Below, in pieces: positions 1 to 64,000 of a stretch of 64,000 nucleotides of DNA (position 1 is its first letter; each line of letters opens with the position of its first letter). Source of the stretch: Paramecium tetraurelia (taxonomy: Eukaryota > Ciliophora > Oligohymenophorea > Peniculida > Parameciidae); contig NW_001799008.1 in the NCBI RefSeq assembly GCF_000165425.1, forward strand, positions 62,001 to 126,000. Direction: 5' to 3'. The position numbers were made by a program, and so were the translations under genes. Below the pieces are notes generated by a model. The model was not told the DNA's origin, made no database searches, and saw nothing but the letters and a program-made list of their open reading frames with translations.

Positions 1-498
1 TCCTTAATTTGGTATTTATTATAAAAGCATTATAATATCAGTTCGAATTACCAATTTGATTTTATGAAAATATAAAGGACTTTACTAAAATGTCATTTAT
101 ATGTTAAATCTTAGAATTCTAAATAGTATTACTATATGCTATATTGGTGTAATAAAAAAGGAGGATAAATGTATGTTCTTTAAAAAAATAAATATATTTT
201 AGTATTAATTTAAATATCTTCTTGATTTCATTTGTTATAATTCTTCAATTTTCATCATATAACTAATCTTTACTATATTTTAATATCTCACTATTCAAAA
301 TTAATTCTTCTAGTTGCCTATTCAAAATTCAGAATTTAAAGTATTTAATATGTCTAATTTTTATTAGATTTAACCATTCAAGTTAAAGGCACATAAATAG
401 GAAAAATAAAAAAAAGAAAAATACAAGACATCAGTGTTGGGATTTGTAATAAAATTATTAAGTAATAAAAGAATAGTTAAAAAATTAATAAAAAAATT
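1..498. other. AT-rich left edge without a recognisable gene
   Basis: This stretch is very AT-rich, rich in TGA on both strands, and shows no sustained codon pattern. The last bases on the minus strand, just 3' of the tRNA, are a T run that would serve as the RNA polymerase III terminator. A coding exon of a gene lying outside the window cannot be excluded. Confidence 0.5.
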
Positions 499-568
499 GC
501 ACTGTACGAGACTCGAACTCGTGTCACAAGGATGGCAACCTTGTATACTACCCTTATACTAACAGTGC
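499..568 (-). tRNA. tRNA-Gly (anticodon GCC)
   Basis: Read on the minus strand, this 70-nt stretch folds as a complete cloverleaf. The 7-bp acceptor pairs GCACTGT with ACAGTGC, the T arm has stem ACGAG/CTCGT around the loop TTCGAGT, and the anticodon stem CAAGG/CCTTG encloses the loop TTGCCAT, giving anticodon GCC. It decodes GGC/GGT. CCA is not encoded and there is no intron. The 3' flank on the minus strand begins AATTTTTTT, a typical polymerase III terminator. Confidence 0.93.
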
Positions 569-744
569 TTGATGCTGTTTCCAAGTCATCTAACTATAAA
601 AATAGGATTGATCATTTAGCATAAGTGATTTTATGTTAAACACTATATAATATTACAATGCTAAAGCAAAAATACTTAGGTTAAAAAATTGTTACTTAAG
701 ACAACTTCAGCCTTTATTTAATTTAGACAGATGATTGATATTTG

Positions 745-861
745 ATGAACTATGTAAATTTAAATGAAATCGCAATTGATTTCCTCAAAACAGATTAAAA
801 AGATTATAAATAGAAAAATGAAATACCAATCCTCTACCCTCCTAGTCTGATCAATGCTTGA
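745..861 (+). CDS. possible 38-aa small ORF
   Basis: With TAA/TAG as Gln, an ATG here opens 38 codons ending in TGA (start MNYVNLNEIAIDFL, end PILYPPSLINA). The composition looks protein-like rather than random, but the length is near what chance allows when TGA is the only stop. It could be an isolated short gene, the last exon of something missed, or noise. No family is recognised. Confidence 0.25.
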
Positions 862-983
862 GTGAAGCAATCGATGATAAAGATTTACACAATTGAGTAT
901 ATTAGAGTGTGTATTCTTTGATAAAATAATTTAAAATTGAATTTGTTTGAGTATTATAAATATTTAAAAATTGATATCTTAAA

Positions 984-1918
984 ATGACTGAGAATACCAC
1001 AGCAACAAATGTTAATTGGGCAGAAATCTCTGATGATGAAGATTAGGTTTAGCCTGTTGTTGAGAAGGCTCCAGATTAAGAAATTAAAGCAGAGACTCAA
1101 CCATCCGATTAGAATAAGGAGTTCAAGAAATAAGCTAAAAAGCCTTATCACAAAAATAATAAGCCAGAGTGGGTCAAGTTAAAGGAATTGCAAAAGAAAT
1201 AAGCAGAATAAATACAAAAAGAGTAATAAGCAGCATTAGAGGCAAGAAGAATTAAACCAAGCGTAATGATGCATTGATATTCTTAGAAAAACAATTTCTA
1301 GGGTTTGATGTATAATAGTGATGATGAAAGTGAATAATAGGAGTAGGAGGGATAAAAACCCTAAGAGGAAACTGTTACAGAACAATAATCAGAATAAAAG
1401 GCTGAGCAAAAACAAGAATAAGCAGACTAATATCAAAGTAATATTTGTTGTTAATATGAAGTATTGAAATAAAAACAATAGTAAGAGGAAAAATAATAAC
1501 CAAAAAAGAAAGAATAAAAAAAGAAAGAGACTGAAGATTTAGATGCAATATTAAATGAATTAGGATTTACTTAAAAAGGAGATAATAAGGAAGACGGTAA
1601 GGAAGAAGGAGCTTAAGAAAAGAAGAAGAAAAAGAAAAATAAAAATAAAGAATCAGCACCTGCAGAAAAGTAACCAGAACAACCTCAGTAGCAACAACAA
1701 TAGCAAGTCTAACCATAAACCGAATAAGGAAATAGCAACGACAAAGTGGATATCAAAAAGGTTCTAGCTGAAAAGGCTAAAAAACATCAAGCTGGTTCAC
1801 ATTAGGTCGATAAGGTATAACGGATGAAATATTCTAGGACCTAGAGAGAGTGAAACAGGAAATTGAAAAGAGGAACTAAAAGTCTAAAAAGAACAAGAAA
1901 TAAGATTTAGATCTATGA
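984..1918 (+). CDS. Lys/Glu/Gln-rich charged protein
   Basis: About 295 aa. It starts MTENTTATNVNWAEISDDED and ends at TGA after KKNKKQDLDL. Two introns are needed: 24 nt at about 1262 (GTAATG...TTCTTAG) and 23 nt at about 1815 (GTATAACGG...TTCTAG). Without them in-frame TGAs stop the frame. The protein is a succession of K/E/Q runs with a short ordered-looking segment near residue 180 (LDAILNELGFTQ). Many Gln are TAA or TAG. The composition resembles ribosome- or RNA-associated charged proteins, but no family is assigned. A 59-bp gap separates it from the next gene on the same strand. Confidence 0.75.
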
Positions 1919-1977
1919 AGGGGTTATTGACATATATACATTAAATATATATAATTGTTTAATTAACTTATATTGTA

Positions 1978-2430
1978 ATGCATTTAGAAAAGCATGCTAA
2001 AACACTTATATATTATTATAATAGTTCAGATGAGGACGAGGAAGATTATAATAAGAAAGCCTTATCATATAGAAATGATTTTAACGATATGGATGACTAA
2101 GTTCTAAGATTGAAATAAGAGAACTTAAACAATGTATTTAATATTTGAATATAGAAATAATCGATTACTGATTTATTAGAAGAATTAGAAATTCATTAAC
2201 AAAGGGTTGTATTATTACAGTAGTCATTAATGGATTAAAAGAAATTAGCTTAAGATTCTTAAGATCAACTGAGGAGAATCCAAGTGAAGAAATAGGAGGA
2301 TAAATTGTTGAAGGAATAGAAAAGATTTCAAGACAAATTTGCCTTGTAAACAAATACATCACTAGAGAAATTAAGATAGCATTTTGATTTTACACTACAA
2401 TAGCTTACACCAAAGCCTAATAACAGATGA
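1978..2430 (+). CDS. small coiled-coil protein
   Basis: About 143 aa after removing one 21-nt intron (GTATTTAATATTTGAATATAG near 2135) that would otherwise put TGA in frame. It starts MHLEKHAKTLIYYYNSSDED with an acidic patch. From about residue 45 it is a heptad-like helix rich in L, Q, K and E (ITDLLEELEIHQQRVVLLQQ), ending LTPKPNNR. It is convergent with the SAXO4-like gene, with stop codons 25 bp apart. Function unknown. Confidence 0.7.
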
Positions 2431-2455
2431 ATGTAGTTCTATTTAAATAATGATA

Positions 2456-4021
2456 TCATGACAATGAAAAATGATGTCTTCTTAAGTTATTTGCTTACTA
2501 TTAATTTAGAACATTTGGTTTTCCATCCAAATATCTGTGAATATCATGTGTTTATGATATTAAATCACCTCTATTTTGTCCTAAGGTAAAATGATGTGAT
2601 CTATCTCAATAACCTCTATTTATACCTCAAATTGGCACTTGCAAGGGGATCTAATTTATTAGGATATCCTTATTAATAATTGAGAGCTTCCATCTATTTA
2701 GTTGTCACATAAGTATTCTTGCCACTATGATCATTCAATCCAAAATGAGAGGATCTCAAATCTTTCAATTATTTATCTGTTAATTAAGCGGCTTATCCTA
2801 ATGGATTGTTGAAACTAGAAAATGCAATCAAATTTATAGAGATACTTGGATTGCATTTCTGATTTATATCTTATATTCTCATTGCCAATTTAGAAATTGG
2901 ACCCTCTGTCCATCTACTAATCACGAGCTTGAAAGCTGGATGATAGTTCAGGAGGTTTCATTGTACTTGTATACAAGGATTAAGTCTTGTGATTCATAAA
3001 TCTAGGATCTCCTATTGTAAAATGACTTCCTGATAATGCAACTGTATTATTTGGAAATTTGACATGATTTTCTGAGTAAGGTCTATAATGAGACTTAGTT
3101 TCAGATGAGTAAGGTTGATTGTCTTTCCCTAAGGTGAAATGCGTGGCTAATATGATATTCATAAATCGGTTACCCCTCAAATTTTATCTATTCTCTTCAG
3201 CAAACGGATTTGAAGTTACTTGGTATCTCTAATAATATTCTTAATTGATAGTTTGGTATTCAGGAAGTGCTGTTCCTAAATTGAAATTCTTTGTTTGGAA
3301 GGCTGATTAATAAGAAGGCTACAGTCCTCCTTCTTTCTTGTTGTGATATTCTTGTGAAGCAGTAATCATAGGAAGTTACTAATTAGTTTGATATAGAACT
3401 ATTACCTCTTAGCCAAGAAATATGTTTGAAACTCTAAGTTATCTTGCTCTCTCTGTGACATCTTGTTTTGGTTCTAATTATTGAGGCTAGTATTGCTCAT
3501 AGTAATTGGACTACATCATTTTATGAGTGGTTTCTGCAAAGTTATGATGATGAGATCTCATTTTTGTCTTTTGAACTAACGATGATAGATTGAGAGAGTA
3601 CTTTCTTATTCATTTTATAAACCTGGCTGCAATGGTTTTTCATTATAGGTTGCCTTGGTGACAGAGACTTATTGAGCATCTTGATGGCCAAGAACAAAAT
3701 GGTTGGTTCTTAAATCATTTTTTTTTTCTTAATTTAATGTAGCAGGTACTCCAATTTGTTTTCCCTAAAAATCAGTTTTGAAGGTTGTTCTATATAATGC
3801 TGTCATGTTGTTTGACATAAAAATTACGTTTGGATTCTCCTAATTGAAAATGAACTCCCTTCAGATTTAATTTGTCTCCTGTCCCACTTGGATTATTCAC
3901 TTAATCTCCTTGATAATTCATTTTCATTATTGATGTGAATTGATTCTCTAAGGAAAATCTATAAACGTTTACTTTGATCCGTCTGTCCTAATTAGAAATG
4001 GCTACCCCTCAACTGTTGCAT
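2456..4021 (-). CDS. SAXO4/PPP1R32-like axonemal repeat protein
   Basis: About 475 aa, built from repeated units carrying an H-F-x-[LI]-G core: GSHFQLGQ at the N-terminus, TNHFVLG, TKNFNLG, ATHFTLGKD, GSHFTIGD, RSHHFTLG and RRHHFSLS at the C-terminus. Each is followed by a segment ending in a Tyr/Phe-rich piece. At least five introns of 25-29 nt fit; three cut just before the HF motif or a repeat start. Repeats of this kind occur in PPP1R32/SAXO4-type microtubule inner proteins, so a role inside ciliary doublets is inferred from family resemblance only. The start is the first ATG, MQQLRGSHFQLG. Confidence 0.6.
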
Positions 4022-4200
4022 TTAAATAATTTATAAAATTCATTTATTTTTGAAATCCTTTTTACATGAGCCACTATTTTGAGATATTTTATTAATTTAA
4101 ATAAAGAAAATGAGAATTTCAATAAACTAATTATTTTTATAAATTATATGAAATAGTAATTCTAGTTATTCTTAATTGTGTTAATCAAACAAATTAAAAC

Positions 4201-4497
4201 TCATTGCTTTATTGGATCATTCATGCTGTGTTGAGGTTAGGCCTTAAATCGATATCTTCCATTTGGCATTAATTTTCCAGAAATCAAATGATTCTCTAAG
4301 AATTCTCGAGCCTCCTCCCCAAAAAAAATGTGATTCTGTATTTTGATTTAATCAGTCTCATTTGCATTTTCTTTGATTTTATTGCGACATTCAATCCTCA
4401 CTCGATGGAACATCTCTGGATCCCCATTAAACGTTTTCATCATAGTTTTGAGCATCCTTCTATAAAAAAGCTAAGTCCCTTTATAAATATTACTCAT
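4201..4497 (-). CDS. LYR-motif protein, complex III assembly factor-like (LYRM7/MZM1)
   Basis: 98 aa without introns, starting MSNIYKGTQLFYRRMLKTMM. The segment QLFYRRMLK is the LYR tripeptide region near the N-terminus. The three-helix layout (FNGDPEMFHRVRIECRNKIKEN, then FFGEEAREFLENHLISGK) and the size match the Complex1_LYR fold, with the C-terminus closest to LYRM7/MZM1, which chaperones the Rieske protein in mitochondrial complex III assembly. The exact LYR subfamily is not certain. Its ATG is only 18 bp from the divergent ATG of the OTU gene. Confidence 0.65.
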
Positions 4498-4515
4498 TAA
4501 ATATATTAAAGAATA

Positions 4516-5563
4516 ATGAAAAAAAACAAAAACTAGTAAAAATATGAAAAACAGTAGTAAATTAAGAAGGACAAGCAACAACAAAGACAAACAAAGAAGC
4601 AACTAAAAAAACAGAGAGGATAAGCTCGTTCACTTAAAGGTATCATAAATAAAAGATAATCGCTTAGGATATGCCAAACACTTTTAAGAGTTTTAAGATG
4701 AAATGAATCAATTGGGACTCTAAATCAGAGATGTGGAGGGAGATGGAAATTGTCTTTTTAGATCGATAGCAGACGTACTCCACGGAGATGAAAAATATCA
4801 CAAATAATTACGAAGATTAGCAGTTTAAACAATGCAAGAGAATTAAGAATTCTTTGGACTCTTCATTGAGGATGACATGACCTTCGATTAATACTTGAAA
4901 GAGATGTCATCTGATGGAGAATGGGGAGGTAATTTGGAATTGCAAGCCTTGTCTTAAGCTTTGGATGTGAATTTTTTCATTCATATGAAAGGAAGACCAT
5001 GCATGATTATCAAGTCAATGACTGATGAAAGACCATTGAATGAGGTAAAGTCTTGATCATAGAAATTTTAGAAAGACGCTCTTCATTTAGCATATCATCT
5101 AATAGAAAATGTTGCTGAGCATTACAGTTCTGTAAGAATGTTAGGAGATGACAGTAATACAAGAGCAGAACCAATCCCACTGGATATATTTGAAGGATTA
5201 TTGGATACTTTTTAATAAGCTCCTTTGGGAAATGAGGATAACTTTGATTAATTCGATGATTTAGAGTAAATTGAGGATCCTGAAGAAAGAGAATATTTGT
5301 AGACCCTAAGAGAATAGGAAGAAGCTGAAAAGGCAGCAAAAGAGGCTATGAAATAAGCAGAGCTCCAAAAATATTAACTAAAGTAAAAAAAGAATAAAAA
5401 ATGCAATTGTGGCTCAAATAAAACCTATAAGGACTGTTGTATGAATGTCGATATTGAGAAGTAAAAATGGCCAAAGCAGCAACAATAATAATAATAGCAA
5501 TAACAATAACAATAATAATCCTAGTCAGATGCACCAATGAAAAAATAAGCTGTCTTTATATGA
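4516..5563 (+). CDS. OTU-family deubiquitinase with C-terminal SEC-C motif
   Basis: About 330 aa, two introns (28 nt near 4640, 27 nt near 5044). After a basic N-terminus of about 40 residues comes an OTU cysteine protease domain. The catalytic Asp/Cys box is DVEGDGNCLFRSIAD (about residues 65-80), a middle segment reads DGEWGGNLELQALSQ, and the catalytic His lies downstream in the segment after FFIHMKGRP. This matches OTUD3-type OTU enzymes, which cleave ubiquitin from substrates. The C-terminus has CNCGSNKTYKDCC, a SEC-C zinc-binding motif, followed by a run of 13 Gln, mostly TAA. The OTU-SEC-C combination is the odd feature. Confidence 0.85.
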
Positions 5564-5587
5564 TAATTATATATATTCATACTATTT

Positions 5588-5923
5588 ATGAATTATTATA
5601 AAAAAAAGTTAGCCGTATAACATGATGAACATTTATCGCTACCTTAAATTTATGATTACAGATCATTAAGTTTAAATAAGGAAATTACATGCTCGACTGA
5701 GGATAATTGCAAAAAGTACTTTTCTTTTATATATTCAAATCAAATACCTTCAGATAGATATTAAAAGAAACCTTAGCATATGAGAAATATCGAAAGAAAA
5801 AACCAGATGCTGAAATTACAGTTAAAAAGGGTATCTGAGTAAATAAAGAAGGTTTCGCCACGTCGGTTATAGTATGAAACTTTAGAGGAGATATATTTTA
5901 TCAGATACAAAAAAATAACATGA
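5588..5923 (+). CDS. hypothetical 111-aa basic protein
   Basis: Intronless ORF starting MNYYKKKLAVQHDEHLSLPQ and ending FIRYKKIT. It is Lys/Arg/Tyr-rich with a probable helix in the second half (NIERKNQMLKLQLKRVSEQ). There is no signal peptide or membrane segment. It lies 24 bp after the OTU gene on the same strand and converges with the LRR gene, 27 bp away. No family recognised. Confidence 0.6.
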
Positions 5924-5950
5924 TCCATATTATTTTTTCTTATAATTTAT

Positions 5951-6960
5951 TCACTTCTTCTTCTTACTCTTCTTCTTCTTCTTTGGCTTCCTTTTCTTCG
6001 TGAGTGATTTTAATTTATCAGTCAAAGGCTTGGATATTTAATCTGAAATTTCAATGAAGAATATAGATTTGTTTTTTTCGATTAATGGGATTATTCTAGT
6101 GGCATCTAGTGATATATATGTATATACCCTAATCACTGAGTAAATTGAATTTGAGATCATAATATCCAAGTGTTTTATTTAATTCAAAAGTAGAGAGGAT
6201 TTTATTTATCAAGGTTGGATCACTTGGATCTGAATGGAATTGATTATCGGCTAACTTAATTCTCTCTAGAGTATTATTAATTTCCAATGCTCTAAATAAC
6301 TCATATGCTCCTTCATTTTTAAGACGATTTCCGCACAACTTTAATTTATACAACTTGCTATTAACATTGGCCAATATATCCTAAAGGTATTTGGCCCCAT
6401 CAGCCTCTATACCACAATAATTCAATGCCAAGCTCTCCAAAGTATTATTCATGGCTAACCCTTTAGTTAGCTCAGCCAAACCTTCTGAACCTATCTGATT
6501 GTGATCCAATTTCAGTTTTACTAATTTGCTTTCACACTTAGGATGCAGAATGTCTGCTAAGAATTTACACCCTATAATAGTAACGGCTAATACCTAATAC
6601 CCCGATTTAGTTATCTAAGAGATCTAAAACTTCGAGTAATCTAACTTTATCAATATATAAGCATATTGTTCTGACTCCTTCATCCTGACATTTCACTCTC
6701 CATAACCTCAATTATTTCAGATGTTTATAGCCTATTTCAGTAAATGACTCCATCATTGCTCTAACCCCGACAGGTCCCATCTCTTCCCAAAGTTTTACAT
6801 TTTATAAATGTTCCCCTTCCGAGCACACAGCTTCCAACCTTTCTTTGAAAATTTTGCATAGAGGAACTCCATTAATTTCGCTTCGCTTCCGATATAATTT
6901 ATTTAATTGTTCTGTTGAGAAATCTTCTACTTGATCTCCCTTTTTCTTTTTATCTCCCAT
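5951..6960 (-). CDS. leucine-rich repeat protein (RI-like LRRs)
   Basis: About 320 aa, with introns of 29 nt (near 6600) and 22 nt (near 6110). It starts MGDKKKKGDQVEDFSTEQL. From about residue 90 there are LRRs of roughly 28 residues with the consensus LxxLxLxxNxI, for example LVKLKLDHNQIGSEG, LESLALNYCGIEADG, LYKLKLCGNRLKNEG and LERIKLADNQF. This is the ribonuclease-inhibitor spacing. The tail is very basic (KKRKPKKKKKSKKKK), possibly a nuclear or nucleic-acid contact. LRR proteins of this kind mediate protein binding, and several are ciliary in ciliates. The partner is unknown. Confidence 0.8.
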
Positions 6961-7477
6961 TTAAAATAAATATAATTATAATTTTCTTTAGCCTTTTAAG
7001 ACTATTTCTGCAATGAAGAACATAGTACATTTAAAGAACCATAAGAATTACATTCCACTACATTAGAAAATAATAGGTGAAGCATTGAAAATCAGTTTAA
7101 CTATTAGACATTGAGACTAACATTTTATATTACAATCTCTATAGCGTGTTCATTGGAATTTCTTTCATATGCTGTTAATTTGTAATAGACATTAATGAAA
7201 CTGAATATGGAGTCTCTAAAATAATTAAAGAGAATAAAACCTTAAATAGAGAAAACTTCTTAGTTTTATTTTGATTAATATTTGATTAATAATATTATAT
7301 ATTTAAAAGATTTAATAAAAACATATTTGCAATTTGTTTCTCAGTTATATATTAGTCAAGAGGAGTTATAAAGTTGTGTAATAGTAGATGTTCGAATGAA
7401 GTGATTCAGAAGTAATGGATTTTATAATGAAATTTATGCAATTCATAACGTGATTTTAAAATTAGTTAAAATAAATA
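6961..7477. other. intergenic region, no feature seen
   Basis: About 500 bp of AT-rich DNA between the divergent LRR and MFS genes, with frequent TGA in all frames. It presumably holds both promoters. I see no conserved motif I can defend. Confidence 0.5.
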
Positions 7478-8991
7478 ATGGAAATTAAGTATAAGTGGAT
7501 ATTTTCTCTAATCCTTAGCACAAATGTCCTTATAAACTTAGACCACGGTATCATTCCTGCAGGTAATTTCCATGTTAATATAATTTTCTTAGCAACTCAA
7601 TAGATAGAGGCGTCTCTGGACTTGAGTGCTGAAGAATTAGGATACTTGGGATCACTAGTTTACGCCGGTATATCGTTGGTTGGGTTATTTGGAGGGAAAC
7701 TTTTTATACATTTTAATGCCAAGATGATAATCTCAATTAGTTACATTGGAATGTTGGGTTCTTTACTAATGTTTCCTCAACATTACAAGAGCAGTTGGTT
7801 GTTTTATTTGAGTAGATTCTTAACAGGTTGTGCTTAGGTAAGAAAGGGTGATATATCGATTAGGCCCCTATGATGATTTATTTTCCAGTGTGGGTGGACA
7901 ACTTTGGTGAAGAATCAAAGACCATTTGGTTGACAATATTGTAAGGAGTGATTCCTTTGGGAATATTTGTTGGGTATGTGTTGTCAAGTGTGATTTCGAA
8001 TATATGGAGTTGGCAATTGGCATTCTATGCTTAAGTGGTATTGTTACTTCCATGTGCAATATTTTTTATGTTGTTTGTAAGAACAAAGGATTTCGAAATA
8101 AAGAGAGCCAAAAGGAGCAAGGTAGACAAAAATTCAGTGAACCCAGAGGACTTGGGAGCTTCAATTTTGAGTATGGCCTCTCATAAGTCATATTGGCAGA
8201 TGATGAAAGAATTATATTCGATAAGGTTATGGTTGTGTTGCACAATAGTGATCAGCATATTGTACTTCATAGTAACAGGGATACAATTTTGGATGACTGA
8301 TTATATGATAATAGAGATGCATTAAAATTAGAAAACTGTTAATATAGTTTTTGCAGTAGTTTCAATAACAGGGCCAGTTTTTGGTTGTATTACAGGAGGA
8401 TTGATAGCTTAGAAATTAGGAGGTTATGAAAGAACCAAGTCACTTTACATTTGTGTAGTTTACTGTTTTATTTGCTGTTTGAGTGCTACTCCAGTTCCAT
8501 TCACAGAGACATTCTGGTTCGGAGCATTATGTGTTTGGTTCCTATTGTTTTTCGGGGGAGCAATTGTTCCTCCTTTGATGGGAATCATGCTTTCATCTGT
8601 TCCTAAACACTTGAAGGCCTTTGCGAATTCAAATACTACGATGTTTTAGAATTTGTTTGGCTTTTTACCAGCACCTTCGATTTATGGATTTCTCATGGAA
8701 AGATATAATGCAAAGGTGGCTGTCATCACTTTGATGTACTACTCTTTTGCTGGATTGCTGTTTATGTTGATTGCAGTCTATTTCAAGAAATAGGAAATTA
8801 AAAACAGAAAGAAAAACACCCCTACTACAATTATAAATAGAACAGAATCAGTACTTGAGGATTAAGAGAATTTCAATATTACAGATAGGGTTCTTCAATA
8901 TGGTGATATGCCTTTGAGTGTGTCCTTGGCTCAACATATTGATGATCAAATACCAAATTACGAATATGAAGGCAATAAAGAATAAGAATGA
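7478..8991 (+). CDS. MFS transporter, Spinster-like
   Basis: About 485 aa after removing introns of 30 nt (near 7561) and 26 nt (near 7837). It starts MEIKYKWIFSLILSTNVLIN. About 12 hydrophobic segments alternate with short loops, split by a central charged loop (KRAKRSKVDKNSVNPEDLG), the 6+6 layout of the major facilitator superfamily. The stretch VPKHLKAFANSNTTMFQNLF followed by GFLPAPSIYG is the TM10-11 region typical of Spinster (SPNS) and related sphingolipid or lysophospholipid transporters. The C-terminal 70 residues are cytosolic and charged. Substrate is not predictable. Confidence 0.85.
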
Positions 8992-9075
8992 GAATTGTCA
9001 TACATAAAGTTTGAATACCATATCTCATATATATTACATTATTGATTTAATATATTTTTTATTCAATTTATTAAA

Positions 9076-9656
9076 ATGTCTGCAGACAGTCCACAAGTTT
9101 TCATAGTTGGCAAAATAGCTGGGGCCACCAATTTTAATCATTCTTCTCTCTATGTCAAATATTTCTTCAGAGCTGGAGATCACTGGAAGAAGATATCAGG
9201 ATAGGAAGAAGGGGAAACATTTTAATCATCCTCATAGAATTCAAAATTTATACCTCTTGAGCATCCAATTGATTTGAATTATGTGACCAAATCAGTGAGA
9301 GGATGGCCAAAATTACTTGTGGAAGTCTGGGAAGTTGATGATCATGGCAGGAATTCTCTTGGCGGTTATGGTCTCACTTCTCTTCCCATTGAACCTGGAG
9401 AATATTAATTTGATATTCGTAATCAATTTATATTTATCCATCATTAGCCTGTTGGAGACCAGAAGCTAGTTTCTTCGACAAACTCATTGGTGCTTATCCT
9501 GAATTGGTTCATAGAGATTTATTATTTTCTGGGGAAAGCAGATTTGGTTTTAAAGTTGAATCAACTGGAAACATTCATATTGAATTGGCTATAATAACTA
9601 AAGACTTCCATCTTCATGGAGTCCAAATTTCTAATAGAAATTATTTGAATTAATGA
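9076..9656 (+). CDS. B9D2: B9 domain protein B9D2 (transition-zone protein)
   Basis: 183 aa with one 29-nt intron (near 9419). The whole length aligns with human B9D2. It starts VFIVGKIAGATNFNHSSLYV, continues LEHPIDLNYVTKSVRGWPKL, LLVEVWEVDDHGRNSLGGYG and WRPEASFFDKLIGAYPELVH, and ends FHLHGVQISN. B9D2 forms the MKS/B9 complex with B9D1 and MKS1 at the ciliary transition zone, where it gates entry of membrane proteins. All regions of the C2-like B9 fold are present. Neighbours are unrelated. Confidence 0.95.
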
Positions 9657-9687
9657 TTGATATTTATATATATATATATTCATCTTT

Positions 9688-11535
9688 TCACTCCAATACC
9701 TTACTCAAATTATAATAAGCAATTTTTAAATTCCTCTCCTATCCCAAAATTGACTAAAATACCTAATCATCCTTTAACTTTTATTCATCCCCTTCCTTCT
9801 TTCTTGCTTCTAAATAATCTATCGATGATTGTAGATCCTTTTCGTATTTCTTTAACAAAGGTTTCCACTTCTAATCAAATATCTTTTTTAAATCAGCCTT
9901 TTTCAAAATCTATTATAGTAGTTATACAAATAATTACCAACTATTAAATTAAAAGCGTGGCTGAATCAAATAATAACACTTTAGCATCTATGTTCCCTAT
10001 CTCCTTTCTGTAAATTGCTTGTATGAGAATATCATAGATTTTCAATAATATTTGGTTGTCTAACTTTGTAATGGCACTCCTAAAATGATTTACTAGATGT
10101 GAAAGCAAAACATAATTTTGAGATTTATTAATGCATTATTCTAGTATCCTTGTCCAAACTTCAGGCAAAAAAGAACTTTAAGCTTATTTCCAGGCAGAAA
10201 GGTAAGGTGTTTCATCAGCCAACCCTGATCCTGCCTTCTCCATTATTAACATAATAATGATATCAAAGGGAGTTGTAAAATGATTAGCTGCCCTCAATTT
10301 AATTGAAACATCTCTTAAATTCAAGTACTTCACTATCAAATCAATTAATTTGGTCTGTATATCACATTTCAAAGCTGATAGTTTCTTTTGTTCATACAGC
10401 ACTCCTATCAGAATCTTTAACTTGTAATCCACAGTCAATATTGACTCTAAACTAGTAGTAGTCAACAATTCTCTGGTTAAATAACAAACAAATGCAGGAT
10501 TGTATGTTTATTCACTTGAATAATGTTAATATTATTGTGGCAATTCTTAATCAAATTAAATGCTAAACCTGATCCAATTTATATAGTTCTCTATTATCTC
10601 TAATTTGTTGTCATGAATCTCGTAGATCATTTGATTGGCTTGTTTGAGTAGTGTCTATATTATCTCTGGATCCAATTGGGAGTCCTTCATAGATTACTCA
10701 GATTCCAAGATTCCCTAGATAAGATCTGATAGGAATAACAAAATGTAGTGTTTCACGATTAACTTTGGATCTTCAGGTTTTCTGCTTAATTAATTATCAA
10801 AGTAATCGTATTTGGTATCGATACCATATAATTCTCGTATGGCTACAGATTAAGCTTTGATTTCAGGGAACTTCTTAATTGAATCGAATATTCTTTTGAA
10901 GAATGAGACAGTCCAATTTTGAAAATTGCTCATGTACAATTTAGTGAACTTATTGTCTTCGTTCAAATCGTTCTGAATTTGCTATTATTTATATTTCAAG
11001 AATTTCTGTAATCCTTCATTGATTACCATTAGTATAACAGGAAAAATAACTGCTAAATGAATTTCTCTTTTCTCTATTTTTGGAAGTATTTATACAAATA
11101 TTTCTAGAAGTACAAACTTCTTTTCAACTGTTTTTTATTACCGTAATATACTAATAATTATCTATAGTAATTTTACTCGTTTAAAAAGATAATGAGGACT
11201 TTATGATTTTCAGAATGGTATACTCGTTTAATGATGTATAATCCTAATAAATTTGCATCTGCATTATCCTTTTGATATAGGATCTTATCCCAACTCAACT
11301 AATACAAAAGCTCATAGACTCCTCGATTTGATAAATAGAGGGCGAATTTAATGAATAATTCAACATTAGAATTGAAACATGAATCATCGATTTTATCTAT
11401 TTATTAATTTACTTAAAGAATTTGTTCTAAAGACAATGTGCTTTTCTTTTATATTTTTGTGGTTAGAGTCTACAACTATTCTACAAATTGCACTTCTGTA
11501 ATTTCCTTCTTGTTGAATTACTCGAAAAACTCCAT
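9688..11535 (-). CDS. large all-helical protein, HEAT/ARM-like, family unknown
   Basis: About 600 aa with several 26-28 nt introns (for example near 9920 and 11140). It starts MEFFEQFNKKEITEVQFVEQ and ends near IAYYNLSKVLE. The sequence is a chain of amphipathic helices with short turns (KLIDLIVKYLNLRDVSIKLR, QMIYEIHDNKLEIIENYINW). There is no membrane segment, signal or catalytic motif. The look is that of an alpha-solenoid adaptor or transport factor, but I cannot name a family. Codon use with TAA/TAG Gln throughout supports it being real. It converges with B9D2, with 31 bp between stops. Confidence 0.65.
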
Positions 11536-11570
11536 TAATTTATTATAATTAAAACAAATTTATCAAATAG

Positions 11571-14178
11571 ATGGATTACGATGGCAATAGAATTAATCAA
11601 TCAGATCTTGATGCATTATTCAATTTCGATTATTCTTCCTTTATTTATTATCTTATCTCATCATTCTATTTTTTGTTGCTATGCTATGTCTAATACTCTC
11701 ATAATTTTCATTTTATCAACTTATTACTCTTCTTTTGTATATCCCTTTTAGTGAATTTATCAATTTGAATTCTTACAAAAATGTCTCATTTCTTCCTAAA
11801 ATTGGATAACTAGAGAACTAAACACTATAGTTCCTCATACCTTCTAGTAATCCAATTAATCATAGGATTTAACTCTAAAATAGGAAAGTGTGTTTGATTA
11901 TTTGCATGGAATGCTTCTCTTTGAGAACAATCACATTTTCATATGATTAGTTATATAGATTGACACCCTTGAAGTTATTTATTGGAAGGTCCATTATATA
12001 ATGTAATTATTAAAACTTAATCAATTTCAGCCACTCTCCAAAGTAGATAAGCCTATTCCTGGGAATGTAGTTATCTGCTTACAATTGGGGCCAAACTATG
12101 TTACATTCAAGTCCTTGTAAGTTTCATTATTTAGTTTATGAAGTGCTTTGAAATACAGTGAGGATTGCTAGCATTACTACATTAATTTTTTACTCAATTA
12201 CTACGAAGCATTCTAAACTAAGGACAACAGTTATCATCTTGAGTTTTAAATGTGCTATTTTGAATTGTTGCCTCAATTTGATAGAATAAAGAATATTCCA
12301 ATTCAAAGAGGTTACAAGCTGAAGAATTTGAAGGAAAATTTCAATATCAAGCCAATTATCGATCAAGTCATAGCTATCACTTCCTACAAAGACATGTATT
12401 TTCTATATATAATACATTTTTCAACGAGGAAATGCTACATTTTGGATCCTTAGACTCATCCTCAAAGTAGGTTTAATGACCATGAGATAGTGACAAGAAC
12501 TATCCTACATTATTTTCAGTAGACCTTCTCTGTCGAGTGTTGTCTGTTAAAGGAAATCAAGTAGGATGCTACAGCCTTAATTAGATCAGCATTGTTGCTG
12601 GATTTTATCTATAAATATATGGATGAGAGCAACAATGTGGAGAGAATAGAAAATATCAAGATCAGATCATCAGATGCTAAATAATTGTTAGAGAAAATAA
12701 AATGGTTCATCCAAAAATGTTACAATGATAATATTTACATCACCAATCAATAGAGATAATAACCGAAATTGATGGACAAATTGTTAAGTTATGATGAATG
12801 GAAATAACAAATGAATTCGGATTCATTCGAAAAAGTGAATAAAATAAAAGACTAGTTCAAATCGAGGAATGAATCAATCATTAAGTTTAATCAACCCACC
12901 AGTCCTGATAGTTCCATTAGTATTCTATCACTTATGGGATAAAACCAGTTGAATCAATCATTAAGCAGTTCTTAGTCAGGGATATCCATGAATGCTCAAT
13001 CCTTTCTGAAATAGCAAATCTACAATCAAGAAATTCCAAGAAGAGATCATAGAGTTAATGAGGATGTAATAACTAAATAAGAATTTGAAAACTTACTGAG
13101 AGATGCCAAATAACAAATCAGACAGGAAGTCTTAGAAGAATTGAAGAGGGAATAGGATGAGAAGATGCAACAATATGAGACTAAATTATAAACCAAGTAT
13201 AATCCTCTTGATGAATAGATAGCCCAAGAATATCTCACTTAAGTTAAATTCCAAAGATATAAGGAATATTTAGATTATTTAATGGAATATTATTACAATA
13301 ATGATAAATAAGAATACTATAAATTAATAGATGAATATAATTAACGATTGAAAGACACTGCTCTGAATGGGATGGTAGAAGTACAAAAGCAAGAAATATT
13401 GAAATTGCAAGCTATTACCAAAAAAAAGATTGTAGAATAAAATCAGTAGTTAGAAATTGCTTTATACAATCAAAAGAAGGAACTGAAAGATATCATCCCA
13501 ATTAAAAACAAGCTTCAAGAAAGGAAAGAAGATTATTAAAGATTCTAAATTTAACAAAACAAACATGAGTATAAATTCTAATTTGCAAATGTCAATTTAA
13601 CTATTGATCCATTTGAATTCAAGACTGATCAATAAGTTGATGAAATCAGAAAACAGAAAACCATTCTGGATTAATTAGATTTATCTAAAACTGAAATTAA
13701 AGAGATGTAGAATGCATGGAAATTTGAAACTTCTAAAAGCAGTCTCTCAAGATCATCAGTCTATAATTATGATGAAGAACTTGAAAAACTATAGAAGTTG
13801 TACCAAAATAAAAATATACCTGAACCTTATCAATCTAATCGATATTCTAATAACGTGATATCACATGGGTCGAATCCTTAAGTTTAATCTCAAGCTTATT
13901 CAAATTTAGTATTCTCCAATAAGGATCCAACATCTTAAAGAAATCTCAAAAATAATGATCCTACATCCAACTAACAATCTAAATATGATCTCACATCTAA
14001 ATAGTAATCTAAGTTTGATCCAATGAGCAAAAGAAATCTGGATCTGTCAAATGCTTAATCAGAATTCTCGAGATTACAAATTGGATAGAGTTAAAAGAAT
14101 CTAGATAGAAGTATAAGATAACCCTCCTAATTTGATTCATTATCATAGATTGAATAAAATTAAGACTAATAAAAGTGA
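11571..14178 (+). CDS. large protein: N-terminal domain of uncertain fold plus long coiled coil
   Basis: From 12001 to the TGA at 14176 the frame is convincingly coding, with one apparent 42-nt intron ending CAG near 12120. A globular region (residues with IAITSYKDMYFLYIIHF and RKCYILDPQTHPQSRFNDHE) weakly recalls C48-type protease folds but without a clear His/Cys pair. After it come about 450 residues of coiled coil and a Q/S/N-rich tail with repeats of the type KYDLTSKQQSK. The 5' end is unclear. The ATG at 11571 gives MDYDGNRINQSDLDALFNFD, but about 120 bp that follow are pyrimidine-rich and poorly coding, and the conserved frame has an in-frame TGA at 11944-11946 that no typical intron removes. 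Confidence 0.6.
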
Positions 14179-14232
14179 ATTTTAATTTGATTTAGATACT
14201 TAAATAAATAAATATTATATATATAAATAACA

Positions 14233-16137
14233 TCATCTAAATACAATCTAAAAGGCATTCTATACTATTTCATAAAATTTCTGGGCGTCTTAATCAATGG
14301 TGTCTAATCTGAACCCAATATTAGCCTAATTTCCAAATGGATGTTTATCAATCATTTATTTCCTCTTTAGTATAAATTGTAAGATGGCTGAAACTTAGTC
14401 ATTCAAATAGATTGGTGCAATGAACACAGGTAATATTGAGGAGATATCTGTATTTTCATCAAAATGATCTTGTCTAGTAATTTAAGTGAATATTTGAGGT
14501 TTGCCTTTTAAATAAATCTAATAAGCACACCCAGCCTGTAATTGATAAGATCTGCCTTAGATCGAAAACTGATTATTCTCAATGAATAATAATTTGGTTT
14601 AAGCGATTTGAAATATTTACATTGCAGATTCTTGTAATGCTGCACAAAAATGGTCTTTGTCCTTACACTGGATCAACCTATTGAAGCATCTATAGAAGAG
14701 ATCCCTGTAATTGAGCTCTTTAACTAAGGCTTCGAAATCCAAAATACTTTAAACCACTGACTTACTTAACATATTGATCAATAACCCATAATATTGAGAA
14801 TCTAGGAATAAATTTTCTTAAATGTTTTGAATCTATGAATATGATGGTAGAATATACTTCTAGAATTCCACAAGGCTTTGAACTATTTCCCATAATAGGA
14901 AGTAAGAGAAAGTTTTTGCCAAAAACTTCATTGTTCTCTGTTATATAGAGCAGTTCTTATTTTTTCGATGGACTTCTTATCCCGTAATCCTCAAATACCA
15001 ATTAACTAAAGACACCATCAGTCAGCAAGGCAACGTGTTGAGCTCCATTGCAATCATAAGTCTGAGCTCTACAGGTCATACCGTCAATTATCCATAGATG
15101 AACTATTTCAGTTCCAAAAATAGATCGAAATGCTTTGCTTACATGTATTTGAAAATCTTGAATGCTCTTGTAACTGATCATAGTTATAAATTCGTTCATT
15201 ATTTAATTTATCTTTTCAGAGAAATCTCTTGCACTTATAAATTGAGCTATTGGATTACATATAATGGGATACATGCCACTAGATTGATTAGATCTTTTTT
15301 TTGTTGAACAGACTCGAGTGTGACAACTTGATTTGTAAAGACTTCTGGTCCATGTTCAATTAAATCCAATAAGAAATCACAATCGTCATTATCAAGGTCG
15401 TTCAATCTGAATTCTAGATTGCTTGGTAAGGAGTTGGGATTGAAGGCATAATTGGAAATCTATTAACTTTCAGTTACAGTTTCTTTAACCCCAACTTTCT
15501 TGGTTTTTAAGGAATCTAACTTTTTTGTCAATCTATTATTTTATTAAAGTAATTTGGAATTTAAATCCTTGAGTCTTTCATTCTCCTTCTCCTTTTTTAC
15601 TAGATCCCGTTTGAGTTATTCGTTATCCCTGATCAATTCTGACAATGTATTCCTGAGCTCTTCGGAATGGGACTATCGTAAACTCAATTGAAATTCTTAC
15701 ATATAGATTTTTCTCCAACATCATTTCTATCCTTTTCTCTAGGAACTTGATTTTCTTATACTGTTCATCCCCCACTCTTTTCTACTGCAACAGATCTCTG
15801 CATAACTTATGCTAATCCTGCTAGGAGAGACTCAACTGTTTTAAATATCCCTCATTGTCGATTTTGTAATGATTCTAAATATACATTCTCATCAATTTAC
15901 TTATTAGTCCTTTAATTTTTGTATTGTTTATTTTTACATGACAGCCTCCATGGTAACATGATCAAGTTGTTTGTTCTTTTAATTTAATTCAATCTCAGTT
16001 TTGGAAATGCTTTTAAGAGTTTTGGCGATCTCCTGTAAGCTGCTCATAATTCTGGTCTATTCTACTGAAGTGCTTGACTTCAGTGATTCTGCTAACTATT
16101 CGATGTGGTAGAGTCTATTTTCAATAGCCTTTTGCAT
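14233..16137 (-). CDS. GAF-domain coiled-coil protein
   Basis: About 600 aa, with introns of 26, 28 and 26 nt. It starts MQKAIENRLYHIEQLAESLK. Residues 1-210 are coiled coil. From about residue 290 there is a GAF domain: FQIHVSKAFRSIFGTEIVHL, WIIDGMTCRAQTYDCNGAQH, then LLLPIMGNSSKPCGILEVYS, the usual final strand pair. The C-terminus (DTIDQDAQKFYEIVQNAFQI) is helical. GAF domains bind cyclic nucleotides or other small ligands or mediate dimerisation. Ligand residues cannot be judged by eye. No catalytic domain is attached, so a sensor/scaffold role is the safest reading. Confidence 0.7.
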
Positions 16138-16225
16138 AAGTGAATATTGTTAACATTATCATAACTAGACTGTGATTCCATTTTTCGAGATTGGTTGAAA
16201 ACCGTCGTTGTTCTTTCATCAGGCA

Positions 16226-16746
16226 ATGTTTTAAGCGGGTGATCAGAAAACATCCTTGGACTCTACATTTATTTCATCCGAAAGGCACGATTAGTACTAC
16301 TCATTTAATTAAAGTTTATATTTATTTAAATACACTCATTCCAAGAAGGAGGAAATTTTTGTTCATTTCAGAGTTACATTCTTGTAAGATCTATGATATG
16401 CATATTATCGAAAGAGCTATCAGAGGGTATTCATCTACAATAGTTTACTCATAGTTGAAGAAATTAAATTATTGAAAGTAAGAGATAGTAATCATCAAAA
16501 TAAATACTAGTGGATGTTAATTAGAATAGAATCTATCGAGGTTTCATTATTGAAGCATCTATGAAAAAAAGAATGCTCTATTATTTCGACCAAAAAACTA
16601 AATAATTTGTGGACTATCATCTGTTGTCTCCATCTTATTCCAACTAAAATACTAAGAAAGATAAACATTAATTAATCCCACTATTGATTTCAAAACAATT
16701 ATGTTTATTAATTACAGTGAAATATTAAATTATATTTAGTAATTGA
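16226..16746 (+). CDS. hypothetical protein, exon structure unresolved
   Basis: An ATG at 16226 opens MFQAGDQKTSLDSTFISSER, then KKEEIFVHFRVTFL before a likely intron that starts GTAAGATC near 16384. The 3' part, RGFIIEASMKKRMLYYFDQK and VDYHLLSPSYSNQN, ends at TGA 16744-16746. Both ends look coding, but the middle (about 16,390-16,530) can be read in two frames with alternative introns, so the full product is not settled. The order of Phe/Tyr-rich strands suggests a beta-rich domain. Family unknown. It is divergent from the GAF gene. Confidence 0.4.
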
Positions 16747-16809
16747 GTATAGAATTTTAATTAACGAATTAATTTAATATTGAAAATCAAGAATTGATAA
16801 TATTATATT

Positions 16810-17963
16810 TCAATTTTCTTTCTTGTGATCTAACTTATTTTCTCTATTATCATAAATATTCTTATAACGACCAGATGAGAAGATGCCCAATCCTACTTTC
16901 ACCATAAATATTGTCCAATAAACATGCATTCCGAAGAGTAATACCATCAGTCCAATTTGATTGTAATAGGCGTGTTTTGTTCTATCCCTAAAGATATCTG
17001 ATAAGTATTACCAATAAGGCAAGAATTATGGATGGTTCAATATGCAATCGTAAATCTTTAATGGGAACACATAGACTCTTGTGTACAACCAAGAGATTTA
17101 TATCGAGGAGAATCCAAGGTAGACTAAAATCTTGTTCTTTCCAAGATCCCCATATGCTCTTCCCAAGGCCAAGAATATGTCACTGATATCGTGGAGTAGT
17201 AGAACCACAATTCCAATATTCTCACAATTATACATTGTTGAAAAGTAAAGTAAACTAACAGCAAGTGAATGGTGTAATAAATATTCCCAATACTTCAGTT
17301 CTATTTTTGTACCATAAACCATGAGTAACAATAAGGCATGCACATGACTTGAGGCCTGAACCATATAATACACAGGAACCCAAGGATTCTAATATGATAC
17401 TAACTTATAATTGTACATCTGGGATATTAGGAAAATCATATAAAGTCTCTTTAAAATTAGTTCCACCAAATTCGGTTGGGAACCATTTTTCATTTCGAAA
17501 TGTGATGAATGCGAAGAGAGTAGCACTGCTGTAATACACAGTGTCATAAATCCATTTGACAATTTTTTATACTCGTAATTATCGATCAGTTCCTACATAT
17601 TTTGGATCTAACCTTCTTTCAACATAGCCAATGGCAAGCATCCTATTTATCTCTTTCGTAATCTAATGCTAAGAATACACCTTTACATGTATCAGAATCA
17701 GTCCAATAAAAAGCCATTTGATGTCTTTCCAATCGAATCTTCGAAAATTCTTTTCTTGAAGGAATTGCTAAAATTAGATGATATCGAAACTATATAGGGA
17801 GATAACAACTAGGGATGCTAAATGGTATAAATTTACTTATGACAAGAAAGAAAACAAACTTGAAAATTGTTTCATAATGTGAAAATTTGACCAACTTTTT
17901 CAGAGAGAGATTTTACTGTCCTTCCTCTATTAAGCGTTTTGCTCTCGACGACCTTTGAATCAT
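16810..17963 (-). CDS. TLC-domain protein, ceramide synthase (LAG1)-like
   Basis: About 368 aa, with introns of 19 nt (near 17835) and 28 nt (near 17380). After a basic N-terminus (MIQRSSRAKRLIEEGQ) there are about six to eight membrane spans. The Lag1 signature is clear: YMVQASSHVHALLLL, KYWEYLLHHSLAVSLLYF with the His-His pair, and IVVLLLHDISDIFLALGR with the two conserved Asp. LAG1/LASS enzymes acylate sphingoid bases in the ER to make (dihydro)ceramide. The C-terminus is polar (NIYDNRENKLDHKKEN), as expected for the cytosolic tail. No homeobox is present. Confidence 0.88.
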
Positions 17964-18090
17964 AATTTGTAATATTAACAATAAATTCTTAAAAAAAATG
18001 AATCTAAAGAACTCTTAAATGTTCCATTCAGAATTTCCTTGAATAAAGTATTGAATTAATTGCGATTAATTCTTAGAATTATATTTTAAT

Positions 18091-19556
18091 ATGAAATTTA
18101 TTATATTACTAGTATTCACATTTTGTGTGAATGCTTTAATGTTGAGGAGTGTAAAGGACAAAATGACAGAAGGAGTGATTTAGGTAATGTTTGATGATAA
18201 TTATATAAGTAAATAAGGGAATAAATAAAGAATCCCCAAACCTAACATTACCACTCAGCTTACAATAGATTGGCATATTATGTCGATACTTTCGGTCCCA
18301 GATTATGGGGATCAGAGAGTATGGCTGATGCAGTCGATGCACTCTATTCGGAGATTGAGAAAATGGGATTTGACAGAGTGTGGAAGGAGAATTTGGGGGA
18401 GATCACATCTTGGATGAGAGGAGAGGAAAGTGTCACATTGTACGAGCCAAGGGAGATTCCTTAAAAATTGAACATGATTGGCCTTGGATGGACACCTGCT
18501 GGAACTGTGAAGGGAGAAGTGGAGGTTGTTCATTCATTTGAGGAATTAAAACAGAAGGATGTGAGAGGAAAGATTGTATGCTACAATTTTGAATGGAATG
18601 GATATGGATCAGCCATAGCCTTCAGATTTGCAGGACCTACAGAAGCAGAAAAAGCAGGAGCAATTGGTACAATGATCAGAAGTGTGGCCAGCGTTTCAAT
18701 TGCATCACCACATACGGTATGAATTTTTATTAAATTTAAAAGGGAATGACGGATTATGAAAATATCAAAAAACCTGCAGTTGCAATTACTGTTGAAGATG
18801 CAGATATGATAGACAGAATGAGACAGAGAGGTCAAAAGGTTGTAGTCGAGATTAAGACAGGAGGACAGTAATATAAGACAACAAGTGATAACTTCTTTGC
18901 AGAAATCAAAGGATCCAAATATCCAGATGAGATCTTATTAATGGGTGGTCATTGGGATTCATGGGATGTTGGATCACAAACAGGAGCCAATGATGATGGC
19001 GGCGGTGTTATCGTCTGCTTAGAAGCACTTAGAATCCTAAATTCATTGGGACTCAAACCAAAGAGAACTATAAGGTTTATAGCTTGGAGTGGTGAAGAGA
19101 TGGGTCAGAAAAACAATGGAGGATTTCACTATGCTCTTAATCATGGTAAAGAGAATCACATAATTGCATTCGAATCTGACTTAGGATCTACCAAACCATA
19201 TGGATTTGGCATTACAGCTGGATAATAATTTACGTAACATCCTCTTATATTCATTTTATAGTCAGTTAGTTACATATATGGCTTAAGAGTATTTAACTGG
19301 TATTGGAGCTGAGCGAGTCTACCCAAATGATGGAGAATCTGTTGATAGTGGGGTTTTGGCTGAAATCACAGGAACTCCTATGATGAACAATAGAATAGCT
19401 GATAATGAAAATCATGATTTCTATTTCGCTTATCATCACACTGCTGGTGATTCTATGTGGATGATGGATCCAGATGATATGGATGACAATGTAGTAGCCA
19501 TTGCCAGTATTATGTATTTGATTGCAGATTATGATGGGCCCATTCCAAAAGATTGA
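18091..19556 (+). CDS. M28 metallopeptidase, carboxypeptidase Q-like
   Basis: About 461 aa, with introns of 26 nt (18184, ending AAG), 26 nt (18718, ending AAAG) and 28 nt (19223). A signal peptide (MKFIILLVFTFCVNAL) is followed by a PA-like insert and the M28 catalytic domain. Zinc ligands are seen in GGHWDSWDVG and GANDDGGG, catalytic Glu and ligand in WSGEEMG, Asp in FESDLGS, and the last His in YHHTAGDS. The arrangement matches plasma glutamate carboxypeptidase/CPQ, which removes residues from short peptides in lysosomes or outside the cell. All metal ligands are present, so activity is likely. Confidence 0.92.
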
Positions 19557-20153
19557 TTTAATATATACGTTGTTATCAATAAAGGACTTATATGCATTTT
19601 TTATTATATAATTATTCTAATTGAAAATTCAATATGTAAGAAATGACATCATCACAAATTTATTAAGAATTAAAAATACGTAATAATTTAATAATCAGAT
19701 TCAATATATTGTATCATTTAATAGTAAATATATAATACAAACTTGTAAATTAATTGAGGATAATAATGGAAAAATTATAATTATTTTTTATGCATTATAT
19801 ATTAAATATTGATATTTGTATTTTGCATATAAAACAAATATTATACATTTATGTAAATAGTCACCAAAAATTTTCGAAACCTTATTATTCAGATTATCCC
19901 TCTACTTTTTCATTATTACAATTATCAAAACACTATTTGTTTTTATGAACCTATGAAAATTATGTTAGAAATAGGATTTAATTTTCTAGAAACAATTAAT
20001 CGCACTCATAAAGATAATATATTTTTGATTTGACATCAGATATATTGAATTAAGAATATTTAATAAGGTCACTACAGATTATTATGTTTGATTTAATTTG
20101 AATTTCATACTTCAAAATTTTAGCCCCAATAACTTTAACCTAATTGAGCTTTT
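19557..20153. other. AT-rich intergenic region
   Basis: About 600 bp with very high AT content and no sustained open frame on either strand. It separates two genes on the same strand. No repeat or RNA structure was noticed. Confidence 0.5.
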
Positions 20154-21211
20154 ATGAATATATACGAAAGCAGTAATCCTTATATAACTCGATTTTATTC
20201 AGAATCACAACGCCTTAATTTTGAAAAGAAACTCTATAATACAATTGAGAGTATTCATTTTTGCCTCTTTTTCTTCTAGCATTAATATATTTTAATTCGA
20301 TTAATTTTCAGAAACAGGGATTCTTAGAATTCCACTAAAGTTATTTCCCTTTATTCTCCATATACCTTTATCAATAGGATTCAAAATCATAATTCTATTT
20401 ATTGATTTCATAAATTATTCTTAAATTTTCTCCATTTCGATTTGGAGTTGATAAGGATAATCGTGAATATATAGAATCTCTAAAACAGCAAATTTAAGCA
20501 TTAAATTCTCCAATTGTTCAACACCAAAAGAAAAGAGGAATTTTTAAATTCAAAAAATGGCGAAATTTGTCACATTTAATTTACAATTAACAGAAAGGTA
20601 AGAGCAGTTAAAAAATGTTGGCATTCTATTTAGCTGATTATATTTAATAGTGTGATTGATCTGTTCATACACATTCAATAACTTAAATAAAATAATTGAT
20701 GAATAGATTCAGAATTTCTGCATTCTTCAAAATACCCTTACTAACAATAAACTTATAGGCTGAAATCCTAAGTCAACTTTCCCTAAAGCTTTAAAAGTTT
20801 TAGGTTAACTTTATTTATAATCAATTCTTTAGAATTTTCTATTTGATTGAATGTTAGGATTAATTAAGGGTTTCTTTTGATTTGTACAACCATGTTATTC
20901 GGAGAGAGAGTTAATCTCATTAGTGCCTTATTCGTAATAATCTATATTTAATATATATATATATATAATTTAAACATCAAAAATCCCTTGCTCAATAACT
21001 TGTTATATTATAAATAGATAAGTACCTAGATGATGATGAAGAATCAAATTCAGAATTAGATGATGAACTGTGTCTATTTTTATTTCCAACCAGTGAGTTC
21101 TAAAATTATCTATTAAAATCGTACAATTTAATACTTGCTGCTTTAGATCATTGCTTCTTCATCGTCATCGACTACTATAAAGTGACTTTGTATCAATTCT
21201 CTCAAAGCTGA
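20154..21211 (+). CDS. hypothetical protein with an in-frame TGA
   Basis: It starts MNIYESSNPYITRFYSESQR, with a 29-nt intron near 20250. Coding character is good: long Gln-rich (TAA/TAG) frame, segments such as FGVDKDNREYIESLKQQ and FFKIPLLTINLQAEILSQLS, then an acidic stretch DDDEESNSELDDE. At 20657-20659 a TGA lies in the frame (ATT TAA TAG TGT GAT TGA). The frame continues open for another 180 codons. Either the gene ends there and the rest is a fossil, a long atypical intron (57 nt, GTGTGATT...GAATAG) removes it, or the base is an error. The last 160 bp overlap the opposite gene. No family recognised. Confidence 0.45.
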
Positions 21212-21430
21212 CTTTGTTATTCTCACTCTTTTATCGTTTTTGCATTACGACTTTTCTCTGACCTCCTTACTTTTTTCTTTTTTCTTTACTACTGTCTTTT
21301 AAACCTAAGGAACTGAAGTTCTCTATTCTCGCATTAGTTCCTTTGTTACAACGTACATCACTCCATTTGCAGACATTACGCGTTTTCTCTTTCCATCAAC
21401 TATCTTAGAATTGTCAATCACTTCCTTCAT
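21050..21430 (-). CDS. small basic protein overlapping the neighbour's 3' end
   Basis: 126 codons without introns, starting MKEVIDNSKIVDGKRKRVMS. The N-terminal two thirds are strongly basic (VVKKKEKSKEVREKSQ). A more ordered end reads SALRELIQSHFIVVDDDEEA. Composition suggests a nuclear or nucleic-acid-binding protein. The last 160 bp are antisense to the open frame of the gene ending at 21211. One of the two 3' ends is probably shorter than drawn. Confidence 0.5.
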
Positions 21431-21805
21431 GTATATAATATTATAATGAATCAAATTTTTGCTTCATTAATCACTGAATAATAATACACCTCTAAAAAAA
21501 CATAATAATTAATTGTGAATATAATTCTATAATTTATATTTATTAGATTATTGTTAATTCTCATTTGAAATCCTTCCTTTTTATTTGAGCGTTTCCAATC
21601 ATTAATTTAAACTAAATTTAGAATTTCGCATTAATATCTCCCAATTTTGATATGATCTGTTGAGTTTCCATTCTATCCAAGGATTTTCACTGAATGTCTT
21701 CAAACATAATATATTATGACAAACAGTGTGCCATTTATGTAAGTACACACATTAAAATTGTTATAATAAATGTTAAATGAAATTACTACATCATTTTCTC
21801 TAAAT
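21431..21805. other. intergenic, no feature seen
   Basis: About 375 bp of AT-rich sequence with stops in all frames, between two minus-strand genes. Nothing identifiable. Confidence 0.45.
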
Positions 21806-22333
21806 TCATTAAGTTTTCTTGTCTTTAACATTCACTTTATTCATGTATTCATGCTTATCGATAGCATATTTCGAAGTGTAGTATTAAGCTATAGATTTGT
21901 ATCCGATTAAATCATTAGCTTTGAGTAGATTAGCAGCATCACAATTCAATGGACTATAAGGATTGGGTTCTTGGAGCATTAGTCTAACAGCTCGTAAGAC
22001 ACTTTCGATTGTCCAACGAGGCTCCCATTTTTACGAAAGCACTTCTAGACATACTTCACCAGTGTCCATATGTACATTAGGGTGAAATATTCTTGTCTGA
22101 AAATGAAGTGTGGGGGCACTGATTGGATAATTGGATGGGATAGAAACTTTGATCTAGGGTTCATTGATTGCTTTTACCTTAAAGATTCCATCCTCAAATG
22201 GAGAGTCTTAAGGGCCATGTAGATAGACATGCCAAATTAGGATGTCAGTCTCATTGATTTGAATGATCATCGTAGGGTCATTCAACTTCTACAGGTCGTT
22301 TTGTTCCTTCATTATTCTTGGCCTGCAAATCAT
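21806..22333 (-). CDS. E2 ubiquitin-conjugating enzyme
   Basis: 175 aa, no intron. It starts MICRPRIMKEQNDLQKLNDP. It has the full UBC fold: WHVYLHGPQDSPFEDGIF, SIPSNYPISAPTLHF, the HPN box in FHPNVHMDTGEVCLEVL with the active-site Cys (about residue 95), then WEPRWTIESVLRAVRLML and EPNPYSPLNCDAANLL. The HPN box and short loop resemble UBE2 class I enzymes and peroxisomal PEX4. The C-terminal tail of about 25 residues is charged. The start chosen lies only 17 bp from the divergent start of the next gene. An internal Met at residue 8 is an alternative. Confidence 0.9.
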
Positions 22334-22350
22334 CAATTAATATAATAACA

Positions 22351-23476
22351 ATGTCAGATTAAAAGAAATCCAAGAAACCCAATTTATCATCGATCAGTTT
22401 GACTGAGAAACCCTCGATCATGAAACAGTAGAAATCTCCTAAACACTACAAGATGTCTTTCGATCCTGAAAAGTATGTCGAGAGGGAAGATTATGTGAAG
22501 ATGGAAAAGAAATATAATGAGTTGGTGTAGAGAGTACAGGCATTGTTTTTGGAGATCAACAATAGATATTATGTAAGTATTTAAGTATGAAACAGGACTT
22601 TAATGACATCAATGAAAAATTGAATCGAAAATCAAATGAATTTGGATATACGAGATTGGATCCTCATCGATTGATTGAATTGATCAAGGAAATGCTTGCC
22701 ACTTATATTAAGTACTCTAAATTATTGATATTAATAATAGGGGTATCATTTAAACAGAAGAAGAAGTTTAATCGTATAAGTTATGCAATGATGATGAATA
22801 ATAAGATTATATTTGGTTGTTGCATAAGAGTGAAATGGACATGAGAAAAATGATAAGAGAGAATTAGTAACTGAAGCTATTGATCTAGAATTTGGAAATT
22901 AAAATCAGCAATAATGAGAAATAAATTGAATTACTCACTACCTACACACAAAAGGCCATGGAAGAAATGAAAAGTGAATTCACCTTTGCCATAGATTTAC
23001 TATCCGAAAGAGAGAGCAGTCTCAATATACTTAAGGATGAAATCAAGAGATAAACTGAACTCATTACTTCATAAAAGTAGCAGTTGATATCAGTACAAGT
23101 TTTAGAACACAAAATGGGTCATTTGGCTGAAAAACAAAATAAAGAAAAATAAAAGATCAAATAAGAGTATGATCATACTGTCAAGCAAAAGGAACAATAC
23201 CTTAAACAATCATTCTAGTTGGACTAAAGAGCAAAAGAAAAAGTAATATAACAATTGGAATCAGAAGTGAAATAATTGCAAATTGAAAAAAACATTATTG
23301 AGAGAGATTTAGCATAAAAGATTGAGTTTTCATAAAAGAAGATAGATAATCAAAATAACTAATTAGCAGAAAAGATATCTCAGATCTCTTATTTATAAAA
23401 GAAGATTATCGATATACATCACAGCAACTATTTATAAGACAAAGCCAATCATTAATCTACTAAACATGAACCCTGA
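22351..23476 (+). CDS. coiled-coil protein
   Basis: About 357 aa, with introns of 23 nt (22574, ending CAG) and 29 nt (22711). The N-terminus (MSDQKKSKKPNLSSISLTEK) is basic. From about residue 45 to the end it is almost continuous coiled coil (KMEKKYNELVQRVQALFLEI, SSLNILKDEIKRQTELITSQ). This is typical of ciliary or cytoskeletal CCDC-type proteins. No named family is evident. Confidence 0.75.
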
Positions 23477-23715
23477 TATATATTATTAAGATTCAAATAT
23501 TACAATTTAATAATTTCTAAAAGTCCATAATATTTGTTGATTAATTAATAGTTATGTGAATGTTTTCATCTAATTATTTAGAATTAACTATCTTGTGTTT
23601 GACATCTCTTGAAATTCTTTTCCTTTTTAACAATTCAGTCATAGTAAAATAATTAAAACATTAAAACTATTTTGGTATACTAAGTGATTCTTTTTATTTC
23701 AAATTATTATAGATA

Positions 23716-25941
23716 ATGAAGGTGAACAAAAGATTTTTGCATCTAAATCAGAATTCCCAACATTCATATAGGAATGAGAGTTCAAAAGCATAGCTTTATG
23801 AGATTTTAATTGTAAAGAGCTAATTTAGGACTTAGTTAGATTTGCAATTTGTTAAATGATAATTTATTTAATTTATATTCAGTTATATGTTTCAAAATAA
23901 AATAGAGTAATCAAAAACAGCATTCTTTTGGGATGTATACAAATGATTTCAAATTTAGATTCTATTAGGCACATATTCGCCTTAACTACCACATCCTTCA
24001 TTGAATGAAATAAATAAAACATTAGTTGACCAACCACAATATCGAACTTTAAAAATGGATATCCCAAGGACTCGTTCTTAATTACTTTAACCTCAAATGC
24101 ATGGCATTCTAGAAAAAATAATTGTTTTCTTTTGTTAATAGGAAAATATTAGTTACAAATAAGGAATGAATGAAATATTTGCAGTGGTAGCAGTCTTTAA
24201 TGAAAGTGGACTATCATGGGAGAAAATATACGAATATTCTCGCAAAATCATTCTTGATAACAATTTCTTTAAAGATGAAGAGTTCTTGCCTTTGTAAGTG
24301 GCCTTCTAGTGGATTAATTTGCTACTCAAATTTCATGACTTCCAATTGTATGATTATTTGGATAAAAATTTACTATCACCAGAACTTTATGCTACTCCCT
24401 GGTTGCTGACTCTATTTGCAAATAAGATGTCATTGGAATGCACTTATCTTCTTTGGGAAATGCTTTATATCAAAAAGGATTAACTCATGATATACTTTTT
24501 TGTGATTGCCGTTCTGATCTACTTCAGATAGAAACTACTATCCATAGATTCCTCACTCTTGCCATAAACCCTAAGTGGTATCTACATAGACAACGTTGAA
24601 ACAGTTAAGAACATCTACAAAAAGTAAGCATTATAGTTATAAATAGAGCAGTCGATTTAAAATTGAACACTCCCTCTTCTGCATGTATTCCTTGCAAAAT
24701 ATTTGATCTACCAAAAGAAGAGATTAAAATACTAATGGATTACTACTCATAACTCGATTGTTTGACTCTTCACTTCACTGAATCTCTAAAACTGGAGACT
24801 AATTAATGTCACTTTTGTTCTAATAATGGGTGTGCTCAATGCAGAGTAGTACGAATGCCTCCTGAAATGAAATGCTTCATCTAGTCAAACAAACATCTAC
24901 AAGAATTAGTTCAATATGTTGGAGGACCCATTAAATAATGCAAGATTGTAGACAAAGTCCAGAATCTACAAAATATAATTCAGATAATTAGATATTCAAA
25001 GTTTCAATATGAATAGTATATCCAACAGAGTTATGTTTGTTTTCAACAATAACAATCATCGCATTAGAATACTGAAGAGGATACTATAAGTACTAGATCA
25101 TAGAATAGTTTTTATAACTCTTAAATTATAGTTCCTTTTAAGTTCAATAAGCTGCAATTGCAATAACAGTTGTAGAAACAACCAGATGATTAATTTGATT
25201 CTATTCGATCCTAAGAATAGACAAATTAATAGCAATCTTCATCATATAGATAATCATCGATTATGGAATCCAACGTTTTGCAGAATATACATTTGAATAA
25301 CAGTTCACCTATTGAGATCCAACCACTTATTCTAAAGAAGGATTCAAGGACGAACTCTTTAAAGTAAGATCCAATCAAAAGATATGAAAACAAAGGATTG
25401 TTCAAGAAAGTGATTATGGAAATAAATCAGCTCAATAATATTAAGTTCCACATTTTTAGATGTAAACTGATTGGAACTCAAAAACAAAGAATACTGATTA
25501 TAAATTAGGGATTCATCTGTTTGGTTAAAGAAGATAATTCAATTTATTCCAGATTATAGGGAATCTAATAATTAAAATCAAAACAATCCTTAAAAACAGA
25601 ACAATAAAGTCAATCAATTTCGATTCAATATCTTTATTACATGATATTTTTAAAACGAATCAGCAGTAAACGATTAAATAGCAATGTTATCTCATTTTAT
25701 TTTAAGTAACCAATTGTGAACGTAAATATTTCATTTGTTATCTTAGTCTTAGTAAAATATCAACCATCGATTTTTTAACTTGTTTAAAGAATTTCATGTG
25801 ATCATAGACGATGATTACATCAATGAGGCAAAAAGAATGATTAAGACAGAATATAAAATAACGCTCGAAATGTTAACGACATAAGAAGCGTAAAATTGTA
25901 TAGAAATGGGTAAGCAATATTACAAGCAATGTTAATTTTGA
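23716..25941 (+). CDS. TBC1D23-like protein (TBC domain, PH-like C-terminal domain)
   Basis: About 700 aa with several 23-25 nt introns. The TBC domain runs from AFFWDILLGTYSP through MDIPRTRSQ and SYKQGMNEIFAVVA to LYATPWLLTLFANKMSLECT. Downstream order (KIYKK region, TPSSACIPCKIFDL, then the PH-like C-terminal domain FHIFRCKLIGTQKQRILIIN) follows human TBC1D23, a Golgi factor that captures endosome vesicles on golgins. The stretch that should be the rhodanese-like domain is short and carries a Cys-rich piece (CHFCSNNGCAQC). The region from the ATG at 23716 to about 23885 is less sure. The first exon junction was not resolved, and MFQNKIEQSK at 23886 is an alternative start. Confidence 0.7.
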
Positions 25942-25957
25942 TATATAAATCCTATTG

Positions 25958-27223
25958 TCAATTTAATTTTACTTTCTTCTCTATTTCAAATTTAATTAAA
26001 TCACTAATATCAACTTCTTAAAAACTTTTGACATCTCTTTATGGAGACTGCTACTAAACTTGTGGTTTTGCTTAGTTCCTTTCATCCTTAATCAATTTTT
26101 AAAACTTCTAAGACGTATTTTGTTGAGGTCTGAACTAAGCTCTATCAATTCTCTGTTATTATAATCTGATGTCATTTTTCAAGAGAGTCTCATGAAATTC
26201 TTTGTCGAATTGAGGCATCTCATTTTGTGAACAAGGTTTCGGGTCTTATTTAAAGAATTCGTGATTCAAAGCTTGAGCTGCATTCAACCGTTTAGTAGGA
26301 TCAAGTATCAACAACTATTCTATTAAATCCAAAGTGACTTGATCAATCTATTTATTTTGTATTTGACAAAGTTCCTTGATGTGTTTGGTAAGTAATCTCT
26401 CGTAATTTCTCCTGGGTTTGAATTCCTCCCATTACCTCAAGTTGACACAATTAGGCCAATTCTACTCGCTAGCACTACCGCATAATTCATAGATCTTTTC
26501 CATTTAACGATACTCAATGTCCCCTTTAAAAAGTACATCTCCCGTTATTAACTCAGTAAATATGCAGCCAAGACTCCACATGTCAATTTAAGTATTGTAA
26601 TTAGTCTATCCCAACAAGAGTTCTGGTGCTCTGTACCATAACGTGACTACTTTGTAAGTGTATTTGGGATTACTCACGTTAGATAGCGTTCTAGCCAAAC
26701 CAAAATCTGCCAATGTTACTTACCCCTTATTATTCATTAGAATATTTGCGCATTTCAAATCTCTATGTATAATTTTACTCTCATGGAGATATTTAACACC
26801 TTCCAATAGTTGTTTGAAAATGCATTTTAATTATGGTAATGCGAATACATTTCTTTATCTATGAAGACCAGCAAAATCGTGATCGTAGTAGTCAAAGACT
26901 AAGAATGTTGATCCTCTGAAATTATTCCTATGAGATGCTTTGCTCACTATGATCTCTCTTAATCGCAGAATGTTTTTGTGATTCATTATTTTTAACAATT
27001 TGATTTCTCTTATGGCTGTAATAGGGAATCCTAAATGATGTGATTATGAACGAATACCTTCTGCCATTATTTTTTGATCTTTGGTATCAATTTTCTTTAA
27101 TGCAACAAAATCATTTGTTTTTAAACATTTCGCCTTATAAACCTTTCCATATGTCCCTGAACCTACCTCTGCAATCACTTTGTAATATTTGTTAACATTT
27201 TTGGTTCGACACGGAACTTGCAT
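25958..27223 (-). CDS. CDK9/CDK12-like protein kinase
   Basis: About 412 aa with a 27-nt intron inside the PITAIRE helix codons. It starts [20 protein letters not shown]. The kinase domain is complete: glycine loop [16 protein letters not shown]-type lysine in FVALKK, helix [13 protein letters not shown], catalytic loop [22 protein letters not shown], and [29 protein letters not shown] is the cyclin-binding signature of the transcriptional CDKs (CDK9/12/13), which phosphorylate the polymerase II CTD. The C-terminal tail of about 100 residues is Q-rich. It converges with the TBC gene, stops 16 bp apart. Confidence 0.9.
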
Positions 27224-27427
27224 AAAATTAGAGAATTTAATATAAATAAATTATGGTATTTGCAATTCTAATTGATATCTTTCCCTTGATATCTGTTTAT
27301 GTTTTGATCCATTTATTTTGTTCTGATAAGTGATAATGAAATATTCTAGATTCTTCAAAATTTGAATTCAAGTTCGAAAATGTCACAATATTCATGTTTT
27401 ATTTAATATAAAATCATCTGACCTTCA

Positions 27428-27622
27428 TCACTTCTTATTAATATTGGATACCACTTGATCGAATGGATTTTGGGACTATTGCTATTGTTAGACTGGTTAT
27501 TAATATTGCTATTCGAATTATTGTTATGGAGAGCCGCCGAAGAGTGATCGTATCAAGAAGTGCATTCCAAAAACTCCAATTCCAACTCCTATAAATGAGA
27601 CAGCGAAATGTTTAATACTCAT
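27428..27622 (-). CDS. 64-aa single-pass membrane microprotein
   Basis: It starts MSIKHFAVSFIGVGIGVFGM, one hydrophobic helix of about 20 residues near the N-terminus, followed by a Gln-rich tail (FEQQYQQPVQQQQQSQN) encoded by mixed TAA, TAG and CAA, and ends VVSNINKK. The size and topology suggest a small mitochondrial inner-membrane or ER protein. No family is recognised. It is divergent from the next gene, with ATGs 29 bp apart. Confidence 0.6.
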
Positions 27623-27651
27623 TCTGTTATTTTATTTTTAATTAATATATT

Positions 27652-28983
27652 ATGTCTAATTCCCCTCTTACAAAAGTACCAACTTCGGCATTCTCTCCAA
27701 TCTCGGCTTTGTCAATGCGGAAATAGGGACAAATCCCTCAGGCCCTGTCCAAACAAGCCATTGATTTGCAGAACACTCTGAATAAACTCAAGGAAGCAAA
27801 ACAAAAAAAACAACTTTCAAATTCTAACATCGTTGTCTAATCGATAAGTAACTTTTTATTTGAGTTGTAGCCAATCCAGTTAGCAGTCCTCAAAAAAACA
27901 AACACACCGAAGATTCAGAACCCATACAAATTTAATATAAATCCTTGTTTAAGGATATTGAATCACCAGAGATCTGTTAACCGAAGACTTACAATTAAAT
28001 GAATGAGTAAGAGGCTGAATTAAAGTATGAGCAAAGGAAAAAATAAATAAAAGAATAAATCGATAGAACTAAATCAAACAGTAAAATAATTTAGAAACCT
28101 AAATAAAGTTAAAAGAAGACTGTTGAAAAGTAAATTCAAAAAATTGATCTCTCTAAAAATTCTAATAAAAAATAAAAATAGGATTCCATTTCCAAAATCC
28201 AAGACGTCACCCCACAATCCAAAGACGGCTAGCATGACAATATGAAGGTTATGCAAAAAAAGCTAAAGCAAGACATAGCTAAACTTGATAAAGAAATCTA
28301 GGGCGAACACCAAACCTGTCTATTTGAAATTAAGAACAAAGGTCATGATTTATATCTATAAGGATTGCAGATCGAAGATAGAAAGTACCCATTTAATAAA
28401 TTAATTAAGGCAGTTTAAAAAAAAATTACACGAAAGAGAAAAGCAGCTAAAAGAGATGCAAGAGTGTACTTTCAAGCCACAAATAAGCTAGCAAAAGAGA
28501 ATGAATAATCAATCTCGATAAATTGAGTCAAGATTGCAATAAAATGAATCTAAACAGTAGGTTAAATGTTAGAGTAACAGGGATGGTTAGATAACTTCGA
28601 AAAGATTATCCCGTTCTCAATCATAAGATCAAATTAATAGTACAACACTGACCTAAACAGTTAACAATAACAATAACAACGATATCAATTGTAATTTAAA
28701 TCAATATCTATATTCTTATAGCTTACTTAAATAGAATTTAAGATAAATATTAATAGATAGTCAATAGAGCCAATGCTTTAAGACTTAAAGGACTTTGACT
28801 GTATTATATGAATAAAAATTAATCAACCAATTTTTAATATCTTTCTCTTACACTACTTTTTCTAAAATACAATTTGCAATCTTAATTTTTAATATTATCT
28901 ATGATATTGAAACAATCTATTCATTTGAGTTCTTATTTTCTTCTAAATTGGAAATTAAGTCTATTCTTCAATCTACGTTTTGA
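27652..28983 (+). CDS. Lys/Gln-rich protein with CTFKPQI motif
   Basis: About 427 aa after introns of 23 nt (27848) and 25 nt (28388, ending AAG). It starts MSNSPLTKVPTSAFSPISAL. A long basic, Gln-rich region with helical segments is followed at about residue 255 by ECTFKPQISQ. That short motif recurs in many ciliate and apicomplexan cytoskeletal proteins (inference). The last 80 residues are hydrophobic and less typical (SYTTFSKIQFAILIFNIIYD). The true end may lie earlier behind an unrecognised intron. Confidence 0.6.
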
Positions 28984-29141
28984 GTTTTTGTTTATTATTT
29001 GGAATAATTATCCTTTAAATAGAGACGCTATTTTGACTCCCCTATTTAAATACGTAGTCTTTTCCGATTAGATTCAAAACCAAACTCAAAAGAGTGAATA
29101 GGCCTCATCAATTTTGATATATAATTTCTAAGAATTTAATT

Positions 29142-30615
29142 ATGAAAGTAAAATAGCTGTGTATTAATTCGTATAAGCCTCCAGTTTAATCTTAAAACTG
29201 GGCGTAGAGCTTATTTTTGAACCTATATAGATGCAATTCCTAATAGATTTCTCGCCATTTGCATAGACTAAAAGTCAATAATGTGGTGAAGGGTGGCTAG
29301 AGCTTTATCTTCGGAGAGGAGAAAGTTGGGTTGGCAGTTGGAGTAAAGGGTTCCTGTTACAATGCAGGAGGAGAAGTAGTGAGGAAAGCAAGATAATATG
29401 GCTTTGGCACAGTTGTATTGACTCAAAATGAATTAAACATAAAAGAAACATCTTAAGTAATTTCTGGGTTGATACAAGCCAATTACAAATATAAGTTGTT
29501 AGGAGATGTTGCATAGGAGAAATAGCAAAGTGATGAAAATAATGATCAATATACTTATATTTCTGACTTGCACGTTTAAGAAAATATTTTTGAGGATCCC
29601 TACTTTTAACAATTGGTTTAACTGGCTTAAATAAAGTTGTACGCAAGAGATTTGGCGAATACAAGGCAAGAAGGAACACCCCAATTCTTTGTGAATGAAG
29701 TAAAAACGCTATTTAAAGATAATCCCAATGTTGAGATAAAAATCTTAGAAGGCTAATAATTACAAGAAAGTTAATTGAATCTCTTTTATGCAGTTGGACA
29801 AGGATCCATTCACCCACCGACCTTAATCAACTTGACATATAGGGGCAATAAGGATTCTCAGCATTTGCATGCCTTGGTTGGTAAAGGAATTACCTTTGAC
29901 ACTGGAGGTTTACATTTAAAGTCTTACGGCAACATGGAAACCATGCACCTTGACAAATCTGGAGCATGCAATGTGTTGGCTGCTTTCAAGGGAGCTGTAG
30001 ACTTGAAATTAAAAGTCAATGTGACAGTCACTTTGGGAATGGCTGAAAATGCCATCTCAAATACAGCTTATAAACCATCCAATATTTTCAGAAGTCACAA
30101 GGGATTAACAGTAGAAATCAATAACACAGATGCTGAAGGACGTTTAGTGTTGGCTGATTGTTTAAGTTGGACATAGGCTACTCATAATCCAACTTCCATT
30201 TTGGAAATATCAACTTTAACAGGTGCTTGTGCAGCAGCTTTAGGAGAAAACACAGGAGGATTGTTCAGCAACAATGACGAATTATCATAGGAACTGTTGG
30301 AAATAGGGAAGGAATTGTAAGAACCATTTTGGAGACTGCCTGTGACTGATGAACATAAGGATATGATGAAGGGTCAATTTGCAGATTTATGTAATATTGG
30401 AAAAGCCAAGGTTTGCGGAGCTAGTAAGGCTGCAGCCTTTTTATTCAATTTTGTGGATGAGAAAGTATTGATTATGAATAGAATAGACACCCTTTGCTCA
30501 TCTTGATATTGCAGGGCCTATGGATAGCAAGGCAGACAAAGGTATTCATCCACCAGGAGCCACTGGTTTTGGTACATAAGTGCTATTAAAGTACCTTGTA
30601 AACAAGTAGGAATGA
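29142..30615 (+). CDS. M17 leucyl aminopeptidase
   Basis: About 483 aa, with one clear intron of 22 nt (30467). The catalytic domain has both M17 signatures: GKGITFDTGGLHLKS (metal-binding Lys and Asp), MHLDKSGACNVLAAF, and the NTDAEGRLVLADCLSW motif with its metal Asp/Glu and catalytic Arg. It ends FAHLDIAGPMDSKADKGIHP and PPGATGFGTQVLL. Members are hexameric cytosolic dizinc exopeptidases. The N-terminal domain is divergent; the start at 29142 (MKVKQLCINSYKPPVQ) is the ATG in frame with VVKGGQSFIFGEEKVGLAVG. Confidence 0.92.
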
Positions 30616-30675
30616 TATATTAATTATATAATAAAAATATGTCATATTGATAATATTTTTTATTTTTATTTATTT

Positions 30676-31280
30676 TCATTTGTTTCTATAGATCTCTTAT
30701 TCAACTTATCTTCTTTAAACTCTTTTGCCTAAATATTTTTCAAATTTCTCTTCTGAGACATCCTCAGCCTCGTAGCCTGCAACGTTGTGAATGATTTCTT
30801 CAATGTCATCCTCAGTCAAATTGAATCTTAATTCCTCGGATATTTTATGTAAATCTCCTTTGTCCAGTGTTCCCTTGCCATCTACATCGATGAGTTTGAA
30901 TAATTGGACTCTTCCCTTCTAATCGAATGGGTGACCCTAGGAAGTATTACTCAATAAGATTACTAATTTAGCTGTCAAATCTGAGATGAATGTTTCAAAA
31001 TCAACTGCATCATCATAACTAGAGGCCAAATCATCAAGAGCATGTGCAATAATTGGGAATTTATCAGTGAGACCAAGTGTCTTGGCTGTGACAAGAATAT
31101 CTCTCACATCTGCTTTCTTTGTTCTGGGTTCAGCATAAAGAACGAACATTTCATAAAATTCTGCAATGTGATCATATGTGAAGATGGGATGATTCTTAAC
31201 CCATGGCTTGGCAAGCAATGCTTACTTATCTTGGAATAATTTGTCTATTTACCCTTCTCTATCTGATCTCTTCTGCTCAT
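30676..31280 (-). CDS. EF-hand protein
   Basis: 193 aa, starting MSRRDQIEKDKQALLAKPWV, with a 23-nt intron ending CCAAG whose removal joins the first nine residues to the rest. One canonical EF loop is visible (DVDGKGTLDKGD, about residue 135), in KLIDVDGKGTLDKGDLHKIS. A second degenerate EF region follows (FNLTEDDIEDIIHNVAGYE). The N-terminal half (IFTYDHIAEFYEMFVLYAEP, DFETFISDLTAKLV) also looks like degenerate EF-hands. The layout recalls centrin or calmodulin relatives. The function is calcium sensing, partner unknown. Confidence 0.7.
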
Positions 31281-31330
31281 TAAAAATAATTAATAAAAGA
31301 TATGCAAAATAACCCATAGCAAATTTATAA

Positions 31331-32982
31331 TCAAAATGCCTCTTTTTTATATTTATTCAACGCTGTTGGAGTATAGTTCTTATCTAAAACAATGGCAGCC
31401 TCCGTACTCAGAAGCATGGAACCAAGACTAACTCCATCCAATAATGAATGTTTCACCACAGCAAAACTGTCAATCACTCCCAAATCAATCATATTCCCCA
31501 AACAAGCTAAAGTACTTACATAAATAATGTACCTCTCCTCTAATCGAATCCAACATTGTAATCGCCTTCTTCTAACAGAACCTTCACAATCTGACCATCA
31601 TTAATTCCAGCATTTCTACATAATTATTTAATAGGCTATCTAAGAGTTTCTTATAGTAATGAAACTCCTAATTAATATTCAGGATCGATTTACAGATAAT
31701 CCAATAATTTAGAAGCATGCAATAAAGCTGTCCCTCCGCCAGGAAGTACTCCATTTTTCAAAGTGGACTTGGTAGCATTTAGAGAATCCACCAATTTATC
31801 TCTATTCTCATGCATCTCTATCTCTGACTTCCCTCCTATATACACTATTGCTGTCCTTCCATCAAATCTAGTTAATCTATCCTTAAGAGTTTGTGCACTA
31901 TAATTATTTGCATTTTCCATCTAATTCTTTAGGAAATTCTTTCTATTTTCTACCTCCTATTCATCAGGCTAAGTTCCAATAATCATGGTTTCCGTGTTGC
32001 TTACTTCAATTTTGACTGCTCTTCCTAATTGTGATAATTATTTCACCCCTTCGACATTCTCAACAGACTAAGAATTGCAAAGAATAGAAAAATCATCAAT
32101 TAAATCATTGCTAAATGATTAACCCATACCTGGTATTGTAATTGCACACACCTTAATGATGTCCTTGGTGTGATTGTATAACAACTAAGACATCACTTCT
32201 TCACTGATATCGCTAGCCATTATGAATAGAGGGGAGTTGGTATTCTTAACCAATTCTAGTATGGGCAGAATTTATTTAATCTATAAAATAGGTTCTTTTG
32301 ATGTTAGAATGAATGGATAATGCAAAATGCATTTGATTGTTCCTTTGTCTGCAAATTTTTCATGCATAAATCCTCTGAGTATTTATATTCCCTATTGAAT
32401 CTGAATTACAGATTCTGTACCTCCAGGTTCAATTGTGACAATCCCATTGATACCTATTTCTTTTATTGCTTTAAATACAATATTTGTGAGATTTTCATCA
32501 TAATTACTAGAAACCTTTGCAACATTATACAGTAATTGATCGTCGATTTCAGTTGTTTTAATTTCCTCCAAATATTCCAAGACTCTATTCTTGGCCTCCT
32601 TCAATCCTCTTGTGATATATATGGGATTGTGACCAGCTGATACATAAGCTTGTCCCATTTCAAAGATATTGGCAGCAATTAAGGCAGATGTAGTTGTGCC
32701 ATCTCCTGCAAACTTATTCGTCTAACTACTACTCTATCTAATCATAGCCGCACCCATTTCTGACAATCTATCACTCATCATCACATTCTTCACCACAGTC
32801 ACTCCATCTTTCGTGCTTCTGTGATTTCCTGTCTCAGATTCTATGACAACATTCCTACCTTATGGACCTAAAGTAAGAACACCAGCTTTTTTTACTTCAC
32901 TTACTCCTTGCAACAATCTTTGCCTTGCCTTATTCCCAAATACAATATGAGAGGTACTAAATTTGTATAATTTCATAATCAT
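31331..32982 (-). CDS. divergent Hsp60/GroEL-type chaperonin
   Basis: About 541 aa with a 26-nt intron near 31515. It is colinear with group I chaperonins: VLTLGPQGRNVVIE, STKDGVTVVKNVMM, NKFAGDGTTTSALIAANIF (the GDGTT nucleotide loop), and ENRDKLVDSLNATKSTLKNG followed by VLPGGGTALLHASKLLDYL. ATP-site elements are kept, so it is probably functional, but many usually fixed positions differ and the Gly-Met tail is absent. It begins MIMKLYKFSTSHIVFGNKAR, weakly compatible with a mitochondrial presequence. It is likely a second, divergent mitochondrial Hsp60 paralogue. Its ATG overlaps the stop of the upstream BTB gene. Confidence 0.88.
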
Positions 32983-34001
32983 TAGTAAAAATGTTATGTA
33001 TAATTTCTAACATAATCATCAGAATCAGATTCCTGATTATCGAAGTCATCCACAACAAAATGCACCTTTCTCCCTTTCCTAATTTTCTTTTGATGCAAAT
33101 TCTAGAACAACTTTGTCATTAACCCTGGTACTTTAGTTATCTCTCTTTCCAAATCAGAATTTAATTTGTGTATTTTATCAAAATCATCAATAAACATGGA
33201 ATTTGTTTTTTCCAATAACATTGATGAAATGATGTTTGAATGCTTCTCAACAAACTACAATATTTACAAAATATTATTGCTATTCAATTTTGATATTATA
33301 TCTTCTTCACATTTTTGCTTTAAATCAGCTATCAAATATTCATCAGCCAATAACATTAAATCGCAAGTATCCTCAATCTCAACTGGAAACTAAATTATAA
33401 CATTCTCAATACTTCCTTCCAATAGCCGCAGTAGATCCACTGTAACATGACTTTGAATAAATCAGGCTTTTTGCATTCCACCCTTAATACACTCTAATTG
33501 CTCTCAATCATATTCATAGAAAACATTCCATTAAATTTAGGTGATCTACTGGCCAAAATACATTTATGCAAAAGTAAAGGCTATATTTAAATATTGTGTA
33601 CCTGTTCATCATTAATTTAAAGTAGTATGTCGCTATGGGCACCATGATTAAAGAGAGTCTAAAAGGAAGTCTTTAGAGGATTTTAGGCCATCTAAGAAAA
33701 CTCGGTAGTATGTATGACTTTGACTAAACAAGCTGTCATAATACTTGTTTCAGGCTTAAACTAAATTTGAGTATTTTACTCTAATGTCTCTGCCTAAGGA
33801 TTGAAATCTCAACATCTTATAATTAAGATTAGTTATCCCACAAAACTCAAGACTGTATGATAAAAATGTCCTAGGCCTGATGATTGGCAATTTGATTGAA
33901 TTGTTTTTAATCATGATTACTTGATTTTTGGAAATGTTCAATAGATCTTCTCCTGCCTCGAATATAATGTCTAACTATTCTGACCCTTTCTTCTTCAACA
34001 T
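32979..34001 (-). CDS. BTB/POZ domain protein
   Basis: About 319 aa, with introns of 19 nt (33771), 21 nt (33583) and 23 nt (33396). It starts MLKKKGSEQLDIIFEAGEDL. Residues 115-215 form a BTB domain: HGAHSDILLQINDEQPLLLH, KCILASRSPKFNGMFSMNM, VECKKPDLFKVMLQWIYCG and LMLLADEYLIADLKQKCEED. A BACK-like helical stretch follows. BTB proteins commonly dimerise or bind Cullin-3, and no kelch or other partner domain is present. The stop TGA shares ATGA with the start codon of the downstream chaperonin gene. Confidence 0.85.
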
Positions 34002-34086
34002 CCAATATCTATATATATATATATTTCTTTTATAATATTTATGAAAGCTATACGAAACTAATAACACAAACATAAACATAGCATTT

Positions 34087-34658
34087 TCATTCTTATTTTA
34101 CTTTCTTAACAATGAACCCCACATACTCAACTTAATATTTATTACTCTATTTAATCTAAATTTACAATATAAAATTCTAATTACTGCTTCATCAAACAAT
34201 TGTTCAGCCTACTCTTTTTCGTATTCTGGGAAAAGCGATTAAAATCTTTAAACTAGTTTTTCCTTCACCTCATTTAATCGGACTTCTTCCAACTAATTTT
34301 ATTTTATGAATTCATCGATTGACTTTCTCCACCCTTTCCATTCCTCCTTGGGTTCTATTTCTTTCGTAGCTTCTTGCTCCTTCTGCTTTGTAGTGTCCTT
34401 CTATGGCTTCTATGGGTTTTGCTATTATTGAGGCTTTTTGCCCTAAGACTTTGATGAGATTAATACATTGGCATAGGGTCCCCAATACAATTGCTTTTCA
34501 CTCAAACAAGAGACGTGATCAACGTGGTTATCACTGAACATCTTCTTGCAATCAATGCAGATAAGGGAAGGTGGTTTTCTGCATTAGGTTCGTACATGCT
34601 TGTCGACTTGAGGTTTAGTTAGAGTTCGGTCGCAGTGATAACACATAAAAGTCACCAT
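34087..34658 (-). CDS. LYAR-type C2HC zinc-finger protein
   Basis: About 180 aa with a 29-nt intron near 34185. The N-terminal 60 residues are the double LYAR zinc finger: VTFMCYHCDRTLTKPQVDKH, then LICIDCKKMFSDNHVDHVSC, closely following human LYAR (cell growth-regulating nucleolar protein). A Gln/Lys-rich linker leads to a second conserved block, EEWKGWRKSIDEFIKQNQ, matching the LYAR C-terminal region. LYAR acts in nucleolar rRNA processing and transcription. All zinc ligands (Cys/His) are present. Confidence 0.9.
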
Positions 34659-34710
34659 TAATTAAATAGGGAAATAAAATTTATAAATATAATTATCAAT
34701 TATTCTGCCA

Positions 34711-35857
34711 ATGAAAAGTTTCAGGACTGAAGAACCATTGAGTACTAATTCAAAAAATAAGGGATTAACATTTGAAATCGGAAATCAAAGTACAACTAGA
34801 GTACATAAAAAGTTTAATAGCATTAGAAATAACAAAAAATGCCATTTTAATTTAACTCCTTGAATACTGAAGAGTGTGATAATGATACACATAGGAGTCA
34901 ACAGGCCTTTAAAAAATTGAAAAACCTTGAATTCCAAAACGAGTTGTTTATGTTGGAAATGCAACATGGGTAAAGAAGAAAGGAGGCTGAATCAAATAGA
35001 TTGAAGTTTCAATTATCATCAATAAAATCAGACATTGATTTTATGAAAAGTCAATTACAATCCCCAGTCGCAAAGGTTAAACCAAAACGCAGACGATCTT
35101 AATCAATCGACAGTGAATAGTCCTCTAATAGAAATAGCAGTAGCAGTAGTGATAATAGTTATGTCAAATGCCCAATTAAGTTTAAACATTAGGAACCTAT
35201 ATAAAAGGAATAGATCAAAGCAGATAGGTATGAGATACCCACATATATATGTTTAGTTATGAAACAATAGGGAATAGATTTAAGCAGCTGTTTCAAATAA
35301 GTGATGTGAATGATAAGTTGAATTGGATGGTAAAATAATATTTCAATTCTTTCCATTCAATTTAATTAGATTTGTAGAATAATTTATTGCCTCTGTTATT
35401 AGAAAACACATTGAAATTATTGATTGAAATAATAGAGAAACTGAATTCGATAAAATTGGACACTTTGCAATTCAAATCATATGATCCATTTTAAAATGGT
35501 GATAAAAATATTAAGGGATATTCTAGCGATTTAGATATTGAAACCATCAATCAAGAATATTAATTTTAGGGGAACCAAACTCTAACAGATTATTGTTAAA
35601 AGTTCACTGAGTAGAAGAATCAATTTTCTACTCCGCAATATAAATAGCAACAACCGGAATAAAAACAATCAGCCAGATAACTACAAAACATGATGAAATC
35701 AAAGCCTGATTCGAGTTGTCATACTAGCAACAATTAGACTCTGGATAAGAAGGTTAGCATAAGCGAAAGGAGTTAAAAAAAAACTAGTATTAAATTCTAT
35801 ATGGTTATAGCTTAGAAGACTCAGTTAATGCCTAGTTTAAAGAATAGACAAAAGTGA
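34711..35857 (+). CDS. Ser/Lys-rich protein with coiled-coil segments
   Basis: About 365 aa after introns of 20 nt (34798) and 29 nt (35229). It starts MKSFRTEEPLSTNSKNKGLT. A helix near residue 70 (KKLKNLEFQNELFMLEMQHG), a basic Ser-rich patch (KPKRRRSQSIDSEQSSNRN), a middle helical part (LPLLLENTLKLLIEIIEKLN) and a Q/K-rich tail can be seen. The RRRSQS patch looks like a nuclear localisation and phosphorylation site (inference). Family unknown. Confidence 0.65.
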
Positions 35858-36191
35858 AGAGTGAATTTGAATGTTTAATATTACTATAAATGTATATATA
35901 AATAATAATAACGAGGGGAGAAGGGGATATTTATATAATTTTATAAATAATATTTAAGAGAAGGAAAAAAGAAAATATTAAAAAGCCCATTTTAATACAC
36001 ATATCATTGCCATCTCTTGCTTTATGGTTAGTATTATTTAATAAATGAATGTTATCCAACAACAAATAAAGTTTTTCAATATATGATTCATCAATATCTA
36101 TGGTGATTCTAAAAATACAATAGAATATACCTGAAATTGTTGATAGTGATTAAGATGCGAAATGTCATCGTTATTAGTATTATCTTGTTAT
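35858..36191. other. intergenic, no feature seen
   Basis: About 330 bp between convergent genes, AT-rich apart from a short GGGGAGAAGGGG patch near 35,916. No gene or structure identified. Confidence 0.45.
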
Positions 36192-36777
36192 TCAATATTT
36201 ACTATTACTTGCTTTAAATTCTTTCATAACATCTTTCTGAATTTTGAGAATGAACTCACTCATTCTTGGATTCTCCAGTAAAAGTCTCTCCAATAAATCC
36301 TCTCTGTTTTAGAATGCTTGTTTCAAATCTATGACAATCGCCAACTTTTTAGTGGTTGTAAGACTAGCGTAAAATTCCTCCAAAGGCAAACCCATACTAT
36401 ATGTATTCGATGTTTTATAATTCACTTTCTCGATAGCATAAGGTACTGTAATAAAAAAACATATAATAATGAAATCATACATATTTTGTAAGTGCTTAGA
36501 TTTGTATGCAATTTCACTTTGAGTTCCCTCCCCTAGAATTTATACCCATTCAATGTATCCACTGCAATATTGGCTGTAAATTCATCATAATACTCTGCAG
36601 TACATGAGAATTTCACTTCCCCCTCTCGTCTATCAATTTAAATCATTCAAATACTTTGGTGCCCATTCTACCAAAGGTCCAATACTTGATAGCAACTATT
36701 CTACTTCTTCATTTTTGGCCAAACTTTGAATATTGCTTACGTGAATCTGATTTCCTTTTGGTGGCATATATTAATTT
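36192..36777 (-). CDS. RRM protein, CstF-64-like
   Basis: About 175 aa, with introns of 25 nt (36648) and about 35 nt (36447, ending CAG). Residues 8-80 form an RRM: IHVSNIQSLAKNEEVEQLLS (RNP2 region), a shortened middle, then ANIAVDTLNGYKFQGRELKV. The C-terminal block (MGLPLEEFYASL, LLERLLLENPRMSEFILKIQ) resembles the hinge of CstF-64 that binds CstF-77 or symplekin. The RNP1 motif is degenerate (GEVKFSCTA). A role in mRNA 3'-end processing is inferred. The protein lacks the usual Pro/Gly-rich tail. Confidence 0.6.
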
Positions 36778-37027
36778 AATTAATATTAATATTTAGTATT
36801 TAATTAATTGGATCTCCATTTTTTATGTTCTCGCTTCACTTCCCCTGTGAAAAATTACCCCATGAATGAGTAAAATCTTATAACATATTGGATGATAATC
36901 ATTCACTAGACTCTCTCTCATATATAATACAATCAGAATTAACAATTCTATTGGATAAATTACAGGAATTTTGGTGTTCAAATAAACTATTGGATATTGA
37001 AATTTGATAATATATATTGATATCATG

Positions 37028-39330
37028 TCATATCTAGATAAATGTGTGATAATTTTTATGACTGGTTGCCACATAGCATTTCCAATCATCTTTTTTAAGT
37101 GTATAACATTCTTCGCAAAAATAAAAGCCAAAGCAGTTTTCACATTTATAAACACTCCCAGATTTTTCGATTTCGCAACCTTAACACTTATAAGTTTTTT
37201 TTTGAAATTGCTAAACTTCATATATAGGCTCGAAACGATGATCAGCCTTATGTCTTGGTCCATTCAATTCTGTTTAACTTCTGGTGAAGAAACAATTCTA
37301 GCCTATTATTAGATAGCAAGAAAATCAATTACATAAACTAAAATTTGTACATTGCTTGCAAATGAACTAGACACCAAGAATGGGTTTTTGAAAACACCCA
37401 TTGCACTTAGAATCATGACAAGGTATACCTTCAGCAAAGGTAGGCAATTCTATCACTTTGAATTCATGATCCTTATGATTAGGATCTCCAGTTATCAGTA
37501 GATTATCAAAACAAGCCTCACAAAAATCATAATTGTCACAAGTAATGCATTCGAATCTAGCTCCCCAAATGGGATTCTAATCGCAACCATTACATTAATG
37601 ATATTGATGCAATACTTCTTCATCAGCTTTGTTCGCTAAGAAGAACATATCGGTCTAAGTGAGTTCTCCTTCGCTAAATTAGAATCAATAGTGAATATTA
37701 CCTGATCTTTTTATTGTAACAATTCTAACAGATGTCAAAATTGGCTATTTTCTTAGATTTGTATCTACAAATACCAGGTTACAAAGAGATCCCGCAGATG
37801 TTACAGCTTATCTAGACCAACCACTTCTAAAAGGTTTCTCCCAATTGATTTCCAATAGAAAACCATCCAGGTCTTAGATTATGATTTCTAGCAAAGATTT
37901 CTACTTTCTTAGAACCTGGCATCATCATTTCTATGATTTCATATAACTCGATCGGTTTCTAAGATTTATTTCGGATAGAACTAAAGATGACGTTGTTTGA
38001 TATTTTTGAATGATATTCCACATGTTCACCTGGAGGACATTTATAACTATGTAAGTACTATTTTAATACCCAACCAGACATATTTCAAATGAGTGCATAA
38101 AGTAATATCCTGTAGAAAGATAAACGTTATTGCCTTATGGATTCAATTTTACCCACATAATTTGATCAACTATTTCATATCCCCACTTACTAGCCATTTC
38201 AAAAGCAATATTGAGTTGAGTATTGAGGATCCAAAGAAACAGAAATCCTTTCTTACTCAATTTCTCTATTTTAATATCCATAATTTCTTGATTGCTCATA
38301 GTGTTGTAGTCTAGAGAGAATTTGCTATTCGTGAACATAAATGAAGAGTCATTCTATTAACCTCCCTTGATTCTCCAGGGAGGATCCATCAAAACAACTA
38401 AACATCAAATTAATATAATATACCATCAAAGCCACCCACTTTCTCTACTAGGAAATCAATGTTAAAGTATCTTATATCACAATTGATGTAAGATTTAATT
38501 TTCACCTAATTTTGATAGTATTTTTTAATTCTCAATTCCCAACAGTTTCAAATTGCGTTTAGTTTCAAAATCTGTACCATCTTCAGTTAAAATTCTTAAG
38601 GGTTCTTCTTCTAATTTTTGTTCATCTTCCAATAATTTACCCTCGCCTTCTTATCCTGTAGAATTTTCAGGTTGGGCAAATTGTTTCAACTCTGCAGCAG
38701 TCACTGGAATGTCTAAGTTTGAAATAGTTCTTATATTATACCTTCAAATATCTTGACATAAATATTTCTGAATAATTCCTTTACTAAGTTTTCTTACTCG
38801 CTGCCAGAAGATAGGATTTATTTTTATTCATAGGACTTTTTGAAGATTTTGTTGACTCTCTTGAGGATGAGCTTACTTTTGTATTGAGCTTCATCAGAGG
38901 AGTCTTCTAAATCGATATGTTTGTGAGGTCTACGAAACTTTTTGGATTTCTTGGGTTTGATCTTAGGATTGAATTCAGAAGAGTGATCGGATGGGAGAAC
39001 TAATTATTCGCAGGATATTGGTAATTATTTGAGTAAGGTTGGTTCTTGGTTCTGCTACTACTCCTCTCTTGGGGGAGTCTGTAATTCAGCATTCTTCTTT
39101 TTGCGATCTTACTTGAGGTGTGTAATTTTGTGTTGCTGGACTACGGGTATTGGTTGAGTTGCTAAGAATAATAGATCTAATTACGTTGCGTGCCAGTTTG
39201 CTTTCTCTCTCTCTTATTGTACACCAGATTATCAAGATTGATCTACTTTAATCCTGTCTTTTGTTTTTGAACATTTTTTTTATAAGTCGGAGGTCAGTTT
39301 GGCATCGTAAATCTTTTCTTGGTCAGTCAT
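37028..39330 (-). CDS. MT-A70 adenine methyltransferase fused to ZZ zinc fingers
   Basis: About 700 aa with at least seven introns of 23-34 nt. The N-terminal 250 residues are basic and acidic low-complexity ([20 protein letters not shown]). The MT-A70 domain follows: [20 protein letters not shown], catalytic [46 protein letters not shown], and [24 protein letters not shown] is intact, so it should be active on N6 of adenine in RNA or DNA. Without a stop, the chain continues into Cys-rich zinc fingers: [30 protein letters not shown] and [18 protein letters not shown], the ZZ pattern, three or four copies. One frame step near an A6 run at about 38,500 is not explained by an intron. Ciliate relatives (MTA1/AMT family) make 6mA in nuclear DNA. 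Confidence 0.85.
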
Positions 39331-39395
39331 TAATTTTTAATTTTTTTATTCAATCCTCACTTGGAAGCCATTATAAATATTTATAAATAAATTAA

Positions 39396-40185
39396 ATGGA
39401 TTCTGAAGACTATCATTTCAAGTTCCGCATCGTCATTTTAGGTACCATTTTATTGTATGTTAAGGTGAGAAATCAGTTGGAAAATCAACCTTTTTAGATG
39501 GTAAATTAAATCATAAAATTTAAAGTATTGGCAATAACTTTTGGTAAGATAATAGAATAGGAAGCATCAGATGAATTAAATTTGAAGGTATCACTCTGAT
39601 TTAAATAATCAAAGACTGTTGGCTACATGGATGATGACACTCTCTACAAGATAGCCTATTGGGAAATACCTGGGAAGCATCGTAGTCCTGATACCTTCTT
39701 TCGTTTCTGTCTTGGAGCTACAGCAGCCATCTATATGTTCGATGGTAAGTGAAACATTCATATAAATAGTCTCAAAAAGATAAACATTTGAAAAGATAGA
39801 ACATTGGATAACTGAAAATGAGAAAACTGAGATCCCTGTCAAGGTTCTCATTGGAAACAAGATCGATCTCTATGCCAGTAACAAAGGAGGTGTATCAAAG
39901 TCAGAAGCCATCGGCATGGCTCGTAAATACGGGATGGAATATTTTGAAGTTTGGTAAATTATATAAATTAACACTAGTTCCATTGGGGATACTTCAATTG
40001 CCCCAGTTTTTGATTATCTCATCTCCACTATCATAGGGTAGATTCCAAACCCACCCACTCCGTTGTCCTTGATGGGAAAAGGCATCCTGATTGGAAAGAG
40101 ATTACTCAATTCGTCCAAATATCAATTGGTAATGAAAGATTGTTAACAGTAGGCACTTTGTGATATAGCATCACTTTATGAATGA
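39396..40185 (+). CDS. Rab-like small GTPase
   Basis: About 230 aa, with introns of 23 nt (39440, ending AAG), 27 nt (39587, ending AAAG), 25 nt and 24 nt. The P-loop reads ILGEKSVGKSTFLDG, switch II is degenerate (YWEIPGKHRSPD in place of WDTAGQ), the guanine box is LIGNKIDLYASN, and EYFEVCSIG matches the SAK region. It ends with a Cys-containing tail (MKDCQQALCDIASLYE) but not a clean prenylation signal. The loss of the WDTAGQ glutamine suggests altered GTP hydrolysis. It lies 14 bp upstream of the USP gene on the same strand. Confidence 0.8.
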
Positions 40186-40199
40186 TATTAACAATAATT

Positions 40200-43100
40200 A
40201 TGTATTGCGGTTTAAATAACTTGGGTAACACATGTTACATGAAATTCTCTCCTCCAAACTCTCTTTATGACTCGTCAATTTAGAGAGGCTCTTTTTAAGT
40301 GGAAGTATGATGAAAACGAAGCATCCCAAGAGGGAAAGACTGTATTCCGTATCAATTATAGTATCTGTTCGCCAAGATGCAAGAAAGGGCGATGAGAATA
40401 GAGCAGCAGATGCTAGAGGTTTGGTGAGATCTTTTCAATGGGATCCACAAGAATCATTTGCTTAGCATGATGTTTCAGAATTTTGCAGAGTACTGTTTGA
40501 TGCAATCTAATAATCAGATGATTAGGATTTCATCACTCGTCTATATCAATCTTGCTCATAATCCTACGTGCAATGTTTAAAATGCTAATAGGAGAGTGTG
40601 CAGAATGAAATTTTCTTGGATCTTTCACTCACTGTCAAAAGTGACTTTTTAAATGTTTACAACGAGTCACTTGAGAGAGCACTATACTATTATATAAAGC
40701 CTGAGAAATTGGAAGGAGATAACAAATACCTCTGCTAAAATTGCAATGATAAAACCGACGCCAACAAAGGATTTAGATTAAAATCACTATCGGATATATT
40801 CACCATTCAATTAAATCGTTTTGAGTTTGATATGAATACATTCGAGAGAAAGAAGGTCAATGATTATGTTTCCTTCCCCTTTGTTTTAGATATGAACAAC
40901 TTTCTCAAACCATATGATTAAATCCTCATTGAAGATCATCCAGATCTATTAGAAGAAAGAGAGAAATTGAAATAGCAATATGAAAAAGAGAAATTATAAA
41001 GTTGCTTCAGTGATCCCTTGAGAAGAAAGAATAGAAAGCCTTCTCCAGACGAGAGAGAGGCTAGAAGGTCCATTTCAATGACACTCCGCAAATAGTTCCA
41101 CCTGATGATAAAGCCTAATTCAAAAAGTAATTGCTTGAAGCACATTAAGAATTCTAACAAAAGTTTTAAAGTCTAAAATCAAATAATACTTCTCAAACTC
41201 AATTTACTTCTTAAACCATACCAAATAATCCGAATTTAATTTTGACAGCTGATGAAGCCTATGATATTGATAATGATTTTCTATTTGGAGGCAATTTGGA
41301 TGGACTAGGCGATCTAGGAGAAGGCACTGCTGCCAATACAGTCAAGGCTATTAAGGAAGTACAAGGAAGTGTTAAAACTTAGAATTATGAGGAAAAAGAT
41401 ATTCAAGAAAGAATTGAAAATGAATCACACAATTTATCAATTAAATAGAAGATCTAAGAGCTGTTGCAAAATGGACCAAATGTTTACGAATTATATTCAG
41501 TCATGATTCATTCAGGAGGTGCATTAGGAGGACATTATTATGCATATATCAAATCTTTTGAAAATGGAGATTGGTATTGTTTTAATGACTCTACAGTCTC
41601 AAAAATATCATGGAAGACAATCTTATCTATGTTTGGAGACAAATATCCAAAATACAATATGGGAAGTAGTGCTTACTTCTTGATGTATCGAAGAGCTGGT
41701 GAAGAACTAAGCACTTAAAAGCCTGAAATTTAAGAGCATTTGAAAGTAGCATTAGCTAAAGAATTGCAAGAATAGAAAGAAAAAGAGGAGAAGTGGGAAA
41801 GAGAAAAGAAAGAAAGGGAAATGGAATTAAAAATTAGATGTTTCTATAAAAATAACGATGCTGTTATAAAAACAAGGAAAGATACACTTTTGAAGGATTT
41901 CAAATAATTAGTAAGGCAAGAATTGAAAGTATAAGAAGATGACGAGAATACAAGAATAAGATTCTTTAATCATATTGATTCAATTCCTTAAGATACATTT
42001 ACAAATAAGGAGAATGAAATTCTGCAAGGATTATATTTTAATGATTACAAATCTGTACTTTTAGAAACCAAAGCTCCACATGAATAATTCTAGGAGTACG
42101 ATGCTCATTTAATGTTGATAAAACTATGCGTTTGGAGAAATGATATTGAGTCATTGGATGAACATGAATTGAAGCCTAATAAGTTTTTCATAAGGGATGA
42201 TAAAACGGTTGAATAATTTATGGATGCTATAACTCAACGATTAGGAGTACCCAAAGATAAATAAATAATCTTACAGAAGAATTTAATTAATGGAGCCGCC
42301 AATTATTCATTTAGAATGAATTAGTAACATTAATTAGAATACACCCTTTATGATCTTAAAATCGGAAGAAATGTGACATTGTATTTGGAAGAAAAGCAAG
42401 ATGATCCTGATCTTCCATTAAATTGGGATTAAAAATTTGAATGCGAAAAACATAAATGTCGAGTGACTTTTAATGATCCCAGAAAACAATTACTACACTC
42501 AGAAACTCCTGATTATTGTTTTGAATTGTAAATAGATAATAGAAAAACAATGTAAGAGTTGAAAGAGAGAATGAGTGATTTCTTGGGTTTGGATATTGAT
42601 TCATTCATTTGTTAAAAAGAGTAATAGATATGGGGAAGAAATAAAAGATTTGACTACTACAATAAAAAACAATTAAGCCATAGGTCGAGCTGCCTTTTGT
42701 CTAATGATGGGTAAACCTTCCACTAAAGGGACATACAAAATAAAGTTTGGCATCGGAGGTCTTTCTCCAAAATACTCTGATACGATTGAATTTGAATATT
42801 AAGACTTGTTCGAAATGGAAATCAATTCAGAATGGTATGTTCGGGAACTCAAAGAGAAACTTTGTTAAAGATTGGAGGAATAAAAATAAATTGTGTTACA
42901 ACCAAACTTTATGAGATTGAGATACAAACTAAATACAAAACTCAGCTAAATTTATCATAATGATTAAATATTAAAAAATATACGAATCTTTGATAATCAA
43001 ACTATTATTATTGAAAAGTTGGATAAGGAAGATTAAATAAAAGAAAATTAACTATTAGGATATGTGAGATTTTATAATCCAAAAGACTTTACTCTTTCAT

Positions 43101-43713
43101 TTCCTCCTTAAGAGATATTTTTGAATAGCACTGACACTATGCATGATGTATCAACTATTATTTCAAGCATGTTTAATATCAATTAAGATGCAATTGAAGC
43201 AATTAAAATAAATAATATCTTCAGTTTTACAATTACTGATTTAGTGACTGCAAGCTTTGATTGGTAATTACTTAAATTCAACTAAAATGTCGTCAGCAAA
43301 AGTCCATGGTTCCTTTTAAAAGATTCCTATTTCATTATGTATTCTACTATTTTATTATTATTTTAGTGTTCGAGATGCAAGAGAGGTTCCAAAAGATATG
43401 ACTGAATTAAGATAAAAAGTAGATTAGATTCTAGCCAAATCCTCGGATCCTTCTAAAATGCAATAAAAAATACCTCCTTAATCTACAAAACCAAAGGAGA
43501 AGGCGTTGAAAATCACAGTCGTTAAGTATTGAAAGTAGTTATTCTTTTAGGAAATAAGATGAATTAGCAAAATAGGAGGAGTTATAAAAATAATAAGATG
43601 ATCTAAAAGAAGAATAACAACTTAAAGAGGACGAGAAGGAACAGCCACAATAAAAAGATGAGAATTAAGATAATACAAATGAGACTGCTAAAACTGAATA
43701 ATAATAAGATTGA
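40200..43713 (+). CDS. USP47-like ubiquitin-specific protease with frame breaks
   Basis: About 1,100 aa. The Cys box is GLNNLGNTCYM, later blocks are SFQWDPQESFAQHDVSEFCR, LCQNCNDKTDANKGFR and IFTIQLNRFEFDM, and the His box is MIHSGGALGGHYYAYIKS followed by WYCFNDSTVSKI. Ubiquitin-like domains and a C-terminal REVPKD...EKALKI region then follow, as in USP47. Several short introns fit (for example 27 nt at 43353 and 25 nt at 43525). In the first 250 bp of the domain the family sequence is spread over shifted frames at three places: after CYM, at GAGGGAAAGACTG near 40337, and at CAAGAAAGGGC near 40380. No intron explains them. Either indels in the assembly or early decay. Confidence 0.8.
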
Positions 43714-43747
43714 GAGTTCTTTAATACAATATATAGATAAATTTAAT

Positions 43748-45080
43748 TCATATTTCAGTTTATTTAATAATATTAAATTCTTATTCTATTTAGACGTTTG
43801 TGTCTGCTTACTATTCTTTAGACACTACAGTTTGAAAGAAAGGATGCTTTAAAGCATCTTCAACTTTAATTCTCTATTTTGGATGTAAACATAGGAGTTT
43901 TGATAATAAATCTTCTGCATTGTCATCAAAGCCTTCCATGTTTATTATCTATTTCCATTTAATTGGCTTAGTTGCTGTGACTGATGGTAACTTTAAATCG
44001 TATTCTTACATTATTAACAAATAGTACCAAACAAATCGCAAATTTACCTCACTTGTTCAGATCCAAATAAACTTGCTAATTCCAAAATAAAGTTAACATA
44101 GAAAAAATTCTTAGTTGGAACCGGCTTATTTATCATTCTAACATTACTAAATAAATTGTATTTCTTAGTTAAAAATTATAAAAATATAACTCCAACTGCC
44201 CACATGTCCACCTCGTAGGATTGATCCTATTTAAACCTATTTATATATTATACATGATAATGTAGGATGCTTTCTAATGGCATAAAGCTTTCTGTTCCAA
44301 TCTTATTTTATCCAATTTAATCAATAGTTTTCTGAATTTCATTATATAAATTAATCTTCCTTCTAATCTCCTGAACTTCATCTGATTAGGGATTCTTATA
44401 TAAATATTTTCATAAGTTCTTACTTTCTTCGACAAATCCTTTTCCTTTTCAATCAACTTTGCTACAAACGACCTGTCTATCTCGCTGAGACCATAATCAA
44501 TCAAAATTCCTTTACAGGTTTTGGGATTATAAAGAAAGTTGCCAGGTTTCACATCTCGATGGTAGATGCCATTCTATTTCAAAAGATTCAAAGCCTTCAA
44601 TAATTCATAAAGATATTTTCTTATTTGCATCATGTCAAAGTTTGCAAAAAATGTCTTATTAACCTAAAATATGTACTATAAATGGTTTAAAGGTAAAGTA
44701 TTCTATTACAATGTAGATTTTTTGATCCTTCAAAAATAGGTTCACCAACTGAGGCATGTTCTCCTTACCATACACTAATTTTAAAAATCCAATCTCTGCA
44801 AAAATCAACTCTGGAGACACAGTTGAAAAATTAACCTTGATGGCATATTTTTTTGTTTTGTCAACCTGACCCTAATTGAGTCCAAGACTAAGTTTAATGA
44901 TCATTTTTTATACGCTTTGTATACCACTCCATAACCTCCTCTTCCCATCTCCCTTACAACCTTATAATTCTACTTCAGGTAGACCTCCTCATCGATTGAC
45001 TGATCCATATAATAACGATCGTTGGAACAAGGAGTTACTTTGACTTTTGTGCTTGAGGACTTTTTGTTATTTTTTTTCAT
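43748..45080 (-). CDS. Cdc7-like protein kinase
   Basis: About 400 aa, with introns including 26 nt (near 44890), 22 nt (near 44675) and 29 nt (near 44400). It starts MKKNNKKSSSTKVKVTPCSN. Kinase motifs: glycine loop EMGRGGYGVVYKA, KKYAIKV, catalytic loop NGIYHRDVKPGNFLYN, ILIDYGLSEID (DYG in place of DFG), an insert of about 40 residues, then IGTESFMPLESILHYHV and YEVDMWAVGVIFLQFL. The HRDVKPGNFLYN motif and kinase inserts are typical of Cdc7, the DDK that licenses replication origins with Dbf4. DYG is a notable substitution. Convergent with the USP gene by 34 bp. Confidence 0.8.
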
Positions 45081-45099
45081 TAATTATAGAATATATAAA

Positions 45100-46722
45100 T
45101 CATTATTATTTGTCATCCAAACTCATATCCCCTGAGTTTAGATGATAAAATCTAATTTACGACTTTGGTTTGTTCACCAATTATGACAACCCTGCATTAG
45201 TACTCGCAAGATGTGATAATTTATTAATTTCCAAATCTCTATCCTTTATGGCAATTTAGAGTTGATCAACTGCCTTTAGTAGATATTTAATCTTTTCGCT
45301 GTCAGTTATCTTTTGCCCTGGAGAAACACCTTTGATATATTATTGAATTATGTACCTTAAGGCTAAATTTAACTGATCAATACTGATTAAGGCAATTAAC
45401 TAATACTTGATTATTGATGCATTTACTAGGACATCAACTCGTTGTTTTCTTTTAATAAGCGATTCTCTCTTTTTAATTGTTCATTTTCCTTTTTGAACTC
45501 CTCCCTCTCTTTTTGCATTTGTTGACATAAATCTAATTTATACTCAATTTATTTCCTAACATCATCATCGAATCTTATGATATTTCCATTCTCCATCTGC
45601 AATTTCAATTCATTTAGTTCTCTGTTCATGTTTCTTAACGATTCTTATAATACGAAATTCTAAGCTCTCAATTCGCTGACTTGGTTATTCTTTTCAAACA
45701 TAGTCAATTAAGTTTGGTTCATTAGATTCTATTTATGAGTAGCTATCAATAATTCTGCATTTTATAATTGCAATTATAAGGTATTCACTTGATTTTTCAG
45801 TTGATCGGTGATTGATTCATAGTTCATTCTTTCAGCCTTATATTATTCATCATATAATTATTTATAATTTTCAACTTCTTATTTGATTTAATTCTAAATT
45901 ATAATTTATAATTTTTTACAGCAAATTTCGTCTCAGCATCTTCTATAGTATAGCCATGCATGTCACGTAATACGTCGATCTATGCTTCTAACTCTTTTTT
46001 TTCTTGAAGATTCTAATCCAACAAATTCGAATAATTGACTCTAAGTACATCTAAGTCTATTTTCAATAATTCATAAGCATTCTTAATTTCCAACAATTCA
46101 TTTATTTAATCTGATTGATCCTTAACAACCTTCTATAGTTGTTAATACTCATAAATATATTTTAATTTTTCCTCCTTAACAACTCTTAAGGCTTGGTCCA
46201 AATGATAGGTTTATTATAAGCTCTTCTATAATTCTTCAGTTTTATTAATAAATTATTGTTTGCCTGCTTATATTTCTTGATCTTTGATTTCAATAATTTA
46301 ATTAGTTTGCTCTAACTCATTTAAGACTTTATTGAGATTTTGACTAAGTTCCTACGAAATCATTATAAGAAATACTTATTTCTGAAGAGTTAACTTTTGA
46401 ACTTAGAATGCGTATTCTTCTGACTCAATGCTCTTCTATTTTAATCTATCGCATAAGTTATCATATTCTTAATTTAACTAAATATATTTAATGGGCTTAC
46501 AATTGAGTTAGATTGCTCCATTTCTTGTAATTAGTTCTACAAGTCTCTATTATGTTCCTTAAGGACTTCCATTTCTTGTGAGGCTGTTCCAAGAACATCA
46601 GTAAGTTTTTCAACTTCATTAGTAAGTATGTTAACTCTACTATAACACATATTATGAATGTCTGTAGATGTAGAATCATCAAGTCTTGATGTTTTATGTT
46701 GAGGAGTATTGCTTAACTTCAT
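45100..46722 (-). CDS. long coiled-coil protein
   Basis: About 530 aa. It starts MKLSNTPQHKTSRLDDSTST and quickly becomes a continuous heptad coil (RVNILTNEVEKLTDVLGTAS, QEMEVLKEHNRDLQ) rich in L, Q, E, K and N, ending NAGLSQLVNKPKS and MSLDDKQQ. No other domain is visible. Such proteins in ciliates are often basal-body or ciliary, which is inference only. It lies 19 bp upstream of the Cdc7-like gene on the same strand. Confidence 0.7.
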
Positions 46723-46865
46723 ATATATTTTTTATTTATTTTTATTTGTTTAATTAATTTGGTTTATTTTTATTTAAATGAAATACTCTTATTAATTTTA
46801 TAAATATTGATGTCTACATTTAAATTTTGATAATACTAATAATATTAATATAAAAATAAATAAGC

Positions 46866-48156
46866 TCAAAAATAATTACCAATTCCATCATCCCATGTGT
46901 TTAGTAAATAATTGTATTTATATTTATGAGGATGATATCCTTAATTCTTACTCATGAATATTTCACTCTAATATATGAACCACTCCCAGAATTTTATCTT
47001 TATCCATCTTAAAGGAGTGCCCGTTTTCTTGTAATCAATTTGCCTAGTCCTGAGTTTAGTATCATTGTAGATATCCATAAACATTTTAATTTCGTTCTCA
47101 TCCTCCGTAAGTATGTTAAACTCATGATTCAATTTCCAACTCCATCTGTCATTATTAAACGAGCCATAAAATAGCTGTTTGTTATCAAAAACATATCCTT
47201 TCATATGCAACAACTATTCAGGGAATTCATAAACTTTGAGATTTCTGTGAATGACACCTTAAAATAATATTCGATTGAAGGCATATCTGTACACAGGCTA
47301 ATCTCGTTTGTCTGCTGTTATTATCTCCACCTTCACTCCTCGGTCCATTGCTTCTCGTAGATGCTTTTCAAAGATTCTAACAGAGTAATAATAGGCCTAA
47401 ACAATTTTAATGTTGTCTTTTGCATTTTTAATTGATTCAATAATCTGAGTTTGAATTTGTCTATTAAAAGGGGGATGAGTCTTAAAGAATTCGTAATAAG
47501 GAGGGAATGCATTAAATGTATAAAGTAAATCCTCATTAGGTGTAGGTTTGTGTGGATTCAATTAAATTTTATATAAACTGGCCAAATACATGAAGTGCTT
47601 TTAAAGATTGTACGATAAATGTCTGCCCTCCGTATAGGTGTTGATATCGTGAAATGTCTACTTGCCCCATTTCACACCGCCATAATGAGATTCAATATTT
47701 GAAGTACCAAATATTGCCTTATGGTCAGCCACTGCCATTTTCTCATGATGTCTTCGGAAGAACTCTTACCCATAAATCTTAAAAGCACTCAAAGGGTTCA
47801 AATTCAAAAATACACCTCCATAAGATTGAAATAATTTAGTTAATTTGTTATTATAATGTCCTTAAAGATCATCCACAAATAAAACTACATTAACTCCTCT
47901 TTACTATGCGTTAATTAATTTATAGAGAGTTATGTTGGCTGCCAAACTCTTGTCCATTGCATAAGTCAAGATCCAACAATATGTCTTTGATTCATCAATC
48001 ATTTGCCATAATTTTTCTTGCATAATTATTATGTATACAATAAAACTCATCTCCGTCAGTAAACAAACTTAAGTGAGGAAACTAATATTCTTATATTTCA
48101 GGTGACAACTATTACAATGTTTTCAAGGCATTGTCATAGAATTCTTAATTTAACAT
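46866..48156 (-). CDS. phospholipase D-superfamily protein (two HKD motifs)
   Basis: About 422 aa with a 22-nt intron ending AAG near 48035. The first catalytic motif is HHEKMAVADHKAIFGTSNIE (H-x-K-x4-D-x6-GTSN). The second is LHMKGYVFDNKQLFYGSFNN, with the same pattern and GSFN. Together they form the PLD active site. The size and spacing fit cardiolipin synthase-type (Cls) or other PLDc_2 enzymes. There is no PX/PH or C2 domain and no clear membrane segment. A tail of about 40 residues follows the last motif. Confidence 0.88.
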
Positions 48157-49209
48157 TATTTAAAAGTTTAAATAATTATTGATTAAATATAAAATTAAGA
48201 AATAACTTAAATAAAATAATCACAATATAAAATTATGAATAAAGTGATGAAATCAGATGTATCATTTCATTTACTTAAATTCTTCGAAGTAGAAAATCAT
48301 TATCTTTCTGGGTGTGTGGGTTTTCGATTTTATTACTTGAATTATACACCCAAACAATAAAATTCCATAGCTATTATAATTATTTATTTTCTCAATTAGA
48401 ATAAATATTTAAATGTATTAGAATACTTTTTCATTATCTAAACTTTATATAAATAAGATCCTAAACTTTTATAAATTGTTAGAAATTATACAATATTATT
48501 AGAGATCTATTTAATTCTTTTGAAAGTTTTATTAAGAAGATGAAGTTAAAATTCTAAAATGAAGAATTTCTTTGATTATATTATAACAATAGACTTAGGA
48601 TTGTTTAATTTTGAATTACTTAAAATCTTAAGATATTCATTCTCAAAAAGTGAGCATCTACAAACTTAGAAACCTTATTGTGAATAATAAAAGAAGAAAT
48701 AATTTAATCTAAATATTTACTTAAAAATTCAGCTAGATTAATAAATAATTTTTCATTGTAAACTCATGATGTTAATTTACCAGATGAATAATTTTGTCAA
48801 GCCAACAACTGAAATAAGGACTTCAATTAAGAATCTAAATTAAAGTAGAAATAAAATGATGAGGAAATGATGGTCATAATTGATAGAGAATTTAAAAGGT
48901 TTTTGTGAGATAAATCTAAGTAAGAATTCTTAAGATTCCAGAAACAATAAAATATTTAAATGAAATATTGTTAATAGTAATAAATGAATAACTCTAATAC
49001 TTTTTCAACTTTACTTTTGTTTTAACATCTTAAGATTTTCTCAAATCTAATTCTGCCAATTCTATTTATTTTAGAATTGTGTATTTTCTTTTTTATGGAT
49101 TTTGTTTTAGTTTCATATCTCATTGAAGTAATATTAAGGAGTTTGTATAAATGTTATGAATGGATGGGAATTTTAGTATTTTATAAATGTACACATATTT
49201 AATATATTA
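48157..49209. other. AT-rich region with one doubtful ORF
   Basis: About 1 kb, very AT-rich. An ORF at 48559-48870 (+), 103 codons (MKNFFDYIITIDLGLFNFEL ... NLNQSRNKMMRK), is the only candidate. An overlapping frame (48,780-48,900) also looks weakly coding (NDEEMMVIIDREFKRFL) but is split by TGA. This could be a decayed gene. The remainder shows nothing. Confidence 0.35.
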
Positions 49210-50048
49210 ATGAAAATAACAATCACAGATTTGAAAAATTTGTGTAAATTTAGTCTGGCAAGTGGGAATGCAGTGATTCCATTTATTTCATTCATGTATT
49301 TGGGAGATGAAAACTTAGTCTCGTTGAAGTCATTTTCATTGATTTCTGGATCACTCTTTATGGTATTTAGCTGTATTATTATTAACAGGCTATGGCAAGC
49401 TAAGCTTTTAATCAAGTAATTGAATGGAAGTAGGATAAAATAATGACACGCACTTGTAATCGTCCAATTCCAATCCAACGACTTACTCGTTTGTAAGGAG
49501 GTATGATAGGATTTGCATTCTATGCAGCCTCTAATCTCCTGATGTATAATGTATATTTATTAGTGATTTAGTACTTGCCAAGCAATGCTGTGTTAATTAA
49601 CAATTTGATTTTCTTTTCTTACTTGGGAATCTATACAACTTTGAAAACAAGATCTCCTGTCAATACTTTAATTGGAGCAGTGATTGGGGCACTTCCAGTA
49701 GTTTTAGGAGCTGCTTGTGTAGATAATGACAGTTTGTATAATTTGGGAATGTGGGGCAATTTCGGATTCATGTTTTCATGGCAAATCAATCATTTCTATG
49801 GAATTTACTGGAAATATCAGAAGGATTATTTGAGAGCAGGATTCAAAATGGTAAATGACAGTGCCGTTGCTAGCAAACACATGAAAATCTGTTTAGGAAT
49901 AAATGGGTTGAGTTGGTTTGGAACTGCATCCCAGCTTTCTTAGCCAGAATTAAAATTTATCAGTTGTATCTCAGGATTATTGTCATTGTATTTTTGGAAT
50001 TATAGAGCAATCAAATTATTTGAAGTGGATCCTAATAAAAATGTATGA
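49210..50048 (+). CDS. COX10: protoheme IX farnesyltransferase (COX10)
   Basis: 263 aa, with introns of 26 nt (49361, ending CAG) and 21 nt (49550). UbiA-family prenyltransferase: the first Asp-rich site region reads NQVIEWKQDKIMTRTCNRPI, then KTRSPVNTLIGAVIGALPVV and WQINHFYGIYWKYQKDYLRA, with about seven membrane helices. It converts heme B to heme O in the mitochondrial inner membrane for cytochrome oxidase. The first loop has ExxxD-like residues in place of the canonical DxxxD, as can be seen in WKQDKIMTRTCNRP. It is short at the N-terminus, with no obvious targeting sequence, so an upstream exon may be missing. Confidence 0.9.
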
Positions 50049-50208
50049 AAAACAAACTTATAAGTTAGGCAAACTATCTTAAATAAGCCTCCTATTATTT
50101 TTTTTTAGTCTACTATACTTTATTGTTATTGGACATAGGAATTAAGAGATATTAACAAAAATAAATACATTGAAAACCATTATAAAAATAATTAATATGA
50201 TGAATAAT

Positions 50209-50905
50209 TCATTTTCTTAGTGTTTTTTGGCATATAACAAAAGCCTCATGGTATTGTTTTAAGTCATTCTTCATCTAATGGTAATCGAAGTTCTGATGAT
50301 CGCATTCATCTTACATGTATTTTGTAAACACTAAATCAAACCACTTATTTACCATGATGTTATTAATAGGAGGACTTCTTGGCATTTGGATCCGATTATT
50401 ACATTTGATGTAAATCATTAATATGATCATATTGGATACGTGCCTTCATGTTTCTCTCATGTTCCTTTTATGCCCTATGAACCTCTTAACTAATAGGTAT
50501 AACTGTTTACCATCGACAGGCAATTTTCCTCCTTGCTATTTTATTGTTTTTATTTTTTGCATTTTCTAATCCTAAATCTACATCATCTATTTGGTTGCAG
50601 ACAGATTCGTATGAGCTTTATCAAATCCCAGATGAGTTGACCCAGTTATCGGCAATACTTTATCACTGCGCTCAAAAGGTAGTGGTTCTTGTGGATCATT
50701 GGCATGTCGTTTCTAGTATTCCTCCTCAGCCAATATTGCAGGGATTTTATCTGGATCATGTCCTTATTCCTATTTGAAGGAAATTATAGAAAAGAATAAA
50801 AAATACCTCCAATTTATCAAATTCAGAATTGTATTTGTTGGCTCTCTATTGATAGATTTTCTATTTAACAGCCTTGTCAAGGTGTGCTCCTATCCCTTTA
50901 CTCAT
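50209..50905 (-). CDS. hypothetical protein, about 205 aa
   Basis: It starts MSKGIGAHLDKAVKQKIYQQ. Introns: about 37 nt near 50800 and 22 nt near 50310; one more junction near 50500 is unclear. Conserved-looking parts are DPQEPLPFERSDKVLPITGS and, at the C-terminus, YMQDECDHQNFDYHQMKNDL with two Cys spaced widely. It is hydrophilic and mostly helical. I cannot name a family. A mitochondrial or ciliary role would be guesswork. Confidence 0.5.
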
Positions 50906-51429
50906 TTATAATAAATATTTATATTATTATTATTTCAAAATCTAACGTTTCATAAGAGATGTTCTATTACACATTATTGAATTAAATATAATTTGATAAA
51001 GGTTGACTAAATCCTCTGCCTATTTTTGAAATAGAACGTGTAAATGTATCTGATGAGAATTAACCTAATTCTTATATTTTGTGTTAACAAATTTGAAATT
51101 AATTAATGGAATTTGAATTCACAATTTCCAAATTAAATAGAATAATATGAATTTATCTATTAAACCAAAGAAGCAAAAATCGTTCCATAAAAATAGATCA
51201 AAATTTAGACATCCTTTAAAAATCAAAAATGAATGGCTTTAAATAACTTAATATCTTATATATTTCCTATCAGAGTTTCTTTATTTAGAGAATCAAAAAT
51301 GTAACTATCATTTTCACCTAAAAAGCTATTATTCTTTAAAATCTACAGTTGTATACAAAATACAAAGAATTAAAGTGTTTATAATTAATATTCCTAACTT
51401 ATAAGATTAATATAAATAATTAATTATAA
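50906..51429. other. intergenic, no feature seen
   Basis: About 520 bp, AT-rich, between divergent genes. No sustained frame, repeat or RNA motif. Confidence 0.5.
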
Positions 51430-52106
51430 ATGTCTCAAAAATTTAAGTCCCCTATAATTATATCCAAAGTCCAACCGAAAGTACTCTACAATACCCAAGA
51501 GTATTAAAGAACTCATATCTTAGTCTCAATGTTAAGGTCGTCAAAGTCTTTAGTCCTTTTGAATATATGCATTACCTTCAGAGAAGACAAGACTACATAA
51601 AAAAGCAATAAGAACTGATTGCCAATCTTCAATTAAGCAAAGAGAATTATGATAAATTGACTTTTTCAGTTAAATAGATAGGAGTTACAGATGATGAAGG
51701 TAGAGTTGGTTCACTTAGCTAAAGAAAATATCTACTCAAATCTATGGAATCAACCAGACTCTAAAAATCAGAATCTATCTAACAATCATAAACTGATAGA
51801 GTTCAATATCAATTCAGGGCAAAAGCATTACCAAGTAGTCGAAGAGAAAAAACTAGAATGTCTCAATAATAATCCAATATCAATTTTCTAACCCTTCCAG
51901 AAAGATCAGAAACCCACATTGAATTCAAGACAAGCACCATTGATAAGATAATTAAAAGATCAAGATAAAAAAAACGATTTCCGCTAAGTCAACCTTAACC
52001 ACCAGAGGTTGCATTTGCTAAATAATACTAAAATTAAAAATATTTATCATATAGCCGGTAGCTATAAGAATTATAAGGAACATTGGAATTCAATAAATTG
52101 TTATGA
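51430..52106 (+). CDS. hypothetical basic protein with coiled-coil segment
   Basis: 217 aa after a 23-nt intron near 51501. It starts MSQKFKSPIIISKVQPKVLY. Residues 30-60 (VKVFSPFEYMHYLQRRQDYI) run into a short coil (KKQQELIANLQLSKENYDKL). The rest is basic, Ser/Gln-rich. Its TGA lies 16 bp from the TGA of the convergent polyQ gene. No family recognised. Confidence 0.65.
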
Positions 52107-52122
52107 TTACTATATGAAATTT

Positions 52123-53198
<1,076 letters not shown>

Positions 53199-53223
53199 TT
53201 TAACACGTAAATTAAATTACTAA

Positions 53224-54376
53224 TCATATTAATTATTATGATGGAATTTCTTCAGGTTCTTTGATTGAAGGTTAGGGAGTTGAGTGTTTAATTTAGATAG
53301 CATAAGATGCTGGAGGCACTAATAACTTGTTATCATGGCTTTATTGACATAGTGATAGTATTTTGTATTTTAGTCTCCCTATGACTACTTGTTCATCTGA
53401 GATATTCTTTCTTATTTCGCCATCAATTTCATCCGAAATCCTAGCAATTATATTATCCTTTAGAGGATGTGTGTGTATGTGTGAGTAACTCTCACAATAT
53501 ATTACCTCTCCTACTTAAAACTATGAGATGAAATCACATAATTACTTCTTCATTTTATTTGATCTTTTCTATGACCACATAGATTGATGTAAAATCTTAG
53601 CAGTTGAATCCAATTATGTTTTCCAGAAATTCATTATATTCTAAAGGTTTGCTTTTGCATAAACATTTTTAATCTGAAAATACGGAGCATTAATAAGTTG
53701 GAGTGTTTTTACTCATAAACGAGCAATTCTTTACTCCGAACAATTCCATCTCTTATATTATGATCATCATAAACTTAGTCTGTTTATTTATGGTTGATAG
53801 GAATTTGAAATTGCCAAATTTGCTCTTGTTGAATTTGTTATTCGTCAATTTATTGAGTATTTGAAATGTTTTTTGATCTTATTGTTCGATAAATTTTGTA
53901 GTGTGATACTTCTACATTAATACAACATCACTCTAATGCTTTCGATATTCCTTGTCATGTTTTTTAGCATCAATAACAGGAGGTAAATTAGTAATTCTAT
54001 TTGCTAGACTACGATTTTCTTCACTAATTCGCTTAGTATCAAAATTTATTTTAGCGTATTCTTTTCTTGATTGATTATGTTGAGATCTGGTTTTGCTAGT
54101 TTGAGGTTACATAATTTTCAGAATTAGATGCTAATTCACTCTCTGTTGTTCAAGAAAAGCTTCTTAATTATAAAATTTAGAAACTGTTTTAATCATATTG
54201 TGCTTCTCCATTAATTTCTTCATTATTTTCTAATCTTCCAATTTTGGATACTACAATAATTATTAATCGACTACCTATTAATTTATCTCCTCTAATTTCT
54301 TTTTATGGAAATCATAGATTCTCCCTTTATTTTTCTCCTAATAGATGTCTTTAACTATATAATTATTATTTTTCAT
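53224..54376 (-). CDS. CFAP97/Hemingway-like ciliary protein
   Basis: 375 aa with a 25-nt intron near 53540. It starts MKNNNYIVKDIYQEKNKGRI. Around residues 105-150 it has the Hemingway (KIAA1430/CFAP97) pattern KINFDTKRISEENRSLANRI followed by TNLPPVIDAKKHDKEYRKHQ. Family members act in axoneme assembly and ciliary motility. The C-terminal half (LKDNIIARISDEIDGEIRKN) is not part of the known domain. It lies 25 bp upstream of the polyQ gene on the same strand. Confidence 0.7.
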
Positions 54377-54562
54377 ATAATTTTAATTTTTAAGATTATT
54401 AAACATTATGTATGTTTAGAACTAACATCTCATCAAACATTTTCAACTCAATAGCAATCGAGTATAACATGTATCAAATGGATGAGCAAAATTTGATTCA
54501 GTAATTCTAGTAATTTCATTGAAAATTATCAACCAATTATTTTTAATATAATTAAAAAATTA

Positions 54563-55541
54563 ATGTAATCCCCAACTCGTATCATTGACGGTTTATTTAT
54601 TGGAGATTAGAGTGCAGCACATGTAAGAGATTTTTATAACTTAAGGATCTTGAATTCTTGATAACGAATAAAATTACAAAAGTTATTAATTGCGCTGGAA
54701 AGTAAATACCAAATCATTGGGAATCAATTGGCATAGAATACTTAACTTATGGTTGGATTGAAAGTGATAATCAGTTTGCAATTGACCATTCTCGTTGTTT
54801 TTCATTTATAAATGATAACCTAGAAGCAGGAGAAGCTGTTTTAGTTCACTCAATTAAAGCTCTCAATCGATCTGTTTTTGTGATTGCTGTATTTTTGATG
54901 AGGAAGTATCATTATTTTATTCACAGAATCTAGATTTAAATGGACCTTGTAAAAAACCCTTTAGTATGTGTAAAACCTAAAAAATAATAATGATATCAAG
55001 TAAAATGTGATGCAGCAACTTGTGAATTTTGAAAAATGGCTGCAAATCAATAAACTGAGTAACAATTGGGACTCTACTCAAAATTAAGATGAGGTTGTAG
55101 CAAGAAACACTTATCTTAATAGTTAAAAACCTTAGGAATGTGAACCAAGACTAAAAAAGGAAGTAGGCTCTAAAAAAGTTCATTGGAATAAAATCATCGT
55201 ATCCCAATATATCCCTCCTTATTTCTAAATGTAAATCAATTTTGCTATCTTTAAGCTAATTCAAAAATCTATCAAAATTTTAACCTGAACCTTCAACTTA
55301 AGTTTAAAACTAGAATACATAACTTCCAACCAAGCTGAGAAGACAAACAACTGACAATTGGATGAATAAGAAACTTCCTTTGAATTAAGTTAATGATGAT
55401 AAAAAGATCAATCTTTTTTGCATAAAATCTGATAGACAATAAATAAAACCTTTATTAAGACCAGGAACAGCTCCATAAAAAAGACTTATCAAAAATAAAT
55501 GGCAATCATAATCCCATAGAGTCTTAGTTAAATAGGCATGA
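54563..55541 (+). CDS. dual-specificity phosphatase-like pseudophosphatase
   Basis: About 300 aa, with introns of 23 nt (54626), 29 nt (54906) and 25 nt (55231). Residues 1-130 form a DSP fold: QSPTRIIDGLFIGDQSAAH, KVINCAGKQIPNHWESIGIE, then the P-loop VLVHSIKALNRSVFVIAVFL and the helix FKWTLQKTLQYVQ. The active-site motif HCxxGxxR is HSIKALNR here: Cys is replaced by Ser and Gly by Leu, while Arg remains. Such proteins bind phospho-ligands without catalysis (STYX-type). The C-terminal 170 residues are basic and disordered. Confidence 0.8.
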
Positions 55542-55570
55542 TTAAAATATAAACAATCTTTTTTATATAC

Positions 55571-56236
55571 TCAAGCTTATTTTCTATTCACTTTGGGAGT
55601 ACTCAAAGGCACTACATTAAAGAATAAGTCTGGTCTTAAATCTTAAGGAGGTTACTATAAGATAATAAGAGGTTATTACATTTTTTAATGGTTTCTTTTC
55701 AAATTATATTGCTTATCCTGAGCTGAATATGTTTTATTAAGGTGCTTATTTATACCCTTTAGTAGCTTTATTAGTGCTTTTTTTAATTGTCCTTTCCTCT
55801 TCTTCAACTCTTATTCTTGTTTCTACCATGATATCTTTAAATAATTCATAGTCAAATAATGAAGCTAAAGTTTCATTTATTGCCTCATCTAAAGGAAGGG
55901 ATTACAATTTCTCAAGAGTAAATTCAACTTTAAGTTTCTAAATTCAATCAAGCATTAAAATTACTTCGTTCAAATATAACTAAATAGCACTTTAATATAA
56001 TTTAAATATTTCTCGGTATTCCTTTTGTTCTGTCTCATCGAAAACTAAGCATTTCTCTCTTAAGAAGTCTTAAGATAATTTTTCAAAATCCTCTGATATA
56101 AGAATCTCTTGTAATTATGAAACTAATTAGTCGTCTTAATCATCATTGTTGTCTATGTGTTAAGAATACATATACAGTTTTCAAAATTGAGTTCATCATT
56201 CTCTATGTCTATGGCATTTTCGAGATTTTGGTTCAT
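55571..56236 (-). CDS. ARL2BP (BART)-like protein
   Basis: 196 aa, with introns of 23, 27 and 25 nt. It starts MNQNLENAIDIENDELNFEN. The BART domain covers residues 35-135: LQEILISEDFEKLSQDFLRE, CLVFDETEQKEYREIFKLYQ, LASLFDYELFKDIMVETRIR. It matches human ARL2BP/CFAP36, which bind the GTPases ARL2 or ARL3 and act at the basal body and in cilia. The C-terminal 60 residues are basic and poorly ordered. Convergent with the pseudophosphatase gene, 29 bp between stops. Confidence 0.85.
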
Positions 56237-56290
56237 TTTATTTTAATTAAGATTTATAAATGTACTATATGTGTATTATACTTATCACAT

Positions 56291-57648
56291 TCATAGAGCT
56301 GGGAAATCTTTATCGTCTAATTGAAATCCTTGTTCCTACATAATTTAAAATTAAATTTACTTGTTTTCTTTATATTGGCTTCTGTTCTTATCTATCACCT
56401 CCTCTTCTAGACTTTTCACCTCTTTCTTAATCTCTGGTGTTATTGTCTCTATTTTATCTGTCTCCTTTATATTATCTGTCTCCTTTATATTCTCTATCTC
56501 CTTTATATTATCTATCTCCTTTATCTTATCTATCTCCTTTATATTATCTATCCCCTCTGTCTTATCCATCGCCTCTGTCTTATCCATCTCCTCTATTTTA
56601 TCTTTCTCCTCTATTTTGTCTATCTCCTTTATATTATCTGTCCCCTCTGTCTTATCCATCTCCTCTATCTTATCCATCTCCTCTATTTTATCCATCACCT
56701 CTTTCTTATCTGTCTCCTCTTTCTTATCTATCTCCCTTGTATTGTCTATCTCCTTTATATTATCTATCTCCTTTGTATTGTCTATCTCCTCTATATTACT
56801 TTTCTCCTCTATCTTATCTTTCTTCTCTTTATTATCCTTAGTCTTATTGTTTTTCTTATCTTTCACCTTTTCCTTCTTGTTCTTCACCTTATTATTATTA
56901 TTATTTTTATTAATATTATGAAGTTTATTCATATTATCTTCTTTCCCCTCTTCTTTCACCTGTTCTTTCATTCTTTTCTTGGGTTTAATTAGTAAATCCC
57001 AAATACTCAGCAGCTTAAGGATTCAATTCAGATTTGTATGTTGATTATTATTATTATTTTTGTTTTTTTTATTTTTATTCTTGTTCTCTCTTTTCGTCTT
57101 CTCTAGTTTTCATGACAAAGAGTTTTTCCTTCTTCAAAGCCTCTTCATCAAGCTTCTTTGGAACTTATTGTTTGACTTCAACTTATTTTAGTACTTCCTC
57201 AACATTCTGAATATAATATTTAAATTGATACAGCGCCTCTTTATTAGTAATAATCAGCAAGTGTTTTTTCTGGGGCTGGTGGTTAAACAGGTTGAGTTGT
57301 CTACTCAGCCTTGACTTCTTAATGGCCATCACCTGTCTTTTTTTCTTTTGCCACATATTTTTCCTCGTGAAGGTCATCTTTGTAATTGCCCCAATTATTT
57401 CTGCCTCCACCTTCTTTTCTTTATTCTTTGCCTCTTCCTGTGCCTGATTGTCTATCCTTTGGATGAGGCTCAGCAGGGACTCCCTTGGTCTTAGGAGCGG
57501 GATTGTGATGTTGAGTATTTTCTTTTGCTACTTATTCGGCAGGGATAACCTACTCGTTATTGGTGTGTTTTTTATTCTTTTTTTGTGGTTATTCTGGAGC
57601 CTCTTCATTATCGGAGAAGGTGAGAGCGTTGAACAAATTATTACTCAT
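56291..57648 (-). CDS. SERBP1/HABP4 (Stm1)-like RNA-binding protein with RGDRQ repeats
   Basis: 435 aa, with introns of 25 nt (57206) and 25 nt (56326). It starts MSNNLFNALTFSDNEEAPEQ. The core reads GGGRNNWGNYKDDL, then TLADYYQQRGANVEEVLKQV and DEEALKKEKLFVMKTREDEK, and the last residues are FQLDDKDFPAL, a typical SERBP1/HABP4 ending. Between them lie about 22 copies of a six-residue unit R-G-D-[RG]-Q-x (RGDRQYKGDRQYKGDR) from an 18-bp minisatellite, taking the place of the RGG box. Family members bind inactive 80S ribosomes and mRNA. Another open frame over the repeat (D-K-I-K-E-I units) is a shadow. Confidence 0.85.
56447..56818. repeat. 18-bp minisatellite inside the SERBP1-like gene
   Basis: About 20 tandem 18-bp units, consensus on the minus strand GGAGATAGATAATATAAA, with substitutions between units. 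It keeps the host reading frame because 18 is a multiple of three. Since it lacks TGA, it is open in several frames on both strands. Confidence 0.9.
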
Positions 57649-57788
57649 AAAGATTTAAAAAAATATTTAATGTTTTCATTTTAATTAACCTGACCAGGAG
57701 TTAAATTAATTTAGAATTAAAACATTGAATACTATTTTCCTATATTCAAAATATAAAAAATTACGATATTTTATCTAATAACTCCTCT

Positions 57789-57985
57789 ATGGACAATTCT
57801 CAATTTGAAAAGACAATGAAAGGGTAACATTATGGAATCTCAAATGAAACTTGAAAGATATTCTATAATTGATATTAACAATATGATTTATGCTCAGATG
57901 TTGGTTGGTAATCTTATATCTTTCTTTAGCTAAGAGAGCCAACCAAAGTAAGATATTTTTAACTTATACTGACTACATATTAATA
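57789..57985 (+). CDS. doubtful small ORF
   Basis: An ATG opens MDNSQFEKTMKG, after which one or two introns (34 nt ending GAAAG, 22 nt GTAATC...TTTAG) would give a protein of about 45-80 aa containing INNMIYAQMLV. Ends are not certain. It may be a real short gene between the SERBP1-like gene and the MGCC protein. No family recognised. Confidence 0.3.
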
Positions 57986-58053
57986 TAAATATTTATAGTT
58001 TATAAATAAGTATAATCATCTCTATCTTATTGAACAAATTAATAAATTAATTA

Positions 58054-58386
58054 ATGGGTTGCTGCTAAAATCTTCGTCTTTAAGAAACTGAAACCATTGC
58101 AATCCCTCAATTAAGTATCAAATAAGAATTCACTCCAAAAACTTTATAAATGGAGCCCTTCTCCTTAAATTTGATTAAGGGAGATATCGATTGCATAGAG
58201 AGGCTAGGGAGCACTTGCGTCGATAATATTTTAGGAGAGAAATAACTTAGTAGAGTAGATAGATAATAAAGTGAATAAATAAAAGGAGAAGTCATAATTG
58301 ATCTGAGGTAGGCTCAAAGTCCATCTCTGTTGATCAAGGATCGAAGCAGTAGAAATCTTAACAATAAATTTATAGGGATGCTATGA
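58054..58386 (+). CDS. MGCC lipid-anchor protein, 110 aa
   Basis: Intronless ORF starting MGCCQNLRLQETETIAIPQL. Gly2 followed by Cys3-Cys4 is a classic signal for N-myristoylation plus palmitoylation, so the protein is probably membrane-attached. The middle part (FSLNLIKGDIDCIERLGSTC) is more ordered and the end (SLLIKDRSSRNLNNKFIGML) polar. No family is recognised. Such small dually acylated proteins are common in ciliary membranes (inference). Confidence 0.6.
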
Positions 58387-58615
58387 CTTAAGTTTATATA
58401 TATATATATATTAAAATATAAATATAGAACATTTCAAATTTTAACATTAAATACTATAACAAAATGTCAAGGCTAAACTAATTAATAATGATCAATAAAA
58501 ATTTATACTATTTTTACAATTTAATTACTTGATAAGTGTGGGTATGAAGTAAAAACATCTAAGTGAAATATAATTTTTTTTTCTAAAATTATATTTGAAA
58601 TTAAAAATAAGAAAG

Positions 58616-58849
58616 ATGAAAAATAGAGTGGGTTATAATAACCAAATCATATCGAAATTACTTATGAGTATTTTATTGTTTTCTTCAATCAATATTGCCA
58701 AAAGTGAAGATACACTAACTTTTTCAACACTTTAGAGAAATAAATTATATGTTATTAGATATAATAAAGTTTGTATCTCTAGGTTAGACAGGTTTTATTG
58801 GCAACAACCTTGTACTCAATTCTATAACTAATTTTAATAATTTAATTGA
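58616..58849 (+). CDS. possible small secreted protein
   Basis: 77 codons starting MKNRVGYNNQIISKLLMSIL with a hydrophobic stretch (LLMSILLFSSINIAKS) like a signal peptide, then a short polar domain with two Cys. Length and AT-rich context make it uncertain. Confidence 0.3.
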
Positions 58850-59194
58850 ATTTGTAATATATAATCAAAAGCATAATTTTGAAATCTAATTTTATCTTTT
58901 TTAAGAGGGCAGAATATTGAACTTCCTCAAATATCAATATTTTGAGACTGATATGGTAAGGAATTATGTAGGATGGTTACACATAAAGCAACATATCAAA
59001 TTGAAATTTAGTCTCCTAATATACCCCTATTTCTCTTTAAATTTACGGTATTGACTTAGAAGATATCATTAGCAAACAAAATAGTAGATAATCGTGCAAG
59101 TAGCTGAATCAAAAGTTCATTGAAATACTTTGATTAAACTTTTAATAAAAAATTATGCTTAAACTAAATTAACAGATACTTATAAGAAGTACCC
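58850..59194. other. AT-rich, no feature seen
   Basis: About 345 bp with stops in all frames and no recognisable signal. It probably contains the upstream region of the next gene. Confidence 0.4.
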
Positions 59195-60207
59195 ATGCCA
59201 ATTGTAACTCGACTTTTTAATAATTAATTCATCAGGACTCCTCTTAAAAATTTCAGATAACATAAAATAATAGAAAAAAATCATCTGAACATATCATATA
59301 GAAATAAAACCTTAAAGCTCAAAATTAGTTCCAGGAAAGAAAGAAACAGAATTCAATTCCAGATATTTTATACGTCTAAAACAGCTTTATAAAATGTCAC
59401 ACTCAAACTTATAATGAACCAGATAATAAGGATTACGAAATCTAATCCAAAAAACTAAAGACATATCAGAATTTGGATATCTCTCCAAAAAGAATAAGTC
59501 AAGATGCTTCACCTTTATAAAACATTCTCATTAATAGAAAAAGAACTTGTGTGAGTGAAAATAAAAAAGGATTATTCAAAGAGAATGAATTACAAAAAAA
59601 ACCGAGATAAAAGGTTCCTAATCATTTACAGATATTTAATCAGGATTTTGATTAACCATCAAATAGAATTACTTTTTAAGCCTCTAGCTATATTGATGAT
59701 GAAAAATTGATTCTCAAATCAATTGAAACTCCAGGCACAGCTTAGTTTATGTAATCAAATAAGGATGATAATTTTGTATATCTGAATGAGAATGTGTATT
59801 AAAATACTGAAAATTATGCAGATTAGTAAATTTATTAACGTAAGCTATCTTGTTAAGAGGAAACTTTTATGCCTGTTTAAAAAACTGTTCAGACCAAAAA
59901 GCCTTACTTCTAATCTAAGAAAGGGAATTAAGATCATTAAAGTAAGCTAGAGTGTAGAAAAATTATGACTATTTTAGATACATAATAGGATCGAATCTTT
60001 GAATCAATTGGACTGAACTCTAGTGAAATTCGCTATTCTCCAAGAAGTGATGGATTGAATAAGACTCTAAAGTGTGATGAACAAACCAAGAAAAACGACG
60101 AATTCATCTAATACAAATAGATTTAATCTAAAAAGAATGTTATTAAAGATGAAAATCAACCATATTGGAAATTAAGAGAAGTGAGTCATTCCAAAAAGAA
60201 AGGATGA
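59195..60207 (+). CDS. Lys/Gln-rich hypothetical protein
   Basis: About 320 aa. The 3' two thirds are a clean frame (PDNKDYEIQSKKLKTYQNLD, ASSYIDDEKLILKSIETPGT, IFESIGLNSSEIRYSPRSDG) ending at TGA after VSHSKKKG. The 5' part from MPIVTRLFNNQFIRTPLKNF lies in another frame, so one splice near 59,390 is needed. I could only offer a non-consensus GTC...AAG pair. Basic, mostly disordered with short motifs such as TPGTAQF. Family unknown. Confidence 0.5.
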
Positions 60208-60245
60208 TGTAATTATAAATATATTCTCTTTATATCTTATAGTAA

Positions 60246-61472
60246 TCAGAGAATGCTACTTCTATTTGTATTGCCTTAATTTAATTTTAAATGACCCTTT
60301 GTTTTTTCGAAATGATCCTGAAAAACAAATGCTTCTTACAACAGCATTTCAAGCTGTACTTCTGTCCATTCTTTAGTGGGTAAATTCTATAAAAATATGA
60401 CTGCTTCACTCATATTCTTTGATTTGATCTACATTTACTTTTAAATTTACTTCAGGTGCACATTTCAGAATTAAGTTTGTTACAGTATACACATGTAAAT
60501 TGGCCATCTCATCTCCTTCAGCCAAATATGTATCCAATAATCTGATGGTTAAAGATAAAGGGAACTCTCTTATTAATAGGCATAACACCCATCTAAAGGC
60601 GAAGTGATTCAAGTCTATTTACTGATCTTCAAAATATTGAAATAAGGGAAAATCGAGCTTAATATTATTCAAGATTCTTACTATTTTGATCAATTCCCTG
60701 ATTTTTACATATGCTTCCTAAACTCCTGGTTGATTAGCAGTGAAATAATCTTAAATATTTTCGATTATTTTGCAGAGACACCAATAGATATCAGCTTCAA
60801 TATCAATCAAGATGTCTTCTGGTAATTTGTCAAAATTAGAAGGAACATCAAAAGAACTGAAATCTATTGGAACATATTCATTCAAGAATACTACAACTAA
60901 AGGAGATGCCACATCATTTATGCCCTAAACATAACCACTCATTGGATGTCGCATATTCCATATAAACAACAGCCTCTTAAACATCTCTTGTATCCTTGGA
61001 TCTCTGAAAAGCTTATAATCGGGCTGAGTTCTCAATACATCATTTTATATGATCTTTATGATTTTCCTCTCGTTTTCATCCCTTTCTTGCTCGTTCATAT
61101 GTTAGTAGTAATTCTTAATGTATTGTTAATAATCTTATCTTTTCTTTTACAAAATAGTTGTCTGACTCATGTGATTGGGAGGAATGTACTTTACTATCAG
61201 TTTCCATACTTTTGCTCTATATTCTAAATATATATATCTAAATCAATACCATTAGGTATTCCTCTCCAAGTGAGTTTTTTAAGAGCTTCCAAATCAATTA
61301 TTTGCTATTCAAGTACAAGTTCAAATTGCTCTAATTTTTTTTAATCTTGGATAGTTGAGGTAATTTATTTTTTTTGAAATGGCGATTTATTATAAATTTC
61401 ATTTAGGTTAGTCTTATATAGAGAACTTTGAGAATCGGTTTTTTAGCCAAAAAATTTCTTTAAAAATGCCAT
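60246..61472 (-). CDS. TBC1D22/Gyp1-like Rab GTPase-activating protein
   Basis: 392 aa, with introns of 26 nt (61223) and 22 nt (60415, ending AAAG). It starts MAFLKKFFGQKTDSQSSLYK. The TBC domain is complete: ALKKLTWRGIPNG, IIQNDVLRTQPDYKLF with the catalytic Arg, GYVQGINDVASPLVVVFLNE with the catalytic Gln, HFAFRWVLCLLIREFPLSLT, and IRLLDTYLAEGD, ending FLQNLPTKEWTEVQLEML. This order and the RWVLCLLIRE block identify the TBC1D22/Gyp1 group, which acts on Golgi Rabs (Ypt1/Rab33). Confidence 0.9.
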
Positions 61473-61747
61473 TATTCAATTATATATTGAATTTATTAAA
61501 ACAATGATTGCATCAATGATTTTAATAAATTACTATACTTTAACAATCAATTGTGTCAATCCCAGAAATGATTTGATTAAGTTGGCAAAATAGAATTGAT
61601 AAAATGATATGAACTTATTTATAAGTTATATAACACAATAAGAGATAGAATGAATCTTCATTATTATAATAAAAATTTGGTCAAATCAATTAGGAATATT
61701 GCATCAAGCTTTTTTCTAATTGGTGAACAAGATTTCTATAATGATAG

Positions 61748-63450
61748 TCAGAAATAATACCCCATAGATTTGTTATCTGCCTGGTTGACAGAAACTAAAC
61801 TACGATCTAGATTTTCATTCTCTTATTTGAGTTTTCGTTGCAATTCTTATTAAGCCTTTCTAACCAATTCCATGGAGAGTTTTTCTAAATCCTTTTGCTC
61901 ATTCAATTATTGACTGTCTTTTATAACTTATTTAAATCTTAAATCTTTAAGCCTTTCTTATCTCTAATAGTTTTCAATTAAATCTTGTTATTTAATTTTC
62001 AATTTTTCTTTTCTTAAATTCTTTTAATAATCGTATTCATCCTTTCTCCTATTGCTCAATTGATCTTAATCTAAGAACTTTTTTTCTAGATTTGTAACTC
62101 TTTATAGTTAAAGAGATTAAATTCTATTCAAAGTATCTTAGGCCTTTTTGCGTTTGGTAAGTTCTTCTTTAACTTTGGCTTATTCACTCATTTACTTTTA
62201 TTTTTCTAACGCTAAAATATGTAAATGATAGAGTATACCTTATAGATCCTTATCTTTATTAAACATTTTTTCAACAACTTTTTGTATAGTATCTGCTTCC
62301 TTTTGTTAAGTTTATAATTTAATTTTTCTCAATTTCTCGTCATAATGAGAACTTCTCATGGTTAATTTCTCTAACTTGCTTTCCCATGTAAACCTCTCTT
62401 TATTGGAATTGCATTCATTTTCTAAATAATATAGAGAATAGAATTACATTTAACTTACAAGTTACTTAGAGTTTGTGTCATTTTTTCTTCCATAAATTGA
62501 TCATATTTTCTTTTGTTTGCTTTTACAGTTTCAAATTTTTATCTTAATGCTTTATCGTGTTCTTCAATCTCCTTTTTCTTTATTTGATCATCAAATTATA
62601 ATTTTCTTCCTAATTCTTCAAATCTTTCTAATTATCTCTTTCTTTCATCAATTTATTTCAGATTAAACTGTTTTTCTTTGTTTTTTATATCATTAAATTT
62701 CTTTTAGGCTGCATCTGATTTCTTTTTTTTCTTCAATAATTTTTCTTTTGTAATTCTTTCCTTTAATTCAGCAATCTTTTTTTCTCTTTCTTCCATCTCT
62801 TATTACAATAGATGTCTCTTCTTTTCGTTCTCCAACTGATGATGGACTTCCTTAGCTTTAACTCCAAGCGCTCTTTGATATTTTCTGATTTCTTTTTCCA
62901 ATTATTCCTCTAAAACCAGAACTGGATCTTCTTCATCAAAGGATTCATAGGAATCAGCATTCTCCTCTTCATTTATCTTCAGGTTAACCATCTTTTTATT
63001 GTAGGTTTCGATCAAATCGTTGACTAAACTAAAAAGTGTATATGTATAATTTGAAGATACCCCTCATCTCGATGGAATGATTTTTCTAATTAAATATTTT
63101 GTAACCCTTTGTTCTTCTTGGTGATTTACTTCCTCTTTAGTGAGATCTCCTTGAATGTAACTGTCGATTAAGATGGAGAATATACTTTCCATTTTTTTTA
63201 CATAATGATCAAATCTCATTTTTTGAACTGCTTCAGTGACATCTGGTCCACCAAACTCCTCCAATTTTCTTAATAAGATGTCACAATACTTGAGTTTGAA
63301 GATCGAGGAATCATAACCCAAGGCGAGACATGCCTCTCTGGTTTTGGGACTGTCAGGTCTTATATTCAACCCCTTTTTGGTGTAACTAAACACAGTGGCT
63401 CTCCTGGGTGCAGCAACTCGACTACTGAGTTAGTGCAAGTGCATTTTCAT
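61748..63450 (-). CDS. coiled-coil protein with conserved N-terminal domain
   Basis: About 550 aa. It starts MKMHLHQLSSRVAAPRRATV. Residues 25-125 form a helical domain (KTREACLALGYDSSIFKLKY, CDILLRKLEEFGGPDV), followed by about 400 residues of charged coiled coil (EKEIRKYQRALGVKAKEVHH, EEREKKIAELKERITKEKLL). Introns of 27-32 nt are seen; the junction near 63,040 is not resolved cleanly. It ends NQADNKSMGYYF. Axonemal or basal-body coiled coils (CCDC/CFAP types) look like this. Its ATG lies 18 bp from the divergent start of the next gene. Confidence 0.65.
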
Positions 63451-63468
63451 TTAAATTCATATTAATTA

Positions 63469-64000
63469 ATGTCTGAATCACCATCATTAATCACACCACT
63501 ATTACAACAATATCAAGTAGAATTGCAGGCAAGGTTGAATGAGTGCTTTGAAAACAATGAAGTCAAGGGAATGCTGCAATTAATAGATTAATTGGGACAG
63601 GATATAAAGGATGAGCCACAACTCTAAGATCTGCTGAATCTGCAATTATTGAGGAAATTGATGAAGCATCTCTCCTCCACCAATCCTCAACAGGTGAGGA
63701 GTTCAGTAATCATACTGGATGCAATAATGCAACGGAAAATCATAGCCAACAGACTTCTCCATCAAAGAGGTGCCGAAAGAACCATGGTGGATCTAGCAAA
63801 TAGTTTATTGAACTTACAATAATAATTGCGACATACTTCTTTAGAATTGCACATCGATGATCTCCTCATTGGTTTATAGGTCAAATATGTCGACAAGAAA
63901 TAGACAGACTTGAGCGTATTGAAATTGGCCTTGAAATAATTCCAAGATAATAACAATCTGTTCATCAAGCAATTGCAAATAATCTTATCCTCTTGTGAAA
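63469..64000 (+). CDS. helical-repeat protein, 3' end outside window
   Basis: It starts MSESPSLITPLLQQYQVELQ and stays open for 177 codons to the window edge. It is a series of amphipathic helices (DLLNLQLLRKLMKHLSSTN, QVRSSVIILDAIMQRKIIAN) with the look of an ARM/HEAT or similar alpha-solenoid. No intron is needed. The family cannot be assigned from the fragment. Confidence 0.6.

Follow-up and report, generated by a model that had tools for sequence, protein, structure and literature searches.

A Paramecium tetraurelia gene of the AMT2/5 type joins an MT-A70 methyltransferase domain to an array of ZZ fingers

The window analysed here is a stretch of 64,000 nucleotides of Paramecium tetraurelia DNA (contig NW_001799008.1, positions 62,001 to 126,000; G000:C55:62001-126000 in the searched genome of 69.07 Mb and 231 contigs). 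A first-pass annotation made from the letters alone described in it an MT-A70 methyltransferase running on into ZZ-type zinc fingers, and held that no system of this architecture had been described. The locus raises the question whether the two kinds of domain belong to one gene, to which family such a gene belongs and what its fingers could bind.

The gene occupies positions 37028 to 39330 of the minus strand, as annotated, with its start ATG at 39330-39328 and its stop TGA at 37030-37028. The model was spliced by hand and was matched by a protein-guided spliced alignment. It consists of seven exons (39330-39185, 39161-38742, 38712-38424, 38397-38070, 38046-37702, 37673-37333 and 37302-37028) separated by six introns of 23 to 30 nt (39184-39162, 38741-38713, 38423-38398, 38069-38047, 37701-37674 and 37332-37303), all six of which were recovered with the paralogue L009 as the alignment query. 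Across the four MT-A70/ZZ genes studied, intron length ranged from 21 to 30 nt. The introns, and two single-base frame shifts discussed below, were absent from the first account of the gene. None of the 16 MT-A70 matches of this genome has a TGA inside it, whereas TAA and TAG are found within such matches, so translation table 6, in which TAA and TAG encode Gln, is taken to be in use.

All parts of the gene described here lie on the minus strand. The N-terminal region of about 260 aa (38491-39330) has a basic cluster of 14 residues and contains both frame shifts; scanning the equivalent part of L009 gave no Pfam match. From the second frame shift to the stop, the spliced sequence is a single frame of 454 aa that holds both kinds of domain. 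The MT-A70 domain (37845-38430) is cut by introns 38423-38398 and 38069-38047 and carries an intact DPPW catalytic motif at 38375-38386. The domain search suggested at first pass, with MT-A70 and ZZ profiles, found both on this one spliced frame: PF05063 (MT-A70) matched residues 24-202 of the 454-aa piece with an E-value of 4.5e-39, and PF00569 (ZZ) matched four stretches with an E-value of 1.5e-23. The same piece had no match in NCBIfam, which is built for prokaryote genes, and no relative in viral contigs, where three pattern matches only were obtained.

Since the introns break the genomic frames, the raw sequence alone would permit two separate genes, one for an MT-A70 protein and one for a ZZ protein, lying head to tail and wrongly joined. 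We consider this extremely improbable and reject it on account of the shared exon at the join: the end of the MT-A70 domain (about 37845) and finger 1 (37811-37707) lie within one exon (38046-37702), with neither a stop nor an intron between them. Moreover, the join is identical at four loci of the genome, and the same architecture is reported from Tetrahymena (PMC8265677). Chance Cys-rich frames are likewise ruled out, by the Pfam E-values and by conservation.

The array had been described as three or four fingers, and this was accurate. When the fingers were scanned singly against the Pfam ZZ cut-off of 21.4 bits, three of the four passed: finger 1 (37707-37811; 27.7 bits, E 2.4e-6), finger 2 (37460-37609; 36.2 bits) and finger 3 (37232-37429, split by intron 37332-37303; 36.2 bits). 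Finger 4 (37040-37192) fell below it with 17.8 bits (E 0.0029). Judged by ligands, three of four are again complete, but they are a different set. Fingers 2, 3 and 4 each have a pair of His and three pairs of Cys; in finger 1 one Cys stands in place of the second pair, and no pair of His lies close by. Score and ligands thus disagree for finger 1, which passes the cut-off with incomplete ligands, and for finger 4, in which the reverse is found.

A Pfam search of the genome for MT-A70 gave 16 matches, which were grouped into 11 genes. The fusion is present in four of them, in the same domain order: the window gene, L009 (on C1), L010 (on C186) and L017 (on C34). Three genes are AMT1-like, namely L012 by its PDB match, L018 by the tree described below and L011 by its likeness to L018 (82-90% over pieces). 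Two are METTL3-like (L014 by PDB match, L013 by near identity to L014) and two are METTL14-like (L015 by PDB match, L016 by the tree). A search with an AMT1-type protein also pointed to a twelfth place, G000:C2:140367-140909, which is AMT1-like and has two in-frame TGA codons; this stretch may be a pseudogene, may contain introns or may reflect another assembly error.

For the N-terminus, the MT-A70 domain and the ZZ array, omega was 0.102, 0.040 and 0.060 respectively between the window gene and L017, and 0.077, 0.005 and 0.061 between L009 and L010; values are given for these two pairs, dS being saturated or above 2 in the other four. These sequence comparisons indicate that purifying selection keeps all parts of the fusion, and the fingers are included because the ZZ values are 0.060 and 0.061. 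The fusion is genuine, as three paralogues in the genome retain it and purifying selection acts on the segments where dS could be measured. Its E-values, its presence in four of four genes of the clade and an omega of 0.04-0.10 for the window copy against L017 set it far above chance. Over 4.9 kb the window is collinear with L017, with an identity of 87.7%. The duplicated block shared with L017 extends over window positions 35479-41904, collinear at 87-88% identity, and parts of 33000-45709 match L009 and L010 in separate pieces at 73-77% identity. Such duplicated blocks are as expected from repeated whole-genome duplication, after which all four copies of the AMT2/5 type were retained. Taken with the genetic code and the short introns, they agree with a Paramecium from the aurelia group.

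The methyltransferase gene adjoins a Ras-type small GTPase gene (39586-40182, plus strand; Pfam Ras, E 1.3e-7). A ubiquitin carboxyl-terminal hydrolase gene lies at 40192-42780 on the plus strand; Pfam UCH matches it in two overlapping frames, and it is split by insertions of 1-2 nt relative to L017.

The frame shifts of the window gene were placed by protein-guided alignment, with L009 as the query, and by DNA alignment to L017. Each is a single extra base, one in an A8 run near 39281 and the other near 38502, and both lie upstream of DPPW. If both were real, this copy could be inactive. The window copy could then be a decaying duplicate, making no full protein while the other copies do the work; the two extra bases fall within the N-terminal coding part, and the window protein differs at sites where the other three copies agree. 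We think this improbable. Omega between the window gene and L017 is low in every segment, as given above, and the neighbouring ubiquitin-protease gene is broken in the window too, with extra insertions of 1-2 nt at no fewer than five places between 40192 and 41059, whereas in L017 an unbroken frame of 735 codons carries the protease up to the locus end and takes in the end of the GTPase gene as well. A single frame shift in the paralogue L010 likewise points to assembly insertion errors. Over the GTPase region it is mostly L017 that carries the extra single bases (39665, 39711 and 39755), thus indels occur in both copies. Because the adjacent protease gene is similarly broken, we read the two frame shifts as probably assembly insertion errors.

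A tree of 12 MT-A70 domains was used to place the gene among the known families. The taxa were the four fusion proteins; L018, L012 and Tetrahymena AMT1; L014 and human METTL3; and L015, L016 and human METTL14. The four fusion proteins were split off by a branch with SH-aLRT/UFBoot support of 99.9/100. L018, L012 and Tetrahymena AMT1 formed an AMT1 clade with the window protein outside it, and the METTL3 group (L014 and human) and the METTL14 group (L015, L016 and human) were each separate from the window protein, so an identity as AMT1, METTL3 or METTL14 is rejected by the tree. The phylogeny first envisaged for this gene was wider: the separation from METTL3, METTL14 and AMT1 stands at 99.9/100, and METTL4 and AMT6/7, like Tetrahymena AMT2/5, lay outside the taxon set to which this separation applies. 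Both METTL14-type proteins, L015 and L016, have DPPW where human METTL14 has EPPL; judging from this motif, the METTL14-type protein, usually an inactive partner, might keep the active-site motif in this ciliate.

Among the best 60 of 68 PDB matches, the structures nearest to the MT-A70 domain are Tetrahymena AMT1/MTA1 (PDB 7f4r and 8xyl; E 7.6e-38), followed by METTL3. In ciliates the maintenance complex has AMT1/MTA1 as its catalytic subunit; this protein shares DPPW with the window protein, which nevertheless falls outside the AMT1 clade; ZZ fingers, furthermore, are described as particular to AMT2/5 (PMC12695648). No protein named AMT2 or AMT5 was among the PDB matches listed (the best 60 of 68, and all 35 of 35 in a second search). 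The window protein has the features of AMT2/5, namely DPPW within an MT-A70 domain, ZZ fingers C-terminal to it in one polypeptide, and a position apart from AMT1, METTL3 and METTL14. Orthology to Tetrahymena AMT2/5 is therefore suggested by architecture together with exclusion from these three groups.

Proteins of this architecture are already in print. A study of 2018 made knock-outs of two Tetrahymena genes with an MTA70 and a ZZ domain, TTHERM_00136470 and TTHERM_00388490 (PMC6245762). According to its account, knock-out of TTHERM_00388490 (TAMT-1) lowered 6mA by 37.8%, and the change after knock-out of TTHERM_00136470 was not significant. Of three probes, a recombinant TAMT-1 protein made up of the catalytic domain and ZZ methylated the GATC one alone, and it had a tenfold preference for single strand; changing DPPW to APPA together with E111A and K183A significantly reduced activity (PMC6245762). 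TTHERM_00136470 is named AMT5 and TTHERM_00388490 AMT2 in PMC8265677, where both are reported to have several C-terminal ZZ fingers and to share a subclade. Across 231 surveyed eukaryotic genomes and transcriptomes, AMT2/5 is listed as one of six MT-A70 families; the C-terminal ZZ is called exceptional to it, and these ZZ domains are described as being of unknown function (PMC12695648). In Loxodes, the two putative DNA methyltransferase homologues reported both resemble Tetrahymena AMT2 (PMC11441545).

Like Tetrahymena AMT2/TAMT-1 and AMT5, the window protein has MT-A70 with several ZZ fingers behind it at the C-terminus, and it comes from a ciliate whose genome also has AMT1-type enzymes. It differs in that Tetrahymena has two named genes and four paralogues are found here, the likeness being one of architecture. 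From the family as described in PMC12695648, Pfam MT-A70 with C-terminal Pfam ZZ, no departure was seen. The supposed novelty of the architecture does not hold, given AMT2/TAMT-1 and AMT5 (PMC6245762, PMC8265677) and the AMT2/5 family (PMC12695648): orthologues with the same fusion, which the first-pass annotation had itself named as decisive against its claim, have been characterised in Tetrahymena. Architecture, family and a function have all been published, and the window gene is an ordinary member.

Very probably, then, the gene encodes a ciliate DNA adenine-N6 methyltransferase of the AMT2/5 type, most likely a de novo enzyme whose ZZ array most likely serves in docking. The window enzyme would carry out SAM-dependent adenine-N6 methylation of DNA; it would act de novo on DNA that is still unmethylated, chiefly during formation of the new macronucleus, after which AMT1 complexes would maintain the 6mA marks. 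The ZZ array would serve for docking to proteins, recruiting the enzyme to chromatin or to its protein partners. A role in 6mA deposition, as proposed at first pass, is plausible for an MT-A70 protein with intact DPPW from a family linked to 6mA in Tetrahymena. It is the Tetrahymena literature that provides both the de novo role and the activity in 6mA formation, and we infer the same function in this species. The de novo role reaches us second-hand, through a 2026 review which assigns to AMT2/AMT5 the de novo deposition of 6mA in the newly formed macronucleus, citing Cheng et al. 2025 (PMC13297926). The gene's family is the one reported to initiate 6mA patterns in ciliates. The docking role of the fingers is our inference as well.

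The first-pass annotation had suggested that the fingers could read histone H3 tails or SUMO. In the ZZ domain of HERC2, the pocket that holds the N-terminus of H3 is formed by D2709, D2728 and D2730; H3 binding is reported to be abolished when D2709 or D2730 is mutated (PMC9001736). Among solved ZZ structures, that of HERC2 (PDB 6ww3 and 6ww4) lies nearest to finger 2 (E about 3e-8). We placed the HERC2 residue numbers by counting along the HERC2 sequence, with the second loop letter as the equivalent of D2728; the pattern was not fitted by finger 1, which stayed outside the count. The three equivalents are N/N/D in finger 2, N/N/S in finger 3 and Q/G/Y in finger 4, alike in the four paralogues, so that the full aspartate triad of the HERC2-type pocket is absent from fingers 2-4 of all four copies. 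The genome has 14 ZZ matches, three of them AMT2/5 copies, and the other 11 served as a comparison set. One was partial and was left out (L041) and one was read by eye (L039); all three Asp are kept in five of the 10 readable ones (L031, L032, L034, L038 and L039). Lack of the full triad is accordingly not unique to the AMT2/5 fingers, five of these 10 being without it too.

A ZZ finger of this protein could still bind the free N-terminus of H3 as HERC2 does and tie methylation to chromatin state. Finger 2 is nearest in PDB to a HERC2 ZZ that was solved with H3 or SUMO1, and it retains the equivalent of D2730, although its D2709 and D2728 positions are Asn. Such reading could even exclude the enzyme from the micronucleus, as Tetrahymena micronuclear H3 is reported to lose its first six residues by clipping in vegetative cells (PMC13198579). 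We hold it unlikely, given the loss of H3 binding in the HERC2 mutants of D2709 or D2730 (PMC9001736) and the incomplete triad of fingers 2-4. The known mechanism lends no support to H3-tail reading, and the proposal is weakened, since the three-aspartate pocket is kept by no complete finger; other binding modes are possible. Tentatively, and with somewhat less than even confidence, we suggest that the array in this lineage no longer reads free N-termini (of H3, or N-terminal Arg) and has come to serve some other interaction; a partner that guides the enzyme to the macronucleus under development would be an example. The basis is that purifying selection acts on the array in two copy pairs, while none of the complete fingers has the full pocket. 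What is added here to the published family is the retention of four fusion copies in one genome and a residue-level doubt about simple H3-tail reading. Both are small additions, and they make it easier to design tests of finger binding.

Elsewhere in the window, a tRNA-Gly (gcc) gene is located at 498-568 on the minus strand.
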